From Gemmatimonadota bacterium (lineage in GTDB: Bacteria > Gemmatimonadota > Gemmatimonadetes > Gemmatimonadales > Gemmatimonadaceae), in the NCBI GenBank assembly GCA_003134685.1, contig PLCA01000013.1, positions 106,373-170,372 on the forward strand: a DNA stretch of 64,000 nucleotides, read 5' to 3'. Numbering within the stretch: the stretch's first letter is position 1; the number at the start of each line of letters is the position of its first letter. A model generated the notes under the pieces. The model was given only the letters and a program-made list of their open reading frames with translations. It did no database searches and had not been told where the DNA came from. Shown one piece after another: positions 1-64,000 of the stretch. Position numbers and translations under genes: made by a program.

Positions 1-50
1 CCCGTCCAATGGTTGGCCTCTTATTATCCGTCAAAGTTCCGGGAGCACGA

Positions 51-1307
51 GTGATCGGTCATTTCCTGAAGGCATCGTCAACAATCGCAAAGAGATCCGG
101 CGCTCGCGCCTTCATCCTCGGCGCCGCCCTGGTTTTTTCGGCGGCTAGCGCCAACCGCGCGCTCGCGCAGGTGCCGGCATCGGCCGATACCGTGCAGCCT
201 GTCCGGACGGATACCACCAACAAACTCGCCATCAGCTCCGACACCACGAGGGAAGTGAAGCACGTGGTGAAAAAGGGCGACACGCTCTGGGATCTGGCGC
301 AGTTCTACCTGAAGAACCCGTTCCGCTGGCCGGAGATCTTTCGCCGCAACACCGACGTCGTCAAGGATCCGCACTGGATCTATCCCGGCGAAGTCATCCG
401 CATCTGGGGAAGCGAAGTGAAGACCGCGGCACTCGCGAAGGCTGACAGCGCCGGCGAAGTCGTGTCTCACATCGTAACGCGCCCCGCTCCGCCTTCGCCA
501 ACTCCAACCACGACGCAGGAAACCGGCGTACGCTCGGGTCTTACGACCTTCGCCTCACCGATGAGCCGCGCCGCGGCCGCGCTCCAGGCGGATGTGGTTG
601 GCCGCTCGCGTAACGGCGGAGTGCGCAGAGGCGAAGTCGAGGCCGCGCCTTACGCGGACCGCTCGGGGGGACCCAAGGACGCGGGCAGACTCATCTCCAG
701 CGTCGATCGCCCCGGCATCAAGACCAGCATCATTCAAGTCAGATATCAGATCAACGATAACCTCTTCATCGATCTTCCGAAGGGCCTTGTTCCCCGTCTC
801 GGCGACCTCTACATGTCGTACATCCTGGGCCCCGACCTTGGCGAAAATGGCCAGGTGGTTGTTCCCACCGGCATCCTTCGCATCGAAGACATTCCACAGG
901 GGCAGCGACCGATCGTGCGCATCATCAAGCAGTACGGAGAGATCATGCTCGAGCAGCAGCTCGTGGCGGCGCCCGATCTTCCTTTCCCGACGGGTGCCTT
1001 GTCGCCAGTCGCTGCCGGAATCAGAGGAACGGTTCTCTACATTCACAACGAGCCGGTGCTGCCCACGATCGGCTACTACGTGCTCATTTCGCCGAATTCC
1101 AGGACCGGTATCCAGGTGGGTGATGAAGTAAGTTTCATCGACAATACCACCGGGCCCGAACAGCTGAATCATGCTCCTCCCGTGATCGCCGGTGTCGCTC
1201 AGGTCGTGCGGGTAACACCCTTCGCGACGACAACGATCATCATCAGGCAGGCTCAGCCGACGATTCGTGACGGAATGCCAGTGCGCCTGACCGGCAAAAT
1301 GCCCTGA
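51..1307 (+). CDS. LysM-domain exported protein
   Basis: This is probably a cell-wall or envelope protein that binds peptidoglycan through one LysM domain. The domain lies at about residues 72-120 (HVVKKGDTLWDLAQFYL ... WIYPGEVIRI), after a hydrophobic N-terminal segment ending in an AxA-like site (residues about 17-40) that looks like a signal peptide. The remaining 300 residues are unrecognised and contain a Pro/Thr-rich linker. I chose GTG at 51 because a GGGAG ribosome binding site lies 5 bases upstream; the ORF track starts at 9, where no such site is seen. The gene stands alone, and a GC-rich inverted repeat follows it. Confidence 0.75.
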   Translation: MIGHFLKASSTIAKRSGARAFILGAALVFSAASANRALAQVPASADTVQPVRTDTTNKLAISSDTTREVKHVVKKGDTLWDLAQFYLKNPFRWPEIFRRNTDVVKDPHWIYPGEVIRIWGSEVKTAALAKADSAGEVVSHIVTRPAPPSPTPTTTQETGVRSGLTTFASPMSRAAAALQADVVGRSRNGGVRRGEVEAAPYADRSGGPKDAGRLISSVDRPGIKTSIIQVRYQINDNLFIDLPKGLVPRLGDLYMSYILGPDLGENGQVVVPTGILRIEDIPQGQRPIVRIIKQYGEIMLEQQLVAAPDLPFPTGALSPVAAGIRGTVLYIHNEPVLPTIGYYVLISPNSRTGIQVGDEVSFIDNTTGPEQLNHAPPVIAGVAQVVRVTPFATTTIIIRQAQPTIRDGMPVRLTGKMP

Positions 1308-1319
1308 GAAAGCGTCGTG

Positions 1320-1372
1320 CCCCGCCGGCGCGTTTAGCTCTGCGGTAATGCGCTAAAAGCGGGGCGGGGAAT
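1320..1372. terminator. GC-rich inverted repeat after the LysM gene
   Basis: Between the LysM gene and the ccsA-like gene the sequence GCCCCGC...GTTTAGC...GCTAAAAGCGGGGC can fold into an imperfect stem. There is no U-tract, so intrinsic termination is only possible, not shown. It could instead be a leader structure of the tetrapyrrole operon. Confidence 0.35.
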
Positions 1373-1388
1373 TAAATTAGGCGATCAG

Positions 1389-2195
1389 ATGATACCGATC
1401 GCCCACTTCGTTGCCGTCACGTTTTACCTCGCCGCGGCCGCCGTCGCGGCGCTGCCCTTTGCGCGTCGCGTGAAGGCGCCGGTTGTGGGCGTGGTCGTCA
1501 TGCTCCTGCTCGGAATTGGAGCCCACGCCACTGCGCTCGCGGGCCTCACGCGGCAGGCCGGGGCAGCATCGCTCACCGGACTTGGACCGGGGCTATCGTT
1601 CGCCGGTCTCGTCCTTGTCATCTCGCTCGTCGTCGTTGAGAGTGTCGCGCGCGAGGTCAGCCTCACGCTCGTGGCGGCACCTGTCGCCGCTCTCATCACC
1701 GTGGCCGGCAACCTTGCGGGGATGCATCCCTTTCTCGAGCCACAGGGCGTGCGCGCCGTCTGGCTCACTATGCACATAGTGCTGAGCTTCATCGGAATCG
1801 CCGCGTATGCGACCGCAGCCGCGGCGGGAACCATGTACCTGGTCGCGCGACGGGAGCTCAAATCGGCGCGATTCGGGGCAATCTTCAGGTTTTTCCCGCC
1901 GCTCGACACGCTCGATCGGGTAAATCACCTCGCCTCCATTGCAGGATTTCTCGGGCTCACGCTCGGCCTCGCGCTCGCCGCGGGGTATTCGTTCGAGTAT
2001 CGCGCGCTCGTTCTGCCGCAGATCATCTGGGGCATGGGCGCCTGGGTGGGTGTGAGCGCGCTGGTTCTCGGACGAGTGCTGCGCGGATGGCAGGCGCGGC
2101 GCGCCGCGCTGATGTCAGCCGTGACGTTTGCTAGCGTCGTCGCGCTCTACGTCGTGTTCAGGATGGCGTCGCTCAATCGGGGGCAGTTCCTGTGA
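1389..2195 (+). CDS. CcsA/HemX-like cytochrome c assembly membrane protein
   Basis: This is an integral membrane protein of the CcsA/ResC/HemX type, with about eight hydrophobic segments over 268 residues. The segment WLTMHIVLSFIGIAAYA matches the conserved Trp/His region of the CcsA family, which handles heme or cytochrome c assembly; HemX members sit next to hemA and affect its level. Its stop overlaps the start of sirC (GTGA), and hemA follows, so the three are probably one operon. Length and context favour the shorter HemX-like type over full CcsA, but the exact role cannot be fixed from sequence. Confidence 0.72.
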   Translation: MIPIAHFVAVTFYLAAAAVAALPFARRVKAPVVGVVVMLLLGIGAHATALAGLTRQAGAASLTGLGPGLSFAGLVLVISLVVVESVAREVSLTLVAAPVAALITVAGNLAGMHPFLEPQGVRAVWLTMHIVLSFIGIAAYATAAAAGTMYLVARRELKSARFGAIFRFFPPLDTLDRVNHLASIAGFLGLTLGLALAAGYSFEYRALVLPQIIWGMGAWVGVSALVLGRVLRGWQARRAALMSAVTFASVVALYVVFRMASLNRGQFL

Positions 2196-2797
2196 GCGAT
2201 TTCCCGATCGCCCTGCACGGTGAGCGCATCACCGCGGTCGTCGTTGGCGGCGGATCAGTTGGGACGCGCAAGGCGCTCGCGCTGGCGGACGCCGGCGCCC
2301 AGGTCCGAGTCGTCTCGCCCCTCGTGACGGCCGAGCTTGATGAAGCGGAACGGCTGCGACGGATCACGATCGCCCGCGAGGCGTATCGCAGCGATCATCT
2401 CGAGCGCGCGACGCTCGTCATCGCCGCCACCGACTCGCGCGAAGTGAACGCGCAGGTCGCGCTCGACGCCAACTCGCGCGGGAAGCTCGTCAACATCACG
2501 GACTATCCCGACGAGGGAAACTTTCACACGATGGCAATGCATCGTTCCGGGGACGTCACCATCGCGGTTACGGCGGGCGGCGTTCCGGGAGCCGCGGCAA
2601 GAATACGCGACGCCATCGCCGAGCGGTTCGACGGCCGCTACGAGCGCGCGGTCTCAGCTCTTCGCGGACTCCGTTCGCGCCTCATCGCCGGCGGAGACGA
2701 CCGCTGGCGCGCCGCCGCTCCCAAGCTGATCGGCGACGACTTCTGCAGCTCGGTCGAAGACGGATCGCTCACCGAGAAGGTGGATTCGTGGCGTTGA
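2192..2797 (+). CDS. Precorrin-2 dehydrogenase / siroheme-type NAD-binding protein
   Basis: The 201-residue product has the N-terminal Rossmann motif VVGGGSVGTRKALALADAGA of the SirC/Met8/CysG N-terminal family, which oxidises precorrin-2 to sirohydrochlorin with NAD; Met8-type members also chelate iron. The middle region carries the family signature VNITDYPDEGNFHTMAM. The C-terminal dimerisation domain is short. It starts with GTG overlapping the upstream stop and itself overlaps hemA by 10 bases, so the HemX-like, SirC and HemA proteins are translationally coupled. Confidence 0.85.
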   Translation: MSDFPIALHGERITAVVVGGGSVGTRKALALADAGAQVRVVSPLVTAELDEAERLRRITIAREAYRSDHLERATLVIAATDSREVNAQVALDANSRGKLVNITDYPDEGNFHTMAMHRSGDVTIAVTAGGVPGAAARIRDAIAERFDGRYERAVSALRGLRSRLIAGGDDRWRAAAPKLIGDDFCSSVEDGSLTEKVDSWR

Positions 2798-4080
2798 TCG
2801 TCGCCGGAGTGAGTCACACGACGGCGCCCATTGAGGTGCGCGAGAAGTTGACGTTCAGGCCGCAAGACGCCGTTCGCGAGCTGGCGCTCCTTCGCGCGAA
2901 CGGCCTGATCCGCGAAGGCGTCGTTCTGTCGACCTGCAACCGCACCGAGATCTACGCGGTCGAAGAATCCAATGACACTCTCCCGGATATTTCGTCGCTT
3001 CTCTCGAACCGGCTCGGCGACGACGTCGCGGGATTCATGTACGTGCACCGCGATCGCGAAGCGACAGCCCACCTGTTCGGCGTCGCCGCCGGGCTCGACT
3101 CGATGATACTGGGCGAAGCGCAGATCCAGGGACAGGTGAAGGCGGCCTGGGAGCAATGCCGCGCCGAATCGGGCCCGATCCTCAACCGCATGTTCCAGAG
3201 CTCGCTCCTGGCGGCGTCCCGCGCGAGAGTGGAGACCGGCATTGGCCGAGGCGCCGCATCTGTGAGCTCGGCCGCTGTCCAGCTCGCGAAGAAAATCTTC
3301 GGTGGGCTCGGTGGCAGGCGGGCAATGATACTCGGCGCTGGCGACGTCGCGGAGCTCGCGCTCGAGTGTCTGCTGAAGGAAGGAGTGAGCGTCGCAATCG
3401 TGGCGAATCGCACCCACGAGCGCGCGCAGAACCTGGCCGAGCGCCACGGGGCGACGGCGATGCACTATGAAGAGTGTTGGGAATCGCTGCACGACGTCGA
3501 CGTGCTGATTTGCTCTACTGCTTCGCCATCGCCGGTAGTCACGGTGGGCCGCATTCGCGCTTCGATTGCCGCCCGCGGCGACCGGCCCCTCTGCATTCTC
3601 GACATCGCGTTGCCGCGCGATGTTGAGGCAAGTGTCGGAGATATCGGAAACGTCTTCCTGTACGATCTGGACGATTTGCGCGCAGCCGCCGCGGCCAATC
3701 TCGAGCAGCGCGGGGAGGATGTGCCCGCCGCCCGCGAGATCATCGCGGAAGAGGTCCAGAAATACTGGGACTGGGTCGCTGGCCTGGCGGCGGTACCGGT
3801 CGTGCGGGAGTTTCGGGAGGAGATGGACAGATTGCGGAGTACGGAGCTTGCTGCGGCACTAAAGCGCTTGGGGCCGCTTTCGCCCGAACAGGCGGAAGCA
3901 ATCGAACATTTCTCGAGATCACTGATGAACAAGTTCCTGCATGAGCCGAGCGTGCGACTGAAGGCGGCGGCCGCCAATGGGCGGGGCCTCGGAGTTGTCG
4001 ACGCGGCGCGCTACCTGTTCGCGCTGGAGAACAAGCCTGGCACCGATCCGCAAAAAGGAGATTCTACCGACATTGCCTAA
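2788..4080 (+). CDS. hemA: Glutamyl-tRNA reductase
   Basis: This enzyme reduces glutamyl-tRNA(Glu) with NADPH to glutamate-1-semialdehyde, the first step of tetrapyrrole synthesis. The catalytic Cys is in STCNRTE (about residue 50), followed by GLDSMILGEAQIQGQVKAAW and an NADPH-binding Rossmann segment MILGAGDVAELALECL. A C-terminal helical dimerisation region is present. At 430 residues it has the usual family length. The start is GTG inside the end of sirC. No hemL, hemB or hemC is seen downstream; an epimerase follows with an 8-base overlap. Confidence 0.95.
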   Translation: MALIVAGVSHTTAPIEVREKLTFRPQDAVRELALLRANGLIREGVVLSTCNRTEIYAVEESNDTLPDISSLLSNRLGDDVAGFMYVHRDREATAHLFGVAAGLDSMILGEAQIQGQVKAAWEQCRAESGPILNRMFQSSLLAASRARVETGIGRGAASVSSAAVQLAKKIFGGLGGRRAMILGAGDVAELALECLLKEGVSVAIVANRTHERAQNLAERHGATAMHYEECWESLHDVDVLICSTASPSPVVTVGRIRASIAARGDRPLCILDIALPRDVEASVGDIGNVFLYDLDDLRAAAAANLEQRGEDVPAAREIIAEEVQKYWDWVAGLAAVPVVREFREEMDRLRSTELAAALKRLGPLSPEQAEAIEHFSRSLMNKFLHEPSVRLKAAAANGRGLGVVDAARYLFALENKPGTDPQKGDSTDIA

Positions 4081-5035
4081 AATCCTCGTAACGGGCGGAG
4101 CCGGGTTCATCGGCTCACACGTCGCCGACCTCTTTCTCGCCAGGGGATTCGACGTGTCCGTCGTCGACGATCTGTCTAGCGGAAAACGGGAAAATCTTCC
4201 GAGCAAGGCGCGCTTTCATGAGATCGGCGTGAACTCAAAAGAATTCGCGCAGCTGGTTCGCGACGAACGGTTCGACGTCGTAGCTCACCTCGCGGGCCAG
4301 ATCGATGTTCGAAAGAGCGTGGCCGATCCCGTCGTCGACGCGACGATCAACATTCTCGGCACACTCAATCTCATGGAAGCGGTGAGGCAGAGCGGTGCGA
4401 AAACCCGAATCGTCTTTACGTCCACGGGCGGAGTGCTGTACGGTGATTTCAACAAGCCACCCAACGTCGAGACGTACCCGAAGGATCCGGAGTCGCCGTA
4501 CGCGATAGCCAAGCTGAGCATCGAGTATTACCTCGCCTACTACGGACGCGTTCACCAACAGGACGCGGTCGCCGTGCGCTTCGGGAACGTTTACGGTCCA
4601 CGCCAGGACCCACATGGAGAAGCCGGCGTGGTAGCCATTTTCAGCGGGCGGATTCTCGGCAATCGCCCGCTTACGATTTTTGGGGACGGACTTCAGACGC
4701 GCGACTATGTCTACGTTGGCGACGTCGCTCGCGCGGTCTGGCTGGCGGCAACGAAGCCGCTGCCAGAGAAGGGACGGCTCGACGCCCGCGCGTTCAACAT
4801 CGGAAGTGGTGAGGGCACGAGCGTTCTCCAGATCGCCAAGTTGCTGCAGGCAACGGCCCGGACTGTGGTGCCGCTTGAATTCGCTCCTCGCCGTCCAGGG
4901 GAGCAACAGGAATCTTTCGTCGATCCCGGCAAGGCACGGGAAATCCTGGGCTGGGTTCCAGAGGTTGGTCTCGCTGACGGTCTGGCGAAGAGCTTCGGAT
5001 GGTTTGCTCGCGAGAATAGCGGAGCCGCCACTTGA
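4073..5035 (+). CDS. NAD-dependent sugar epimerase/dehydratase (UDP-glucose 4-epimerase-like)
   Basis: This is an extended short-chain dehydrogenase with the N-terminal NAD motif TGGAGFIGSHVADL and the active-site YAIAK (YxxxK) at about residue 145, together with a Ser/Thr-rich strand STGGVLYG. Such enzymes interconvert UDP-sugars; the substrate cannot be told here. I place the start at TTG 4073, 33 codons inside the ORF-track frame, because an AAAAGGAG site lies 12 bases upstream and conserved family sequence begins at once. It overlaps the end of hemA by 8 bases and ends in a TTGA overlap with tolQ. Confidence 0.85.
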   Translation: MPKILVTGGAGFIGSHVADLFLARGFDVSVVDDLSSGKRENLPSKARFHEIGVNSKEFAQLVRDERFDVVAHLAGQIDVRKSVADPVVDATINILGTLNLMEAVRQSGAKTRIVFTSTGGVLYGDFNKPPNVETYPKDPESPYAIAKLSIEYYLAYYGRVHQQDAVAVRFGNVYGPRQDPHGEAGVVAIFSGRILGNRPLTIFGDGLQTRDYVYVGDVARAVWLAATKPLPEKGRLDARAFNIGSGEGTSVLQIAKLLQATARTVVPLEFAPRRPGEQQESFVDPGKAREILGWVPEVGLADGLAKSFGWFARENSGAAT

Positions 5036-5748
5036 ATAGTCTCCTGATGTTCCAGGCCGCTCAGAGGATACCGAGCTCACCGATGGAGCTGGTGACAAGC
5101 TCGACCGGCGCGACGAAAATCGTGCTCGCGATCCTCGTCGTGCTGTCCCTCCTCAGCTGGGGGATCATCTTCGGCAAATGGTACGAGCTGAAGAAGGCTC
5201 TGAGAATCACGCGGTCCTTTGCGGATGAGTTTGCTGGCGTTCCCACGGTCGATCGCGCGTCCCAACTTGCGCGCAGCATTGGCGGACCGCCGGCGACGAT
5301 CATGGAGCGCGCGATGCGCTTCATCGCCGAGACGACGCCAGCGCTCTCGGGAACGACGGAGCGATCGGCGCGATTCAGCAGCGCGCAGGTGGAAGCCCTC
5401 CAGCTGGTCCTCGACGCCGAGACGACATCGGAGCGTGACCGACTCGGCAAATGGGTCACGGCGCTGGCGACAATCGGATCTGTCAGTCCGCTCATCGGAC
5501 TCCTCGGAACGGTGCTCGGCGTCATCGACGCTTTTGTTGGAATCGCATCCAAGGGTTCCGGAAACATCGGGGCCGTTGCTCCAGGTGTGGCCGAGGCGTT
5601 GATCGCGACCGCGGCGGCGCTCAGCGTCGCGATTCCGGCGGTGTTCGCCTACAACATCTTCGCTGCGCGCCTCAACAAGATCGAAGGGCAAGTCGAGAGC
5701 ATCGGATCGGAGCTGATCGCTCTGATGGTCAGAGAGGGCATGATCTGA
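5032..5748 (+). CDS. tolQ: TolQ/ExbB-family proton channel subunit
   Basis: This is the MotA/TolQ/ExbB-type inner-membrane subunit, with three hydrophobic segments (about residues 22-44, 140-165 and 180-205) and the family pattern GLLGTVLGVIDAF. With TolR it forms the motor that uses the proton gradient to drive TolA. The start is TTG overlapping the upstream stop, with GGAG 7 bases before it; ATG at 5047 is an alternative that would also give a typical N-terminus. Genes tolR, tolA, tolB and cpoB follow, which favours TolQ over ExbB. Confidence 0.88.
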   Translation: MNSLLMFQAAQRIPSSPMELVTSSTGATKIVLAILVVLSLLSWGIIFGKWYELKKALRITRSFADEFAGVPTVDRASQLARSIGGPPATIMERAMRFIAETTPALSGTTERSARFSSAQVEALQLVLDAETTSERDRLGKWVTALATIGSVSPLIGLLGTVLGVIDAFVGIASKGSGNIGAVAPGVAEALIATAAALSVAIPAVFAYNIFAARLNKIEGQVESIGSELIALMVREGMI

Positions 5749-6164
5749 TGGCGCGCCGCAGACGCGGTCGCGACAGGCTCGTGCTCAACGCCGAGATCAA
5801 CGTGGTGAGCCTGATCGACGTGATGATGCTGCTGATGATCATCTTCATGATCACCGCGCCGATGATGCAGGGCGGAGTGGACATCACGCTGCCAAAGGCG
5901 CAGGCGCGGCCCCTCGAGTCGAAGAGCGGGCTCACCGTGACCGTCGATCGCAGCGGCGCCATTTTCGTCGATGACGCGCGTCTCACGCTCAGCCAGTTCT
6001 CGTCGAGCTTCAAGGCGTTGGCGCAGCGGCGAGGCTCGGGCGGCGTCTACCTGCGGGCGGACGATCGAGTGCCGTACGGCTCGGTCGTACAGGTGCTCGC
6101 GATCATGCGAGCGAGCGGCGTCGGAGACATTGGATTGGTGGCTGAGCCACCAGAGGCGAAGTGA
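5748..6164 (+). CDS. tolR: TolR/ExbD-family protein
   Basis: The product is a 138-residue ExbD/TolR protein with one N-terminal transmembrane helix containing the key Asp region (INVVSLIDVMMLLMIIFMIT) and a periplasmic domain. In the Tol motor this Asp carries protons. The ORF track extends upstream to 5451, but the real start is ATG 5748 in a TGATG overlap with tolQ. The same kind of overlap joins it to tolA. Confidence 0.92.
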   Translation: MARRRRGRDRLVLNAEINVVSLIDVMMLLMIIFMITAPMMQGGVDITLPKAQARPLESKSGLTVTVDRSGAIFVDDARLTLSQFSSSFKALAQRRGSGGVYLRADDRVPYGSVVQVLAIMRASGVGDIGLVAEPPEAK

Positions 6165-6913
6165 TGCCTGGCCGAGAGGGTGGGTCGCGACTCGTCGCAC
6201 CTTTCACGCTCTCGGCGATACTTCACGCGGCTGTTGCGACGCTCCTCTTCAACACGATGAAGGAGCGCAAGCAGGTGGCGTTGCCGCCGATGTATCGCGT
6301 GGAAATCGTGGCTGCTCCGCCGGGCGAGAGAGCGATCGGCGAGGTGAAGACCGCGCAACCCAAGACGGCAGCATCTGTTACGCAGCCGACTGCCACGCAG
6401 TCAGCCGTCAAGGAAATGCCACTGCCGACGGCGAAGCCCGCGCCCAGGACACCGGCGCGAGCAACGCCGACGCAGGGGAAAGTTGCGCAATCACAAAAAG
6501 TGGCTCCTCCGACTGAAGCCAAAGTCACGCCACAACCAAAGACAGCGGCTCCAAAGGCGGGGGGCGGACCGACCGGCGGCAAGGGAACCGACGTGGCTAC
6601 GGTGCGTAGCGACGGGATCGAGTTCCCATTTCCAGGGTACCTCACCAACATCGTTCGCCAGATTGCTCTCAACTTCAAACCACGGAATCCCGCTGCGCGT
6701 CTCAAGGCGGAAGTTCGGTTTCTGATCCATCGCGATGGCTCCGTATCAGACATCACATTCATCAGAAAATCCGGCAATTTCTCCTTCGACCTCGAAGCAC
6801 AGGGTGCGGTGGAGGCGGCTTCGAGCGTGCGTGGCTTCGGCCCGTTGCCCGATGGATTTCCCGACGACGTCCTCCCCGTTGTATTCAGCTTCGATCCCGA
6901 GTTTCTGAAATGA
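6164..6913 (+). CDS. tolA: TolA/TonB-like energy transducer
   Basis: The product has an N-terminal membrane anchor (about residues 10-30), a long Ala/Pro/Lys-rich spacer (about 55-150), and a C-terminal TonB-like domain (about 160-249: RLKAEVRFLIHRDGSVSDITFIRKSG). This layout links the inner-membrane TolQR motor to outer-membrane or periplasmic partners. It starts with ATG 6164 in a TGATG overlap with tolR (GTG 6161 is the track's start) and overlaps tolB by ATGA. Its C-terminus resembles TonB at least as much as E. coli TolA, so the label rests partly on context. Confidence 0.82.
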   Translation: MPGREGGSRLVAPFTLSAILHAAVATLLFNTMKERKQVALPPMYRVEIVAAPPGERAIGEVKTAQPKTAASVTQPTATQSAVKEMPLPTAKPAPRTPARATPTQGKVAQSQKVAPPTEAKVTPQPKTAAPKAGGGPTGGKGTDVATVRSDGIEFPFPGYLTNIVRQIALNFKPRNPAARLKAEVRFLIHRDGSVSDITFIRKSGNFSFDLEAQGAVEAASSVRGFGPLPDGFPDDVLPVVFSFDPEFLK

Positions 6914-8235
6914 AGCTGAGAGCGTGGTGCCTTTCCATCGCCGTGATCGCCGCCACGTTCGCGGCGGCAACGGTCGCGCGCGCACAGGACACGACTGCCG
7001 CTCCCGGTGTGCGGCTCGGACTCAGCTACACGGCGGGCAGCAAGCCGGGCGTGATCGTCCTCCCGGTCCAGGACGACTACGACGATTCGCTGCGGATCAT
7101 CGTGCAGCGCGATCTTGACTACAGCGACCGCACCACCGTGATCGCGCTCGATGATGCGACGCTCAGTGGCCTGCTGCCGGCCGCGGGTGAGAAGATCAAC
7201 TTTGCGCTCGTGGCGAAGTTCGGAGCCGCTCTGCTCATTCGCATGACGCCGACGACACAGGGACTGCACGTGGCCGCCTATGATGTCGCCAGAGGGCAGC
7301 TTCTTCAGTCGGAGCACTTTCTCTTCGATCGGCGCGACCGCGACTGGCGGTTCGCACTGCACGGGGTGTCCGATCAGATAGAGCAGTGGACCTTCGGGAA
7401 GCGCGGCATCGCACAATCGCGCATCGCGTACGTAAACGATGGCGAGCTGCGAATCGTCGACAGCGATGGCGCCGAGACGCGCTCGATTACGACTGGTCGG
7501 GGGGCGCTGTCACCGGCGTGGTCCCCGGACGGACGGTCCGTCGTCTTCACCGTTCTTGGCAACGCCGGGACACAGGTGCAGGAGCTCGATGTCCGCACCG
7601 GACGCACACGAAGGGTGAGTCAGATTCGCGTTGGGCTCAACATTACACCGATTTATCAGCCCGGCGGAAACGCGATTCTTTACTCGCAGGGGAGCGGCAA
7701 CGGAACCGATCTCGTTCTGGCGGGTCTTGATTCAGGCTTGCCAAAGAAAGTCACGATCGGGAGGGGGACGGACAACACGTCGCCGTCCTACAGTCCCGAT
7801 GGCCACCAGATCGCGTTCGTCTCCGGGAAGTCGGGCGCGCCCCAGGTGTATATTATGGATGCGGACGGGTCTAACGTGCAGCTGCTTACGCCGTACACGG
7901 TTGGAGTGCGCAGCTATCGAGCGAGCCCGGACTGGTCGCCAGACGGACGCGCGATCGCGTACGAGCAGCAGAATGGGAACTTTCAGGTCTTCATGATCGA
8001 TTTGCGGGATCGCGTTCCGAAGCAGCTCACGAGCGAGGGCGAGAACGAGGATCCGTCCTGGGCACCGGACGGGCGGCACATCGTATTCACTTCGTCGCGG
8101 GGCGGCGACAAGCAGCTGTGGATTCTCGACACCGAGTCTGGCCGCGCCCGGCAGCTCACCCACAGCAGGGGAGCGAGATTGGCGGCATGGTCGCCGATTC
8201 TCGCCAATCCGGAAGTAGGGACATACTCACAATGA
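6910..8235 (+). CDS. tolB: Tol-Pal system beta-propeller protein TolB
   Basis: This is a periplasmic protein with a signal peptide (MKLRAWCLSIAVIAATFAAATVARA), an N-terminal alpha/beta domain and about five PD40-type propeller repeats (PAWSPDGRSVVF, PSYSPDGHQIAF, PDWSPDGRAIAY, PSWAPDGRHIVF). TolB works with TolA and Pal in outer-membrane constriction and stability. At 441 residues it has the normal family length. It overlaps tolA (ATGA) and cpoB (ATGA); no pal gene lies between tolB and cpoB. Confidence 0.93.
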   Translation: MKLRAWCLSIAVIAATFAAATVARAQDTTAAPGVRLGLSYTAGSKPGVIVLPVQDDYDDSLRIIVQRDLDYSDRTTVIALDDATLSGLLPAAGEKINFALVAKFGAALLIRMTPTTQGLHVAAYDVARGQLLQSEHFLFDRRDRDWRFALHGVSDQIEQWTFGKRGIAQSRIAYVNDGELRIVDSDGAETRSITTGRGALSPAWSPDGRSVVFTVLGNAGTQVQELDVRTGRTRRVSQIRVGLNITPIYQPGGNAILYSQGSGNGTDLVLAGLDSGLPKKVTIGRGTDNTSPSYSPDGHQIAFVSGKSGAPQVYIMDADGSNVQLLTPYTVGVRSYRASPDWSPDGRAIAYEQQNGNFQVFMIDLRDRVPKQLTSEGENEDPSWAPDGRHIVFTSSRGGDKQLWILDTESGRARQLTHSRGARLAAWSPILANPEVGTYSQ

Positions 8236-9017
8236 CGAAAACAACTCCATTGTTTTTTGCCGCCATCGCCCTGGTTTCGAGCGGCTGCTTCTTCGCGACG
8301 AAGTCGGATTTCGATAAGCTCCAGGCGGACATCGTCGGAACGCGCGCTGGCTCGAACGCCGCCGATTCTGTGCAGCGCGCCTATCTGATCGACGTGACTC
8401 GCTCGGTTCGGGCACTCAACGACTCGATCAGTGCCTTCAGCAAGAAACTCAATACGATGCGCACTGCCACGGAGTCGGATCTCACGGCGATGAAGGAAGA
8501 CATCTCGCAGCTCCAGGACATGAGCGGGCAGAGCGAGCGGCAGCTCCGTGACATGCGCGCGGCCGTCGAAGAGAAGAGTCAGGCGGGGGCTGCTTCGGGT
8601 GGCGACAGCACGAGTTTGGGTGTCGGCGCGGCGGTGACTGGTCCCGGTCCCGGCCAGCTGCTCCAGGCCGGCCGCGACCAGCTTCTCAAGGGTGGCAACG
8701 TCTCGGCGCGCGCGGCGTTCAGCGAGCTGATCGCAAAGTATCCGAAGTCCGACCTCGTTCCCGAAGCGATGTTCTACACGGCGCAGGCCTACGCTGCCGA
8801 GCGAAACGCCGATGCCGCTGACGCGGAATACGCCTCGCTGATCACGAAGTACCCAAGCTCCCCACGCGTGCCGACGGCCATGTACAAGCGCGCGTTGCAG
8901 ATGCAGGCATCGAAGAAGACCGCCGAAGCCAAGCGTCTATTCCAGGAAATCATCAAGCGCTTTCCGCGCTCTGACGAGGCCGCCCTCGCCGACGAGCGTC
9001 TACAGTCGATTAAGTAG
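8232..9017 (+). CDS. cpoB: CpoB/YbgF-like TPR lipoprotein of the Tol system
   Basis: The start is ATG 8232 (ATGA overlap with tolB), not 8118. The protein begins with a lipoprotein signal whose lipobox is LVSSGC, then a coiled-coil-like region (about residues 25-130) and C-terminal tetratricopeptide repeats (about 145-260: AGRDQLLKGGNVSARAAFSELIAKYPKSDL...AMFYTAQAYAAERN). This is the layout of YbgF/CpoB, which links Tol constriction to peptidoglycan synthesis. It is unusual in having a lipobox, since E. coli CpoB is soluble and periplasmic; a lipid anchor could partly make up for the absent Pal. Confidence 0.82.
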   Translation: MTKTTPLFFAAIALVSSGCFFATKSDFDKLQADIVGTRAGSNAADSVQRAYLIDVTRSVRALNDSISAFSKKLNTMRTATESDLTAMKEDISQLQDMSGQSERQLRDMRAAVEEKSQAGAASGGDSTSLGVGAAVTGPGPGQLLQAGRDQLLKGGNVSARAAFSELIAKYPKSDLVPEAMFYTAQAYAAERNADAADAEYASLITKYPSSPRVPTAMYKRALQMQASKKTAEAKRLFQEIIKRFPRSDEAALADERLQSIK

Positions 9018-9031
9018 CACGGAGTCGTAGC

Positions 9032-9832
9032 ATGAGCGAAGCTCCGGGCAACGAAATGCCGTTCCTGGACCATCTGGAGGAGCTGCGCAGGCGGCTCTTC
9101 TGGATCGGTGGCGCGATTATCCTCGGCGTCGTGATTGGCTTCGCGCTGCTCTCCAGGCTGGACATTATCCGCTTGCTGGAGCGCCCGATTCTGCCGCTGC
9201 TGCACGGGCAGAAGCTCATTTACACGCATCCGGGCACCTCCTTTCACATCCTGCTCAACGCCTCCCTCGCGCTGGGGCTCATTCTCGCTTCGCCGGTGAT
9301 CGTCGGGCAGATCTGGGGCTTCCTGGCGCCCGCGCTGTACGCGCATGAGAAGCGGGTCGTAATCCCCGTGCTCGTCGCGATGGTCGCTCTCTTTCTCGCC
9401 GGCGTGTCGCTCAGCTACTTCGTCGTGCTGCCGCTGACGCTCCAGTTCCTCATGAGCATCGAGTCGACCGCGTTGACGCCGCTGATATCGGCAACGGAGT
9501 ACTTCGACTTCGCGATCAGCATGTGCGTCGCGTTTGGCGTCGTGTTCGAGGTTCCGATCGCGATTCTCGCCCTCACCGCGCTCGGCTTGGTCACTCCGCA
9601 GTTCCTGTCGAAGTACAGAAGGCACGCGGTCGTGGTGTGCCTGACGGCGGCGGCGTTCATCACGCCGGGCGCGGATCCGTATTCCTTGTTCGCGCTCGCG
9701 ATACCGCTCTACGTGCTCTATGAGGTGAGCGTATTCGTCGCGCAGTTTGCGTATCGCAAGCGCAGGAAGCGGCGGGCCAAGCGCGAGGCCGAGGACGCGG
9801 CCGAGTCAGAGAGCGCGGGGGCTCCGGCGTGA
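9032..9832 (+). CDS. tatC: Sec-independent protein translocase TatC
   Basis: TatC is the six-helix membrane subunit of the twin-arginine pathway that recognises RR signal peptides. The N-terminal signature MPFLDHLEELRRRLF is clear, and six hydrophobic segments follow, with a charged C-terminal tail. Length (266) is typical. tatA is not next to it but about 13 kb downstream at 23135. It ends in a TGATG overlap with lptD. Confidence 0.95.
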   Translation: MSEAPGNEMPFLDHLEELRRRLFWIGGAIILGVVIGFALLSRLDIIRLLERPILPLLHGQKLIYTHPGTSFHILLNASLALGLILASPVIVGQIWGFLAPALYAHEKRVVIPVLVAMVALFLAGVSLSYFVVLPLTLQFLMSIESTALTPLISATEYFDFAISMCVAFGVVFEVPIAILALTALGLVTPQFLSKYRRHAVVVCLTAAAFITPGADPYSLFALAIPLYVLYEVSVFVAQFAYRKRRKRRAKREAEDAAESESAGAPA

Positions 9833-12774
9833 TGCGCTACATGCCTCTCGTTGTGTGCGCAGCGCTTACTCTGTCCGCGCCAATGAGTCTTTCGGCCCAA
9901 GTCCGGGTGGTCACTCCGTCGCGGCGCGACACAGTTCGGGCGCGCCCGGACACGTCTCGCCACGACAGCACCGGTATCGATTCCACCAAGCCGAAGGATC
10001 TGCTCAAGTGGAACGAGCCCGATTCTGTCATGCGAGTCCTGATGGCCCGTCCCGGCTACAGCGCGACCCGGTATCAGGGTGACATAGCGGTGTTCAATGC
10101 GCAGACCCATGCACTCCAGCTCGTGGGGAAGAAGGCGGGCGTCAATCGCGACCAGACCATACTCGTGGGCGACAGCATCATCTACAACGATTCGACCAAG
10201 ATCATAGTGGCGCGGGGCGATACCGTGATACTCCGCGATCCCCAGCAGCAGGCCGCCGACGTCATCGCGCGCGGTCGCATGGTGTACAACGTCGAGCATC
10301 ACCGCGGTGTGGTCGAGAACATCTCGACCGCAATCGAAGAGACGGGCCAGCATTGGCTCGTCGGTGGAAAGAACGCCGCCTTCGTGAGCGACACCACGCG
10401 CGGACGCGAGACCGCGTTCTACGTCCGGAACGGCACGATTACCAGCTGCGACGACTCGATTCCCGATTACCATTTTCGGTCGAACGAGATCAAGATGATC
10501 ACGAAGAACATCATGGTTGCCCGGCCGGCGATCCTGTACATCGGCGACGTGCCGATCATGTGGCTTCCGTTCATTTTCCAGGACATTCGCTCGGGCCGCC
10601 GCAGCGGTGTCATCACGCCGCGCTTCGGAGTGAGCGAGCTGTTCCGCAACAGCCCCACGTACCGGCGCCACGTCGAGAACCTCGGCTACTACTTCGCGAT
10701 CAGCGACTACATGGACGCGCAGGTCGCGCTCGATTGGCGCAGCGGAGCGCGACCGACCGTGGGCGATCCGGGTTGGGTCCAGCTGAATGGAGAGATGCAG
10801 TATCGCTGGCTCGACAGGTTCGTGAGCGGCCGGCTTGGGGTGTCGCAACACGACCAGGGCGACGGCTCGAAGAACACGAGCGTGAGCTGGAGCCATTCGC
10901 AGGCTTTTTCCCAAAGCACTCACTTTACCACGAACATCAACTACGTCAGCAACACGTTCGTTCAGAGGACCTCGGCGTTCAATCCGGCGGCGGTCCTCGC
11001 CAGCATTAACTCGAGTGCGAACTACGACACCAAGATAGGTCCCGCCTCACTGAGCCTGGGCGGCACACGAACGCAGCACCCGGGACGAACCGAGGTCGAG
11101 CAGAGCTTTCCGAACTTCAGCATCACGGTTCCAACACTGTCGCCGGTCTCGTGGTTCGACTGGTCGCCCGGCTTCAGCGTGTCGACGAACCAGATCCTCA
11201 ACAGCGACCAGGGTGCCGAGTTTCCCTACCGGTACTTCACGAACCAGACGGGACTGCCGGACAGCGTTCGTCGAGTACTCAACTCGCGCAATACCGGCTC
11301 GAGCTTCAACACACCCATCAGAATCGGCGGCTTCACTTGGAGCAATTCATTCACCCTCGCCGATCAGGAGAATGATGCTCCCGCGTCGGTCAAAGTGACG
11401 GATGTAAACGACTCGTCGAAGGTAACGCCCACGATATTCGCCAAGACGTTCTCGACCCAAATCGATTGGCAGACCGGCATCAACCTCCCCGCCTTCCTCC
11501 AGAGCTCCCTGAAAGTGTCACCGTCGGTGTCATTCGGGAACGTCGACGGACACAGCTATTGGCGGCGCACACAATTGGACGGCGGGAAGCTTGTTCACCA
11601 GACGAAGCGGCCCACCATCGGTCTCAGCGCGTCACCCACGCTCTTCGCGCTCTTTCCCGGTTTTGGCCCGGTGTTGCGGTTTCGTCATTCCATCACGCCC
11701 ATCATCAGCTATGGCTACTCGCCGGCCGCAAACATCAGCGACGAGTACCTCCATTCGCTGAACACGAGCCGGCAGGGGTATCTGGGCGCGCTGGCGCAGA
11801 ACAGAGTGAGCCTGGGACTGTCCCACGTGCTGGAAGCGAAGCTCAAGTCCAGCGATACGAGCAGCACGGCGGAGCCGAGGAAGATAAAAATCCTGTCCAT
11901 GAATTTCTCCTCTCTGGCGTACGATTTCGAGCGAGCGCGCCAGACCCATCGCTCCGGGTTCGCCACCGACGCCATAAGCTCCGATTTCTCGACCGATCTC
12001 ATCCCCAGCTTTCACGGAGGGGTCCACTACTCGCTCTACCAGGGAGACATCCTGAGCGACACTGCGCGGTTCAAGCCGTTCCGCGAGAGCATCGACGCGG
12101 GCTTCACCATCAACTCGCAGTCGGGAATCTTCGGGGCCATTAGCAGAGTGTTTGGCCGGGCAGTCCCGCAGCAGAACCCGCAGATCGAGCGCGTGGAAAA
12201 GAGTCCGGACGACGCGCAGGCGAGCGCGGTGGCATCGACGCCGGTCGCGGGCATTTCAGCGAGAAACCGTCAGTACAACATTCCGGAGACGCAGGGCTGG
12301 TCGGCGACCCTTCAGTACAGCTCGAGCCGCCAGCGTCCTCCGACGGGCAACGCGACAATAGTCGACAACAATCCGGCGGTCAAATGCGCCCCGGCTATAT
12401 CGAACCCGATCATATACCAGCAGTGCATTGAGGCCGAATCCGCGAACCCCAACGGCGGTGTACCGCTGCCGGCCGCCACGGCCGGTGGCGCTTTCTTTCG
12501 GACGCCCGCGCGAGACAACCTGAATTCGAACATGAGCTTCCACCTGACGCCGAATTGGGCCGGATCCTGGAGCACGAACTATGACTTCCAGGCGCATAAG
12601 TTCGGAAGCCACGTTGTCACTCTTCAGCGGGCGCTGCACGACTGGAAGGCGATCTTTGCCTTCACGCAAGCTCCCAACGGGAACTTCGCTTTCAACTTCT
12701 TCATTGCCCTCACCGCCGAGCCCGATCTAAAATTCAACTATGACAAGCAGACGTACCGCCCGATAGCCCCCTGA
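9832..12774 (+). CDS. lptD: LptD-like LPS assembly outer-membrane protein
   Basis: A signal peptide (MRYMPLVVCAALTLSAPMSLSAQ) is followed by an OstA/LptA-like N-terminal domain (about residues 60-190: YQGDIAVFNAQTHALQLVGKKAG...DVIARGRMVYNVEHHRGVV) and a very long beta-rich C-terminal barrel. The transition PIMWLPFIFQDIRSGRRSGVITPRFG is characteristic of LptD. The protein inserts LPS into the outer leaflet. At 980 residues it is longer than E. coli LptD (784). The start is ATG 9832; the track's GTG at 9829 lies inside the overlap. Confidence 0.88.
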   Translation: MRYMPLVVCAALTLSAPMSLSAQVRVVTPSRRDTVRARPDTSRHDSTGIDSTKPKDLLKWNEPDSVMRVLMARPGYSATRYQGDIAVFNAQTHALQLVGKKAGVNRDQTILVGDSIIYNDSTKIIVARGDTVILRDPQQQAADVIARGRMVYNVEHHRGVVENISTAIEETGQHWLVGGKNAAFVSDTTRGRETAFYVRNGTITSCDDSIPDYHFRSNEIKMITKNIMVARPAILYIGDVPIMWLPFIFQDIRSGRRSGVITPRFGVSELFRNSPTYRRHVENLGYYFAISDYMDAQVALDWRSGARPTVGDPGWVQLNGEMQYRWLDRFVSGRLGVSQHDQGDGSKNTSVSWSHSQAFSQSTHFTTNINYVSNTFVQRTSAFNPAAVLASINSSANYDTKIGPASLSLGGTRTQHPGRTEVEQSFPNFSITVPTLSPVSWFDWSPGFSVSTNQILNSDQGAEFPYRYFTNQTGLPDSVRRVLNSRNTGSSFNTPIRIGGFTWSNSFTLADQENDAPASVKVTDVNDSSKVTPTIFAKTFSTQIDWQTGINLPAFLQSSLKVSPSVSFGNVDGHSYWRRTQLDGGKLVHQTKRPTIGLSASPTLFALFPGFGPVLRFRHSITPIISYGYSPAANISDEYLHSLNTSRQGYLGALAQNRVSLGLSHVLEAKLKSSDTSSTAEPRKIKILSMNFSSLAYDFERARQTHRSGFATDAISSDFSTDLIPSFHGGVHYSLYQGDILSDTARFKPFRESIDAGFTINSQSGIFGAISRVFGRAVPQQNPQIERVEKSPDDAQASAVASTPVAGISARNRQYNIPETQGWSATLQYSSSRQRPPTGNATIVDNNPAVKCAPAISNPIIYQQCIEAESANPNGGVPLPAATAGGAFFRTPARDNLNSNMSFHLTPNWAGSWSTNYDFQAHKFGSHVVTLQRALHDWKAIFAFTQAPNGNFAFNFFIALTAEPDLKFNYDKQTYRPIAP

Positions 12775-12776
12775 AG

Positions 12777-13859
12777 TTGACCCAACGGCTCAACATCACG
12801 AATGGAGACAGCGCCGCCGCCACCCTGAGCGAGGCCGGCGTCGAAGGCAAGATCATACCCTGGCGCGACGTGCTCCACGAGGGACCCGTTGATTCGTCGC
12901 TCTCGCTCGAGGCGCTGAGCAAGGAGCGCGCGCGGTTCATCTCGGAGCAGGGGTGGGATGATTTCGCGCACGTGAGCGGAAGCTTCACGGAGCGCGATCG
13001 AGTGATCCGGCATCTGGATTACTTCGACGAGGTGGTGCTCTGGTTCGAGGATGACCTATACGACCAGCTGCAGCTCATACAGCTCCTCGACTTTCTCGCG
13101 CGCGGCGCCGCTCGTGGGAAGACGCTCTCGGTGATCGTGGTGGATGGGTACATCCCACCGCTCTCGGCCACCCAGCTGAAGCATCTGGACAAAACGCGTC
13201 CACGCGTGACGCAAGAACAGCTCGAGCTGGCGAAGCGGGCGTGGAAGGCGTTCGGGTCGGCCGACCCGACTTCGATCTCGAAGCTCCTCGACGAGAGCAC
13301 ATCTGCTCTTCCGTACCTTGCCCCCGCTCTGAGACGGCATCTCGAGGAGTTTCCATCTTCGGTCAACGGACTGTCCCGCTCCGAGCATGAGGCGCTCACC
13401 GCGATCGGTGCCGGGCACTCGACCCCCGTCGCCGCATTCCTCGAGGTTGCCACAAAACAGGAGAGCATCTTCCTCGGAGACATCGTCTTCTATTCGTACC
13501 TGGAGAGACTGAGCGGCAAGAAGGACGCGCTCGTCACCTGGAAGGATGGAACGCCGGTGATCGCTCCGACGTCGGAGAGAGCGCGCGAGTTCGTGGAGGG
13601 CGAGCTGATGCTGACGTCGCTCGGGCGCGAAGTGCTCGCGGGAAACAAGGATTGGCACAGCATCCACAACAGAACTCGATGGCTGGGCGGAGTGGAGATC
13701 ATTCCGGGCGAAGAAGGGTGGCGCTGGGATCCTGCCCAGCGACTCATGCGTCGGGGTGTCGCGGCAAGCTCACGGAAGCGTGGTGCCGCGAAAAAGACAA
13801 AGAGCGGTGCCCCGAAGAAGCGTATCCCCGCCAGGCGCGCTCCTCGAAAAAAGAAATGA
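12777..13859 (+). CDS. DUF1835-domain protein with basic tail
   Basis: The N-terminal 120 residues (LNITNGDSAAATLSEAGVEGKIIPWRDVLHEGPV) match the DUF1835 family, whose function is unknown. A middle region with LSRSEHEAL and IFLGDIVFYSYLERL resembles the C-terminal part commonly found with it. The last 30 residues are Lys/Arg-rich (KKTKSGAPKKR...), which suggests binding to nucleic acid, though this is inference. The start is TTG two bases after lptD ends. It overlaps hutH by ATGA, so it may be read with either neighbour. Confidence 0.7.
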   Translation: MTQRLNITNGDSAAATLSEAGVEGKIIPWRDVLHEGPVDSSLSLEALSKERARFISEQGWDDFAHVSGSFTERDRVIRHLDYFDEVVLWFEDDLYDQLQLIQLLDFLARGAARGKTLSVIVVDGYIPPLSATQLKHLDKTRPRVTQEQLELAKRAWKAFGSADPTSISKLLDESTSALPYLAPALRRHLEEFPSSVNGLSRSEHEALTAIGAGHSTPVAAFLEVATKQESIFLGDIVFYSYLERLSGKKDALVTWKDGTPVIAPTSERAREFVEGELMLTSLGREVLAGNKDWHSIHNRTRWLGGVEIIPGEEGWRWDPAQRLMRRGVAASSRKRGAAKKTKSGAPKKRIPARRAPRKKK

Positions 13860-15372
13860 CAGAGAAACTTCTCATCAACGGTGACACGCTCACCGTCGAT
13901 GAAGCCTACGCAGTGGCAGCCGAGCGGCTGCGCGTCAGCTTGGCGCCGAAAGCCCGCGAGCGAATGCTCCGCACCCGCGCCGTCGTGGACGACATCGTGC
14001 GCAGCAACGCCGTCGTCTACGGAGTCACCACGGGTTTCGGAAAGCTCTCAGAGGTCGCGATTCCGCCCGACAAGCTGGCCCAGCTGCAGGTGAACGTCGT
14101 GCGCAGCCACGCCGCGGGAGTCGGAGACCGCCTGCCGGAGCGCGAGGTGAGAGCGATGATGCTCCTCCGCGCCAACGTGATCGCAAAGGGCTACTCGGGC
14201 GCGCGTCCGGAACTCGTCGATCTCATTCTCGAGATGCTGAACGGCGATGTCTATCCGCCGATTCCCGAGCAGGGGAGCGTTGGCGCGAGCGGTGATCTCG
14301 CGCCGCTGGCTCACCTCGCGCTCTCTCTCATCGGCGAGGGCACGCTGATCAAGGGCGATCGCGAAGACTCGGCGGCGAAGCTTCTGCGTGAGATTGGCGC
14401 GAAGCCGGTGGTTCTCGCGCCGAAGGAAGGGATCACGCTCATCAATGGAACTCAAGCTCATACGGCCGTGGCGCTCATCGCGCTCGTCCACGCCCGCGCT
14501 CTCTGGCGCACCGCCCACGTGGCAGGCGCAATGTCGCTCGAGGCTCTGCTCGGCACCCCGGTCGCCTTCGACGAAAGAATTCACGATGCCCGCGGCCAGA
14601 AAGGGCAATCTCGTTCTGCGGCGCTGCTTCGCGACCTGCTCGCGGACAGCGAGCTGCGTGAGTCGCACCGGCACGGCGATCCACGCGTGCAGGATCCCTA
14701 CGCGCTCCGATGCATGCCGCAGGTGCACGGACCGGTGCTCGACGCGCTCGACTTCATTGACGAGGCGGTGTCGAGAGAGCTCAACGCGGCGACCGATAAT
14801 CCGCTCGTCTTCGAGAATGGCGAGACGCTGAGCGGCGGAAACTTTCACGGACTTACAGTCGCGATGGCGCTCGACTTCCTCGCGATCGTGCTGACCCACA
14901 TGGCGACGATGGCGGAGCGGCGTATAGACAGACTGGTCCATCCCGATCTCAACCAGGGTTTGCCGGCGTTTCTTTCGCCGGACCCGGGCGTCAATTCCGG
15001 CTTCATGATGGCACAAGTCACAGCCGCCGCACTCGCGAGTGAGTGCAAGGTGCTCTCGCATCCCGCGAGCGTGGACACGATCCCCACGGACGGCAGCAAG
15101 GAAGACGTCGTCCCAATGGCAATGGGCGCCGCGTGGAAGGCGCGGCGCGTTCTTCGCAATCTGGAGAACATTCTGGCGATCGAGCTGATGTGCGGAGCGC
15201 AGGCAATCGACTTCAGGGCGCCGCTGCGTCCCGGCCAAGGCGTGCGCACTGCGCACCAGCGTGTGCGCGCGATCGTGCCGAGGCTCGAGGGCGACCGCGT
15301 GCTGAGCGGCGACATCTCGGCACTCCGTAACGCTGTCTCGGAGATGCGCTTCGCCGACATTGGCACCGTGAC

Positions 15373-15376
<4 letters not shown>
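13856..15376 (+). CDS. hutH: Histidine ammonia-lyase
   Basis: HutH removes ammonia from histidine to give urocanate. The MIO cofactor-forming Ala-Ser-Gly is in [17 protein letters not shown] (about residue 145), and YGVTTGFG near residue 55 is the conserved loop Tyr. Length (506) is normal. The track begins at 13652 inside the upstream gene; the true start is ATG 13856 in an ATGA overlap. hutU follows with another ATGA overlap. Confidence 0.95.
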
Positions 15377-17076
<1,700 letters not shown>

Positions 17077-17077
17077 C

Positions 17078-18079
17078 ATGCTCACCAGTGAGTTCAAGCC
17101 GTGGCACGTACCGATCTTCCTGGCCAAGTACGCATACCTCACCGCCACGCGGCGTCCGGTCCTCGTTTCTTTCGAGGTCACGAAGCGCTGCAACGCCCGC
17201 TGCGACTTCTGCGACTACTGGAAGACTGATCCGTCAGCCAAGGCTGCCGAGATAAACTCTTTCGCTGCGGCCGCCAGGTTCTTCAACCCGATGGTCATCA
17301 CATTCACCGGCGGCGAGCCGACGCTGAGAGGCGACCTCGAAGACTTGGTGGCAGGGGTGAACGGCGCGGTGAGGCTCAAATACATGACGCTTCTTACGCA
17401 TGGCGGAATGCTCTCGCCGGAGCGTTCCCGCTCCCTCTGGAAGGCTGGCATCAATCAATTCAACATCTCGCTCGACTTTCTCGATGAGCGGCACGACCGC
17501 GCGCGCGGTATTCCCGGCCTCACCAGCAAGATCATGCGGACAATTCCAAGAATGCGCGAGATCGGGATCACCGGCATCCGATTCAACACCGTGATCAAGC
17601 GCGACAATCTGGATCAACTGATGCCGATCGTCCAGCGTGCGCGCGAGCTGGGCTGCGGTGTCAACTTCAGCTGCTACACCGACTCCAAGAACGGCAACAC
17701 CGAGGGCCTCATCGAGCGCGCCCAGACGCGCGAGCTGGAAGAAACGGTGCGGGAGCTGCTCGCATTCAAGCGGCAGACGCGCGGGGTCATCACCAACTCG
17801 GACTACTACCTGGAGCAAATTCCCCGCTACGTGCGGGGCGAGATCATCGAGCCTTGCCGCTCCGGAATGCGGACCATTCACATCGATCCCCTCGGGCGCG
17901 TCAAGCGTTGCCCCGATTTCCCGACCGACTTCCATTGGACGGAATTTCGTAAGTACGAACCGATCGACTGCAACGCATGCTTCTACGCGTGTCGCGGCGA
18001 GGCGCAGGCTCCGCTCCGCTTTTCTCGCGTGCTGGATGTGATGGCGTCGCCGGCGCCACTGGTTGGGCAACATGCTTGA
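17078..18079 (+). CDS. Radical SAM protein with C-terminal SPASM-like cysteines
   Basis: The motif CNARCDFC (CxxxCxxC, about residues 36-43) binds the SAM-reducing [4Fe-4S] cluster, and FTGGEPTLR is the glycine-rich SAM site. A C-terminal set of Cys residues (EPCRSG, VKRCPDF, DCNACFYACRGE) resembles SPASM/Twitch auxiliary-cluster domains of peptide-modifying or HpnH-like enzymes. It begins one base after hutU and precedes hutI, so it looks like part of the hut operon, where such a gene is not standard. The substrate is unknown; no precursor-peptide gene was seen next to it. Confidence 0.82.
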   Translation: MLTSEFKPWHVPIFLAKYAYLTATRRPVLVSFEVTKRCNARCDFCDYWKTDPSAKAAEINSFAAAARFFNPMVITFTGGEPTLRGDLEDLVAGVNGAVRLKYMTLLTHGGMLSPERSRSLWKAGINQFNISLDFLDERHDRARGIPGLTSKIMRTIPRMREIGITGIRFNTVIKRDNLDQLMPIVQRARELGCGVNFSCYTDSKNGNTEGLIERAQTRELEETVRELLAFKRQTRGVITNSDYYLEQIPRYVRGEIIEPCRSGMRTIHIDPLGRVKRCPDFPTDFHWTEFRKYEPIDCNACFYACRGEAQAPLRFSRVLDVMASPAPLVGQHA

Positions 18080-18250
18080 TGGAGGCGACGATCCGAGCAC
18101 AACCAACAAAGGTCGCTGTGGCCCTCATGGCACAGGCAAATACAATTCGTTTTTCTCTCACGCCTGTGAGGTCGGTCCCGTTGCAGTTAGCGCGCGGCGA
18201 AACGGCGAGAAGCGGGCAGCGGGCGGCAGCGTAGTTATCAGTTACACTCA
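18080..18250 (+). other. Gap between radical SAM gene and hutI
   Basis: This 171-base stretch contains two overlapping short reading frames from the track (17977-18234 and 18063-18257) with no recognisable product. I see no strong hairpin or repeat. It may hold a separate promoter for hutI, but no clear -35/-10 pair stands out. Confidence 0.4.
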
Positions 18251-19561
18251 ATGCTGAACGATCTCCTCTTTGTGAACGCCGCGCAGATCGTCACCTGCAC
18301 CGGCCCGGCCCGAGCACGAAAAGGAAAGGAGATGCGCGACGCCGGTATCCTGACGAACACCGCGGTCGCCGTCAGCAGCGGACGCATCGCGATGATCGGT
18401 GCGGCGTGCGATCTCCTGCGCGCCTATCCGGACGCCGAAGTAGTCGATTGCCACGGAGGTGTGCTCACTCCGGGCCTGGTCGATTCGCATACCCACGCCG
18501 TATTCGGCAAGCCGAGGTTCGAGGAGCACGAGCTGCGCGCGGAAGGCTTCGACTACATGGAGATCGCAAAGCGTGGGGGCGGAATCCACGCTTCGGTTCG
18601 CGACTTTCGCGAGCGCAGCGAGGAGGACCTTTTCAAGCTCGCGCTGACGCGCCTGAAGGAGTTGGCCTCTTACGGAACCACCACCCTCGAGATCAAGAGC
18701 GGCTACGGCCTCTCCGTTGAAGACGAGCTGAAGGCGCTCCGTGTGATCGGACGACTTGCCGAGCGCCAGCCGATGCGCATCGTGCCGACGTGGCTCGGCG
18801 CGCACGAAATCCCCCATGAATACCGGACCAGCGAAGCGCGGCGCGGCGAGTTCATCGATCTCCTGATCAAGACCCTTCTGCCCAAGGTCGTCGCGCAGGG
18901 CATTGCGCGCTTTGCCGACGTCTTCTGCGAGCCGGGGGTGTTCACGATCGACGAGGCGCGTCGAATTCTCGAAGCGTCGCGCCAGGCCGGACTCGGCATC
19001 AAGATCCACGCTGATGAGCTCAAGCCATGCGGCGGAGCAGAGCTGGCCGCTTCACTCCAGGCGGTATCGGCCGACCATCTCGCCGCAATCTCCGAGAGCG
19101 GAATCGCGGCGCTCGCCAGCTCGAACACGGTGGCGACGCTCCTGCCCGGCACAATGCTCTTCCTTGGCAAGGCCAAGCAGGCGCCGGCCCGCGCACTGAT
19201 CGATGCCGGTGCGGCGGTCGCTCTCGCCAGCGACTTCAACCCCGGCACCTCCCCAACGGTTAACTTTCCATTGATGCTAACGCTCGGTGTAAGTCAGCTA
19301 CGCATGAGCCTCGCGGAAGTCCTCATCGCCGCGACGGCAAATGGGGCGGCTGCGGTGGGAATTGCGGGAGAGGTCGGGCAGATTGCGCCGGGCTTTGCCG
19401 CCGATCTCGCGCTCTTCGCAATCACCGACGCGCGGGAGTTGCCATACTGGTACGGCGCACGTCTTTGTGTGGGGTCGTGGAAGGCTGGCGCGCCTTGTCA
19501 CCCCTATGAAAGCGGAAGTAACTTGAACGTTCGTCCCCCGGAGGCCGTGCCTACCGGGTAA
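18251..19561 (+). CDS. hutI: Imidazolonepropionase
   Basis: HutI hydrolyses imidazolone-propionate to formiminoglutamate. It is an amidohydrolase with the metal site VDSHTHAVFG (about residue 80), the second metal/substrate region KIHADELKPCGGAELAASL, and SDFNPGTSPT near the C-terminal side of the barrel. Length (436) is slightly above the usual 400-420. It is separated from the rest of the hut genes by 171 bases. hutG or hutF for the last step is not in the window. Confidence 0.94.
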   Translation: MLNDLLFVNAAQIVTCTGPARARKGKEMRDAGILTNTAVAVSSGRIAMIGAACDLLRAYPDAEVVDCHGGVLTPGLVDSHTHAVFGKPRFEEHELRAEGFDYMEIAKRGGGIHASVRDFRERSEEDLFKLALTRLKELASYGTTTLEIKSGYGLSVEDELKALRVIGRLAERQPMRIVPTWLGAHEIPHEYRTSEARRGEFIDLLIKTLLPKVVAQGIARFADVFCEPGVFTIDEARRILEASRQAGLGIKIHADELKPCGGAELAASLQAVSADHLAAISESGIAALASSNTVATLLPGTMLFLGKAKQAPARALIDAGAAVALASDFNPGTSPTVNFPLMLTLGVSQLRMSLAEVLIAATANGAAAVGIAGEVGQIAPGFAADLALFAITDARELPYWYGARLCVGSWKAGAPCHPYESGSNLNVRPPEAVPTG

Positions 19562-19584
19562 GTCCTTTTTGCCCGGCGCCCTTA

Positions 19585-21819
19585 ATGTCCAACGTCGACA
19601 AGCTGAAAAAAAAGGCTGCCGAATTCGAGCAGAAGAAGCAATACGACAAGGCGCTCGAAGTCTACCTTCAGATGATCGAGCAGACCGAGGGCAACGACGA
19701 CCGCGACGTAACCGTCTACAACCGCGTTGGCGACCTCAACCTGCGTCTGAACAAGACCGATCAGGCCGTCAACTATTACGAGCAGGCGGTGGACCTCTAT
19801 ACCGAGGGCGGCTACCTCAACAACGCCATCGCGCTTTGCAACAAGATTCTCCGCCACGCCCCGGCGCGCCATCAGATCTACTACAAGCTCGGTAAGATCT
19901 CGGCCAAGAAGGGCTTCAACAGCGACGCCAAGAAGAATTTCCTGGAGTACGCCGATCGGATGCACCGCGCCGGTCGCGAGAACGATGCCTTCAAGGCGCT
20001 CCAGGAATTCGCAGATCTTTGCCCCGGTCAGGACGACATCCGGCTGATGCTCGCCGACCAACTCGCCAAGGCAGGGAAGACCCCCGAGGCGATCGAGCAG
20101 CTGCAGATACTCCACGAATCACTCGACGCCGAGGGACGAGCGGCCGAGGCCGAAGCGACCGTCCAGCGAATTCACACCCTGGATCCAAGCGTCGAGCCCC
20201 GCCGGTCAAAGACGCCGGTCAAGAGAGAGGAGGGCGGCCTCGTCTTCCTCGACGTTGGTGGGTCGCCGACATCGCCGCGGCCGAAGATCAAGGGATTTGA
20301 GGGAACGGCGCTCGCGCCACACGCTCCGGCGCGGCCGCGCACGCCGCAGCACGTGAAGCCGTCTCCGGAGTTCGAGCAGCTTCCGGACATCGAGGAGCTG
20401 CCTGATCTCGAGCCACTCGCTGACCTCGAGCCGAGTCTCGAGTTCGAATCGGAGCAGATTGCTGGCCTCCAAACGGGTTCTTCGGTCAGCGGGTTCGAGA
20501 CGGACTCTTCTGTCAGCGATGTCGAGCCCGCGTTCGATTTGTCGCTACCCGAGCTGGATGTCTCCCCGCTCGACGGGCTGGAATCGCTGGCGGATCCCTC
20601 GTCGTTCGTGATAGATCCCGAAGCACCCCCGCCGGCGTCGTCCGCAGTCGAGGGACTGGTTCCGGCGGAGTCCGGCTTGATTCCCGACGAGCCCGGACTG
20701 GGCGAGCCTCTCCTGGACGAAGATCCTCTGGCCGGACTCCATGTCCTCGAGGACGATCGGTTCTTCGTCCACGACCCGGCGCCGGAAAGCGCTCCGCCGT
20801 CCCACGCGAGCACGTCGACAGAGCCCGCCGAGGCCGAAGCGCAGGAATACGAGACACTCGAGCTCGACGCCGACGAGGACCAGGACGAACACCGGGAAGC
20901 CGAGGTCCACGAGGAGAAGCCCGCTCCCGCGCCAGCCGCCAGAACGGCGCACAGGACTCCGGCGAGAAAGGAGGTGCCGGCCGCGAAGCACCACGAGGCG
21001 GAGGACGAAGAAGAGGAACAAGAGGATGAGCGCTCCGCGCCAAAGTCGAGCAAACCGAAGCTCGTCGAGCCGCTCCGGATGACGCGACCGAAACTGAAGA
21101 AGCCCAAGACCCCCCACCGCGAGGAGCCGTCGTCGCAGCAGCGTCCTCCGGTAAATCCTTTCATGCGCCAGGCTGCGAAGTCCAAAACGTCTTCGCCCAA
21201 GCCGGCGCCACGCCAGTCCACTCCGCCGACTGAAATTCCGCGCGCGGCGACTCCGAAAGAGAACTCGCCGCAGCGCACGGACGACAACTTCGTCAACCTC
21301 GCGGACTGGCTCCGGGAAGAGCACGGCCCGCGCTCGACACGCATGGTCGCGCAAGAGGACGAGAATCGCGGAGAGGGTGAGCAGGCCGACTTCACCGACA
21401 TGCTCGAGAAGTTCAAGGCCGGCGTCGCCGCCAACGTCGACGACGAAGATTTCGACAGCCACTACGATCTGGGCGTCGCCTACAAGGAGATGGGCCTCAT
21501 CGACGAAGCGGTCGCCGAGTTCCAGAAGGCGCTACGAGGCGCGACGCAGCGAATCCGCGCCTACGAGGCGCTCGGACAGTGTTTCATCGAGCGCAACGAG
21601 CATGACGTCGCCATCACCGTGCTCGGACGCGCGTTGCGCGAGCCGGGAATGGAGGATGAGGATCTGATCGGAGTGCTCTACCTCCTCGGCTTCGCGTCCG
21701 AGGGGAGCAAGAAGGCGCGCGATGCGGCCGCGTACTACCAGCGGGTGTTTGCGATCGACATCGACTTCCGCGATGTGAGCAAGCGCCTCAAGCAGATGAC
21801 CAAGGCCGCCACGAAGTGA
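19585..21819 (+). CDS. Large TPR protein with acidic linker
   Basis: The N-terminal 200 residues form tetratricopeptide repeats (KLKKKAAEFEQKKQYDKALEVYLQMIEQ, VYNRVGDLNLRLNKTDQAVNYYEQAV). Residues about 205-570 are a low-complexity linker rich in Glu, Asp, Pro and Ser, including LPDIEELPDLEPLADLEPSLEFE. The C-terminus has the motif DDNFVNLADWLREEH and more TPRs (YDLGVAYKEMGLIDEAVAEFQKAL). No signal peptide is visible, so it is probably cytoplasmic and acts as a scaffold; the partner is unknown. It overlaps the downstream polyprenyl synthase by four bases. The 26108 TPR protein has a similar build. Confidence 0.75.
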   Translation: MSNVDKLKKKAAEFEQKKQYDKALEVYLQMIEQTEGNDDRDVTVYNRVGDLNLRLNKTDQAVNYYEQAVDLYTEGGYLNNAIALCNKILRHAPARHQIYYKLGKISAKKGFNSDAKKNFLEYADRMHRAGRENDAFKALQEFADLCPGQDDIRLMLADQLAKAGKTPEAIEQLQILHESLDAEGRAAEAEATVQRIHTLDPSVEPRRSKTPVKREEGGLVFLDVGGSPTSPRPKIKGFEGTALAPHAPARPRTPQHVKPSPEFEQLPDIEELPDLEPLADLEPSLEFESEQIAGLQTGSSVSGFETDSSVSDVEPAFDLSLPELDVSPLDGLESLADPSSFVIDPEAPPPASSAVEGLVPAESGLIPDEPGLGEPLLDEDPLAGLHVLEDDRFFVHDPAPESAPPSHASTSTEPAEAEAQEYETLELDADEDQDEHREAEVHEEKPAPAPAARTAHRTPARKEVPAAKHHEAEDEEEEQEDERSAPKSSKPKLVEPLRMTRPKLKKPKTPHREEPSSQQRPPVNPFMRQAAKSKTSSPKPAPRQSTPPTEIPRAATPKENSPQRTDDNFVNLADWLREEHGPRSTRMVAQEDENRGEGEQADFTDMLEKFKAGVAANVDDEDFDSHYDLGVAYKEMGLIDEAVAEFQKALRGATQRIRAYEALGQCFIERNEHDVAITVLGRALREPGMEDEDLIGVLYLLGFASEGSKKARDAAAYYQRVFAIDIDFRDVSKRLKQMTKAATK

Positions 21820-22841
21820 GATCGGCCGCACCCCAGGACCGCCTCAGGATGAAAGTGACGCCGCCCCGTGGAGTCACGCTCCAGGCGATTCAGCTCCCGG
21901 TCCGCGACAAGCTCGACGACGTGTCGCAAGCGATGGCGCGCATCGTCGCCAGCGATTTGCCGCTCGTCGGCCAGGTGAGCGCGCACCTGCTCGCGATGCG
22001 CGGCAAGCTGTTCCGCCCGACTCTTCTCCTGCTCTCGAGCGAGGTCGCCGAAGAACCGGAAGAACAGGCCGTCACTCTCGCCGCGGCCCTGGAGCTGATT
22101 CACCTCGCAACGCTCGTCCACGACGACGCCGTCGATCACTCGGCCCTGCGTCGCGGCATGCCGACCGTCAACGCGCTTTTCAGCCACCAGATCTCCGTGA
22201 TCATGGGAGACTTCCTCTACTCCACCGCGCTCACGCACCTCGTGGGACTGGGCGATCTCGAGGCGCTCCAGGCGTTGACCCGGGCGTCAACCGAGATGAC
22301 GCTCGGCGAGATGCGGCAGCTCGCGGTCACCGATCCGCTGCGCTTTACCGAGCGCGAATACTACGATCTCATTCGCTCGAAAACCGCCTCGCTTATGCGA
22401 ACCGCCTGCGAGCTGGGAGCGTTTTCAGGGGCGCGACGCTACGGCGACGCGCTCGGGGACTTCGGAGAGAATCTCGGAATGGCGTTCCAGATCGCCGATG
22501 ACCTGCTCGACTACCGCGAAGAGGAGGAAACCACCGGCAAGCCGTCGGGTCTCGATCTGCGCGAGCACAAGGTGACGCTCCCACTGATCCACGCGCTCCG
22601 CGAGATGTCTCGCGCGTCGCGCCAGGAAGTCGAGCGACTGTTCGAAAGCGAGACCGCGAGCGACCAGGACATCGCATCCGTCGCTAAGATCGTCGACGAG
22701 AACGGCGGGTTCGAATACGCGCGCCAGCGCGGCGAGGAGTACGCCGAAAAGGCTCATGAGGCGCTCGCGGATTTGCCGGATACGGTAGCGCGCCGGTCGC
22801 TCACAGCGTCAATTTCCTACGTCATGGAGAGACACTCATAA
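21816..22841 (+). CDS. Polyprenyl diphosphate synthase
   Basis: This trans-prenyltransferase has the first Asp-rich motif VHDDAVDHSALRRG (DDxxD, about residue 98) and the second, AFQIADDLLDYREE (about 225). It lengthens isoprenoid diphosphates, most likely for a quinone side chain. Chain length cannot be read reliably by eye. The start is GTG 21816 overlapping the previous stop, or ATG 21849; no good ribosome binding site decides. It is followed with a one-base overlap by a DUF4321 gene. Confidence 0.9.
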   Translation: MRSAAPQDRLRMKVTPPRGVTLQAIQLPVRDKLDDVSQAMARIVASDLPLVGQVSAHLLAMRGKLFRPTLLLLSSEVAEEPEEQAVTLAAALELIHLATLVHDDAVDHSALRRGMPTVNALFSHQISVIMGDFLYSTALTHLVGLGDLEALQALTRASTEMTLGEMRQLAVTDPLRFTEREYYDLIRSKTASLMRTACELGAFSGARRYGDALGDFGENLGMAFQIADDLLDYREEEETTGKPSGLDLREHKVTLPLIHALREMSRASRQEVERLFESETASDQDIASVAKIVDENGGFEYARQRGEEYAEKAHEALADLPDTVARRSLTASISYVMERHS

Positions 22842-23125
22842 TGCCACCACCACGGAGCCGTAGTGGGCGAAGCGCCCTCTTTCACGCGCTCGTTCTGTCG
22901 GCCGGGTTCATCACCGGTGGTCTGCTCACCCAGGTGGGACGCAGGTTCCTGCCGCCGGGCGCGGCGAAGGAGTTTTTCACCACCGGCGTGACGCCTGCCA
23001 TCGGGCCGCTGCCTGTGGATTTGGTTATACTCAAGTTTGCCATCGGCCCAATCGCGCTCGATGTGTCACTTTTGAGCCTGTTGGGTGTACTCGTGGCGTA
23101 CCTCATAGCGCGTTCGCTTTTCTAG
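22841..23125 (+). CDS. Small DUF4321-like membrane protein
   Basis: The 94-residue protein has two hydrophobic segments (ALFHALVLSAGFITGGLLTQV and VSLLSLLGVLVAYLIARSLF) with a conserved-looking centre FFTTGVTPAIGPLPVDLVILKFAIGP. This pattern fits DUF4321, a family of unknown function. It lies between a polyprenyl synthase and tatA, within a compact run of envelope genes. Confidence 0.65.
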   Translation: MPPPRSRSGRSALFHALVLSAGFITGGLLTQVGRRFLPPGAAKEFFTTGVTPAIGPLPVDLVILKFAIGPIALDVSLLSLLGVLVAYLIARSLF

Positions 23126-23134
23126 GAGTCTTCT

Positions 23135-23410
23135 ATGTTTGGCAATCTGGGGTTCCCCGAGCTGTTGATAATCATGGTTGTGATCCTGCTTCTGTTTGGA
23201 GCGAAGCGGATCCCCGAGATCGCGGGCTCGATGGGAAAGGGAATCAGGGAATTCAAGAAGAACATCAACGAGGCGACGCGCGAAGTCACCTCGGAGACGA
23301 AGCCACCGCTGGAGTCGGACACCCAGTCGAGGCTGACGTCGGCGGAGCTCGAGCGGCGCCGCGCTGTCGACGAGGAAGTGGAGCGCCCTGCCCCTAAGAG
23401 GCTGCTCTAG
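23135..23410 (+). CDS. tatA: Twin-arginine translocase subunit TatA
   Basis: TatA forms the pore-like part of the Tat pathway. The protein has the N-terminal short helix FGNLGFPELLIIMVVILLLFGAKRIPEIAGSMGKGIREFKK, which is the full TatA/E signature with the FG hinge and amphipathic helix, then a charged tail. An AGGAG site precedes the ATG. No tatB is seen near it or near tatC. Confidence 0.95.
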   Translation: MFGNLGFPELLIIMVVILLLFGAKRIPEIAGSMGKGIREFKKNINEATREVTSETKPPLESDTQSRLTSAELERRRAVDEEVERPAPKRLL

Positions 23411-23426
23411 GTACTGAACGACAAAA

Positions 23427-23488
23427 GAACGGGCGGGAGGCGTCAGTAGCATAGATGCCAGTTTGTCAGTTCACTACGCCCTGACTTT
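23427..23488 (+). repeat. Left inverted repeat of the S23 element
   Basis: This arm begins GAACGGGCGGGAGGCGTCAG and runs through GCATAGATGCCAGTTTGTCAGTTCACTACGCCCTGACTTT. Its reverse complement reappears at 23939-24000 with few mismatches (the outer 48 bases differ at about two positions). A third partial copy lies at 46755-46822. Within the arm, CAGTTTGTC can also pair with GACAAACTG about 40 bases further on. Confidence 0.88.
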
Positions 23489-23566
23489 CCTCTGCGCGCG
23501 ACAAACTGACTGCAACGCGCGTTAAAGGATGTTGGGGAGGCCGGGGCGCGGTGCCTGTTTTGACGC

Positions 23567-23956
23567 GTGAGCGACTTCAAGAAGTTGAAGGTTTGGCGGA
23601 AAGGACACGCACTGGCGCTGAACGTTCATCGTGTCGCAACGCGAATCCGAGGCTCTGACAAGGTCTCGCTGCGCAATCAGATGCTGCGCGCGGCGATGTC
23701 CATCCCTACCAACATTGTAGAGGGAACGGGCCAAAAAAGCGGGATGGAATTTGCCCGATTCATCAGCATTTCCCTCAATTCAACATCCGAGCTCGAATAC
23801 CATCTGATCCTCGCGCGGGACTTCGGGGCTATCACGATCAGCGACTTCGAATCCCTCTCATCGCAGGCAATCGAAGTCCGAAAGATGCTTTACGGATTGC
23901 GAAACAGAGTCCTGGTTTTACCCCGAACGCCACGCAAACAAGTCCCGGCGTCGTGA
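23567..23956 (+). CDS. S23-family four-helix bundle protein (IVS-type)
   Basis: The 129-residue product matches the S23/four-helix-bundle family: LKVWRKGHALALNVHRVA, LRNQMLRAAMSIPTNIVEGTGQKSGMEFARFISISLNSTSELEYHLILARDFG. Members are encoded inside intervening sequences of 23S rRNA in Leptospira and others, and free-standing in many genomes; no enzymatic activity is established. The start is GTG, without a clear ribosome binding site. The gene is enclosed by an inverted repeat, and its last codons and stop lie within the right arm. It stands between tatA and the convergent ppiD-like gene. Confidence 0.88.
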   Translation: MSDFKKLKVWRKGHALALNVHRVATRIRGSDKVSLRNQMLRAAMSIPTNIVEGTGQKSGMEFARFISISLNSTSELEYHLILARDFGAITISDFESLSSQAIEVRKMLYGLRNRVLVLPRTPRKQVPAS

Positions 23957-24000
23957 ACTAACAAACTGGCATCTACGCTACTGACGCCTCCCGCCCGTTC
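23939..24000 (-). repeat. Right inverted repeat of the S23 element
   Basis: This is the reverse complement of the left arm (GAACGGGCGGGAGGCGTCAGTAGCGTAGATGCCAGTTTGTTAGTTCAC when read on the minus strand). It covers the end of the S23 coding region. Just outside it are repeated CCGTTCAGTT units (24000-24030), probably short-slippage copies of the end. Confidence 0.88.
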
Positions 24001-24085
24001 AGTTGCCGTTCAGTTCCCGCCCGTTCAGTTGCCTTACGTGTGATCTCAGATGATGATCGCGAGCTATTGAGTCGTGCGTCGTGAG

Positions 24086-25921
24086 CTATTGAGTCGTGCG
24101 GCGCGACGAAGCCTCAACCTGCTTCCGCTTATCATCGACCTTGGCTACCGCTCTCAGGTTGGTAAGAAACTCCCGAACCCTCTGCTGCCTTAGCTGCTGC
24201 AGCGTCTGCGCGCGCAACGATTCCTTCTGAGCCTCGAACGCCGCGCGGCTCGACGGGATGCGATTGTCGACGCGCTCAACCACAACCTCTCCGATGGAAC
24301 GAATCGGCTCGCTGACGGTGTGAAGAGGCAGAGTGAACGCCGCGCCAACTGCCTCCGGAGCCTGCGCCAGCTCGGGCACGCCGGTAACGCGAGTGAAAGG
24401 CTTGGTGCTGACTACCTGCAGGTTCATGAGCTTCGCCGCCTGCTCCATTGAGCTCGCCGCCGCGACCCTCGCGTAGTTCATCGCCTGCGGAACCAGGGCG
24501 TCGATTTTCTTCTGCCTCAATAGATAATTGCGAATGTCCTGCTTCGCTTGGTCGAGCGAGAGAGCTCCACCGGGCGTGAGCGAATCGAGGCGCGCGAGGT
24601 AGTAACCATTCTCCGCGTCGAACAGCTCGCTGGTCTCGCCTGGCTTCGCACCCTGGAACGCCCACGGGCCGACGCTCGGGATGTACTGTCCATTCACGGT
24701 CATGGTGTTGCCTTCGACCACGGTGCTCCTGATTACCGGTATCTGGAGCGCGCGCGCCGCCTCATCGAACTTCGCGGGCTGGTCGGTGGACGCCGCGATG
24801 CGCGCCAGAGAATCCGCGCGGCGGTCCGTCTTCGATGCGGCGGAGTCGCTCTGCTCGATGTGAAGGAGGATGTGGCTCACGGTCAGCGTATCTCCCTTCC
24901 GCGCATCGACCTTGATCAGGTGATACCCGAACTGCGTCAGCACCGGCTGCGAGATCTCCCCCGGCTTGAGCGCGTACGCGGCCGTCTCGAAAGGCGCGAC
25001 GAATCTTCCTTTCGCGCCCTTGCCGAGCGAGCCGCCATTAGCGGCCGACGCCGAGTCGGCTGATTCCGCGCGCGCGACATCCGCGAACTTCTCACCGCCG
25101 AGAATTCTCGCTCTCAGCGCAAGCGCGTGCGCGCGAACCGCGGCGGAATCTGCTGCGCTCACCGCCCGGGGCACGATGATGACGGAGACTTTCGCCGTGC
25201 CGGGGCGGTCGAACATCTTCTTGTGGGTGTCGTAGTACGCGCGCACTTCGTCGTCACTCACGCGAACGGCGGAGTCGGGGATGCGCTCGGGTTCGAACGC
25301 CACGAACGAGACCTGCGCGGTGTCGTGCGTGTCCTGGAAGCGGCGCCACAGCTGCTCGCTCGAGACGTACACGTCGGTCGCGACCTGGTCGAAGAGCTTT
25401 TCCTTCGGGATCTCCGCGCGGTAGTACTGCTCGAGCTGGACGAGGAGCCCATTCTGCTTTGCCAACGGGCTGGCCAGGAAGCGCTGGTACTTGGCGGGAT
25501 CGAACTGTCCGTCGGTCTGCAGGTCGGGAGCCTGCATGAGCTGAGGCGGCGGGCTATACCGTGCCGCCTGGAGAATTTCGTCGTCTGATACTGTGATGCC
25601 GCGGCGGCTGTACTCCTGGCGGAGGAGGGCGTCGCTCACGAGCTGGTCGAACGCCTGGTCCATCAATCTCTGTCTCTGGTCGAGGGAGATGGGTTGCGTG
25701 CTGCGCTGAGTCTCGTCCTGCTCGAGATTCTGCGTTGCCTGGTACCAGGTGGAGGCGAGGATATCCTCTCGATTGACGGTCGCAACGGCGGTGGTATTGG
25801 TCACCGGCGCGCGGCCGAGCAGTCCCGAGGTCTGCGCCAGGAGAAAACCGCCGACGAACAGCACGACGATTATGATCCAGATGTATTTTGCGGAGGCCCG
25901 CATTTGCTGCAACAAGGGCAC
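24086..25921 (-). CDS. PpiD/SurA-like periplasmic peptidyl-prolyl isomerase
   Basis: The protein has one N-terminal transmembrane helix (YIWIIIVVLFVGGFLLAQ, about residues 13-30), an N-terminal SurA-like chaperone region (about 35-200) and a parvulin domain (about 235-350: VSVIIVPRAV ... LKPGEISQPVLTQFGYHLIKVD), then a further parvulin-like stretch. PpiD-type proteins are anchored chaperones that help outer-membrane proteins leave the Sec channel. The 611-residue length is normal for PpiD. It is transcribed away from the 26108 TPR gene, with a 186-base divergent spacer. Confidence 0.85.
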   Translation of the reverse strand: MPLLQQMRASAKYIWIIIVVLFVGGFLLAQTSGLLGRAPVTNTTAVATVNREDILASTWYQATQNLEQDETQRSTQPISLDQRQRLMDQAFDQLVSDALLRQEYSRRGITVSDDEILQAARYSPPPQLMQAPDLQTDGQFDPAKYQRFLASPLAKQNGLLVQLEQYYRAEIPKEKLFDQVATDVYVSSEQLWRRFQDTHDTAQVSFVAFEPERIPDSAVRVSDDEVRAYYDTHKKMFDRPGTAKVSVIIVPRAVSAADSAAVRAHALALRARILGGEKFADVARAESADSASAANGGSLGKGAKGRFVAPFETAAYALKPGEISQPVLTQFGYHLIKVDARKGDTLTVSHILLHIEQSDSAASKTDRRADSLARIAASTDQPAKFDEAARALQIPVIRSTVVEGNTMTVNGQYIPSVGPWAFQGAKPGETSELFDAENGYYLARLDSLTPGGALSLDQAKQDIRNYLLRQKKIDALVPQAMNYARVAAASSMEQAAKLMNLQVVSTKPFTRVTGVPELAQAPEAVGAAFTLPLHTVSEPIRSIGEVVVERVDNRIPSSRAAFEAQKESLRAQTLQQLRQQRVREFLTNLRAVAKVDDKRKQVEASSRRTTQ

Positions 25922-26107
25922 TACTCCTTACACGAATTGGGGTGGCCCCGGTCGCCGGGGCGAGATGGCGTATAGCCTTGTAAACTATGAGTTTGGGGGA
26001 CCGAGATGCAAGTCGCGCGAACGCGGAGATTGCTGCATCTTTCAGTTGGTACTTAAGCGTGAAACCGGAGTTCCGGGAAGTTGTTGAGGATTGAACCGAG
26101 GTAAGCG

Positions 26108-27793
26108 ATGGATTACGACCGGTTGCGGGAGTTGCAGGAAAAATTCGAGGAGAACCCCCGTCGGTACTTCGCTCCGCTCGCGAACGAGTACCGCAAAGGC
26201 GGGCAGCCCAAGCGCGCGATAGAGATCTGCCGGTCGCAGCTCTCACAGATGCCCGGCCACATGAGCGGGCAGATTGTGTACGGCCAGTCGCTCTACGAGA
26301 CCGGCGAGTTCGAGGAGGCGCGGCTGGTGTTCGAGCGCGCGCTCACATTGGATCCCGAGAATCTCATCGCGCTGAGATCGCTTGGCGACATGTCGCTTCA
26401 GAGCGGTAATACCGTTGAGGCGCGCAAGTGGTACATGAGGCTGCTCGACGCCGATCCGAAAGACGCGCCGGTGATCGCGCTCGTGTCCGAGATCGATGCC
26501 TCGACCGATGCCAGGCCGGTTCCCACTCCGCAGGGGATTCCAGGCGTCGACATCGATGGCGGCGACCAGGCGATCCCGTTCATTGCCGACGCAGAGGGCG
26601 CGCCGGTTGCCGCCGAGAGCGCGACGCCCGAGCCGTCTTCGCCGCCCGCTCCGCTCATGCCGTCTGAAACCGCTGCAACTGCTGCCGTCGAACCCGCCCC
26701 GCCGTCACATAGGGTCGAGTCGGAAAAGGCCGCCGAGCGGACTTCGGCTCCCGAGCCAGTCGCTGCTTCCGAGCCGACGCCGCGCCCAGCGCATGTTTCC
26801 GAGGAAACCCCAGTCGCGGGCCTCGAGCGCCACTATCCTATCGATCCGACTGAAGCGGGTCTGCCCGACGAGGGGATGGGTGCGGAAGGCTTGCGTGGAG
26901 GCAGGAAGGACGATCTGATGGGTGCCGAGGGACTCCTCGGCACTGAGCCGGAATCGCCCCCCGAGCCGGTCGGGGCCGAGGGCCTCAGCGGCAAGGCTCC
27001 CCCGCAGGCGCTCGCGGGCACGACCAGCAAGAGATCTGACGACGAAGACGCGCTCGACACATGGACGCCGCCACCCGAAGTGGCGGCCCCAGAGCGCATT
27101 GAATCACCGCCAGAGCGCAGTGAGTCTCCGAAAGAAGAGCGGATGTTCTCCGGTCCGGGACCGGAGCCATTCGTCAATGAGACGATGGCGCAGCTCTATC
27201 TGCAGCAAGGCTACAGGCAGCTCGCGCTGAGAGTCTACTACCAGCTCGCCGAATCCCGCCCCGACGACCAGACGCTCAAGGCCCGCATCAAAGAGATCGA
27301 GACCGCGGACCACGCAGCGCATCCGGATTCGCCGGTGCCGCCACAAGCCGCGGCGCGCCGCGAGTCAATCGAAACGCCGCGGCGCGAAGAGCCGCGCGCA
27401 GCCCCCGAGAACATCGCCGCGCGACAGCCGTCCATCCGGGAATTTTTTGCGACGCTGGGGCGGCGACGCCCGCCGCGTTCCGCTGGGAGTCCCGGCGGAA
27501 GCTCGCGCCCGGGCAACAGCATGCCGGCCGAAACCGTTGCGCCTATGGGAAGCTCCGCTCCCACCGCTTCGCTCGACGCGGTGTTCGCCGGAGCGACCGT
27601 GAGCGCGTCGGACAGCCGCGCGGCCTCACGCCTCGCCGGCGCCTTCAGCGGCACTGCGGGCGCCTCGAGAGCCACGCCGCTGACGCCACCAGTGCCGACG
27701 CCGCGCCTGAATGCCCGGATGCCACAGACACAGGAATCGGAAGAAGACGTCGCGAAATTCCGCGCCTGGCTCGACGGGCTCACAGGCGAGTGA
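26108..27793 (+). CDS. TPR protein with GAEGL repeats in a Pro/Glu-rich linker
   Basis: The N-terminal 120 residues are TPR-like (RRYFAPLANEYRKGGQPKRAIEICRSQL, GQSLYETGEFEEARLVFERAL). A disordered linker rich in Pro, Glu and Ala follows, with three or four copies of an (M/V)GAEGLxG motif at about residues 258-302. A further repeat ETMAQLYLQQGYRQLALRVYYQLAESRPDD lies near residue 360, and a short C-terminal motif ends in FRAWLDGLTGE. There is no signal peptide. It overlaps aroQ by four bases. The build resembles the 19585 TPR protein, but the role is unknown. Confidence 0.72.
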   Translation: MDYDRLRELQEKFEENPRRYFAPLANEYRKGGQPKRAIEICRSQLSQMPGHMSGQIVYGQSLYETGEFEEARLVFERALTLDPENLIALRSLGDMSLQSGNTVEARKWYMRLLDADPKDAPVIALVSEIDASTDARPVPTPQGIPGVDIDGGDQAIPFIADAEGAPVAAESATPEPSSPPAPLMPSETAATAAVEPAPPSHRVESEKAAERTSAPEPVAASEPTPRPAHVSEETPVAGLERHYPIDPTEAGLPDEGMGAEGLRGGRKDDLMGAEGLLGTEPESPPEPVGAEGLSGKAPPQALAGTTSKRSDDEDALDTWTPPPEVAAPERIESPPERSESPKEERMFSGPGPEPFVNETMAQLYLQQGYRQLALRVYYQLAESRPDDQTLKARIKEIETADHAAHPDSPVPPQAAARRESIETPRREEPRAAPENIAARQPSIREFFATLGRRRPPRSAGSPGGSSRPGNSMPAETVAPMGSSAPTASLDAVFAGATVSASDSRAASRLAGAFSGTAGASRATPLTPPVPTPRLNARMPQTQESEEDVAKFRAWLDGLTGE

Positions 27794-28236
27794 GAATCGC
27801 CGTCATCAATGGCCCCAACCTCAATCTGCTTGGCACGCGTGAGCCGGCTCTCTACGGGACTGAAACTCTCGCCGACATCGAGTCCCGCCTCTTGAAGGTC
27901 GCGAAGGAGCTCGGAGTCGACCTCACATTCTCGCAGCACAACGGGGAAGGGGAGATCGTCGACGCGGTTCACGCCTTGCGCGGCCGCGCCGACGGCGCGC
28001 TCGTGAACGCGGGAGCGTATAGCCACACCAGCCTCGCCATTCGCGACGCGCTCGCGGGAGTGAAGGTTCCTTTCGTGGAAGTTCATCTCACCAACATTTA
28101 CGCGCGCGAGCCCGAGCGCCGTCGCTCCGCGCTGGCCGATGTGGCGGTTGCCGTCATCTGTGGCTTCGGCGGGTACGGTTACGAGCTGGCACTTCGTGGA
28201 TTGGTGAAACAGCTTCCGGTTCCAGCCAATGGCTGA
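27790..28236 (+). CDS. aroQ: Type II 3-dehydroquinate dehydratase
   Basis: This shikimate-pathway enzyme dehydrates 3-dehydroquinate. Family features are INGPNLNLLGTREP at the N-terminus, the catalytic Tyr nearby (EPALYG), FSQHNGEGEIVDAVH, NAGAYSHTSLAIRDAL and EVHLTNIYAREPERRRS. At 148 residues it is typical. The start is GTG overlapping the TPR gene; it overlaps the M24 peptidase by eight bases. AroQ close to accB is common in bacteria. Confidence 0.95.
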   Translation: MRIAVINGPNLNLLGTREPALYGTETLADIESRLLKVAKELGVDLTFSQHNGEGEIVDAVHALRGRADGALVNAGAYSHTSLAIRDALAGVKVPFVEVHLTNIYAREPERRRSALADVAVAVICGFGGYGYELALRGLVKQLPVPANG

Positions 28237-29317
28237 TCGCCGGCCCGCCCGCGCGGGCGCGCTTCGCGATGCGATCACCACCGCGCACATCGATGCACTC
28301 GTCATCACGAGCCTTCCCAACGTGCGCTATCTCACCGGGTTCTCCGGCTCGAGCGCGCTCCTACTCGTGACCCAGCGGGATCTCCACCTCATCACCGATT
28401 TCCGCTACGACACTCAGGTGCGGGACGAAGTCGGCGATCTCGCGAAGGTCCGCATCGAAGCGCAGAGCTTGTGGACGGGACTTTGGAATTTGGCAGCAGG
28501 CCTGACTGGCATTGAGGTAGTTGGATTCGAGTCCGCGCACCTGCTGCATCGCGACTTTCAGCGTTTGCTCGCCGAGGGCACGCGCTGGCAATGGCGGCCC
28601 CAGATCAATCTGGTCGAGGCGCTGCGCGAGTCGAAGGATGCCGACGAAGTCGCGCTCATCAGGCACGCCGGAGAGATCGCGATCCGCGCGCTGACGAAGA
28701 CCATCAAGGAAATTCGGCCGGGATTGACAGAGCTGAACGTCGCTGGAATCCTCGAGCATTCGCTCCGCGATGAGGGGAGCGAAGAATTTCCCTTCTCGGC
28801 GATCGTCGCATCGGGTCCGCGGGCTGCGCTTCCGCATGCGCGCGCATCTTCACGCGTAATCGAGCGCGGTGATCTGCTCCTTCTGGATTTCGGCGCTCAG
28901 TACAAGGGCTACTGCTCCGACATCACGCGCACGATGGTGATCGGCCCCGCCTCGGGCGAGCAGCGCGAAATCTACGAGATCGTGAAGCACGCCAATGCCG
29001 TCGCTTCGAAATCTGTGCGAGCGGGAATGAAGGGACAGGATGCCGATGGTCTGGCTCGTCGCTACATTGAGGAGCGGGGCTACGGCGACGCTTTCGGACA
29101 CAGCCTCGGTCACGGGCTGGGACTCGAAGTGCACGAAGCGCCCCGGTTGGCGAAGACCGTCGAGACCCTGCTGGGAAAGGGCGCGGTGGTGACGATCGAG
29201 CCGGGAATCTACCGTCCCGGCTGGGGAGGAGTCCGCATCGAGGACGACGTTCATCTCGCCGCGAGCGGCCCGGAAATACTCACCGATTTCACCCGAGAGC
29301 TCCTCGAAGTAGCATGA
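28229..29317 (+). CDS. M24-family aminopeptidase (Xaa-Pro type)
   Basis: A creatinase-like N-terminal domain (NVRYLTGFSGSSALLLV) is followed by a pita-bread catalytic domain. Metal ligands are visible in LLLDFGAQYKGYCSDITRTMVIG (two Asp), HSLGHGLGLEVHEAP (His), VTIEPGIY (Glu) and VRIEDDVHL (Glu). Such enzymes cut Xaa-Pro dipeptides or peptides. At 362 residues it matches short bacterial PepQ/YpdF-type proteins. It overlaps aroQ and precedes accB. Confidence 0.92.
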   Translation: MADRRPARAGALRDAITTAHIDALVITSLPNVRYLTGFSGSSALLLVTQRDLHLITDFRYDTQVRDEVGDLAKVRIEAQSLWTGLWNLAAGLTGIEVVGFESAHLLHRDFQRLLAEGTRWQWRPQINLVEALRESKDADEVALIRHAGEIAIRALTKTIKEIRPGLTELNVAGILEHSLRDEGSEEFPFSAIVASGPRAALPHARASSRVIERGDLLLLDFGAQYKGYCSDITRTMVIGPASGEQREIYEIVKHANAVASKSVRAGMKGQDADGLARRYIEERGYGDAFGHSLGHGLGLEVHEAPRLAKTVETLLGKGAVVTIEPGIYRPGWGGVRIEDDVHLAASGPEILTDFTRELLEVA

Positions 29318-29351
29318 TCCGCGCTCAAGTGCCGACCCCATCATACGCCAA

Positions 29352-29846
29352 ATGACGATGATCGACCTCCGCTATGTGAAGAAGCTGGTGGAAATGCTCG
29401 ACGAGTCGAGTGTGGATTCGATCGAGATTTCGTCCGAGAAGGGGATGAAGATCAGGATCTCGAAGACGCCGCAGCAGCGTGGCGCGGTGCAGATGACGGC
29501 GCCGATGGCGATGCCGGCGCTGCTGCCGGCCGCTGTTCCCGTGGCGGCGGGCGCGAATTCCGGCACCGTCGAAGTGCCCAGGCTCGAGGCCGCGAAGTCG
29601 AAGTATCTGGAAGTGAAGTCGCCGATGGTCGGCACGTACTACAGCGCTCCCGAGCCGGGATCGAAGCCGTACCTCACGGTCGGTGACAGGATCAGCAAGG
29701 GTCAGATAGTTTGCATCATCGAAGCAATGAAAATCATGAACGAGATCGAGTCCGAGTTCGACGGAGTGGTGAAGGAGATTCTCGCGCAGAACGCGCATCC
29801 CGTCGAATATGGCCAGGTCCTCCTCCGCGTAGATCCCAATGGCTGA
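29352..29846 (+). CDS. accB: Biotin carboxyl carrier protein of acetyl-CoA carboxylase
   Basis: The C-terminal biotinyl domain has the biotin attachment motif EAMKIMNEIESEF, with the lysine biotinylated; the N-terminus DLRYVKKLVEMLDESSVDSIEI is typical of AccB, and a Pro/Ala linker joins them. It carries carboxyl groups from AccC to the carboxyltransferase for malonyl-CoA synthesis. ATG 29352 or 29358 can serve as start. A pilT gene and a repeat separate it from accC. Confidence 0.95.
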   Translation: MTMIDLRYVKKLVEMLDESSVDSIEISSEKGMKIRISKTPQQRGAVQMTAPMAMPALLPAAVPVAAGANSGTVEVPRLEAAKSKYLEVKSPMVGTYYSAPEPGSKPYLTVGDRISKGQIVCIIEAMKIMNEIESEFDGVVKEILAQNAHPVEYGQVLLRVDPNG

Positions 29847-31026
29847 AAAAATGGTTCCGCAGGCTCCAAAAATGACTCCGGCGGCTCCAAAGTCGGCCGC
29901 AGCAGGGCCGAGCTTCGACTACAAAGGCGTGCTCCAGCACATGATCCAGTCGAACGCATCGGATCTTCACCTGAAAGTCGGACGGCCTCCGACGCTCCGC
30001 ATCGATGGCCACATGATTTCCATGGAGCTGCCGGCGCTCAAGCAGGAAGACCTGCGCAGCCTCGCCGAGCAGATCATGGCGCCCAAGAACATCAAGGAGT
30101 TCTCCGAGCAGAAGGAGTCGGACTTCGCCCTCGCGGTGCCGGGCATCGGACGCTTCCGTGTCAACGCGTACCAGCAGCGCGGGACGATCGCCTACGCGCT
30201 CAGAACCGTGCCTTTCCAGGCCAAGACCATCGCGGAGCTCAACCTCCCCGAGGTGTGCGAGCGAATTTCGCTGATGCCACGCGGCTTGATTCTCGTCACG
30301 GGAATCACGGGGTCGGGAAAATCGACCGCCCTGGCGTCGATGCTTCACTACATCAACCAGAACCGGCACGCGAACATCATCACGATCGAAGATCCGATCG
30401 AATTTCTCCATCGAGATATCAAAAGCAGCATCAACCAGCGCGAAGTTGGAACCGACACCAATAGCTTCGCCCAGGCGCTGCGTCGCGTGCTGAGGCAGGA
30501 TCCCGACATTCTGCTCGTGGGCGAGATCCGCGACCTCGACACCTTGGACACGGCGCTCAAGGCGGCCGAGACGGGTCACCTCGTTTTCTCGACGCTGCAC
30601 ACGACCGATGCGACGCAGACCATCAACCGCGTCCTGTCGTTCTACCCGCCGCACCAGCAGACCGAAGTGCGCTACATGCTGTCGACGGCGCTGCGCGCGA
30701 TCATCTCGCTGCGTCTCGTTCGTCGCGCCGACAAGAAGGGGAGAGTGCCGGCGGCGGAGATCCTGGTCAACACCGAGGCAGTGCGCGACCAGATTCGCGA
30801 CCTGTCCAAGGCGCTCAACATTCCGGACCTGATCAAGGAGGGTGGTGTCGCCTACGGGATGCAGACCTTCGATCAGTCGCTCATGAACTGGTACCACAAG
30901 GGCGTGATCGCGTACGACGATGCGCTTTTCGCGTCGACCAATCCGGCGGAATTCGCGTTGCGCGCTCAGGGCATAAACGCTTCAAGTGATACCTCCTGGG
31001 ACACCGTTAAACAGGAAGTTACATAG
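29839..31026 (+). CDS. pilT: PilT-like type IV pilus retraction ATPase
   Basis: This is a secretion ATPase of the PilT/GspE family with Walker A GITGSGKSTALASML, the Asp box ITIEDPIEFLH, Walker B DPDILLVGEIRD and His box STLHTTDATQTINRV. PilT depolymerises pili for twitching movement. An Ala/Pro-rich N-terminal extension of about 25 residues precedes the usual PilT start (LQHMIQSNASDLHLKVGRPPTLR). It overlaps accB by eight bases, an unusual position; no other pilus genes are in the window. Confidence 0.9.
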   Translation: MAEKMVPQAPKMTPAAPKSAAAGPSFDYKGVLQHMIQSNASDLHLKVGRPPTLRIDGHMISMELPALKQEDLRSLAEQIMAPKNIKEFSEQKESDFALAVPGIGRFRVNAYQQRGTIAYALRTVPFQAKTIAELNLPEVCERISLMPRGLILVTGITGSGKSTALASMLHYINQNRHANIITIEDPIEFLHRDIKSSINQREVGTDTNSFAQALRRVLRQDPDILLVGEIRDLDTLDTALKAAETGHLVFSTLHTTDATQTINRVLSFYPPHQQTEVRYMLSTALRAIISLRLVRRADKKGRVPAAEILVNTEAVRDQIRDLSKALNIPDLIKEGGVAYGMQTFDQSLMNWYHKGVIAYDDALFASTNPAEFALRAQGINASSDTSWDTVKQEVT

Positions 31027-31068
31027 GGAAAGAGTGTCTCGGTCCGCGGGTCGTTCGTTTTCTTCAAC

Positions 31069-31247
31069 AGAACGGGATCCGAGATCTGAGAAGCGTAGAT
31101 CTCAGTTGTTGGTCACTACGCGGAGACGTAACCGGTGCGGCTCGGGGTACAAGCAATGGCAAATTTGCAGGTGATCCATTGAGCAGGGTCGGAGCGTGGT
31201 GACTTAGTTCTGTCATCTGTGCCCTCTGAGATCTCGGATCCCGTTCT
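31069..31247. repeat. Hairpin repeat element between pilT and accC
   Basis: AGAACGGGATCCGAGATCTGAG (31069-31090) is matched by its near-perfect inverse CTGAGATCTCGGATCCCGTTCT (31226-31247). Inside, CAGTTGTTGGTCACTACG (31103-31120) partly pairs with CGTGGTGACTTAGTTCTG (31195-31212). A third arm-like stretch TGAGATCTCGAATCCCATTC follows at 31258. The core GCGTAGATCTCAGTTGTTGGTCACTACGC resembles the core of the S23 element's ends. No reading frame of interest lies inside. Confidence 0.75.
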
Positions 31248-31320
31248 CTTCAGCAGTTGAGATCTCGAATCCCATTCTTTTCAGTAGTCAGTTTCCGGAA
31301 ACAACGCTTAATGAGCATCA

Positions 31321-32685
31321 GTGTTTAAGAAAGTTCTTATTGCCAATCGCGGAGAAATCGCGCTAAGGGTGATCCGCGCTTGCCGCGAGCTGAGCATCCA
31401 AACGGTAGCCGTCTACTCCGAAGCGGATCGCGAATCGCTCCACGTTCGCTTCGCCGACGACGACGTCTGCATCGGGCCCGCCCCCGCGCGCGAATCCTAT
31501 CTCAACATCCCGCGCATCATCGCCGCCGCCGAGATCGCTGGCGCCGACGCCATCCATCCCGGCTACGGTTTCCTCGCCGAGAACGCGGAATTCGCGGAGA
31601 CGTGCATCGCGTCCAACATCACGTTTATCGGCCCGACGCCGCATCAGATCCGCGTCATGGGCGACAAGGCCGCCGCCCGCAAGACGATGCAGGAAGTCGG
31701 AGTGCCGATCATTCCGGGCTCGCCCGGACCGGTTGAAGACTCGGACGACGCCCTCAAGTTCGCGCGCGAGATCGGCTTCCCGGTAATCATCAAGGCGGCC
31801 GCCGGCGGCGGCGGAAAGGGAATGCGCGTCGCCACCGACCCGGAAGATTTCGCGCGATCGTTCCAGTTGGCGCGGTCCGAAGCGCTCTCCGCGTTCGGCA
31901 ACGGTGAAGTCTACATCGAGAAGTATCTCTCGCGCCCGCGACACATCGAGTTCCAGATCATGGGCGACCGCCACGGCAACATCATCCATCTCGGTGAGCG
32001 CGATTGCTCCGTGCAGCGCCGCCACCAGAAGCTGATCGAAGAGGCGCCGAGCGTTGCGCTCACCGACTCCCTGCGCCAGAAGATGGGTGACGCCGCGGTC
32101 AAGGGCGCGAAGGCGATTGACTACGTCGGCGCCGGGACCATCGAGATGCTGCTCAACGAGGACAAGTCGTTCTACTTCATGGAAATGAACACCCGCATTC
32201 AGGTCGAGCACCCAGTGACGGAAGTGCTGACCGGCGTGGATCTGGTGAAGGAGCAGATTCGCGTGGCGAGCGGCGACAAGCTCTCCGTGAAACCACCGAT
32301 CGAACGCCGCGGCCACGTCATCGAGTGCCGCGTCAACGCGGAAGATCCGGCGCGAAACTTTCAACCGTCACCGGGCCGGATCGATGTGTTCCATCCACCC
32401 GGTGGCCCCGGGGTTCGCCTCGACACCCACGTCTACTCGGGCTACACGGTTCCGCCGTTCTACGATTCGCTCATCGCCAAACTCATTTGCCAGGGGCGCG
32501 ACCGGCCGGAAGCGCTCCGGCGCATGCAGGTCGCGCTCGAGAGCTTCATCATCGAGGGCATCATCACCACTATCCCGTTTCTCGCGCGCGTCATGGCCAA
32601 CAAGCATTTCCAGGAGGGCGCCGTGGATACCAAGTTCCTCGAGCGCGAAAGCCAATTGATGAAGGAGCCACTCAGTGCGGCTTGA
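31321..32685 (+). CDS. accC: Biotin carboxylase subunit of acetyl-CoA carboxylase
   Basis: AccC is an ATP-grasp enzyme that carboxylates the biotin of AccB. It shows the N-terminal [25 protein letters not shown], the glycine-rich ATP loop [33 protein letters not shown] and the catalytic [18 protein letters not shown]. At 454 residues it is full length. The start is GTG. An untranslated 300-base region with the hairpin repeat separates it from pilT, so it is probably transcribed from its own promoter. Confidence 0.96.
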
Positions 32686-33421
32686 TGTTTTCTTTACGCC
32701 CAATCAGGTAAAGCCGGTCGAGACCGCCGGGCGCCTCGTCGTGATCGTCGACGTCCTCCGGGCTTCCACCACCGTTGCCACCGCGCTCGGCAACGGCGCC
32801 AAGACGGTGATACCCGTCGAAGGCGCCGATGAGGTGATCAACCGCTCGAAGGAATTTACCCGGTCCCAGATCCTGCTCGCGGGCGAGCAGAAGATGTACC
32901 CAATAGCCGGTTTCGATATCGGGAACTCTCCGCAGGCGTTCACACCGACCGTGGTAGAGGGCAAAACGATCCTCATAACCACAACCAACGGCACCAAGAC
33001 GCTATTGGGGGTACAGAACGCCCGTGACATAGTTATAGCTTCATACGTCAACTTCACGGCAGTGCTGGCCATGATGAAGGTGGCGGCCAGCTCTAACACG
33101 GACATCGCGATCATCTGCGCGGGAGAAGAGGGCAGCTTCACGCTCGAAGACGCCGCCTGCGCGGGTCGCTACGTCCGGGCGATTCCAAAACGCTCAGACT
33201 CGATTCAGACCAACGACGCAGCGGCTGCCTCGGTGGTGATCGAAAAAAAATATGGCGACAACATCGCGAAAGTCTTCAAAGAATCGTCCCACGGACAAGC
33301 GCTCGCCTCGGCAGGATTTGGTGACGACCTCGCCGCCGCCGCGGAAGTGGACTCCTATCCTGTGGTCCCGATCTACCAGGACCGGCAAATCACGAAGCTC
33401 GGGCCGGAACGGGCACGATAG
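32675..33421 (+). CDS. comB: ComB-like 2-phosphosulfolactate phosphatase
   Basis: The product matches the ComB family: [64 protein letters not shown] and [18 protein letters not shown]. ComB removes phosphate from 2-phosphosulfolactate in coenzyme M synthesis of archaea; many bacteria have it without comA, and its role there is uncertain. The start is GTG overlapping accC. It overlaps the ftsK frame. Confidence 0.88.
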
Positions 33422-35795
33422 ACCGTCGGAGTCCGCGCTCGCGCGCGAGATCCGCGGCATCGTCCTCCTCCTATTCGGGATCTTCCTCGCCGGCGCACTC
33501 GCCGCCGAGGGCTACACTCAGCTCCACGGCAACGGCAACGTAAAGGGAAACTTCGGCTGGATCGGAGCCCTGCTTGCGAGCCCGATCGCTCTTTTCCTTG
33601 GCTGGCCCGCCGCCGCGCTCCTTCCGGTTGCTCCCGCCGCGCACGCGCTGCGACTCTTCGGGCGTCTTGGGGAGCGCAAAGATAGATCGTGGATGGTTTT
33701 CCTCCTCGGAATGGTCTTCCTGCTGCCGATCGTTTTCGGACTGGCCCAGGGAGGGGTGCGTGAGGCGACCGCGCTGGCCGGAATCTGGGGCGCCTTTGCC
33801 GCGTTCTACGTGCTGCAGTTCGCGGGGGCCGCGGGCGCCTGGATCCTCATGGCGATCAGCCTCAGCGTGCTCATGGCCGCAACGCTGTCCTGGAATCCGA
33901 TCCGCGTCGTCGTCGCCAAGCGGGTGACGACGCTCGATGATTTCGTGGCGCCCACGCCCGCCGAGCGGGCCGGGCTCGATCCCAAGAAGGAGATCGTGGT
34001 ACCCGGGCCGGAAATGTCGGCCTCAGTTGTCTCAACGTCGCTGCTCCAGCCCGAGCCGGAGGAAATGCCGCAGGTCGATCACTCGCTCATGAACAATGCG
34101 ATCGCCGAGCAGCCGCTAATCCCGATCGAGAAGAAACGCGAGCGCAAGTCGAAATCCTCTGTGGCGGCCCAGGCCGCCCTCCACGCCGAAAAGATTGGCG
34201 CCGCAATCGACGCCTTCGAAGGCGATACACTCTCCTTCACCGACGAAGATCTTCCGTCACCGGAGCTCCTGACGCCGCCCCCACCGCGCAACGCCGACCT
34301 TGGGAAGCGCGAGCTGGATGCGATGGGCATCAAGCTGATGGATGCGCTGCGAACATTTCGCGTCGAGGGCGATTTGGTGGGACGCACGACCGGGCCCGTC
34401 GTGACGCAGTTCGAGGTTGCGCCGGCCTCGGGAGTGAAGGTCCGTCAGATCGCGAATCTCTCCAACGATCTCGCGCTGGCGATGCGCGCGCAGAGCATCC
34501 GCATCGTCGCTCCGATTCCGGGGCGGGGCGCCGTCGGCGTCGAAGTCCCAAATCCGACCGCCGAGATGGTGGCGTTCCGTGAGCTGATCGAGTCGCGCGA
34601 ATTCCAGACCATTCGCGCGGCGCTGCCGATCGCGCTGGGAAAGGATCTCGAGGGCAGGCCGGTCATTGCCGATCTGGCGAAAATGCCGCACCTGCTGATC
34701 GCCGGAGCCACGGGATCGGGAAAATCGGTGTGCATCAACACGCTGATCACGAGCCTGGTTTATCGCCACACGCCGACGACGCTGCGCTTCCTGATGATCG
34801 ATCCGAAGATGGTCGAGCTCTCGGTTTACAATGTTTTGCCGCACCTGCGGCACAAGGTCGTCACCGACAATCGTGACGCCGCCGCAGTGCTCAAATGGGC
34901 GGTGCTCGAGATGCAGGATCGCTACGAGCTGCTCGCCGCGAATGGCGCGCGCAACATCCAGGATTTCAACCGCAAGGTCCACGAAGGGCAGAAGCTCAAG
35001 AACGCGAAGAGAAACGAAGTGGCGTTCGAGGATCTCGAGTACAAGGGAGGAATCGTTCCCTACGTCGTCGTCATCATCGACGAGCTCGCCGATCTCATGA
35101 TGACGGTGCAGGCCGAGATCGAGACGCCGCTGGCGATGCTGGCGCAGAAGGCGCGCGCGATCGGAATCCATCTCATTCTGGCCACGCAGCGCCCGAGCGT
35201 GAACGTCATCACGGGATTGATCAAGGCGAACTTTCCGAGCCGCATTGGATTCCGCGTGGCGTCGCAGGTCGACAGCCGCACCATCCTCGACGGCATCGGC
35301 GCCGAATCGCTACTCGGCAATGGCGACATGCTGTTCATTCCGCCGCAGAAGTCCGAGCCGTCGCGGCTTCAGGGCGCATACATCTCGAGCGAGGACACCG
35401 AGCGGCTGATGGGCTGGTACGAGCTGCGTCGCGAGGAGCGGAAGGCGGCGTTCGAAGCGCAGGGACTCTTTGTCGACCAGACTCCGAGCGAGGACGACAT
35501 CATCGAGAAGATTCGTCGCAGGGAAGCCGAGGAGGCGAGCGGCAGCGACTCCGACAATCTCGACGACGCGGATCGCGACAAGTTATTCCGCGAGGCCGCC
35601 GAGGTGGTGATCCAGAATCAGCACGGCAGCACGTCGCTTCTCCAGCGCAGGCTCAAGGTCGGATACGGCCGCGCCGCTCGCATCATCGACCAGCTCCATG
35701 CTGCTGGCATCCTTGGGCCGCCCGACGGCTCCAAACCGCGAGACGTTCTTGCTGGCCTGGACGACCTCGACCGCATTGCGGGGCCCAGAGGCTAA
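33252..35795 (+). CDS. ftsK: FtsK/SpoIIIE DNA translocase
   Basis: FtsK pumps DNA at the division septum. The N-terminal part has about four membrane helices (IVLLLFGIFLAGALAAEG onward to about residue 215), followed by an acidic linker, the alpha/beta motor with Walker A LIAGATGSGKSVCIN, IDELADLMMT, and a C-terminal winged-helix gamma domain (EVVIQNQHGSTSLLQRRLKVGYGRAARIIDQL). The start is uncertain: the first membrane helix begins just after the comB stop, with no ATG/GTG/TTG close to it. The choices are ATG 33252 or GTG 33321 (AGGA just before), both deep within comB. Confidence 0.9.
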   Translation: MATTSRKSSKNRPTDKRSPRQDLVTTSPPPRKWTPILWSRSTRTGKSRSSGRNGHDRPSESALAREIRGIVLLLFGIFLAGALAAEGYTQLHGNGNVKGNFGWIGALLASPIALFLGWPAAALLPVAPAAHALRLFGRLGERKDRSWMVFLLGMVFLLPIVFGLAQGGVREATALAGIWGAFAAFYVLQFAGAAGAWILMAISLSVLMAATLSWNPIRVVVAKRVTTLDDFVAPTPAERAGLDPKKEIVVPGPEMSASVVSTSLLQPEPEEMPQVDHSLMNNAIAEQPLIPIEKKRERKSKSSVAAQAALHAEKIGAAIDAFEGDTLSFTDEDLPSPELLTPPPPRNADLGKRELDAMGIKLMDALRTFRVEGDLVGRTTGPVVTQFEVAPASGVKVRQIANLSNDLALAMRAQSIRIVAPIPGRGAVGVEVPNPTAEMVAFRELIESREFQTIRAALPIALGKDLEGRPVIADLAKMPHLLIAGATGSGKSVCINTLITSLVYRHTPTTLRFLMIDPKMVELSVYNVLPHLRHKVVTDNRDAAAVLKWAVLEMQDRYELLAANGARNIQDFNRKVHEGQKLKNAKRNEVAFEDLEYKGGIVPYVVVIIDELADLMMTVQAEIETPLAMLAQKARAIGIHLILATQRPSVNVITGLIKANFPSRIGFRVASQVDSRTILDGIGAESLLGNGDMLFIPPQKSEPSRLQGAYISSEDTERLMGWYELRREERKAAFEAQGLFVDQTPSEDDIIEKIRRREAEEASGSDSDNLDDADRDKLFREAAEVVIQNQHGSTSLLQRRLKVGYGRAARIIDQLHAAGILGPPDGSKPRDVLAGLDDLDRIAGPRG

Positions 35796-35806
35796 GGACC
35801 GGTATC

Positions 35807-35823
35807 GGCGGGCTTCGCCCGCC
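35807..35823. terminator. Strong hairpin after ftsK
   Basis: GGCGGGCttcGCCCGCC is a perfect 7-bp stem with a three-base loop, 12 bases after the ftsK stop. No U-tract follows, so it could protect the mRNA end or assist Rho-dependent rather than intrinsic termination. Confidence 0.5.
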
Positions 35824-35919
35824 AGAATTCTCCGAGAATAAGGGACAGCGGCCGGTGGTTCTCAATCCGAGCTTGCGGATGAGCCACTATGAGTCAATAA
35901 TGGGTCCGCCCCGGGCGGC

Positions 35920-37488
35920 ATGGGCGATGGCCATTCCTTGGAGGCGCGAATCGCGGGAGGACCATTGCGGGAAAATGTTCTTGATTCTCGAGCGGCACTC
36001 GCGTCGGAAATTGCCGACGCGGTTCGCGGTCAGCTACATGCGAAGCACGCCGCTGAGAACCTCAGCATCGCGATCGAGAAAAATCTGGCCGAGGAGGCGC
36101 GTCGCGCCGAGCTGAGGCTCGCTTATTTGCGAGTGGCAGCCGCGGGCGCATTCTCGGTGTTCGTGGTTGGCCGGCTCTTGCTCGCCAAGGTGACTACGAT
36201 ATCAGCGCCCACGATCGGTAGTCTGGCTGCGTCTTTGGTCTGGATGACATTTGCTGCGGCCGTTCTCGTACTGCTGCGGCGTGACTGGTACAAATCCTGG
36301 TTGCGTAGAGCCTTCCCGATTGCCGACGCAACGCTCCTTGTCGCCGGACTGGGACTGAGCCGCATCGGCGTCGATCCATTCTCCGCGCCACCTGGTCTGG
36401 CTACCACGTTCGCGGGTCTTTGCGTCGTGCTCGCGTTCACGGGCGCGTTCCGTCTCACTCGCTCCGCCGTCGAGCTCACTACCGGGCTCGCGGCCCTGTC
36501 GCTCATCGTCGCGGCGGCGTTCGGCTGGGTGCCGGTGCTGGCGGGCGCCGGATCGCTCGTCGCAGTGCTGTTGTCCGGCGTGCTGGCGCTCGGCGTCACC
36601 GACATGGTTCGTCGAGTTGTGATGAACGAAGTCGGGCGCGTCACGCTCGATCGCCTCTATGACGATGCGCAGAAAATCATCGACGCTCGCGAGGAAATTC
36701 TCGGGATCGTTGCCCACGATTTGCGCAATCCGCTCAACACGATCGCGATGGCGACGTCGCTCCTCATCGAGGAACCGGGGCCGGAGACGGCGCGGATCAG
36801 TCAGCTGAAGATCATCAAGCGATCCGGCGAGCGCATGAATCACTTGATCCGCGATCTGCTCAGCGTCACGACCATCGAGGCCGGCCGGCTGTCGATTGTG
36901 CCGCGAAAGGTGACGGTGCATGACCTCTTTCGCGAGGCGGCGGAGATGCTCGAGCCGATTGCCCGCGAAAAGTCGATCACGTTCGCCGTCATGGCGGCGG
37001 ACGATCTTCCGGCGGTGCGCGCCGACCCCGCTCGCGTGCTTCAGGTTCTTTCCAACCTCGTTGGAAACGCGATCAAGTTCACGCCCGCTGGTGGCACGAT
37101 CACGCTGTCCGCCGCTCGAACCAATGGCCCGGTGCAGTGCTCGGTGACCGACACGGGACCGGGAATACCGGCGGCTCAGATTCCGCGGTTGTTTGGAAAA
37201 TTCTGGCAGGCAAAGCGTGGCGATGGCCGCGGAGTGGGACTTGGTCTCGCGATCGCGCGCGGCATTGTCGAGGCGCACGGCGGGACCATCGACGTCCGGA
37301 GCGAGGTAGGGCACGGTAGCATCTTTTCGTTCGCGCTCCCGGTGTGGGGTGAGGAAGCTCCGCGTGGAGGGATGACGCACCGCATGACTTCGCAGAGCAC
37401 GACATCCCACCCTGCGTCATCGTCCCCGGTCTCATCGTCCGGTATTCGGGCGCTTCTGCACCACGAGAATACCGAGGCAGGCGGCTGA
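35920..37488 (+). CDS. Membrane sensor histidine kinase
   Basis: After a soluble N-terminus (about residues 1-65) come six or so hydrophobic segments (about 70-230), forming a membrane sensor without a large periplasmic domain. The HisKA motif EEILGIVAHDLRNPLNTIAMA (His about 267) is followed by the ATPase boxes GNAIKFTPAGG, DTGPGIP and GVGLGLAIARGIVEAHGG. It should phosphorylate itself and a response regulator; none is adjacent, so it is an orphan kinase. The last 35 or so residues (SQSTTSHPASSSPVSSSG...HHENTEAGG) are low-complexity and partly encoded by a repeat. Confidence 0.88.
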   Translation: MGDGHSLEARIAGGPLRENVLDSRAALASEIADAVRGQLHAKHAAENLSIAIEKNLAEEARRAELRLAYLRVAAAGAFSVFVVGRLLLAKVTTISAPTIGSLAASLVWMTFAAAVLVLLRRDWYKSWLRRAFPIADATLLVAGLGLSRIGVDPFSAPPGLATTFAGLCVVLAFTGAFRLTRSAVELTTGLAALSLIVAAAFGWVPVLAGAGSLVAVLLSGVLALGVTDMVRRVVMNEVGRVTLDRLYDDAQKIIDAREEILGIVAHDLRNPLNTIAMATSLLIEEPGPETARISQLKIIKRSGERMNHLIRDLLSVTTIEAGRLSIVPRKVTVHDLFREAAEMLEPIAREKSITFAVMAADDLPAVRADPARVLQVLSNLVGNAIKFTPAGGTITLSAARTNGPVQCSVTDTGPGIPAAQIPRLFGKFWQAKRGDGRGVGLGLAIARGIVEAHGGTIDVRSEVGHGSIFSFALPVWGEEAPRGGMTHRMTSQSTTSHPASSSPVSSSGIRALLHHENTEAGG

Positions 37489-37552
37489 CGGTCGCTGAGT
37501 CCGGCACTCGAGCGCGACTACCCCACGAGAATACCGAAGCAGGGGGCTAAAA
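37441..37552. repeat. Tandem duplication at the end of the kinase gene
   Basis: Two copies of a roughly 50-base unit lie at about 37441-37490 and 37504-37552, sharing CCACGAGAATACCGA(A/G)GCAGG(C/G)GGCT. In the first, GGTATTC (37441) can pair with GAATACC (37467). The first copy codes for the last residues of the histidine kinase, and the second is non-coding. Confidence 0.65.
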
Positions 37553-37733
37553 GCTTCACAGCCTGATCGCTCGGAGCCTATCCGGTGGCGTTCGAGGAAT
37601 CCGCCGAAATGGTCTTGCTCGCCGTGGCGAACCAGTTCGAAACCCGCCGACTCCGAGTCATGCGGAAACCAGTACGCGAGTATGAAAGCTCCGAGCGAAT
37701 CAGCTTTGTTAGCTGACGGCCCCCTGCTTCGGT
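37533..37733. repeat. Inverted-repeat element of about 200 bp
   Basis: ACCGAAGCAGGGGGC (37533-37547) is exactly inverted at 37719-37733 (GCCCCCTGCTTCGGT). The pairing continues inwards imperfectly to CGCTCGGAGC on the left and GCTCCGAGCG on the right, giving arms of about 45 bases. The centre has no convincing reading frame. A related arm is seen near 50988. Confidence 0.7.
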
Positions 37734-37979
37734 CCTCAAGATAGCCAGTGCGCGGTCGAGTCCTTCCCCTGAGAAGTCCTGCGTCGGCGACGCATCGAAT
37801 TGCTGGCGCGAATGCAACAGGTTCACGAGCTCTGGCGCGGGCGGCTTCTGCCAAGTGATTGACTTACAACAACTTGCACTTCCGACCCCCTCGGCCCGGG
37901 GAATGCCAAGGGGGTAGGCAGCGGCGGATGCCCGCTCAACAAGAAGCCACGCTTCGGCGCGGTAGCCAATGCCAAAAAA
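37734..37979. other. Gap before the RES/Xre locus
   Basis: I see no gene here. The stretch has a CCCCCTCGGCCCGGGGAATGCCAAGGGGGT hairpin-prone piece (about 37887-37917) and ends in the terminator below. The sense of transcription reaching it is unknown; it could hold a small RNA ending at 38011, but nothing identifies one. Confidence 0.3.
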
Positions 37980-38011
37980 GGTGGGTCCCCCTCTCAAGGC
38001 CCACCTTTTTT
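37980..38011. terminator. Intrinsic terminator
   Basis: GGTGGG and CCCACC form a stem around a 14-base loop, preceded by AAAAAA and followed by TTTTTT, so it can work on both strands. It insulates the toxin-antitoxin promoter just downstream. Confidence 0.85.
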
Positions 38012-38029
38012 CTGCCCGTCAGCCAGGTA

Positions 38030-38080
38030 TTGCGTGTGTCCAGATCTGGACATAGATTGAGTTGTGTCCATTTCTGGAGT
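38030..38080 (+). promoter_or_regulatory. Promoter and twin operators of the RES/Xre locus
   Basis: TTGCGT (38030-38035) and TAGATT (38053-38058) are spaced by 17 bases and look like -35 and -10 boxes. The spacer holds the perfect palindrome TGTCCAGATCTGGACA (38037-38052). A second, imperfect copy TGTCCATTTCTGGAGT lies at 38065-38080. Binding by the antitoxin would cover the promoter, the usual autoregulation of such systems. Confidence 0.72.
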
Positions 38081-38085
38081 CAACC

Positions 38086-38511
38086 GTGCCGGCTAGCGCC
38101 CTGCGAAAGCCACCCAGGGCCTCTCCCGTCAGTGAGAGCGCACAGGCGGGCGCGGGCCTGCGCACCTTTGCGCGCATCGCCGGTCGGTGGAAGCTGCCGG
38201 CCACCGATGCCATGGCGCTCCTGGGTGTGGAATCCCGCTCGACCTACTACGAGCTGCTGAAGCGCGCCCGCGGGAGCAGAGAGCTCAAGGGGTTGAGCAA
38301 GGATCAGCTCGACCGGCTTTCGTATGTTCTGGGAATCTACGAAGCCATCAGGGTTCTCTTTCCGCACAGTGAGGAGACGCGCGACGGCTGGGTGTCGCGC
38401 GCCAACAGCGCGCCGATGTTTGGCGGCCGTTCTCCGCTCGAGACGATGCGCTCGAGCATGATCGGGCTCTATCAGACATTGGCGCACCTCGCCGCCGCGC
38501 GAGGCGGGTGA
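38086..38511 (+). CDS. MbcA/ParS/Xre-type antitoxin
   Basis: The 141-residue product has an Xre-like helix-turn-helix region (about residues 25-75: ATDAMALLGVESRSTYYELLKRA) and the C-terminal DUF2384 toxin-binding part (LSYVLGIYEAIRVLFP ... WVSRANSAPMFGGRSPLETM). It should neutralise the RES protein downstream and repress its own promoter. I chose GTG 38086 because GGAG lies 6 bases upstream; TTG 38062 in the track would sit inside the second operator. Confidence 0.87.
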   Translation: MPASALRKPPRASPVSESAQAGAGLRTFARIAGRWKLPATDAMALLGVESRSTYYELLKRARGSRELKGLSKDQLDRLSYVLGIYEAIRVLFPHSEETRDGWVSRANSAPMFGGRSPLETMRSSMIGLYQTLAHLAAARGG

Positions 38512-38587
38512 TCGTCTGGCATCGTCCTCCGAAAAAGGGCCCCAGGTCGAGCCGAAGCGACTGGCGTGGAAGAGAACTGTAAAGCTC

Positions 38588-39238
38588 GTGGCGACCGTTT
38601 TCCCGCCGATCGATTTGTTCGAGGACGTCGCGGATGCGAAGGATCTCGATGCGCTCCTGGCGCTTCGCGCGCGGACGGATCCGCTGGTGAGCGACAGGAT
38701 CGGCCCCGCCCTCCAGATTCCGCCTGAGGAGCGCGTCTACGGTCCCGGCGCCGGCTACGTCATGGCGCCGTTCGCCTATCCGTCTCCGGATGGCACGCGC
38801 TTCGGACCACCGGCGCTTCGCGCTCTATCGTTCGGCGTATACTATGCGGCGAGAGATGAAGCGACGGCGATCGCCGAGGTGAAGCATCATCGCATCGCGT
38901 TTCTGGAAGCGACGCGCGCGGCCGCGCAGGACTTCGATTTCGAGGTGCTCAACGCTCCGGTCCGCGGCGCGCACTTCTACGACCTGAGAGACCGGCACCG
39001 CGAATTCAAAGCCGTCTACTCTCCCACCGACTACTCCAGCTCGCAGAAACTCGGCGCCGCGCTCCGCGAGAAAGGCGCGGATGGAATCGCCTACGACAGC
39101 GTCCGCCGCGAAGGAGGGGAGTGCGTGGCGGTCTTCCGACCGAGATGCGTTGGGCCAGCGCGACCCGTGAAGAATCTCATCTTCAGGTGGGATGGCGAGG
39201 CTATCACCGCCGTGCTCGAAACGCAGCGGTTGGCGTAA
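38588..39238 (+). CDS. RES-domain NAD+-depleting toxin
   Basis: The protein matches the RES family: YGPGAGYVMAPFAYPSPDGTRFGPPALRALSFGVYYAARDEATAIAEVKHHR contains the Arg, Tyr and Glu region seen in RES toxins, and DGIAYDSVRREGGECVAVFRP carries the conserved Ser. Characterised members break down NAD+ and stop growth. At 216 residues it is complete. The start GTG is 76 bases after the antitoxin gene, with only a weak ribosome binding site, so lower toxin output is plausible. Confidence 0.87.
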   Translation: MATVFPPIDLFEDVADAKDLDALLALRARTDPLVSDRIGPALQIPPEERVYGPGAGYVMAPFAYPSPDGTRFGPPALRALSFGVYYAARDEATAIAEVKHHRIAFLEATRAAAQDFDFEVLNAPVRGAHFYDLRDRHREFKAVYSPTDYSSSQKLGAALREKGADGIAYDSVRREGGECVAVFRPRCVGPARPVKNLIFRWDGEAITAVLETQRLA

Positions 39239-39251
39239 GGGCCGCCCGAAG

Positions 39252-39632
39252 TCAGGGCACAGACGGTGGCGAAAGGCTGAAGTCGATCGTTTGCAGCGAT
39301 CCCTTGCATTCGACCTGCTGGCCCGTCCCGGCGAAGCCCGGGCCCGACGCGCCGAGCGCGATCCCGAACCCATTTCCCAGACAGGGGCTGTTGACGGATT
39401 GGGCAAGCGAATAGTGCCCCTGCGCATCGGTAGTCGTGCGGGCCAGGTCCTGGTCGCTGTTGCACCCAAAAATGGGGCACGGCGGATAGAGTTGAATCAG
39501 CGCTCCCGCAACCGGTTGCCCGGTGGCCTGCGCGGTGACAGTCCCAGCGAGATGAAGCGTAACCTTGTCAGGGCCGGTAATGCCGCAGCCGGCCGCCGAA
39601 AAGATCAGCAACGATAGAATGCTTCGCCTCAT
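39252..39632 (-). CDS. Small lipoprotein with carboxypeptidase-regulatory-like domain
   Basis: MRRSILSLLIFSAAGCG is a lipoprotein signal with lipobox SAAGC. The rest (VTLHLAGTVTAQATGQPVAGALIQLY ... RTTTDAQGHYSLAQS) has the beta-sandwich pattern of carboxypeptidase-regulatory-like domains, used in surface attachment or ligand binding. It converges on the RES toxin gene, 14 bases away. A GGAGG site precedes the ATG. Confidence 0.75.
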   Translation of the reverse strand: MRRSILSLLIFSAAGCGITGPDKVTLHLAGTVTAQATGQPVAGALIQLYPPCPIFGCNSDQDLARTTTDAQGHYSLAQSVNSPCLGNGFGIALGASGPGFAGTGQQVECKGSLQTIDFSLSPPSVP

Positions 39633-39819
39633 GAATACCTCCAGTCATCGTGGGCGCACCAACCGAAACGCGAGCACAGGTTGCCGCTTTGCGTCGGTTG
39701 GTTCTATACGTCGGTTTACGTATGAGCAGTCGGCTGTCGCAACGGGAGCGGGCGAGGTAATCGTTCCGTACGCAAGCGAATGATGCCGAGTGGGGACTGC
39801 TTGCCTTTACCATCCGCGC

Positions 39820-40212
39820 ATGTCAGCAGCACGGCAGGCACTCGGACTGAAGGGCGAGCGAGTCGCGGAGCGATGGCTCACGGTTCACGGTTGGGAGATA
39901 GCGGAGCGGCGATTCAAGAATGGCCACCGCGACATCGACCTCGTCGCGACACGCGAAGCTCGAGATGGGGTGGAGCGAACGGTCGCGTTCGTCGAAGTGA
40001 AGACTCGCGCGAATGATTCTTTCGGCGGTCCCGTAGCGGCCGTGAGCTGGCGGAAACAGCGCGAGCTCAGCCGCTCCGCCAAGGTCTGGATGTCGCGCTT
40101 TCAGCGTCCGGGTGACACTTTTCGTTTCGATGTCATCGGCGTAATTCTCGGCGCCCAAAACGTCCGCGTCCAACACATAGAGAACGCCTTTCTTCTACCA
40201 ACGAAAGCTTGA
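39820..40212 (+). CDS. YraN/UPF0102 family endonuclease-like protein
   Basis: This protein (about 130 residues) has the YraN pattern: GLKGERVAERWLTVHGWEIAERRFKNGHRDIDLVATRE and VAFVEVKTRANDSFGGPVAAVSWRKQREL. The Asp and Glu-x-Lys in these stretches form a restriction-endonuclease-like fold; its biological role is unsettled. The track starts 10 codons upstream, but ATG 39820 matches the family N-terminus. Confidence 0.88.
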   Translation: MSAARQALGLKGERVAERWLTVHGWEIAERRFKNGHRDIDLVATREARDGVERTVAFVEVKTRANDSFGGPVAAVSWRKQRELSRSAKVWMSRFQRPGDTFRFDVIGVILGAQNVRVQHIENAFLLPTKA

Positions 40213-40430
40213 TGCGCAGGGAACCTCAACCGAGAAAACTTGCGCTAATCGGCGAAGCTTCTTCTTCCAACGAGAGTGTGAAGCGCGCCTGGCCGAGGGT
40301 TTGTCGATGTGCTCGGAAGGGCGGCTGGGCAACGGTTTGAATCTGATTGGACTCTTCTCCGATAAAGCTTGCGCTGATGGGCGCAGCTTCGTAGTTTGTT
40401 CGGTGGCCCTATTTGGGCTTTTTTACCTGC
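40190..40430 (+). promoter_or_regulatory. recA leader with repeated hairpins and an attenuator-like stem
   Basis: Two related hairpins, AACTTGCGCtaatcGGCGAAGCTT (40237-40260) and AAGCTTGCGCtgatggGCGCAGCTT (40365-40389), stand upstream of recA. They are followed by GCCCtatttGGGCTTTTTT (40406-40424), an intrinsic-terminator-like stem 46 bases before recA. The layout suggests transcription from upstream with conditional termination. I recognise no LexA-type box. Confidence 0.5.
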
Positions 40431-40469
40431 CTTTTTTTGGCCTAAACGTCTAACGACAGGGTGAGCGAG

Positions 40470-41513
40470 ATGGCTGTTTCGACGGTTCAGGAAGACAAGA
40501 AGAAGGCCTTGGGCCTGGCGATCGCGCAGATCGAAAAGAACCACGGCAAGGGCGCGATCATGAAGATGGGTTCGACCGATTCGCGCGTCCGTGTCGATGC
40601 GATCTCCACGGGCGCCATCAACCTCGACGCCGCCATCGGTGTCGGTGGAATCCCGCGTGGCCGCGTGACCGAGATCTACGGTCCTGAGTCGAGCGGCAAG
40701 ACCACGCTCTGCCTCCACGTCGTCGCCAACGCGCAGAAGGCGGGCGGAACCGCCGCCTACATCGACGCCGAGCATGCGCTCGATACCGACTACGCGATCA
40801 AGCTCGGCGTCGACGTCGAGAACCTCCTCGTCTCGCAGCCGGACACCGGTGAGCAGGCGATGGAGATCTGCGAGATCCTCGTCCGCTCGGGCGCCGTCGA
40901 TGTCGTCGTGATCGACTCGGTCGCGGCACTCGTGCCGAAGGCCGAGATCGAGGGCGACATGGGTGACTCGCACATGGGTCTCCAGGCGCGCCTCATGAGC
41001 CAGGCGCTGCGCAAGCTCACCGGCGCGATCGCCCGCTCCAGGACCTCCGTCATCTTCATCAACCAGCTCCGCGAGAAGATCGGCGTGATGTTCGGCAACC
41101 CCGAGACGACGACCGGGGGCCGGGCGCTCAAGTTCTATGCGTCGGTGCGCCTCGACATCCGCCGCATCGCGCCCGTGAAGGAGAAGGAAGAGGTGATCGG
41201 GTCGCACGTCCGCGTGAAGGTCGTGAAGAACAAGGTCGCGCCGCCGTTCAAGCAGGCCGAGTTCGACATTATGTACTCGGAGGGCATCAGCCACGCGTCG
41301 CTCGTGCTCGACATCGCGGCCGAGTCGGGAATCATCGACAAGTCCGGCGCGTGGTACAGCTACGGCGCGCAACGAATTGGTCAGGGTCGTGAGAATGCGA
41401 AGATGTACCTCAAGGACAATCCCGCGCTGCTCGCCGAAGTCGAGGAGAAGGTGAAGACCGTCCTCGGCATCAAGCCTCCGGTCGACGAGGTCGAGGTCGA
41501 GCTGGCGGATTGA
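40470..41513 (+). CDS. recA: Recombinase RecA
   Basis: RecA forms filaments on single-stranded DNA for homologous recombination and SOS induction. Walker A is GPESSGKTT, with [23 protein letters not shown] at the N-terminus, [20 protein letters not shown] (Walker B), and [22 protein letters not shown]. The length of 347 is typical and ends in an acidic tail. I prefer ATG 40470 over GTG 40461, as an AGG-type site lies at a good distance and the family start MAVSTVQ... fits. It overlaps recX. Confidence 0.98.
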
Positions 41514-41977
41514 CGCGCCCCCGGCCGACGGCGTACAACTACGCGCTGAGCCTGCTGGCGGCGCATCCTTACGCCTCGATCGGGCTGCGCCGAAAACTGA
41601 TTCAGAAGGAATACCCGGCGGCGGACACGGATGACGTGATCCGCCGCCTTCTCGATAATGGGCTTCTGAACGACGCGAAATTCGCCGAGCAGTACGCGCG
41701 CTCGAAGATGCTGAGCACGGGCGCGTCCAAGCGGCGGCTCACGCAGGATCTCTATCGCAAGGGGATCAAGGGCGAAGTCGCGACAACCGCCATCGCCGCT
41801 GTGGTCGAGCAGGACGAGATCGATCCCGCCGCGCTCATGGAGCGGGTGGCGCGGAAAAGGCTCGCGCAGCTCGGCGATCTCGAGCCCGTTGTTCTCCGCC
41901 GCCGGCTCTTCGCTTTCCTTGCGCGCCGCGGGTACGATCTGGACGAGATCAAATCCGTCGTCTCGCGGTTAGCCTAG
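41510..41977 (+). CDS. recX: RecX regulatory protein
   Basis: RecX binds RecA and limits filament growth. The three-helix repeats are visible: [52 protein letters not shown], and [26 protein letters not shown] at 41510 overlaps the recA stop, which is a common arrangement. Its end runs directly into the first long repeat. Confidence 0.9.
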
Positions 41978-41989
41978 AGCTGCATCTTT

Positions 41990-42452
41990 GTCGGTGCGTC
42001 GGAGGGGATCCTCTTCGGCTCCAGGCTCTCGCTCGTGGCGGCACCAACCTTTGGTGCGGGTGCCTGTTGTGTCGCGCTTTGTGGAGTCGTACCGATCTCT
42101 CTGTCGCTCGTGGGTTGTCGCCTACGAGGACCCCCTCCGACTCCCCTTCGAGTGCATCGCTCGGTTAAGCACTCGACCTCGCGCCTCCTTCAGTCAGAGA
42201 TCGTTGCGCGGGAGCGCGCCGAGCGAAGCTCGGCGGGTCCGTGAGAGAGTCAGCGGGCGCGCGGATCGCCCCTGAACGCGCGCGCTGTTGCGACACTGTG
42301 CAGGGAGGTGAGGGTGTGCTCGGAGGGAGCGGCCGGAGCCAGCGCCGCTGCCAGGCGGCGCGGTTCAGCGAGCCGCAAGGCGAAGCTGAAGGCGAGAGCT
42401 CCCGCAGAGGACACCCTCACCGACCACATACAGAGATGCCAGTCGAAACGCG
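41990..42452. repeat. Long structured repeat, copy A
   Basis: This copy closely matches 43178-43632 in the same direction. Module 1 (41998-42141) has arms GTCGGAGGGGATCCTC / GAGGACCCCCTCCGAC. A middle hairpin CGCCGAGCgaaGCTCGGCG lies near 42217. Module 2 (42308-42420) has an outer stem GTGAGGGTGT...ACACCCTCAC and GGGAGC/GCTCCC, enclosing GCGCCGC[TGCCAG]GCGGCGC and a second hairpin TTCAGC..GCCgcaaGGC..GCTGAA. The track ORFs here (41988-42275 and 42241-42465) are not convincing as genes. Confidence 0.85.
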
Positions 42453-42456
42453 GGCT

Positions 42457-43029
42457 CTAGGCTAACTCGCCGTGCGCGCGGGCGAACAACTCCGCGAGAT
42501 CGATTGTGAGCGGGGGATGCTCGGTCTGCGGTTGCCACTCGATAATCTCCGACAGCGTTTCTGCTCGCGTATCGGCGGGACGCCACCGGTCGATCACCCG
42601 CGCGTCAGAGTCGACGATCCAATATTCGCCCACCTGGAATCGCTGATACAGCAGGCGCTTTCGGTGCCGATCCGCGCGCGCGGTTGACGGAGACAGGATC
42701 TCGACCGCGAGCAGCAGAGATTTGATGTCTTTCCAGGATGTTGACTTCTGAACAAGATCGTGCGGGACGACGAAGATATCGGGCTCGACCACGTTTCGCG
42801 GATCGACTATCACGTCCCCCGGCGCAAAGAAGCCGTAGCCCACTGGGTACCGGGCCAGGTAGTTGGCTATCAGTCGGCCCAGCTCCCACTGCACGCGCTG
42901 GTGCCCGAACGCGGGCGGCGGAGTCACGAACAATTCGCCGTCGATGATCTCGTAGCGGTTCCCGTCTTCGGGAAGCGACTCGAGCATATCGTAGGTCCAT
43001 TCCTTCGTCGTCGCGGCGGCCATTCCCAT
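42457..43029 (-). CDS. Uma2-family (DUF820) restriction-endonuclease-like protein
   Basis: The 190-residue protein has the Uma2 pattern: YDMLESLPEDGNRYEIIDGELFVTPPPAFGHQRVQWEL, VVEPDIFVVPHD, LLAVEILSPSTARADRHRKRLLYQRFQVGEYWIVD. The PDxxx...ExL core is like PD-(D/E)XK nucleases; most family members have unknown roles. GAGGAG precedes the ATG by 8 bases. It is on the opposite strand to recX and alaS and lies between two copies of a long repeat, so it was probably brought in with them. Confidence 0.88.
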   Translation of the reverse strand: MGMAAATTKEWTYDMLESLPEDGNRYEIIDGELFVTPPPAFGHQRVQWELGRLIANYLARYPVGYGFFAPGDVIVDPRNVVEPDIFVVPHDLVQKSTSWKDIKSLLLAVEILSPSTARADRHRKRLLYQRFQVGEYWIVDSDARVIDRWRPADTRAETLSEIIEWQPQTEHPPLTIDLAELFARAHGELA

Positions 43030-43177
43030 ACTCTAAACTCCTCGGCGAAAGGCGAGCAAGAGCGCATTTCGGCACCATAGCTTTCCACGGGCGTGCGAGC
43101 GTCACCGTCACGCTCCCGCAGGCAGCGAACTCGCGCACGCCGTCGTCTCGCGTCTGAGCTAGCCGGCCCCTCGTTTC
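43030..43177. other. Spacer between the Uma2 gene and repeat copy B
   Basis: This 148-base spacer must hold the Uma2 promoter. The end of it, CGTCGTCTCGCG at about 43141, also occurs in the last codons of recX just before copy A (41958), so the repeated unit may begin slightly earlier than copy A's non-coding part. No gene is seen. Confidence 0.4.
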
Positions 43178-43632
43178 CGGTACGTCGGAGGGGGTCCTCT
43201 TCGGCTCCAGGCTCTCGCTCGTGGCGGCACCGACCTGTCGTGCGTGGCCGTGTTGTATTGCGCTTTGCGGGGGCGTACCGATCTCTCTGTCGCTCGTGGG
43301 TTGTCGCCTACGAGGACCCCCTCCGCCTTCCCATGGGATACTCGGCGTTGCCATGCGTTCGCCGCCGCGCCTCGCTCGTCTGAGATCGTCGCGCGGCAGC
43401 GCGCCGAGCGAAGCTCGGCCTATCCGTGAGAGAGACACGGGCGCGAATGGCCTTCGACGCGCGCGCTGTTGCGACACTGTGCAGGGAGGTGAGGGTGTCC
43501 TCGGAGGGAGCGGCCGCAGCCAGCGCCGCCGCCAGGCGGCGCGGTTCAGCGAGCCGCAAGGCGACGCTGAAGGCGAGAGCTCCCGCAGAGGATACCCTCG
43601 CCGACCACATACAGAGATGCAAGCCGGAGCGC
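43178..43632. repeat. Long structured repeat, copy B
   Basis: This is a second copy of 41990-42452. Module 1 is 43184-43327, module 2 is 43489-43601, and the middle hairpin GCCGAGCgaaGCTCGGC and the loop GCCgcaaGGC are kept. Differences from copy A are concentrated between the modules and in loops. It ends 28 bases before the alaS start, so it lies in the alaS leader region. Confidence 0.85.
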
Positions 43633-43660
43633 GACAAAAGGAGCGCGTATATTTACGAGC

Positions 43661-46444
43661 ATGACGGCCGCCGAAATCCGCAAGAAATTCACCGAGTACT
43701 TTGAACGCAACGGGCATGTCGTCCATGCGAGTTCGCCAGTAGTGCCGGGCGACGATCCGACGCTCATGTTCACGAACGCGGGGATGGTGCAGTTCAAGAA
43801 GGTGTTCCTGGGCCAGGAACAGCCGCCCGGTGGCTCGCGTCGCGCCACGACCGTGCAGAAGTGCGTGCGGGCCGGCGGGAAGCACAACGACCTCGAGCAG
43901 GTAGGCCACACCGCGCGGCATCACACGTTTTTCGAGATGCTCGGGAATTTTTCCTTCGGCGACTACTTCAAGAAGGATGCAATCCGCTTCGCCTGGGAGT
44001 TCGTGACGAAAGAGCTGAAGCTCGATCCGAAGCACATCCGCGTCACTGTTTACGAGGAGGATGACGAGGCGCGCGCTCTCTGGCGCGAGATCGCTGGACT
44101 TTCGGACTCCCGCATTTACGGACTCGGCGCGCACGACAACTTCTGGCAGATGGCGGACACCGGTCCCTGCGGTCCATGCACCGAGATCTTCGTCGACTTG
44201 GCTCACGTCGCAAAGGATTTTGCGTTTCCAGCGGGCGCCAAGGGCGAGTGGACCGAGATCAAGCGGAAGGAATTCTCAAAGGATGCGTTCGTCGAGGGAG
44301 CAGAGGCGGGCAGGTTCCTCGAGTTCTGGAACCTCGTCTTCATGCAGTTCGATCGGCAGCCCGATGGAACGCTGGTGCCACTCCCCAAGCCGTCGGTTGA
44401 TACCGGGGCCGGCCTCGAGCGCATCGCCGCGATCATGCAGGGGGAATCGAACAATTTCCACGCCGATCTTTTTCAGTCGCTCATCAAGGCGGTCGAGAAG
44501 GCGATCAAGCAGAAGTACGATCGTGGGGAAGGCGGCGCATCATTCCGCGTCATAGCGGATCATAGCCGCGCGGTGGCATTTCTCCTCGGCGACGGAGTGT
44601 TTCCTTCGAACGAGGGGCGGGGCTACGTCCTGCGCAGAATCCTCCGTCGTGGTGTGCGCCACGCGTGGCTGCTCGGTCGCCGGCAGCCGACGCTGGTGGA
44701 AGTCGTGCGCGTTGTCATCGACCAGATGGGCGATGTCTATCCCGAGCTGCGCAATCGCTCGCAACACATCATTGACACCACACGCGCGGAAGAGGAGCGC
44801 TTCCTCTCGACGATCGAAGGCGGGATGCGCCGCTTCGACGAGCTCGCACCGACGAAAACCACGCAGGGATCGACCGCAATCCACGGGACGATCGCCGGCG
44901 AAGATGCATTCAAGCTTTATGACACCTTCGGATTCCCAATCGACCTCACCGAGTTGATGGCCCGCGAGCGCGGGTACTCGGTAGACATCGCGGGATTCGA
45001 AGCGGCGCTACAGGGACAGCGAACGCAATCCCAGGAAGAGCGACGCTCAAAGAAAGTCGGTGTGGAAGCCGATGCGTTGGGTGCGAGCTGGATCGTCGGG
45101 ACGAGCGCATCGCAGTCGACCGCGGAGGGTGGGTCGACCGCGGCGCGGAGCGCGGGTCAGGGAACCATCAGCGATATGTTGTCGGGCGAGACTCGGTTCA
45201 CCGGCTACGATTCCCTCGACGTCACGACCGAAGTCGTCGCCAAACACGATCTGCCCGATGGACGCGCCGCCGTAATACTTCGTGAGACGCCGTTCTATGT
45301 CGAGTCCGGCGGACAGATCTCCGACCGCGGCGAGATCAAGGGCGATGGCTGGAGCGTTGACGTCGACGAAGTCCGCAAAGTCGATGGACGCATCACCGCA
45401 CTCGGAAAAACCACCGGCAAGGTGCAACTCGGAAAGGCGAGAGCGACGGTGCCGCGCGATCGTCGTCGCGACACCGAGCGCAATCACACCGCCACCCACC
45501 TCCTCCACGCCGCCCTCAGGCAAGTCCTCGGCGAGCACGTTCAGCAGCACGGCTCACTCGTCGCGCCGGATAGACTGCGATTTGATTTCTCGCACCACGG
45601 CCCGCTGAGTCAGCAGCAGCTGGCTGATGTCGAGAGCATCGTCAATCGTGGAATTCTCGACGGCGTTCAGCTCACGTTCGAGGAGAAACCCAAGGCCGAA
45701 GCGTTTGCAAGCGGCGCGATGCACCTCTTCAACGAGAAGTACGGCGATGTCGTGCGAGTCGTCAGTATCCCCGGGCTGAGCATCGAGCTTTGTGGTGGCA
45801 CGCACGTCCGCAACACGGCTGAAATCGCCCTCTTCAAGATTGTGAGCGAGACAGGCAGCTCGGCGGGAGTCCGGCGCATCGAAGCGGTGACGGGCCGCGC
45901 CGCGCTCAATCTCTTCCGCGAGCACGAGCGCGAGCTGAAGGAAATCGAATCGCTGGTGCGCGCGCCCGCTGGCCAGGTGGTGAAGCGCGTGCATGCTCTG
46001 GTCGAGGATCGTCGTGCACTCGAGAAGCGGCTCGACGAAGCGATCCGGACCGGTGGCGGTGGCAGCGCGATCAAATCGCTCGTCGAACAGGGCTCGGTCG
46101 TCAATGGCGTGAGAGTCGTGGCGGCGAATGTGACCGCGGCGGACCTGCCCGCGCTTCAGGCGATGGGTGACGCGCTGCGTGAGCAGATGGAATCGGGCGT
46201 TGGGGTTCTCGCGGCATCGTTCGACAACGGCAAGAATACAATGCTCGCAGTGGTGAGCGATGATCTGCGCGACCGTGGGGTCCGCGCCGACATCATTCTT
46301 CGCGAGCTGGCCGCGTCCGCGGGCGGGAAGGGAGGCGGTAAGCCGCACATGGCGCAGGCGGGAATTCCCGACGCGGCGCGCATGGCGACGGCGGTCGCGG
46401 ACGCGCCGGAGATGATCCGGAAGCACCTCGCCGCGACCGCGTGA
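43661..46444 (+). CDS. alaS: Alanyl-tRNA synthetase
   Basis: AlaRS charges tRNA(Ala). The catalytic domain begins TAAEIRKKFTEYFERNGHVVHASSPVVPGDDPTLMFTNAGMVQFK. The editing domain has the metal-binding HTATHLLHAAL and CGGTHVRNTAEI motifs, and a C-terminal oligomerisation domain follows (SAGGKGGGKPHMAQAG). At 927 residues it is slightly longer than usual (about 875), through extra sequence around residues 460-500 (TSASQSTAEGGSTAARSAGQG). A small ORF overlaps its stop. Confidence 0.97.
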   Translation: MTAAEIRKKFTEYFERNGHVVHASSPVVPGDDPTLMFTNAGMVQFKKVFLGQEQPPGGSRRATTVQKCVRAGGKHNDLEQVGHTARHHTFFEMLGNFSFGDYFKKDAIRFAWEFVTKELKLDPKHIRVTVYEEDDEARALWREIAGLSDSRIYGLGAHDNFWQMADTGPCGPCTEIFVDLAHVAKDFAFPAGAKGEWTEIKRKEFSKDAFVEGAEAGRFLEFWNLVFMQFDRQPDGTLVPLPKPSVDTGAGLERIAAIMQGESNNFHADLFQSLIKAVEKAIKQKYDRGEGGASFRVIADHSRAVAFLLGDGVFPSNEGRGYVLRRILRRGVRHAWLLGRRQPTLVEVVRVVIDQMGDVYPELRNRSQHIIDTTRAEEERFLSTIEGGMRRFDELAPTKTTQGSTAIHGTIAGEDAFKLYDTFGFPIDLTELMARERGYSVDIAGFEAALQGQRTQSQEERRSKKVGVEADALGASWIVGTSASQSTAEGGSTAARSAGQGTISDMLSGETRFTGYDSLDVTTEVVAKHDLPDGRAAVILRETPFYVESGGQISDRGEIKGDGWSVDVDEVRKVDGRITALGKTTGKVQLGKARATVPRDRRRDTERNHTATHLLHAALRQVLGEHVQQHGSLVAPDRLRFDFSHHGPLSQQQLADVESIVNRGILDGVQLTFEEKPKAEAFASGAMHLFNEKYGDVVRVVSIPGLSIELCGGTHVRNTAEIALFKIVSETGSSAGVRRIEAVTGRAALNLFREHERELKEIESLVRAPAGQVVKRVHALVEDRRALEKRLDEAIRTGGGGSAIKSLVEQGSVVNGVRVVAANVTAADLPALQAMGDALREQMESGVGVLAASFDNGKNTMLAVVSDDLRDRGVRADIILRELAASAGGKGGGKPHMAQAGIPDAARMATAVADAPEMIRKHLAATA

Positions 46445-46725
46445 GCCAGAGCAATCCGTCTCCGCCGAAAGAGCTCGAGGCAGCGATGCGGGGCGCGCTC
46501 GATGACAATCAGTCTCCAACCGCTAGCGAAGTGCTGGACGCGGTGGAGCGGATGCTCGACAATGTTCTGCGGACGGACTGCGAGACGCGGGCGTCGGCGC
46601 TCGATCTCCTCACTGTCGACGCGCTTATGACTCGGGCGATGGAGATCGCTTGCCGGGATTCCAGGCTTCTCGGGGAATTTCCGGAGCAGGCGATGCTTCG
46701 AGTCGCGTCTCACGCGAGGGGATGA
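46441..46725 (+). CDS. Small hypothetical protein after alaS
   Basis: The 94-residue product is acidic and probably helical (SEVLDAVERMLDNVLRTDCETRASALDLLTVDALMTRAMEIA). I do not recognise it. It starts with GTG overlapping the alaS stop (GTGA), which is consistent with translational coupling, as seen for real genes throughout this window. Confidence 0.5.
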   Translation: MSQSNPSPPKELEAAMRGALDDNQSPTASEVLDAVERMLDNVLRTDCETRASALDLLTVDALMTRAMEIACRDSRLLGEFPEQAMLRVASHARG

Positions 46726-46754
46726 GGGTGCGGAGAACTGCAACTGCAACTGCA

Positions 46755-46822
46755 ACGGAACGGGCGGGAGGCGTCAGTAGCATAGTTGTTAGCTGTCAGT
46801 TCACTACGCCCCGACTTTACTC
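46755..46822 (+). repeat. Solo copy of the S23-element end
   Basis: GGAACGGGCGGGAGGCGTCAGTAGCATAG, then a different stretch, then CTGTCAGTTCACTACGCCCCGACTTT. This matches 23427-23488 on the same strand, but with no inverted partner or S23 gene close by. GGCGT(c)AGT and ACTACGCC can pair within it. Confidence 0.85.
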
Positions 46823-46865
46823 GGTGGCGTGCAGGCAAGAGCGCGCGGCCCCTTAGTCACGTCTC

Positions 46866-47831
46866 ATGATAGTCATCCTCTTTACGGGCGGAACGATCGC
46901 GATGCGCAACGATCCCGGCGGCAGCGGCTCTCAGCCCGGCTTGACGCCCGCCGAGATCCTCCAGGCGACGAGGGGGATCCGCGCGATCACGGCGGTCGAG
47001 ACCGAGGAGTGGGGACAGTTCCCCGGCCCGCACATGACGGTGGAGAGGATGTGGGCGCTGAGGAATCGCATCGTCGAGCATCTGGCGCGGCCCGAGGTGA
47101 CGGGAGTCGTGATCACGCACGGCACCGACACGCTGGAAGAGTCGGCGTACCTCGTGGCGCGATCGACCGCCAGCGAGAAGCCGATCGTTTTCACCGGCGC
47201 GATGCGGACGGTGAGCGACCTCGGGTGGGACGGGCCCGCGAATCTTTTCGAGGCGGTCCGGGTGGCGGCGAGCCCCGAAACGAGGGGGTACGGGGTGATG
47301 GTGGTGATCGGCGGACAGATTTTCGCCGCGCTCGATACGACGAAGACCAACACGCACCTGCTCGACGCGTTCGAAAGTCCCGGGCTCGGTCCGCTCGGAG
47401 TTCTGGACGATGGCGAGCTGATCCTCCGGCGCGAGATGCCACCGTCGCCCCCCGTCATAACACCTAACTCTTTGGCGACTCCCATCGACATCATTTTTGC
47501 CGCCGCTGGATCGGATGCTCGCCTGCTCGACGCATCGCGGGAGCAGGCGCGCGGGCTCGTGCTCGCGGCGATGGGGCGGGGGAATGTCCCGCCCGCCATG
47601 GTCCCCGGAATTCAGCGCTGGGTGGCGGATGGAAAACCGGTCGTGCTCACGTCGCGCACGCAGGGCGGCAGAGTGGGACACACTTACGGATATCCGGGCG
47701 GCGGTCGGCGGCTTGAGGAAATGGGCGCCATTTTCGGAGGCTCCCGCCGAGCACAGCAGGCGCGCATCGACCTCATGCTTGCCCTGGGGGCGGGCATGAA
47801 TGACGCGGAGATCCGAAACATGTTTGATTGA
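46866..47831 (+). CDS. L-asparaginase family protein
   Basis: The N-terminal nucleophile motif is FTGGTIAMR, and the second active-site motif is GVVITHGTDTLEESAYLV; both Thr residues needed by type I/II asparaginases are present, with VFTGAMR further on. It hydrolyses asparagine to aspartate. There is no signal peptide, so it should be cytoplasmic. At 321 residues it is of normal length. It is 44 bases past the solo repeat. Confidence 0.92.
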   Translation: MIVILFTGGTIAMRNDPGGSGSQPGLTPAEILQATRGIRAITAVETEEWGQFPGPHMTVERMWALRNRIVEHLARPEVTGVVITHGTDTLEESAYLVARSTASEKPIVFTGAMRTVSDLGWDGPANLFEAVRVAASPETRGYGVMVVIGGQIFAALDTTKTNTHLLDAFESPGLGPLGVLDDGELILRREMPPSPPVITPNSLATPIDIIFAAAGSDARLLDASREQARGLVLAAMGRGNVPPAMVPGIQRWVADGKPVVLTSRTQGGRVGHTYGYPGGGRRLEEMGAIFGGSRRAQQARIDLMLALGAGMNDAEIRNMFD

Positions 47832-47838
47832 TAGGTAG

Positions 47839-49197
47839 ATGAGCCCGAAATCCGTCCAACCGGCCAACATCAAGTCCCTCGATCCACCCGAGACCGTCCG
47901 GAGTATCGCCAAGCGACTCGAGGACGCCGGCTTCGAAACCTGGTGCGTCGGCGGCGCCGTCCGTGACGCCCTACTCGGCCACCCCCATCTCGACTGGGAC
48001 CTCGCCACCGCGGCCAAGCCGCCCGAGGTGCGGAAGCTCTTCAAGCGCACTGTCCCCGTCGGGGTCGAGTTCGGAACGATCGGAGTCCTCGATCACGACA
48101 ACGTGATGCACGAGGTGACGACGTTCCGGAAAGATGTTCAGACCGACGGGCGTCACGCGGTCGTCGAGTTCGGCGCGTCGCTCGACGACGATCTCGCGCG
48201 CCGCGATTACACCATCAACGCGATCGCCTATTCGCCCAGCAAGGACGAGCTGCGGGATCCTTACGACGGACGCAAGGATCTGGCGGGGAGGCTCATTCGC
48301 GCCGTCGGAGATCCACGGGACCGGATGCGCGAGGATCGCCTGCGCGCGCTGCGCGCGATCCGGTTCGCGGCTCGATTCAGCTTCGACATCGAGCGTGATA
48401 CCTGGGACGCGATCGTGGAGAGCGCCCCCGAGCTGTCGAGTCTTTCCGCGGAGCGCGTGAAGCAGGAGATCGAGAAGACGATGGACCAGGTGCGCCTGCC
48501 CAGCAAAGCATTCGCGATGTGGCGCGACACCGGGGCGTTTGGAACGCTGATTCCCGCGCTCGCCCACGTCACCAACGGCCAGCTCCTGCCCCTCGATCAT
48601 TTGCGCCGTCCCCTTCTGCCCGGCCGGCCGGCACGGCGATCCACCCGCATCGCCGGGCTATTCGCATCCATGTCGGCGGCGACAGTCAGGAAAACGCTCA
48701 AGGACCTTCGCTTTTCCAATAGCGAGGGTGAATGGATTGCACTGCTGGTCGAGCGCTGGCAGCAGCTCGGCCCGTCCATGACCGCGGCCCTGCTGAAGGC
48801 CGAGGAGGTTGGCGCGGCTGATCCCTGGAGCATGGACCAGTATCCTCCGAGCGCGGTGATCCGGACGTGGGCCGCCAGCGCCGGGCGCACGCGTCTTGCC
48901 CCACTACTCCGCCTGGCCGACGCATTCTGGTGGGCCGCTCGGCAGGCCGGGGAGCCGGCGCCGTACAAGCAGACGGTGGCTTCGGTGTACAAGCGCGCGA
49001 TGAGGATCGCCTACAAGGATGCGATAGCGATCTCTGATCTGGCGATTGATGGGACCGATCTGGAAAAGCTCGGAATCAGCGGGCCCGCTATCGGGGCGAC
49101 TTTACGAAGGCTTCTCGATGCGGTTATTAATGATCCACGGAAGAATACCAACGAGCAGCTCGTGGATCTCGCAAGAAGATTGGATGGTAACCCCTAA
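47839..49197 (+). CDS. CCA-adding enzyme / poly(A) polymerase family
   Basis: The nucleotidyltransferase head has GGAVRDALLGHPHLDWDLATAAKP (with the DxD) and DDLARRDYTINAIAYSP, and then RLRALRAIRFAARFSF, typical of class II CCA-adding enzymes, which repair or add the CCA end of tRNAs. There is no clear HD domain at the C-terminus. It follows the asparaginase gene by seven bases. The sequence does not separate CCA-addition from poly(A) polymerase activity with certainty. Confidence 0.9.
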   Translation: MSPKSVQPANIKSLDPPETVRSIAKRLEDAGFETWCVGGAVRDALLGHPHLDWDLATAAKPPEVRKLFKRTVPVGVEFGTIGVLDHDNVMHEVTTFRKDVQTDGRHAVVEFGASLDDDLARRDYTINAIAYSPSKDELRDPYDGRKDLAGRLIRAVGDPRDRMREDRLRALRAIRFAARFSFDIERDTWDAIVESAPELSSLSAERVKQEIEKTMDQVRLPSKAFAMWRDTGAFGTLIPALAHVTNGQLLPLDHLRRPLLPGRPARRSTRIAGLFASMSAATVRKTLKDLRFSNSEGEWIALLVERWQQLGPSMTAALLKAEEVGAADPWSMDQYPPSAVIRTWAASAGRTRLAPLLRLADAFWWAARQAGEPAPYKQTVASVYKRAMRIAYKDAIAISDLAIDGTDLEKLGISGPAIGATLRRLLDAVINDPRKNTNEQLVDLARRLDGNP

Positions 49198-49208
49198 TCA
49201 GCGACACG

Positions 49209-49736
49209 ATGCTATTTAGAAGCGCCACCCCCGATTCGACCGTCTGGAAGCGATTCAGGTCAGGACAGGACGGCTTCACGTTCACGCGCACGGGCGACAT
49301 CTACGAGGCGAAAGTAGTCGCGAACGCCGAGCGGGTGGTGGATTTGTTCTACACGCTGAGCGAGCTGATGGCGCCGGCGGTTGACGTCTACATCTACGAC
49401 GCCAGATCGCAAAGCTCCTGGTCGGGGCAGACGATTGCGCTACCCGACGTTCGCGACGCGGTCGCGCGTCTCAAGGTTCCGCTCTCGACCTACGGCGGGG
49501 TGGAAATCACGCTGTTCACGCCCGACGACCAGCTCACCCTGAATCCCCAGATAGAACTCTTTATTTATTCGCGCTCAGATCGGTGGATGTACCTCCTCAA
49601 CAGCATGAACCTCGAGGAGCGCGCGTCGCTGGAGGAGCGGATGTGGGGAATTCAGTCGTGGGAGCGCGCGCCGGCGCCGGCGCTGAGCGACGCGGTGGCC
49701 GCGGCAGCGGAGCGACTCTCGATCAAGAGTGGGTGA
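49209..49736 (+). CDS. Conserved hypothetical protein
   Basis: I do not recognise a family for this 175-residue product. It has no signal or membrane segment and looks like a mixed alpha/beta soluble protein (VVDLFYTLSELMAPAVDVYIYDARS, VEITLFTPDDQLTLNPQIELFIYSRSDRWMYLL). Its place 12 bases after the CCA-adding enzyme suggests joint transcription. Its 3' end overlaps the convergent protease-like gene by 14 bases. Confidence 0.6.
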   Translation: MLFRSATPDSTVWKRFRSGQDGFTFTRTGDIYEAKVVANAERVVDLFYTLSELMAPAVDVYIYDARSQSSWSGQTIALPDVRDAVARLKVPLSTYGGVEITLFTPDDQLTLNPQIELFIYSRSDRWMYLLNSMNLEERASLEERMWGIQSWERAPAPALSDAVAAAAERLSIKSG

Positions 49737-50148
49737 AAGCGATCGGACGCGCCCGCAATCCTTCCCGGAAAGTGTTCGCGGCGAGTGCCGGCGCCGCGTT
49801 CACCAATCTTTTTCGCACCACATCCACTCGCAGATTCAGTCCATCCAGCGACCGCACCCCGAGCAGCACGAAATCATTCTCCTCGGCAAACACCACGTCA
49901 TCAGCGGTCGCAGTGCCGCCCGCGTGCACGATCGCGTAACCAATATCGCGTTCACGACGCCTCCCATCCGCCACAACGAATCCCTGACGTCGCTCCGGAC
50001 GAATTCCGAGGGATTCCAGCACGGGTCGCGGAATCCAGGTAAACGCGCTGCGCGTGTCGACAAGGGTATCGGCGAGCTCCTGGATCTGACCGCGCTGCGA
50101 TACACTCTCGATCCCGATAGTCGTTCTGAAGACTCCCACGTCCGCCAT
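49723..50148 (-). CDS. Retropepsin-like aspartyl-protease-fold protein with altered active site
   Basis: The protein resembles the single-domain retroviral-type aspartyl proteases of bacteria: ELADTLVDTRSAFTWIPRPVLESLGI, a middle beta-region, and VLLGVRSLDGLNLRVDVVRKRLV. The usual active-site motif is DTG followed by a small residue; here it is DTR-S, so catalysis is doubtful. I start at ATG 50148 because GGGGAG lies six bases upstream; the track's longer frame to 50238 adds a Cys-rich non-conserved part. It is divergent from the ZIP gene. Confidence 0.7.
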   Translation of the reverse strand: MADVGVFRTTIGIESVSQRGQIQELADTLVDTRSAFTWIPRPVLESLGIRPERRQGFVVADGRRRERDIGYAIVHAGGTATADDVVFAEENDFVLLGVRSLDGLNLRVDVVRKRLVNAAPALAANTFREGLRARPIAFTHS

Positions 50149-50240
50149 TCTACTCCCCGAGGGCCGGTGTCCCCTTATCATTGTTCTGCCGCCGCAATCT
50201 TCGCAATGCCCGGAATGATCTTTCACCGATTTGACCATTG

Positions 50241-50960
50241 ATGAACGGAACTGCTCTCCTTTATACCGCCGTCGCCGCGAGCGCCAACGTCATCGGCGCG
50301 ATCGCGGTCGTCTCGCGATCCCGCTGGAGCGTTCGCGCCCTCGACAACATGGTCGCGCTCTCGGCCGGGTTCATGGTGTCGGTGGCGCTGCTCGATCTCG
50401 TTCCCGACGCCATCAAGATTCACGGAGAATCCGCGGCGCTCCTGATCCTTGTCGGATATCTGCTGGTTCACCTCACGCAGCACACACTGGCGCCGCACTT
50501 CCATTTCGGCGAGGAAGTCCATGAGGTCACAAAGCTCGCGAGCTTCTCGGCGCTCGCCGGCCTGATTCTGCACACGTTCGTGGATGGCGTGGCGATCGCC
50601 AGCGGATTCGGCGTGAGTCACGCGCTGGGGCTGTTGGTATTCGTCGCGATCCTGCTGCACAAGTTGCCCGAAGGACTCGCGATCTCGAGCCTGTTCCTGG
50701 CGTCGGGCGAGAGCAAGGGGGCCGCGCTCGCGGCCAGCGGTGCGCTCGCAGCATCGAGCCTGGTCGGCGCACTGCTCACGCAGCAGCTCCCCTTGCTCGA
50801 GCAGTACGGACTGCCGCTAGCGGCCGGCGTGACGCTGTACGTTGGCGCGTCGAATCTGGTTCCGGAGTTTCAGGGCAAGAAGGGATGGAGTCTTCCGCTT
50901 AGTTTTTTCCTGGGGTGCGCGCTGTACTACGTCGCTCGACGGCTCGTTGGGGCGGGGTGA
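50241..50960 (+). CDS. ZIP-family metal ion transporter
   Basis: The 239-residue membrane protein has eight hydrophobic segments. Metal-binding helices carry LILHTFVDGVAIASGFG (TM4) and LLHKLPEGLAISSLF (TM5), the ZIP signature, and the TM3-TM4 loop is His-rich (HLTQHTLAPHFHFGEEVH). It should bring divalent metal such as zinc into the cytoplasm. ATG 50241 is favoured over TTG 50238. Confidence 0.92.
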   Translation: MNGTALLYTAVAASANVIGAIAVVSRSRWSVRALDNMVALSAGFMVSVALLDLVPDAIKIHGESAALLILVGYLLVHLTQHTLAPHFHFGEEVHEVTKLASFSALAGLILHTFVDGVAIASGFGVSHALGLLVFVAILLHKLPEGLAISSLFLASGESKGAALAASGALAASSLVGALLTQQLPLLEQYGLPLAAGVTLYVGASNLVPEFQGKKGWSLPLSFFLGCALYYVARRLVGAG

Positions 50961-51240
50961 GGGTGCGTCGACAGGCACCCTGCAAAGCCGAAGCAGGGAG
51001 CTGAAGGCTTGGCAGCTTTCTGGCCGGGAGCTACCCTCAATGAAGTCCGGGTGCTTCGGATTCTACGTCCAGGCGCCAACCAGCAGATATCTTCGGTGCG
51101 CTCATGAAGGCCGCGGATGCGGACCGGCCCTGGATCGGACATGCTGAAATCTAGTGCACAACTCTTGGTGGTACCAACCTGTTGAGATGGCCCATGAGAG
51201 GACACCTTAACACCTTGCCGAACGACTTGCGCAAAACGGT
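50961..51240. other. Non-coding gap before vapBC
   Basis: This stretch contains GCCGAAGCAGGGAGCTGAAGGCTTGGCAGC (50988), similar to the arm of the 37533 element (ACCGAAGCAGGGGGCTAAAAGCTTCACAGC), and GGGTGCTTCGG (51049) that can pair with it. TTGGTGGTACCAA at about 51164 is a short palindrome. I see no gene. Confidence 0.45.
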
Positions 51241-51242
51241 TA

Positions 51243-51287
51243 CCTGATCGATCTTCCATTCGTCATACGATACAACCATCGATCAGG
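51243..51287 (+). promoter_or_regulatory. Inverted-repeat operator upstream of vapB
   Basis: CCTGATCGAT (51243-51252) and ATCGATCAGG (51278-51287) are a perfect 10-base inverted repeat with 25 bases between, holding the small palindrome TCGTCATACGA. It ends just before the vapB start, where VapB-type antitoxins usually bind their own promoter. Confidence 0.68.
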
Positions 51288-51293
51288 CCACCG

Positions 51294-51500
51294 ATGAACG
51301 TCATTACCATCTCCCCAAAATTTCAGGTCGTCATTCCCCGCGACATCCGGGACCGTCTCGAGCTCGAGCCGGGCCAGAAGGTGCAGGCGCTGGTCTTCGG
51401 CAACCGCATCGAATTCATCCCCCTTAGGCCGGCGCGGGAGATGCGCGGCTTTCTGCGCGGACTGGACACGACCGTCCACCGAGAGCGCGACCGTCTGTAA
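51294..51500 (+). CDS. vapB: VapB-type antitoxin, AbrB/MazE fold
   Basis: The 68-residue product has the swapped-hairpin AbrB DNA-binding domain (NVITISPKFQVVIPRDIRDRLELEPGQKVQALVFGNRIEFIPL) and a short C-terminal tail (MRGFLRGLDTTVHRERDRL) that would wrap the toxin. It is followed six bases later by vapC. Confidence 0.9.
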   Translation: MNVITISPKFQVVIPRDIRDRLELEPGQKVQALVFGNRIEFIPLRPAREMRGFLRGLDTTVHRERDRL

Positions 51501-51506
51501 CCCGCG

Positions 51507-51908
51507 ATGACTCGGCGCACTCGCCGGAACGTCGTTGATTCCTCGGCGTGGCTTGCCTACCTCGCCGACGAGACGGGCGCTACGCACTTCAGTGCGGCGA
51601 TCGAAGACGTCGAGAATCTCGTGGTGCCTTCCGTGTGCATCCTCGAAGTCTTCAAGGTGGTGTCCCGCCAGCGCGGAGACGGGGATGCCCTCCAAGCCGC
51701 CGCACTGATGCAGCAGGGCCTTGTGATCGACCTCGACGCGATGCTAGCTATGGCCGCCGCCAAAGCCGGGACCGACCACAAGCTCCCGCTGGCAGATAGC
51801 ATCGTCTATGCAACCGGCCTTACAGTCGACGGAGTGGTGTGGACCCAGGACGAGGACTTCGACGGGTTGCCGGACGTGAAGTTCTTTGCCAAGTCCAAGC
51901 GCGCTTAG
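51507..51908 (+). CDS. vapC: VapC-type PIN-domain ribonuclease toxin
   Basis: The PIN-domain acidic residues are seen in NVVDSSAWLAYL (Asp), VCILEVFKVV (Glu), LPLADSIVYATG (Asp) and TQDEDFDGLPDV (Asp). VapC toxins cut specific RNAs, often tRNA. At 133 residues the domain is complete. Its 3' part overlaps an opposite-strand frame. Confidence 0.9.
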   Translation: MTRRTRRNVVDSSAWLAYLADETGATHFSAAIEDVENLVVPSVCILEVFKVVSRQRGDGDALQAAALMQQGLVIDLDAMLAMAAAKAGTDHKLPLADSIVYATGLTVDGVVWTQDEDFDGLPDVKFFAKSKRA

Positions 51909-52091
51909 GCGCACCGACTGCGGCACCACTATTTCGGCAAAATGAGATTCGGGATAGAGGTAGTCTTCTCCCGATTCGTCCACCACCCTCAACTGCCGAT
52001 GCTTGGCCGCAGCGGGGTCACGAAGAACTTCGTAGACCTTGCGCGGTTCCAGCGAAACCTCGTAGCCTGTATTCAAGATACAGATCACCAT
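51744..52091 (-). CDS. Small conserved hypothetical protein overlapping vapC
   Basis: The first 70 residues (ICILNTGYEVSLEPRKVYEVLRDPAAAKHRQLRVVDESGEDYLYPESHFAEIVVPQSV) look like a genuine small bacterial family with the ending RVVDESGEDYLYP; I recall no function for it. The frame then runs on through the antisense of vapC to 51744, so the natural C-terminus was perhaps lost when vapBC arrived, or the tail is read-through. ATG 52091 fits the start of the conserved part; ATG 52163 is also possible. Confidence 0.6.
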   Translation of the reverse strand: MVICILNTGYEVSLEPRKVYEVLRDPAAAKHRQLRVVDESGEDYLYPESHFAEIVVPQSVRLSALGLGKELHVRQPVEVLVLGPHHSVDCKAGCIDDAICQRELVVGPGFGGGHS

Positions 52092-52301
52092 TGTGGAGGC
52101 TCGCGAAGGAGACTTTTTCACGCGATGAGCATTAGTCGACGTAGCGTTTGATTTTGAACTCATATCTGCCGATTCCGGTGGCTTCGTACCAATGTAATCG
52201 AGGCTATCTAGCGCGGGTCCGAACCGCTGAGCCTGGCTATACATTGCGGGTTACATCAAAGTGCCGCCGATCCCACGAAGACCCTTAGAGCTAGCGAACT
52301 G

Positions 52302-53714
52302 ATGCCCAAAAATTACCGCCGGCCTCGAGGCACCCCCGCCGCCGGCGAGCAGGGGCTGTGGAGCGCGCGTGAAACCGCACTGCCCCTCGCCGCCCGGATG
52401 CGCCCCCGCACCCTCGATGAGTTCGTCGGACAGGAGCACCTGCTCGCACCGGGCAAAGCGCTACGCGATGCGATCGAGAAGGGAAGCGTCAGCTCGATGG
52501 TGTTCTGGGGCCCGCCTGGCTCCGGCAAAACGACTCTCGGCCGATTGATCGCCCAGTACACCGATCGCGATTTCGTCCCGTTCTCGGCCGTCACCGAAGG
52601 GATTCCACGTGTGCGCGAAGTCGTGACCGAAGCGGAGCAACGGCTCCAGATGGGACGGCAGACGATTCTTTTCGTCGACGAGATCCACCGCTTCAACAAG
52701 GCACAACAAGACGCATTCCTGCCGCACGTCGAAGCGGGAACGATCACACTCGTCGGCGCCACCACGGAGAATCCGTCGTTCGAGCTGAACAACGCGCTGC
52801 TCTCGCGGATGCGTGTGTTCGTGCTGAATCCGCTCACGCAGGGCGACCTCGGCGCTGTCGTTGATCGCGCGCTGCTCGACGAGGAGCGCGGGCTCGGCGC
52901 GCTTCATCTCAAAGTGGATGACGACGCGCGCGAGATCATCACCCGCGAGGCCGACGGCGATGCGCGCCGGGCACTCACCGTTCTCGAAGCGGCGGCTGAA
53001 CATGTGGGCGATGGTGGCCGCATCACCGTGACAGTCGCGCGCGACGCGATGCAGAAGCGCTTCGCCCACCACGACAAATCGGGCGAAGTCCACTTCAACA
53101 TGCTCTCGGCCTACCACAAGTCGCTGCGCGGGAGCGATCCGCAGGGCGCGCTCTACTGGATGGCGCGCATGATCGAGGGCGGTGAGGATCCGATGACGAT
53201 CTTCCGCCGCTCGATCGCGATGGCGGCGGAAGACATCGGTCTCGCCGATCCTCAGGCGCTGCAACTGGCGGTGGCGGCCCGCGACGCGTTTCATATGCTC
53301 GGGCCCCCAGAGGGTTATTTGCCGCTGGCCGAGATGGTGATCTATCTCGCGACGGCGCCCAAGTCGAACGCGTCGTACCGCGCGCTCAGCGCCGCGCTCG
53401 AGGCCGCCCGCGAGAGCCCGGCGGCGCAGGTTCCAATGCACATTCGCAACGCGCCTACCCAGTTAATGAAGGATCTGGGCTACCACGAGGGGTACCAGTA
53501 CGCCCATTCGGTGCCAGAGGCATACATCCCGCAAGAGTACCTGCCCGAGGAGTTGCGCGGCAGCGTCTTCTACGAGCCTGGACCCTATGGATTCGAGAAG
53601 GAAGTGGCTAAGCGCCTCGCCTGGTGGGCTGACCTGAAGGCAAAAGTGTCCACGCCGCCGTCACCACAGGGTGACAAGAGTGGCAGTGGGCCTAAAAAGG
53701 AGCAAGAAAAATGA
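52302..53714 (+). CDS. rarA: RarA/MgsA AAA+ ATPase
   Basis: This clamp-loader-like ATPase acts at stalled replication forks. The motifs are MRPRTLDEFVGQEHLL, Walker A FWGPPGSGKTTLGRLI, Walker B ILFVDEIHRFNKAQQDAFLP, sensor 1 GATTENPSFELNNALLSR, and the family-specific C-terminal half (FHMLGPPEGYLPLAEMVIYLATAPKSNASYRAL). At 470 residues it is normal. It overlaps the next lipoprotein gene by four bases. Confidence 0.95.
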   Translation: MPKNYRRPRGTPAAGEQGLWSARETALPLAARMRPRTLDEFVGQEHLLAPGKALRDAIEKGSVSSMVFWGPPGSGKTTLGRLIAQYTDRDFVPFSAVTEGIPRVREVVTEAEQRLQMGRQTILFVDEIHRFNKAQQDAFLPHVEAGTITLVGATTENPSFELNNALLSRMRVFVLNPLTQGDLGAVVDRALLDEERGLGALHLKVDDDAREIITREADGDARRALTVLEAAAEHVGDGGRITVTVARDAMQKRFAHHDKSGEVHFNMLSAYHKSLRGSDPQGALYWMARMIEGGEDPMTIFRRSIAMAAEDIGLADPQALQLAVAARDAFHMLGPPEGYLPLAEMVIYLATAPKSNASYRALSAALEAARESPAAQVPMHIRNAPTQLMKDLGYHEGYQYAHSVPEAYIPQEYLPEELRGSVFYEPGPYGFEKEVAKRLAWWADLKAKVSTPPSPQGDKSGSGPKKEQEK

Positions 53715-54217
53715 GCAATATCTTTGGGCGAATGAGTGGCAGGACGAAGTTCGCGGTGGTGGCACTGGCGGTATTCGCGATCGCAGGATGCGCTTCCCTC
53801 GGACTCGGCGGCGGATTCCAACAGCCCGTCGTCAGCTTCAAGGATTTGCGCGTGCGAGGACTCGGCCTCACCGGCGGATCACTCGACGCGTATCTCAACG
53901 TCTACAATCCGAACGGATACAAGCTTGACGCAACGCGCCTCACCTACACGGTGGCGGTCGAGAACAATCAGCTCGGCACGGGAGTGCTCGACTCGCGCTT
54001 CACAGTTCAGAACCACGATTCGACGGCTGTCCGCATCCCGATCGACTTCACCTACCTTGGAATCGGCAGCGCGGCGCGGCAGATGATGAATAGCGGCTCC
54101 GTTCCGTACACGGTTACAGGTGACGTGACGGTGTCTACACCCGTGGGCAATTTCACGGTACCTTACAGCGGTACCGGTCGCTTCTCCGCATTCGGTGGGG
54201 CGCAGAACTCGAGGTAG
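53711..54217 (+). CDS. LEA14-like (WHy domain) lipoprotein
   Basis: A lipoprotein signal FAVVALAVFAIAGCASL (lipobox IAGC) is followed by a LEA type 2/WHy-like beta-sandwich: VSFKDLRVRGLGLTGGSLDAYLNVYNPNGYKLDATRLTYTVAVENNQLGTG. Such proteins are small lipid-anchored or secreted beta-domains linked to stress in plants and of unknown role in bacteria. The stop TAG is in the same frame as the following dehydratase. Confidence 0.82.
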   Translation: MSNIFGRMSGRTKFAVVALAVFAIAGCASLGLGGGFQQPVVSFKDLRVRGLGLTGGSLDAYLNVYNPNGYKLDATRLTYTVAVENNQLGTGVLDSRFTVQNHDSTAVRIPIDFTYLGIGSAARQMMNSGSVPYTVTGDVTVSTPVGNFTVPYSGTGRFSAFGGAQNSR

Positions 54218-54220
54218 GAA

Positions 54221-55231
54221 ATCCAAACGACAAGCACTTCGCCGGGGCCGTCCGCGGACGCAGCGCGGACGGCTCTCATCGTTGGAGTATCAGGGCAGGA
54301 TGGCGCCTATCTGTCGAAGTTCCTGCTCGACCGCGGGTACGCGGTGCACGGTACGTCGCGCGACGCTCAGCTCGCAAGCTTCTCCAATCTGGCTCGCCTG
54401 GGCATCCGCGAGCAGGTGAAGCCGTGGTCGATGTCCACCACGGATTTCCGAAGCGTGCTCCAGGTGCTCCTCCGCGTGCGCCCCGCCGAGGTCTACAATC
54501 TGTCCGGGCAGAGCTCAGTCGGACTGTCGTTCGATCAACCCGTTGAGACCCTCGAAAGTGTCGCAACGGGTACTCTCAACCTGCTCGAGGCGATTCGCTT
54601 CAGCGGGCTGCCGGTGCGCTTCTACAGCGCGGGCTCGGGCGAGGTGTTCGGTGACACCGACGGCGTGCCGGCGACGGAAGAAATGCGGTTCGCGCCACGG
54701 AGTCCTTACGCGGTGGCGAAGGCAGCCGCGTACTGGCAGGTCACGAACTATCGTGAGGCCTACCAACTGCACGCCTGCACCGGGATCCTTTTCAATCACG
54801 AGTCTCCGCTTAGGCCCGAGCGCTACGTGACACGCAAGATTGTCGCGGCGGCGTGCCGGATCGCCGACGGAAATCGGGAGACCCTTGTCCTCGGCAACAT
54901 GGACGTGGCGAGAGACTGGGGCTGGGCCCCCGAATACGTCGAGGCGATGTGGCTGATGTTGCAGCAGGATATCGCTGACGATTACGTCGTGGCGACTGGA
55001 GACACGCACACGCTCGCCGAGTTCGTAGAAGCTGCGTTCTCGTGCGTCGGCCTGGACTGGCACGATCACGTAAGGACGGATCCGTCGCTGTTTCGCCCCG
55101 CGGACATCCGGCGAGGCGCGGCCAATCCACATAAGGCGAACAGCAAGCTCGGCTGGCACGCGAAAAAAAGACTGAATGACATCGTCGCGGCGATGGTAAA
55201 CGCGGAGGTTCGAAGCGGCGATCGGGGATGA
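54221..55231 (+). CDS. GDP-mannose 4,6-dehydratase-like protein, no conventional start
   Basis: The protein has the NADP motif TALIVGVSGQDGAYLSKFLLDRGYAVHGTSR, NLSGQSSVGLSFDQPVETLESVATGTLNLLEAIR, the active-site YAVAK and NHESPLRPERYVTRKI, all typical of Gmd, which makes GDP-4-keto-6-deoxymannose. The conserved NADP motif (54281 on) lies before the first ATG/GTG/TTG (GTG 54344). Going upstream in frame, I find no such codon back to the TAG of the LEA14 gene. ATC at 54221 with GAGG six bases upstream is one candidate. The length is near 335 residues, in line with Gmd (about 340-370). Confidence 0.8.
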   Translation: MQTTSTSPGPSADAARTALIVGVSGQDGAYLSKFLLDRGYAVHGTSRDAQLASFSNLARLGIREQVKPWSMSTTDFRSVLQVLLRVRPAEVYNLSGQSSVGLSFDQPVETLESVATGTLNLLEAIRFSGLPVRFYSAGSGEVFGDTDGVPATEEMRFAPRSPYAVAKAAAYWQVTNYREAYQLHACTGILFNHESPLRPERYVTRKIVAAACRIADGNRETLVLGNMDVARDWGWAPEYVEAMWLMLQQDIADDYVVATGDTHTLAEFVEAAFSCVGLDWHDHVRTDPSLFRPADIRRGAANPHKANSKLGWHAKKRLNDIVAAMVNAEVRSGDRG

Positions 55232-55287
55232 GCTTAGGCCACCAAGGTGGTTAACTTGCTGGCAGGCACTGGCAAAGGACGAATCAG

Positions 55288-56601
55288 ATCTCAAAAGAAA
55301 TTATCGAGCTGAAGGCCCCGGTCGAGAGAGCGATTCTCGTCGGGGCGCCGCGCAAAGGGTCGAACGCAAAGCATCAGATGGGCGAGCATCTCGAGGAGCT
55401 TGAGAGGCTCGTCGACACCGCCGGCGGCCTTGTAGTCGGAGAAGTGACGCAGCACATCGACAAGCCCAACCCGGCGACGTATCTGGGGAAGGGAAAGGTC
55501 GAGGAGCTGCGCCTCGCCATCATAGACACGAATGCAAGCCTCGTCGTGTTTGATGATGAGCTGTCTCCGTCCCAGGGCAAGAACATCGAGGACGCGACCG
55601 GCCAGCGCGTGATTGACCGCGCCGAGCTGATTCTGGATATCTTCGCGACGCGCGCGCGATCGAGCGAGGCGAAGATGCAGGTGGAGCTGGCGCAGCTTCA
55701 GTACATGCTGCCGCGGCTCATGCGCATGTGGGCCCACTTGGAGAAATTCCGCGGCGGTATCGGAGTGCGGGGCCCCGGAGAAACTCAGCTCGAGACCGAC
55801 AGGCGACTGATCAACCAGCGCATCAAGCTGCTCAAGAACAAGCTCGACGACGTTCAGACGTCACGCGTGGTTCAGCGCTCGGGCCGGCGCGAAGCGTTTC
55901 GTGCGTCGCTCGTCGGCTACACCAACGCCGGGAAGTCGTCGATTTTGCGCACGATCGGGAATGCGCCCGAGGTCTTTGTCGAAGACAGACTATTCGCGAC
56001 GCTGGATCCTTTGACGCGCGAAATAGACCTCGGCGAGAACACGAAGGTCCTGCTGACAGATACCGTCGGATTCATTCGCAAGCTGCCGCACAATCTGGTT
56101 GCGAGCTTCCGCGCGACGCTCGAGGAAGTGAACGAGGCGGATTTACTGCTGCACGTGATTGACGCGAGTCATCCGGTGTGGGAGGAGCAGCGGGACGTGG
56201 TAGAGGAAGTGCTGGCGGAGCTGGGGGCGGAGAAGAAGCCGATGCTCTATGTATTCTCGAAGATCGATGCTTTACCGCCCGAGGAGCTTGCGGCGATGAA
56301 GGAAAGAATCGAGAACCTGGTGCCCAGTTCAGTGTTCGTGAGCTCGGTGACGGAGGGCGGGCTGGATCCTTTGCGCCAGGCGTTGCTGGTGGCGATGAGG
56401 GAAGGAACCCAGATCGCGGAGATCCGGCTGCCGGCGGAAGACGGCAAGCTGCTGGCGGATATCTATCGCAATGGCAGCGTGCTCAGTCAGCGCACCGACG
56501 ACGGACAGATCGTTCTGCGGGCGAGACTCGACGAGCAATTGGCGGGTCGCATCAAGAAGCTTGGTGCGAGCGTCGCTTACCCTCGGGAAACTAATCGATA
56601 G
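55288..56601 (+). CDS. hflX: HflX-type ribosome-associated GTPase
   Basis: HflX splits stalled or hibernating ribosomes. The N-terminal domain has ERLVDTAGGLVVGEVTQHIDKPNPATYLGKGKVEEL, and the GTPase domain G1 GYTNAGKSS, G3 DTVGFIRKLPHNLVASFRATLEE and G4 VFSKID are seen. In-frame sequence upstream of ATG 55378 (ELKAPVERAILVGAP) resembles the usual HflX start, yet no ATG/GTG/TTG precedes it back to a stop at 55252. ATC 55288, with AAGGA nine bases upstream, or CTG 55309 may be the real start. It converges with the DUF1800 gene. Confidence 0.88.
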   Translation: MSKEIIELKAPVERAILVGAPRKGSNAKHQMGEHLEELERLVDTAGGLVVGEVTQHIDKPNPATYLGKGKVEELRLAIIDTNASLVVFDDELSPSQGKNIEDATGQRVIDRAELILDIFATRARSSEAKMQVELAQLQYMLPRLMRMWAHLEKFRGGIGVRGPGETQLETDRRLINQRIKLLKNKLDDVQTSRVVQRSGRREAFRASLVGYTNAGKSSILRTIGNAPEVFVEDRLFATLDPLTREIDLGENTKVLLTDTVGFIRKLPHNLVASFRATLEEVNEADLLLHVIDASHPVWEEQRDVVEEVLAELGAEKKPMLYVFSKIDALPPEELAAMKERIENLVPSSVFVSSVTEGGLDPLRQALLVAMREGTQIAEIRLPAEDGKLLADIYRNGSVLSQRTDDGQIVLRARLDEQLAGRIKKLGASVAYPRETNR

Positions 56602-56637
56602 AAAGGGCAGGCCAAATTCTGCTTTCGTTCGCGTCTC

Positions 56638-58365
56638 TCATCGTCTCTGAAACTCGGGCGCTCCCAGTGTGAGACCGATCAGATCTTTCAGTCGCCTCGG
56701 TGCATTTGTATCCGCCGCGCTCGAAGCGGGCATCGCGCCCGCCAACGGATTTACACCCGAGAGCAGAATCGACCGAGTCTCTGGCGAAACTTCTCCACCA
56801 AGGAGCTCTCCAATGACTCCGTCGACCTGTTCAGGGAACGGCGCCGTTCGGAGCAGGGCTGCGGGTGGCCACCGATCGATCGTGACGCCCGGCAACCCAC
56901 CATTCGCGGCGATCGTCCCGAAATTGATGCGATTCAGAATCGCTCCCGAATTGATCCACTCTTGCGCATCATCGGGCCAACCGTCAGGAGTAAGTCGGCC
57001 AAACACTGGCTGGCCGAGACGGGAGGGAAGCTGCGCGGTCCGCGGCGTGGTATCCGGCAATTGATCCATCGCTCTCATAGTACTCACTACCAGCTCGAAC
57101 GGTGTTTTGACCTTCGCTCTGTATGCCGCGCGGGAGTAAAACTCCGGACTGGTTACAATGGTGGCCAGGACCTGCCGAATATCGCCGTCGGTCCTTGTGA
57201 AGGAGGCGGCGACCCGGTCCACAAGTGACGTCGGCACTGAATCGCTAACCAGATATCGAACGAGCTTCCGTGCGATGAACCGGGCTGTCGCGGGATGCCG
57301 CGCAACTATGTCCAACACCTCTTCCCCGTCTTCGATCCCTCGGCCTCCCGGCAGCTCGTGTCCGAGAACGAGTTTGGGGCTGGCGTCGTGCATTGCCGGA
57401 CGAAAAACGAACCCGCCGCCGGCGCCCGGATCGTCAACGGTCCAGCCGGTGAGGGCGCGCGCGACATTGATCACGTCCTGCTGTGTGTAGCCGCCATCGA
57501 CGCCGAGCGTGTGTAGCTCGAGCAGCTCACGCCCGTAATTCTCGTTTAAACCCTGACGCCGCTTGAGCACGCCCGCGCGGATCCGCATCGAGTCCAGTGC
57601 CGTCTTCGCTTTCGTCAGGTTCGTCAGCTCGCCGAGATTGTCATGGACGCTGTCGGCCTGGCTCTGCCAGTTGTCGAGGTAGTAGAGCATCTCGGGACTT
57701 CTGGCGACGGCGCCGAGCAGATCGCGGAATTTCCCGAGGGCGCGGGGGCGAATGATATCGCGATCGTACTCGAGCAGGGAAAATCTCGTCGGCATCTTTC
57801 CGTAGAAGACCGAGAAATGATTCTCCCAGAAGTCCGTCATGATCTCGAGGAGCTGCCGCTCGCTGAATATCGCCCGCGTTATCTTCGCGGTGATGATCTG
57901 CTGCGCGACGCGATTGCCACGATCGCTGAGCGACTTCATCCGGGCGCTGTCTTCGGGCGAGAGGATGAGGGGTGCGTTAGGTGCGAGCCCACGCTGACGC
58001 CGGAGTTCGCGGATGAAGATGCCCTGCGACGGAAAGGAGTCGGCCAGCTCCCTGACCGTCATATGCTGCGTGCTGAAGGTCGACAGGAGCGAATCGCAAA
58101 AGAAGTCATTGGTTTTCTCCGGCTCGAGCTGGCCAAGGAGCCAGCGGTCGAGGCCGTCCGGGCCGATGCGTGAGATCTCGTCGGGCCTCGCGCCAAAGGT
58201 GAGCCGGGCCAACGCCTGTTTTACCTGCTGATCGGCCGTGAGATCGCGCGCGGCGTTCGATTGCGGAAGAGTGATCCCATACTTCGCGGCAACGGTCTGT
58301 TGCGCGCAGCCGGTGACGAGCAACGCTCCGAGACCAACGTGGAGGAATCTGTTCGGATTGGACAC
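56638..58365 (-). CDS. DUF1800-family lipoprotein
   Basis: The 575-residue product belongs to the DUF1800 family: ALARLTFGARPDEISRIGPDGLDRWLLGQLEP, FWENHFSVFYGK, LLELHTLGVDGGYTQQDVINVARALTGW and ARFIARKLVRYLVSD. The function is unknown, although many members are exported and lie beside DUF1501 genes. Here a lipobox (LLVTGC) is present and no DUF1501 gene follows. GTG start; it lies 11 bases after the epimerase in one transcription unit. Confidence 0.87.
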   Translation of the reverse strand: MSNPNRFLHVGLGALLVTGCAQQTVAAKYGITLPQSNAARDLTADQQVKQALARLTFGARPDEISRIGPDGLDRWLLGQLEPEKTNDFFCDSLLSTFSTQHMTVRELADSFPSQGIFIRELRRQRGLAPNAPLILSPEDSARMKSLSDRGNRVAQQIITAKITRAIFSERQLLEIMTDFWENHFSVFYGKMPTRFSLLEYDRDIIRPRALGKFRDLLGAVARSPEMLYYLDNWQSQADSVHDNLGELTNLTKAKTALDSMRIRAGVLKRRQGLNENYGRELLELHTLGVDGGYTQQDVINVARALTGWTVDDPGAGGGFVFRPAMHDASPKLVLGHELPGGRGIEDGEEVLDIVARHPATARFIARKLVRYLVSDSVPTSLVDRVAASFTRTDGDIRQVLATIVTSPEFYSRAAYRAKVKTPFELVVSTMRAMDQLPDTTPRTAQLPSRLGQPVFGRLTPDGWPDDAQEWINSGAILNRINFGTIAANGGLPGVTIDRWPPAALLRTAPFPEQVDGVIGELLGGEVSPETRSILLSGVNPLAGAMPASSAADTNAPRRLKDLIGLTLGAPEFQRR

Positions 58366-58376
58366 GGGGGACCTGG

Positions 58377-59357
58377 TCAGAAGGGGGAAGCCAGGCGCAT
58401 CGTCTCCTCGAGCCAGTCGAGCGTGGCTCCGATGGTCTCTCGGGCTCCACGAAACGCCACGCCCAGCTCGCGCTGGGCCTTCGCGCTGTCAACGAACCAA
58501 TACCGGGTGGCATAAGGCACGACGTGCGGATTATACGGAAGCGGAAGACGGAGACCGACCGCAAGACGTGTTGCAAAGCGCGCGAGACCGTTCGGTATCT
58601 CTACGACTGCAGCGCGGCGCCCGATGAGTTCGAGCACGAGTTCGGCGAGCCGCCGAATCGTGAGGTTCTCGCCCCCGAGTATGTACCGTTCGCCCGGGCG
58701 TCCGCGCTCCATTGCTGCAACGATTCCGGCGGCCACGTCGTCGACATGTACCACGCACGTGCCCCCCTGACATACGAGCACGGGGGTGGATGTTGCAAAG
58801 TCGATCAGATTGCCCGCAGTGACGAGCGCGGTGTCTCCTGGGCCGTAGACTTCCGCAGGGTTGACGATGATGACTGGAGCACCCCGCTCGTAGGCCTGGC
58901 GCGCGATGATTTCTGCGCGGTGCTTAGCAAAGGCGTAGTGCAGTTTCATGTCAGGCATCGAGAAGGCGGCCCGCTCGTCGAACACAATCGGCTGATTCGA
59001 CGCGGCAATCGCCGCCGTGCTGGACACTACGACGACGCGATGGTCGCGAAGCTTGGCTGCGACGTCAAGAACGTTGCGAGCGCCGCCTTCGAGCACTTGG
59101 CTCAGGAGCGATGGCTCATCCTGCTCCCAGCCGCCGGGCGCGGCGAGGTGAACCGTGCAATCGCACCTACTCATCGCTTCGCGCAATGACGCAACATCGC
59201 GAACGTCGCCACTAGCGCGCGTAAAAGGTAGCATTGCGATGCGATCCAACCGGCTGGTCTCGCGCAACAAACACACGATGTCGTACCCCGAGGCCACCAG
59301 CTGTCGCGCAACCACTGATCCGATGAACCCGTTGCCGCCCGTAAGAAACACTTTCAT
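58377..59357 (-). CDS. NAD-dependent epimerase/dihydroflavonol-reductase-like protein
   Basis: This extended SDR begins MKVFLTGGNGFIGSVVARQL and has the active-site YAFAK (YxxxK, about residue 142) and NPAEVYGPGD. It resembles dihydroflavonol-reductase-like and hopanoid-associated HpnA-like epimerases. The substrate is unknown. It is the third gene of a four-gene minus-strand run with DUF2147, a membrane protein and DUF1800. Confidence 0.82.
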   Translation of the reverse strand: MKVFLTGGNGFIGSVVARQLVASGYDIVCLLRETSRLDRIAMLPFTRASGDVRDVASLREAMSRCDCTVHLAAPGGWEQDEPSLLSQVLEGGARNVLDVAAKLRDHRVVVVSSTAAIAASNQPIVFDERAAFSMPDMKLHYAFAKHRAEIIARQAYERGAPVIIVNPAEVYGPGDTALVTAGNLIDFATSTPVLVCQGGTCVVHVDDVAAGIVAAMERGRPGERYILGGENLTIRRLAELVLELIGRRAAVVEIPNGLARFATRLAVGLRLPLPYNPHVVPYATRYWFVDSAKAQRELGVAFRGARETIGATLDWLEETMRLASPF

Positions 59358-59408
59358 GCGAACGTATCATGCGTCGTCGAAGGGGCGGCGCCTGCCTCAA
59401 CGGCCGAC

Positions 59409-59933
59409 TCATGACCGGACAATGCGTTTCCTCGCAATGCGCTTCCTTCGTTCGTACAGGAGGATGACGGGAAGGTAGAAGGAGATGTCGGCAGCGAATT
59501 TCCCCGCTATCAGCCCAAGTCGCGGCCCGATCAGTCGCATGCCGACTCCCATGGCAAATGGCCGAATCACAAAGGTATCTAGGAATGCGGAGGGCCCGAA
59601 CTCGGCGAGCAGACCCACCGTGATCTTACCGGCGTCGCGGACGCCGAGCAATCGACCAGCCGCACGCGCTCCACGTGCCGCAGCCAAGTAGTCCCGCAAG
59701 ATGATGACGGAGGAGTAGCCGAAGCTCTCACCCAAAGCGCCGCCGTAAGCAGCCGCGATCCCGTTCCCAGTGACCCGACGAACGGTGACCGACGCGAGCA
59801 GTGCGCAGCTGACGCCAGCGCACTCGGCGAGCCCATAGCGGTGCAGCCAATCGGAGAGTTTCGCGCGCAGGGTTTCTCCCTGATGCTCCGTGGAGGCTGC
59901 AACCCCCCCGGCATTCCTTGTGTGGACACGCAT
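59409..59933 (-). CDS. Hypothetical membrane protein
   Basis: The ORF track runs to 60110, but TAATG at 59933-59935 makes ATG 59933 the likely start, coupled to the DUF2147 gene. The 174 residues have hydrophobic stretches at about 35-50, 60-80 and 140-165 (LGLIAGKFAADISFYLPVILLYERRKR) and an EFGPSAFLDTFVIRPFAMGVGMRLIGP stretch that looks conserved. I do not recognise the family. Confidence 0.65.
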   Translation of the reverse strand: MRVHTRNAGGVAASTEHQGETLRAKLSDWLHRYGLAECAGVSCALLASVTVRRVTGNGIAAAYGGALGESFGYSSVIILRDYLAAARGARAAGRLLGVRDAGKITVGLLAEFGPSAFLDTFVIRPFAMGVGMRLIGPRLGLIAGKFAADISFYLPVILLYERRKRIARKRIVRS

Positions 59934-60418
59934 TACTCGACGCGTGTCCACGTTTGCGACCTGCCGAGAAACGAGAAGCCGACGAATCCTCTCACGATCA
60001 GCTTCTTGCCATCGTCGATGAGCCTCATCTTCGCTTTGTAGATCCTTCCATTGTCCGGGTCTAGGATTGCGCCCCCATTCCACTCGTTGCCGTCGGGACG
60101 CATGCCCCACAGAATCTGCATGCCGAGTATCGGTTGACCTTTTCTGCTACCCGTGCACTGCCTGCAGAACCGGTCCGCTGAGTCGACGGAGACGAGGAGC
60201 TCTCTGACCGTGCCGACCAGATAGCCCCCGCTTTTGCTGATCTCGATGATTGCGGTCGGCTTTCCGTCAACGTCGCTGACGGTACGCCAGAAACCAATGG
60301 GACCAGCCTGCGCCCTCAACGGTGTCGCAAGTATTGCGACGAGAAAAATAAGCACAACAGATCGGAACAATTGCGGGTAGCCTCGCGCTCGGTGCCTAGA
60401 CGGTGAATGAAGCTTCAT
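59933..60418 (-). CDS. DUF2147-family exported protein
   Basis: After a signal-like segment (LFRSVVLIFLVAILATPLRAQA) comes the DUF2147 pattern: GFWRTVSDVDGKPTAIIEISKSGGYLVGTV, QPILGMQILWGMRPDGNEWNGGAILDPDNGRIYKAKMRLIDDGKKLIVRGFVG. This small lipocalin-like family is found outside the cytoplasm in many Gram-negatives and has no firm role. It is the first gene of the minus-strand run. Confidence 0.85.
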   Translation of the reverse strand: MKLHSPSRHRARGYPQLFRSVVLIFLVAILATPLRAQAGPIGFWRTVSDVDGKPTAIIEISKSGGYLVGTVRELLVSVDSADRFCRQCTGSRKGQPILGMQILWGMRPDGNEWNGGAILDPDNGRIYKAKMRLIDDGKKLIVRGFVGFSFLGRSQTWTRVE

Positions 60419-60678
60419 ACTCGCGCGCTATGTCAACATCAATATCGAGGCCTAGTTCAGGTTGTCATCCCTGAGAGCACTCCACGGCCGCTCCCCAGAC
60501 CGATAGGAAATCGACAGTTTGGGTGATATGAAATCAGCATGTCGGAAATTGACGAATTGAGGTACGGTATGGTGAGCCAAAAGGAGGTAGTCGCGCGAAA
60601 AGGTCATCGTGCGATTCTGGCGCACGGGGCTAAAGCGTCATTTACGACCCGCTAATCGGGTCCTGCAAAGGAGACAAC
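60419..60678 (+). promoter_or_regulatory. Divergent intergenic region with a leader hairpin
   Basis: This region must hold promoters for the DUF2147 run and for the barrel gene at 60679. GACCCGctaatCGGGTC (60646-60662) is a 6-bp stem just before the AAAGGAG site (60668) of the barrel gene. A 38-codon reading frame (60539-60655: MSEIDELRYGMVSQ...) ends in this loop; it could be a leader peptide but is unproven. Confidence 0.45.
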
Positions 60679-61227
60679 GTGAGAAAACTCGGAATTCCAG
60701 CAGCGGCAATGATGGCATGCGCGGCGTTCGCGCCCGCGAGGATCGCGAACGCGCAAGTCGCGACGATTCTCAAGCCGATTCAGGTCGGCGTCGCGGCGGG
60801 GGCGGCCATCCCGGTCAGCGACCTTGGCAATAGTTTCAGTACCGGTTTCAACGTCACCGGGACGATTGGGATAAATGTGCCGCTGTTACCAATCGGATTC
60901 AGGATCGACGCGGCGTACAATCAGTTCAGCTCGAAGGGCACCTCGAACGTGAGCGCGAAGATCGCCGGCGTGTCCGGAAACGTCGTATTCGGTATTCCGG
61001 GCGCGGTGATCATCTCGCCGTATCTCATTGGAGGCGTCGGCTACTATCGCGTGTCCAGTAGCCTGACGGGGAGCGCGGCGTCGAACAACGTCGGCTTCAA
61101 CGCGGGTGCGGGTGTCAAGATTCCGCTCCTGGTGTTCTCGACATTCATCGAGGCACGCTACAACCGGGTTTCCGAGAGCGGCGGATCAGCGAGCTTCATT
61201 CCGGTTACCGTCGGGGTGATGTTCTAG
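60679..61227 (+). CDS. Outer-membrane beta-barrel-like protein
   Basis: A signal peptide (MRKLGIPAAAMMACAAFAPARIANAQ) is followed by alternating beta-strands, beginning VGVAAGAAIPVSDLGNSFSTGFNVTGTIGI and ending in a C-terminal Phe (FIPVTVGVMF), as is common for outer-membrane barrels of the OmpA/porin-like type. The start is GTG with AAAGGAG nine bases upstream. Confidence 0.8.
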   Translation: MRKLGIPAAAMMACAAFAPARIANAQVATILKPIQVGVAAGAAIPVSDLGNSFSTGFNVTGTIGINVPLLPIGFRIDAAYNQFSSKGTSNVSAKIAGVSGNVVFGIPGAVIISPYLIGGVGYYRVSSSLTGSAASNNVGFNAGAGVKIPLLVFSTFIEARYNRVSESGGSASFIPVTVGVMF

Positions 61228-61242
61228 ATCTGCAACTGAAGA

Positions 61243-62082
61243 CTACCTGGTCGACTTTTTCCGGGTCGACTTTGTTCGCGACACAGCGCTTGTGAGCGAG
61301 AGTGGAAAGGTTTTCCGCACTCTGGATACCATGCTCCGCGAGAGTTCTCCAATCCGTAATGACGATCCCGGCGCCGGCGTGTCGCAGCGCGTCCCCCACG
61401 GGTCGAGGATGAGTGAGCCGCCGCTGTATTCCAGCCCGTCGCCAACGCCGATCCGGTTGACTGCCACGACATAGCACTGATTCTCGATCGCACGTGCCTC
61501 GGTGAGAACTTCCCAGTGCCGCTGCCGGGCGGACGGCCAGTTTGCGATGATGACGCAGGCATCGACCTCGGCGGCCACTTCACGAAATAGCTCGGGAAAC
61601 CGGAGGTCGAAGCACACGAAAAGACCTACCGAGAATCCGCCCAGCTTGATCACACAGGGCCTCGTGCCGGCAGAATAGACCGTCGTCTCCTTTGCGTACC
61701 CAAAGAGCCGTTGCTTGTCGTAGGTCGCGACGAGCGACCCATCCGGCGCGAACGCGAGCGCTGAATTGAGATACTGTCCTTTCCGCCGCATGGAGAGTCC
61801 GGCGACTAACCAGAGATGATGTTCGGCGGCCAGTGCTGAAAGAGCGCGAGACGAGGGACCGTCCGGCGGCTCGGCAAATTTGTCCGCTTCCATGGTGAAC
61901 CCGCTCGCGCACATCTCGGGGAGAACGAGAAGGTCGGCACCGGCGGCGCGGGCCTGCTGCGCAACTACACGCGCCCTCGCGAGCGATTGTACGGGGTCAT
62001 GCCAACCGATGTCGTATTCGCCAAGCGCGACGATGAGTTGGTCGGCGGAGCTGAGATCTTTCGATTTCGTTCGCAAGTGCAT
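61243..62082 (-). CDS. Nitrilase-family carbon-nitrogen hydrolase
   Basis: The Glu-Lys-Cys triad is visible in VLPEMCASGF, ATYDKQRLFGYA and GLFVCFDLRFPELF. The overall pattern resembles omega-amidases (YafV/Nit2-like), which open omega-keto-acid amides. The track begins at 62115 within a terminator; ATG 62082 (MHLRTKS) is the likely start. A Lys/Arg/Ser-rich tail of about 20 residues at the C-terminus is unusual. Confidence 0.87.
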   Translation of the reverse strand: MHLRTKSKDLSSADQLIVALGEYDIGWHDPVQSLARARVVAQQARAAGADLLVLPEMCASGFTMEADKFAEPPDGPSSRALSALAAEHHLWLVAGLSMRRKGQYLNSALAFAPDGSLVATYDKQRLFGYAKETTVYSAGTRPCVIKLGGFSVGLFVCFDLRFPELFREVAAEVDACVIIANWPSARQRHWEVLTEARAIENQCYVVAVNRIGVGDGLEYSGGSLILDPWGTRCDTPAPGSSLRIGELSRSMVSRVRKTFPLSLTSAVSRTKSTRKKSTR

Positions 62083-62097
62083 TGAGATTAAGATATG

Positions 62098-62130
62098 AAA
62101 AAAACCCCGCGACATACTCGCGGGGTTTTT
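62098..62130 (-). terminator. Intrinsic terminator
   Basis: CCCCGCG-acatact-CGCGGGG makes a perfect 7-bp stem, flanked by A7 on the left and T5 on the right, so it can act in both directions. On the minus strand it ends the transcript of the collagen-like gene at 62164 before the hydrolase gene. Confidence 0.88.
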
Positions 62131-62163
62131 CGGATCTGAGGCGCCAACCGCGACCGGGCTACG

Positions 62164-62919
62164 CTACTTTACGCCCGCCGCTGCTGCCAGTTTGCCACCC
62201 GCCACAGTTGTCAGTCCGCCACCGGCCGCTGCCGTCATTCTAGCGAGAACGGCATGCAACGCGACGAACTCCGGGGGCGGGTGAGCGAGGAACGAGGCCG
62301 ACGCCGATTGGACGAAGGTATTGTAGTCGGCGATCGCGGTCGGGAGCCAATCGGGATTATACGCGAGGCCCGACAGGCTTCTCATGAGCGGCGGAAGTGT
62401 GGATTCCGCGCTGGGACCAGCTACAGCGAGCGGCTCCGAAAGCCGAGCGAAGTTGGCCTCGAGGCGCTCCTCGACCGCGGCTGCCGTCCTCCCCTCTGGG
62501 GTGTCGAGCTGCGATGCCAAGCTGGTCGTTGCGCCGCTCCTGGTGAGGACTGCGTAAACCTTCACCTGGGCGGAGACGGGGATGGACGCTCCGCTGGAGC
62601 TGGTGAGGGTGCCACTGGCAAGAGCGGTGACAACCTCGGCAGTCGTCGCTGTCAGCAGGGAAGAGTTTCCGTGATTCTCCCCCTTGCCCCCCTTGTCCCC
62701 TTTGTTCCCCTTGTCCCCCTTGTCCCCCTTGTCCCCCTTGTCAGACCCATTGTCGTCCGGACCACCCTTGTCAGACCCATTGTCGTCCGGACCGCCTTTG
62801 TCCGATTGTCCGTGACCTCCCTTGCCGCCCCCTTTATCGATGCCGTTTTTCTGGGCGAGGACCGGCGATACGACCCACAGCATGAGGGCGTAAAGGAGGA
62901 GAGCGATTTTGATTTTCAT
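62164..62919 (-). CDS. Exported protein with collagen-like Gly-X-Y repeats
   Basis: A signal peptide (MKIKIALLLYALMLWVVSPVLAQ) is followed by a Gly/Asp/Lys-rich part (about residues 24-82) with two GGPDDNGSDK repeats and a run DKGDKGDKGNKGDKGGKG. The C-terminal 165 residues are Ala-rich and probably helical, with no family recognised. It overlaps the upstream barrel-like gene by four bases (ATGA). Confidence 0.7.
   Translation of the reverse strand: MKIKIALLLYALMLWVVSPVLAQKNGIDKGGGKGGHGQSDKGGPDDNGSDKGGPDDNGSDKGDKGDKGDKGNKGDKGGKGENHGNSSLLTATTAEVVTALASGTLTSSSGASIPVSAQVKVYAVLTRSGATTSLASQLDTPEGRTAAAVEERLEANFARLSEPLAVAGPSAESTLPPLMRSLSGLAYNPDWLPTAIADYNTFVQSASASFLAHPPPEFVALHAVLARMTAAAGGGLTTVAGGKLAAAAGVK
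62686..62790. repeat. Tandem repeats within the collagen-like gene
   Basis: On the plus strand, the 9-base unit TTGTCCCCC repeats about five to six times (62690-62738), followed by two copies of a 30-base unit containing TCAGACCCATTGTCGTCCGG (62741 and 62771). The repeats are in frame with the protein, so slippage would change repeat number without a frameshift. Confidence 0.85.
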
Positions 62920-63758
62920 TGTGCTGTCCGGTTAGGGAAGACCATGTTGCGGACCTGAGCGAATCTGAATCCGAGGCCGACACCGAGAATGAACCGTGGG
63001 CCATCGCCCGCGGAGTGGGTCAGGTCGGCAAAGCCAGGCAGTATGAAGAGGGGCAGTCGTGCGAATGGAACGATGGACGCGGCGAGCGCGAGGTTCTGAC
63101 CGGCCCAGTCCGCGATGAGCGATACTGGCTCGGCGACACGGACGCCGACGCTTCCGAACACGTTCACACGATGAATGTCGTTGTCGATGTTGTATTCAGT
63201 CCGGAACCGGCCTCCGCCGAGACCTGCGGAAACGGTAACGCGCTTGTAGGCCGAGCTGACCACGCCGAAGATGCTGGTCCCGCCGTCGAGCCCTTTGGTT
63301 CTGATCGCGTCCTCCCATCCCGCGGCGACCGCAAAGTTGCCGGGCAGATTGCGATGCAACTTGAAGCTGAAGCTGCTGTGATTGCCGAAGCCTGAGCGGA
63401 CCGTGGAGAAAGAAGTGATATCACCTTCAAATCCGATATTGTCATCGGAATTGCCAAGACCGAAGCCGGCAAACACGGCACCATCGGGCAGGTTTTTCGT
63501 ATAGCGGACTCGCCCCTCAAAACCCGCTCCGAGAAATCCGTCGCCCCAATCCGCGCCATACGCGGTGGGTGATTGCGCGCTGGTTCCCGGTGCTTCGCGA
63601 GAACGAGAAGCGGCTGCCGCTTCTCTGACTACTGTTGGGGGCACCGGAAGCAGATAGCTGTTCCTCAAGCTATCCACGTTCTGCGCGCCAAGACTACCCG
63701 CTGCGACGAGAAGCGCGATAAGAAGTACTGACGATTTTGTACGATCTGAAACTGCCAT
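62916..63758 (-). CDS. Exported beta-rich protein, possible outer-membrane barrel
   Basis: I start at ATG 63758, preceded by GGGAGG at seven bases; the track's frame to 63800 lacks such a site. The signal peptide is MAVSDRTKSSVLLIALLVAAGSLGAQ. The rest is rich in alternating strands (GFEGRVRYTKNLPDGAVFAGFGLGNSDDNIGFEG, RVTVSAGLGGGRFRTEYN, FILGVGLGFRF) and looks like a barrel. The family is not recognised. It is coupled to the collagen-like gene. Confidence 0.68.
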   Translation of the reverse strand: MAVSDRTKSSVLLIALLVAAGSLGAQNVDSLRNSYLLPVPPTVVREAAAASRSREAPGTSAQSPTAYGADWGDGFLGAGFEGRVRYTKNLPDGAVFAGFGLGNSDDNIGFEGDITSFSTVRSGFGNHSSFSFKLHRNLPGNFAVAAGWEDAIRTKGLDGGTSIFGVVSSAYKRVTVSAGLGGGRFRTEYNIDNDIHRVNVFGSVGVRVAEPVSLIADWAGQNLALAASIVPFARLPLFILPGFADLTHSAGDGPRFILGVGLGFRFAQVRNMVFPNRTAQ

Positions 63759-63806
63759 GCGTTCCTCCCGGGTAAGTCGTCTGGCTTGGCCGACGATCAA
63801 GCGAAG

Positions 63807-64000
63807 CTAAACAGCACCGTTCATACTGAGCACCGTTGGCACGGTCTTCATCAGTATCGTGAAATCCTTGAGCAGCGACCAATCGGTGAGGTATTCAGTC
63901 TCGAGTGCGACTATCTCATCGAAGCTCGTGATGCGACTTCGCCCCGAGACTTGCCAGGGTCCTGTGATCCCCGGCTTCATGTCGAAGCGCGTGTAGTTGT
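63807..64000 (-). CDS. Bacterial sugar transferase, C-terminal end (partial)
   Basis: This gene is not in the ORF track. The minus strand reads NYTRFDMKPGITGPWQVSGRSRITSFDEIVALETEYLTDWSLLKDFTILMKTVPTVLSMNGAV and then TAG. KPGITGPWQVSGR is the signature of WbaP/ExoY-type enzymes, which put the first sugar phosphate onto undecaprenyl phosphate for exopolysaccharide or O-antigen. It continues beyond the right edge. Confidence 0.92.
   Translation of the reverse strand, partial: NYTRFDMKPGITGPWQVSGRSRITSFDEIVALETEYLTDWSLLKDFTILMKTVPTVLSMNGAV

Follow-up and report, generated by a model that had tools for sequence, protein, structure and literature searches.

What is the repeated sequence that flanks a Uma2-family gene between recX and alaS in this Gemmatimonadaceae genome, and is the structured module within it an RNA in its own right or part of a larger element? 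In the window, that is, the whole 64,000-nucleotide stretch of contig PLCA01000013.1 that was analysed, the first-pass annotation had placed two copies of a module, at 42308-42420 and 43489-43601, and had described it as a structured RNA with a three-way junction and a GNRA loop. Both copies are present at these positions, with 94% identity across 177 nt. The module lies inside direct repeats that reach from 41985 to 42452 and from 43171 to 43633 (pieces 41985-42187, 42193-42252 and 42276-42452), and the repeat unit is a two-armed element of ~470 bp, much larger than the module, which forms its right arm. The two elements, A and B, and their parts are the following.

41982-42452, no strand: element A, two-armed intergenic repeat between recX and the Uma2 gene, from repeat extent and architecture
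41993-42147, minus (the inner-to-outer strand being the minus strand): element A left arm, core type a, from the inverted repeat and the arm list
41998-42013 / 42126-42141, minus: frame stem of the element A left arm, with core type a at 42014-42125
42148-42299, no strand: element A linker, GC-rich, with small hairpins GCGCGGGAGCGCGC and GCCGAGCGAAGCTCGGC, from the direct repeat
42300-42428, plus: element A right arm, core type b three-way junction, from the fold and a covariance model match of 134 bits
42307-42321, plus: 5' half of the element A right-arm frame stem, pairing with 42407-42421
42325-42330, plus: GGGAGC helix (helix 2), pairing with 42398-42403, 2 of 6 pairs changed on both sides
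42342-42361, plus: GCGCCGC...GCGGCGC hairpin (helix 4), mostly invariant, with one double change
42365-42389, plus: UCAGC-GA-GCC-GCAA-GGC-GAA-GCUGA hairpin with GCAA loop (helices 5 and 6), 4 of 8 pairs changed on both sides
42422-42452, plus: element A outer end GACCACATACAGAGATGCCAGTCGAAACGCG, common to the ends of other elements
42457-43029, minus: Uma2-family gene between elements A and B (Pfam PF05685, E 3.6e-28)
43168-43633, no strand: element B, between the Uma2 gene and alaS, from repeat extent and architecture
43179-43333, minus: element B left arm, core type a, from the inverted repeat and the arm list
43481-43609, plus: element B right arm, core type b, second copy of the module, covariance model match of 133 bits

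At another site the linker is conserved with the related genome G002. A TATATT box lies ~7 bases 5' of the alaS start codon (window 43640-43663), just downstream of the end of element B, and is kept in related genomes, which suggests that the alaS mRNA is leaderless.

The type b arm and its fold

Folding of 42300-42430 with RNAfold returns the three-way junction that had been described, with the outer stem, the GGGAGC/GCUCCC helix and the GCGCCGC and UCAGC-GA-GCC-GCAA-GGC hairpins, at -83.6 kcal/mol compared with -54.7 +/- 3.7 for shuffled sequences (z -7.9, 0 of 200 as good). The fold is also supported by covariation. In an alignment of 14 b-type arms from four genomes (the home genome, G014, G002 and G009), 98.6% of the cells pair and 9 of 35 pairs are changed on both sides, the shuffled mean being 2.8 and the controls with slid partners giving 0-2. 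Among the compensatory changes are UCAGC/GCUGA to GCAGC/GCUGC or GUAGC/GCUAC, GCC/GGC to GGC/GCC with the same GCAA loop retained, and GCGCCGC/GCGGCGC to GCGCGGC/GCCGCGC, and type b also has invariant stretches. The GNRA loop holds for most copies, which carry GCAA, and for one copy each with GAAA and GCGA; in two copies the loop is GCCA, which is not a GNRA sequence. The annotators' view that the module belongs to no named RNA family agrees with the Rfam search of the window, in which nothing matched at gathering scores and the sub-threshold matches, only to a plant miRNA model, were at chance level; no tRNA or known RNA was found. Type a cores measure 111-114 nt and cores undergo replacement, so that the left half does not keep its 95-aa frame; a coding explanation was rejected on these grounds, and the sequence gives no sign of translation.

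Other parts of the first description have to be revised, since the junction is one of at least six core types held in the same frame, and the two copies in the window belong to a repeat that occurs genome-wide. In searches of the home genome the module had 13 copies and the left half 19 matches, and the pattern matches group into about 19 elements. Nor is the module spread over the Gemmatimonadota: among 118 genomes of the family the b model matches the home genus only. A DNA search of 99 genomes likewise gave clear multi-copy matches within the home genus only, with marginal single matches elsewhere. In GTDB, a 22-base pattern from the core recurs in the Gemmatimonadota MAGs palsa_1244, Chersky.7_28, AG15 and UBA4718, and its matches outside Gemmatimonadota are single and reach at most 23 bits with the b model. 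An IMG/VR contig carrying the 22-mer was discarded, its match to the b model being at chance level, and a plasmid or phage origin was set aside, no plasmid or phage match having been found.

A constant frame with exchangeable cores

Most elements consist of an arm, a GC-rich linker of roughly 100-260 bp and the same arm inverted. From the outer end GGTCGG, each arm runs through a stem, GTCCTC, the core, GAGGAC and the returning stem to the inner end CCTTCCC, its inner foot being GGGAGG or GGGAAG. In the arm set (47 candidates extracted, 46 used) the arms measure about 125-170 nt, the frame stems have at least 15 pairs, and the cores, about 80-130 nt in length, are of types a, b (the reported module), c and at least three more, all in fixed orientation relative to the frame. 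The element ends are alike within subtypes, yet an element's left and right stems are often unlike each other, and stems pair with their own partner with a score of 10.2 of 12, against 7.8 for the partners of other arms. This points to selection acting on each hairpin and not only on terminal inverted repeats, which were rejected as the whole story because the two stems often differ and each pairs within itself. Judged from the sequences compared, the conserved feature is the frame with its strand-specific stem, not the particular three-way junction.

Further palindromic sequences were noted in the same genomes. A small hairpin, GGGTGCCCGC...GCGGGCAGG, is inserted at differing points inside arms in several genomes (L037 844-998, L240, L136, L245, L246), resembling a palindrome nested in a palindrome. 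One 743-kb contig of the home genome was scanned in stretches for new hairpins, and a second palindromic repeat family of about 185-200 bp is present at window positions 31066-31250 and at loci L188-L225 of contig C5, where about ten copies lie on a single contig; its ends read AACTGAACGGGATCCGAGATCT / AGATCTCGGATCCCGTTCAGTT, and it too has several interior types.

Along the inner-to-outer strand, wobble-type stem pairs are G.T in 33 cases and A.C in 9 (67 distinct frames, p 2.7e-4, a value that is optimistic because the copies are related). The loop at the junction of frame and core is GNA/GNA in 31 of 46 arms and GA/GA in 11 of 46, and further G.A loops are seen at the foot and within cores b and c, where the other strand would have pyrimidine mismatches. 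Consensus energies for the inner-to-outer and the other strand are -126 and -116 for b, -131 and -114 for c, and -80 and -78 for a. It thus looks as if only the inner-to-outer strand of each arm is selected; since the arms are inverted, one good hairpin lies near the 3' end of either strand of the element, a pattern that would be expected of a bidirectional RNA element and that a role in single-stranded DNA would produce equally.

According to gene orientations from a simple gene call, convergent genes flank 10 of 18 elements, compared with a background of 18% on one contig (p 3.6e-4). Co-directional genes flank 6 of the 18 and divergent genes 2, so that 16 of 18 elements lie at convergent or co-directional gene ends, and the distance from an element end to a stop codon is often no more than some tens of bases. 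At one site (C1_346, L043) two convergent genes have an element of ~450 bp between them, whereas in G002 (L171) their stop codons lie at a distance of 2 bp. At another (C5_414) the upstream stop codon is overlapped by an inverted repeat that, with its T run, resembles a terminator, and little transcript may reach the element there.

The flanks of 12 sites were compared in nine related genomes, and many sites are common to several genomes in differing states. Between recX and alaS, where the window has element A, the Uma2 gene and element B, three genomes (G015, G018 and G003) have clean empty sites and two (G011 and G017) have one element with other cores. These last two are also without the Uma2 gene between recX and alaS; the gene at 42457-43029 may have arrived together with the second element. 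Clean empty sites were likewise found at C1_346 in G002, G017 and G011, and several genomes have lost elements at given sites. At C5_436, G009 and G010 have one arm, with the left outer stem half on one side and the right outer half on the other; G014 has only a scar in which these two halves are joined. No clear target-site duplication was definable on comparing filled and empty sites. Elsewhere the cores alone have changed: at C5_427, G000 and G002 share the linker, with near-identical frames and flanks, and both cores are changed from a to c, and at C3_187 the right core is changed from a to c in an unchanged frame. Within one genome the cores tend to be alike (at two sites both arms in G011 have a type peculiar to that genome), and this suggests that copies exchange cores. 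The simplest mechanism would be gene conversion across the shared frame halves, moving cores from one copy to another; the direct stem repeat (GTGAGGGTGTCCTC on both arms) would presumably also allow single-arm deletions by slippage.

Possible roles of the element

The reading that we tentatively favour, at slightly less than even confidence, is that the element is a genus-specific, imperfectly palindromic repeat, a large modular analogue of the REP/BIME elements that works as RNA at the 3' ends of genes. Whichever flanking gene it came from, a transcript would have one stable, correctly oriented hairpin at its end, and this hairpin might protect the mRNA 3' end or limit read-through into the opposing gene; the core sequence would matter little provided that the core folds, and cores would move between copies by gene conversion, with the frame halves on both sides as homology. 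The fold and its covariation, the pairing of stems with their own partners, the G.T bias, the junction loops, the convergent position and the exchange of cores in a kept frame are in line with this proposal, and the terminator-like repeat at C5_414, the 6 co-directional and 2 divergent elements, the nearly equal strand energies of type a and the losses of elements speak against it.

Its main rival, a selfish non-autonomous mobile element of the MITE or REPIN kind, is a serious possibility, held at about one-third weight. A putative transposase or nuclease would read the hairpins as single-stranded DNA ends, and the position at gene 3' ends would reflect tolerated insertions. Dispersed copies, sites that are filled in some genomes and cleanly empty in others (recX-alaS and C1_346), and an inverted two-arm layout as in REPINs are what such an element would show, and the selected strand has its 3' end at the outer end of the arm, where a DNA recombinase could read it too. 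GAA and GNA loops are stable in DNA as well. However, a target-site duplication was not definable, and the search for a partner transposase, which covered the Y1_Tnp domain of RAYT proteins (PF01797), gave none in the home genome and a weak match in one of nine other carriers (G016); mobilisation of the RAYT/REPIN type was rejected on this absence from nearly all carriers. Most sites are, moreover, common to several species, so that recent transposition is not evident, and transposition of whole elements does not explain core swaps inside a fixed frame.

A further proposal concerns the core swaps themselves, namely that at the 3' ends of genes a strand-specific hairpin frame stays fixed and takes up folded core cassettes unrelated to one another, which would be swapped in situ not by ordinary gene conversion but by a dedicated process with the frame (GTCCTC/GAGGAC with its G.A loops) as recognition site; this would make the family a new kind of structured repeat, and we regard it as unlikely. 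Lower still in probability is a DNA-level role, in which the arms, lying between convergent genes where supercoils gather, would be extruded as cruciforms or be bound by a chromosomal protein such as gyrase or a nucleoid protein: the arms are palindromic, their position is often convergent and E. coli REPs bind gyrase (PMC3733652), but a symmetric cruciform predicts neither the G.T strand bias nor purine-purine loops on one strand. Least probable, and very doubtful despite the covarying junction, the mostly GNRA loop and the invariant stretches of type b, is the original idea of a discrete small RNA made from the b module as a trans-acting or cis regulator, since the frame accommodates at least six cores, of which b is one, other cores stand at orthologous sites, and neither a fixed neighbouring gene nor an Rfam match was found.

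Relation to known repeat systems

What REP-like repeats are for is an old question. REPs prefer convergent and co-directional gene ends and have G.T pairs in their stems, both of which have been taken as signs of transcription (PMC3733652). The present family resembles the REP, BIME and REPIN repeats, whether GTAG- or CGTC-tagged, as dispersed, lineage-specific intergenic palindromes, usually in inverted pairs, with a preference for gene ends and G.T pairs in the stems (PMC3733652, PMC3116915). It differs in its arms, which are about 125-170 nt long with branched, exchangeable cores where REPs have 20-40 nt, in the lack of a RAYT in nearly all carriers and in its copy number (about 19, compared with hundreds). 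Of the features of GTAG-type REPs and REPINs, the inverted hairpin doublets and the preference for convergent or co-directional gene ends were found; the short palindrome of 20-40 nt with a GTAG-like foot was not, the feet being GGGAGG or GGGAAG, and the home genome has no RAYT. Because the short tagged palindrome and the RAYT were looked for and not found, the family was not filed as a REPIN. The CGTC-tagged REPs, with a CGTC tag, a stem of 8-9 bp and a loop of 4-5 nt, do not correspond either to stems of at least 15 pairs with large cores.

The BOX elements of Streptococcus pneumoniae are composed of three subunit types with a repeated middle, in contrast to a constant frame around alternative cores. 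Like the present family, they are modular intergenic repeats that form stem-loops (PMC3049150). The repeats bcr1-bcr18 of the Bacillus cereus group are also group-specific, some being MITE-like and some having conserved RNA secondary structure and lying in UTRs, and in the description used for the comparison there is no inverted two-arm frame with swapped cores (PMC3446304). Rfam families resemble the element as structured non-coding sequence and differ in that none matched at gathering scores. In literature searches a two-armed repeat family with swappable cores was not found described.

Taken as a family independent of the REPs, with far larger branched arms, nearly without RAYT, and with strand-specific pairing that can be read from the sequence, these elements bear on the same question from another side. 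The same sites, with the same frame and different cores in related genomes, amount to a natural experiment in which the selected features (frame, strand and position) can be told apart from the free one (the core).
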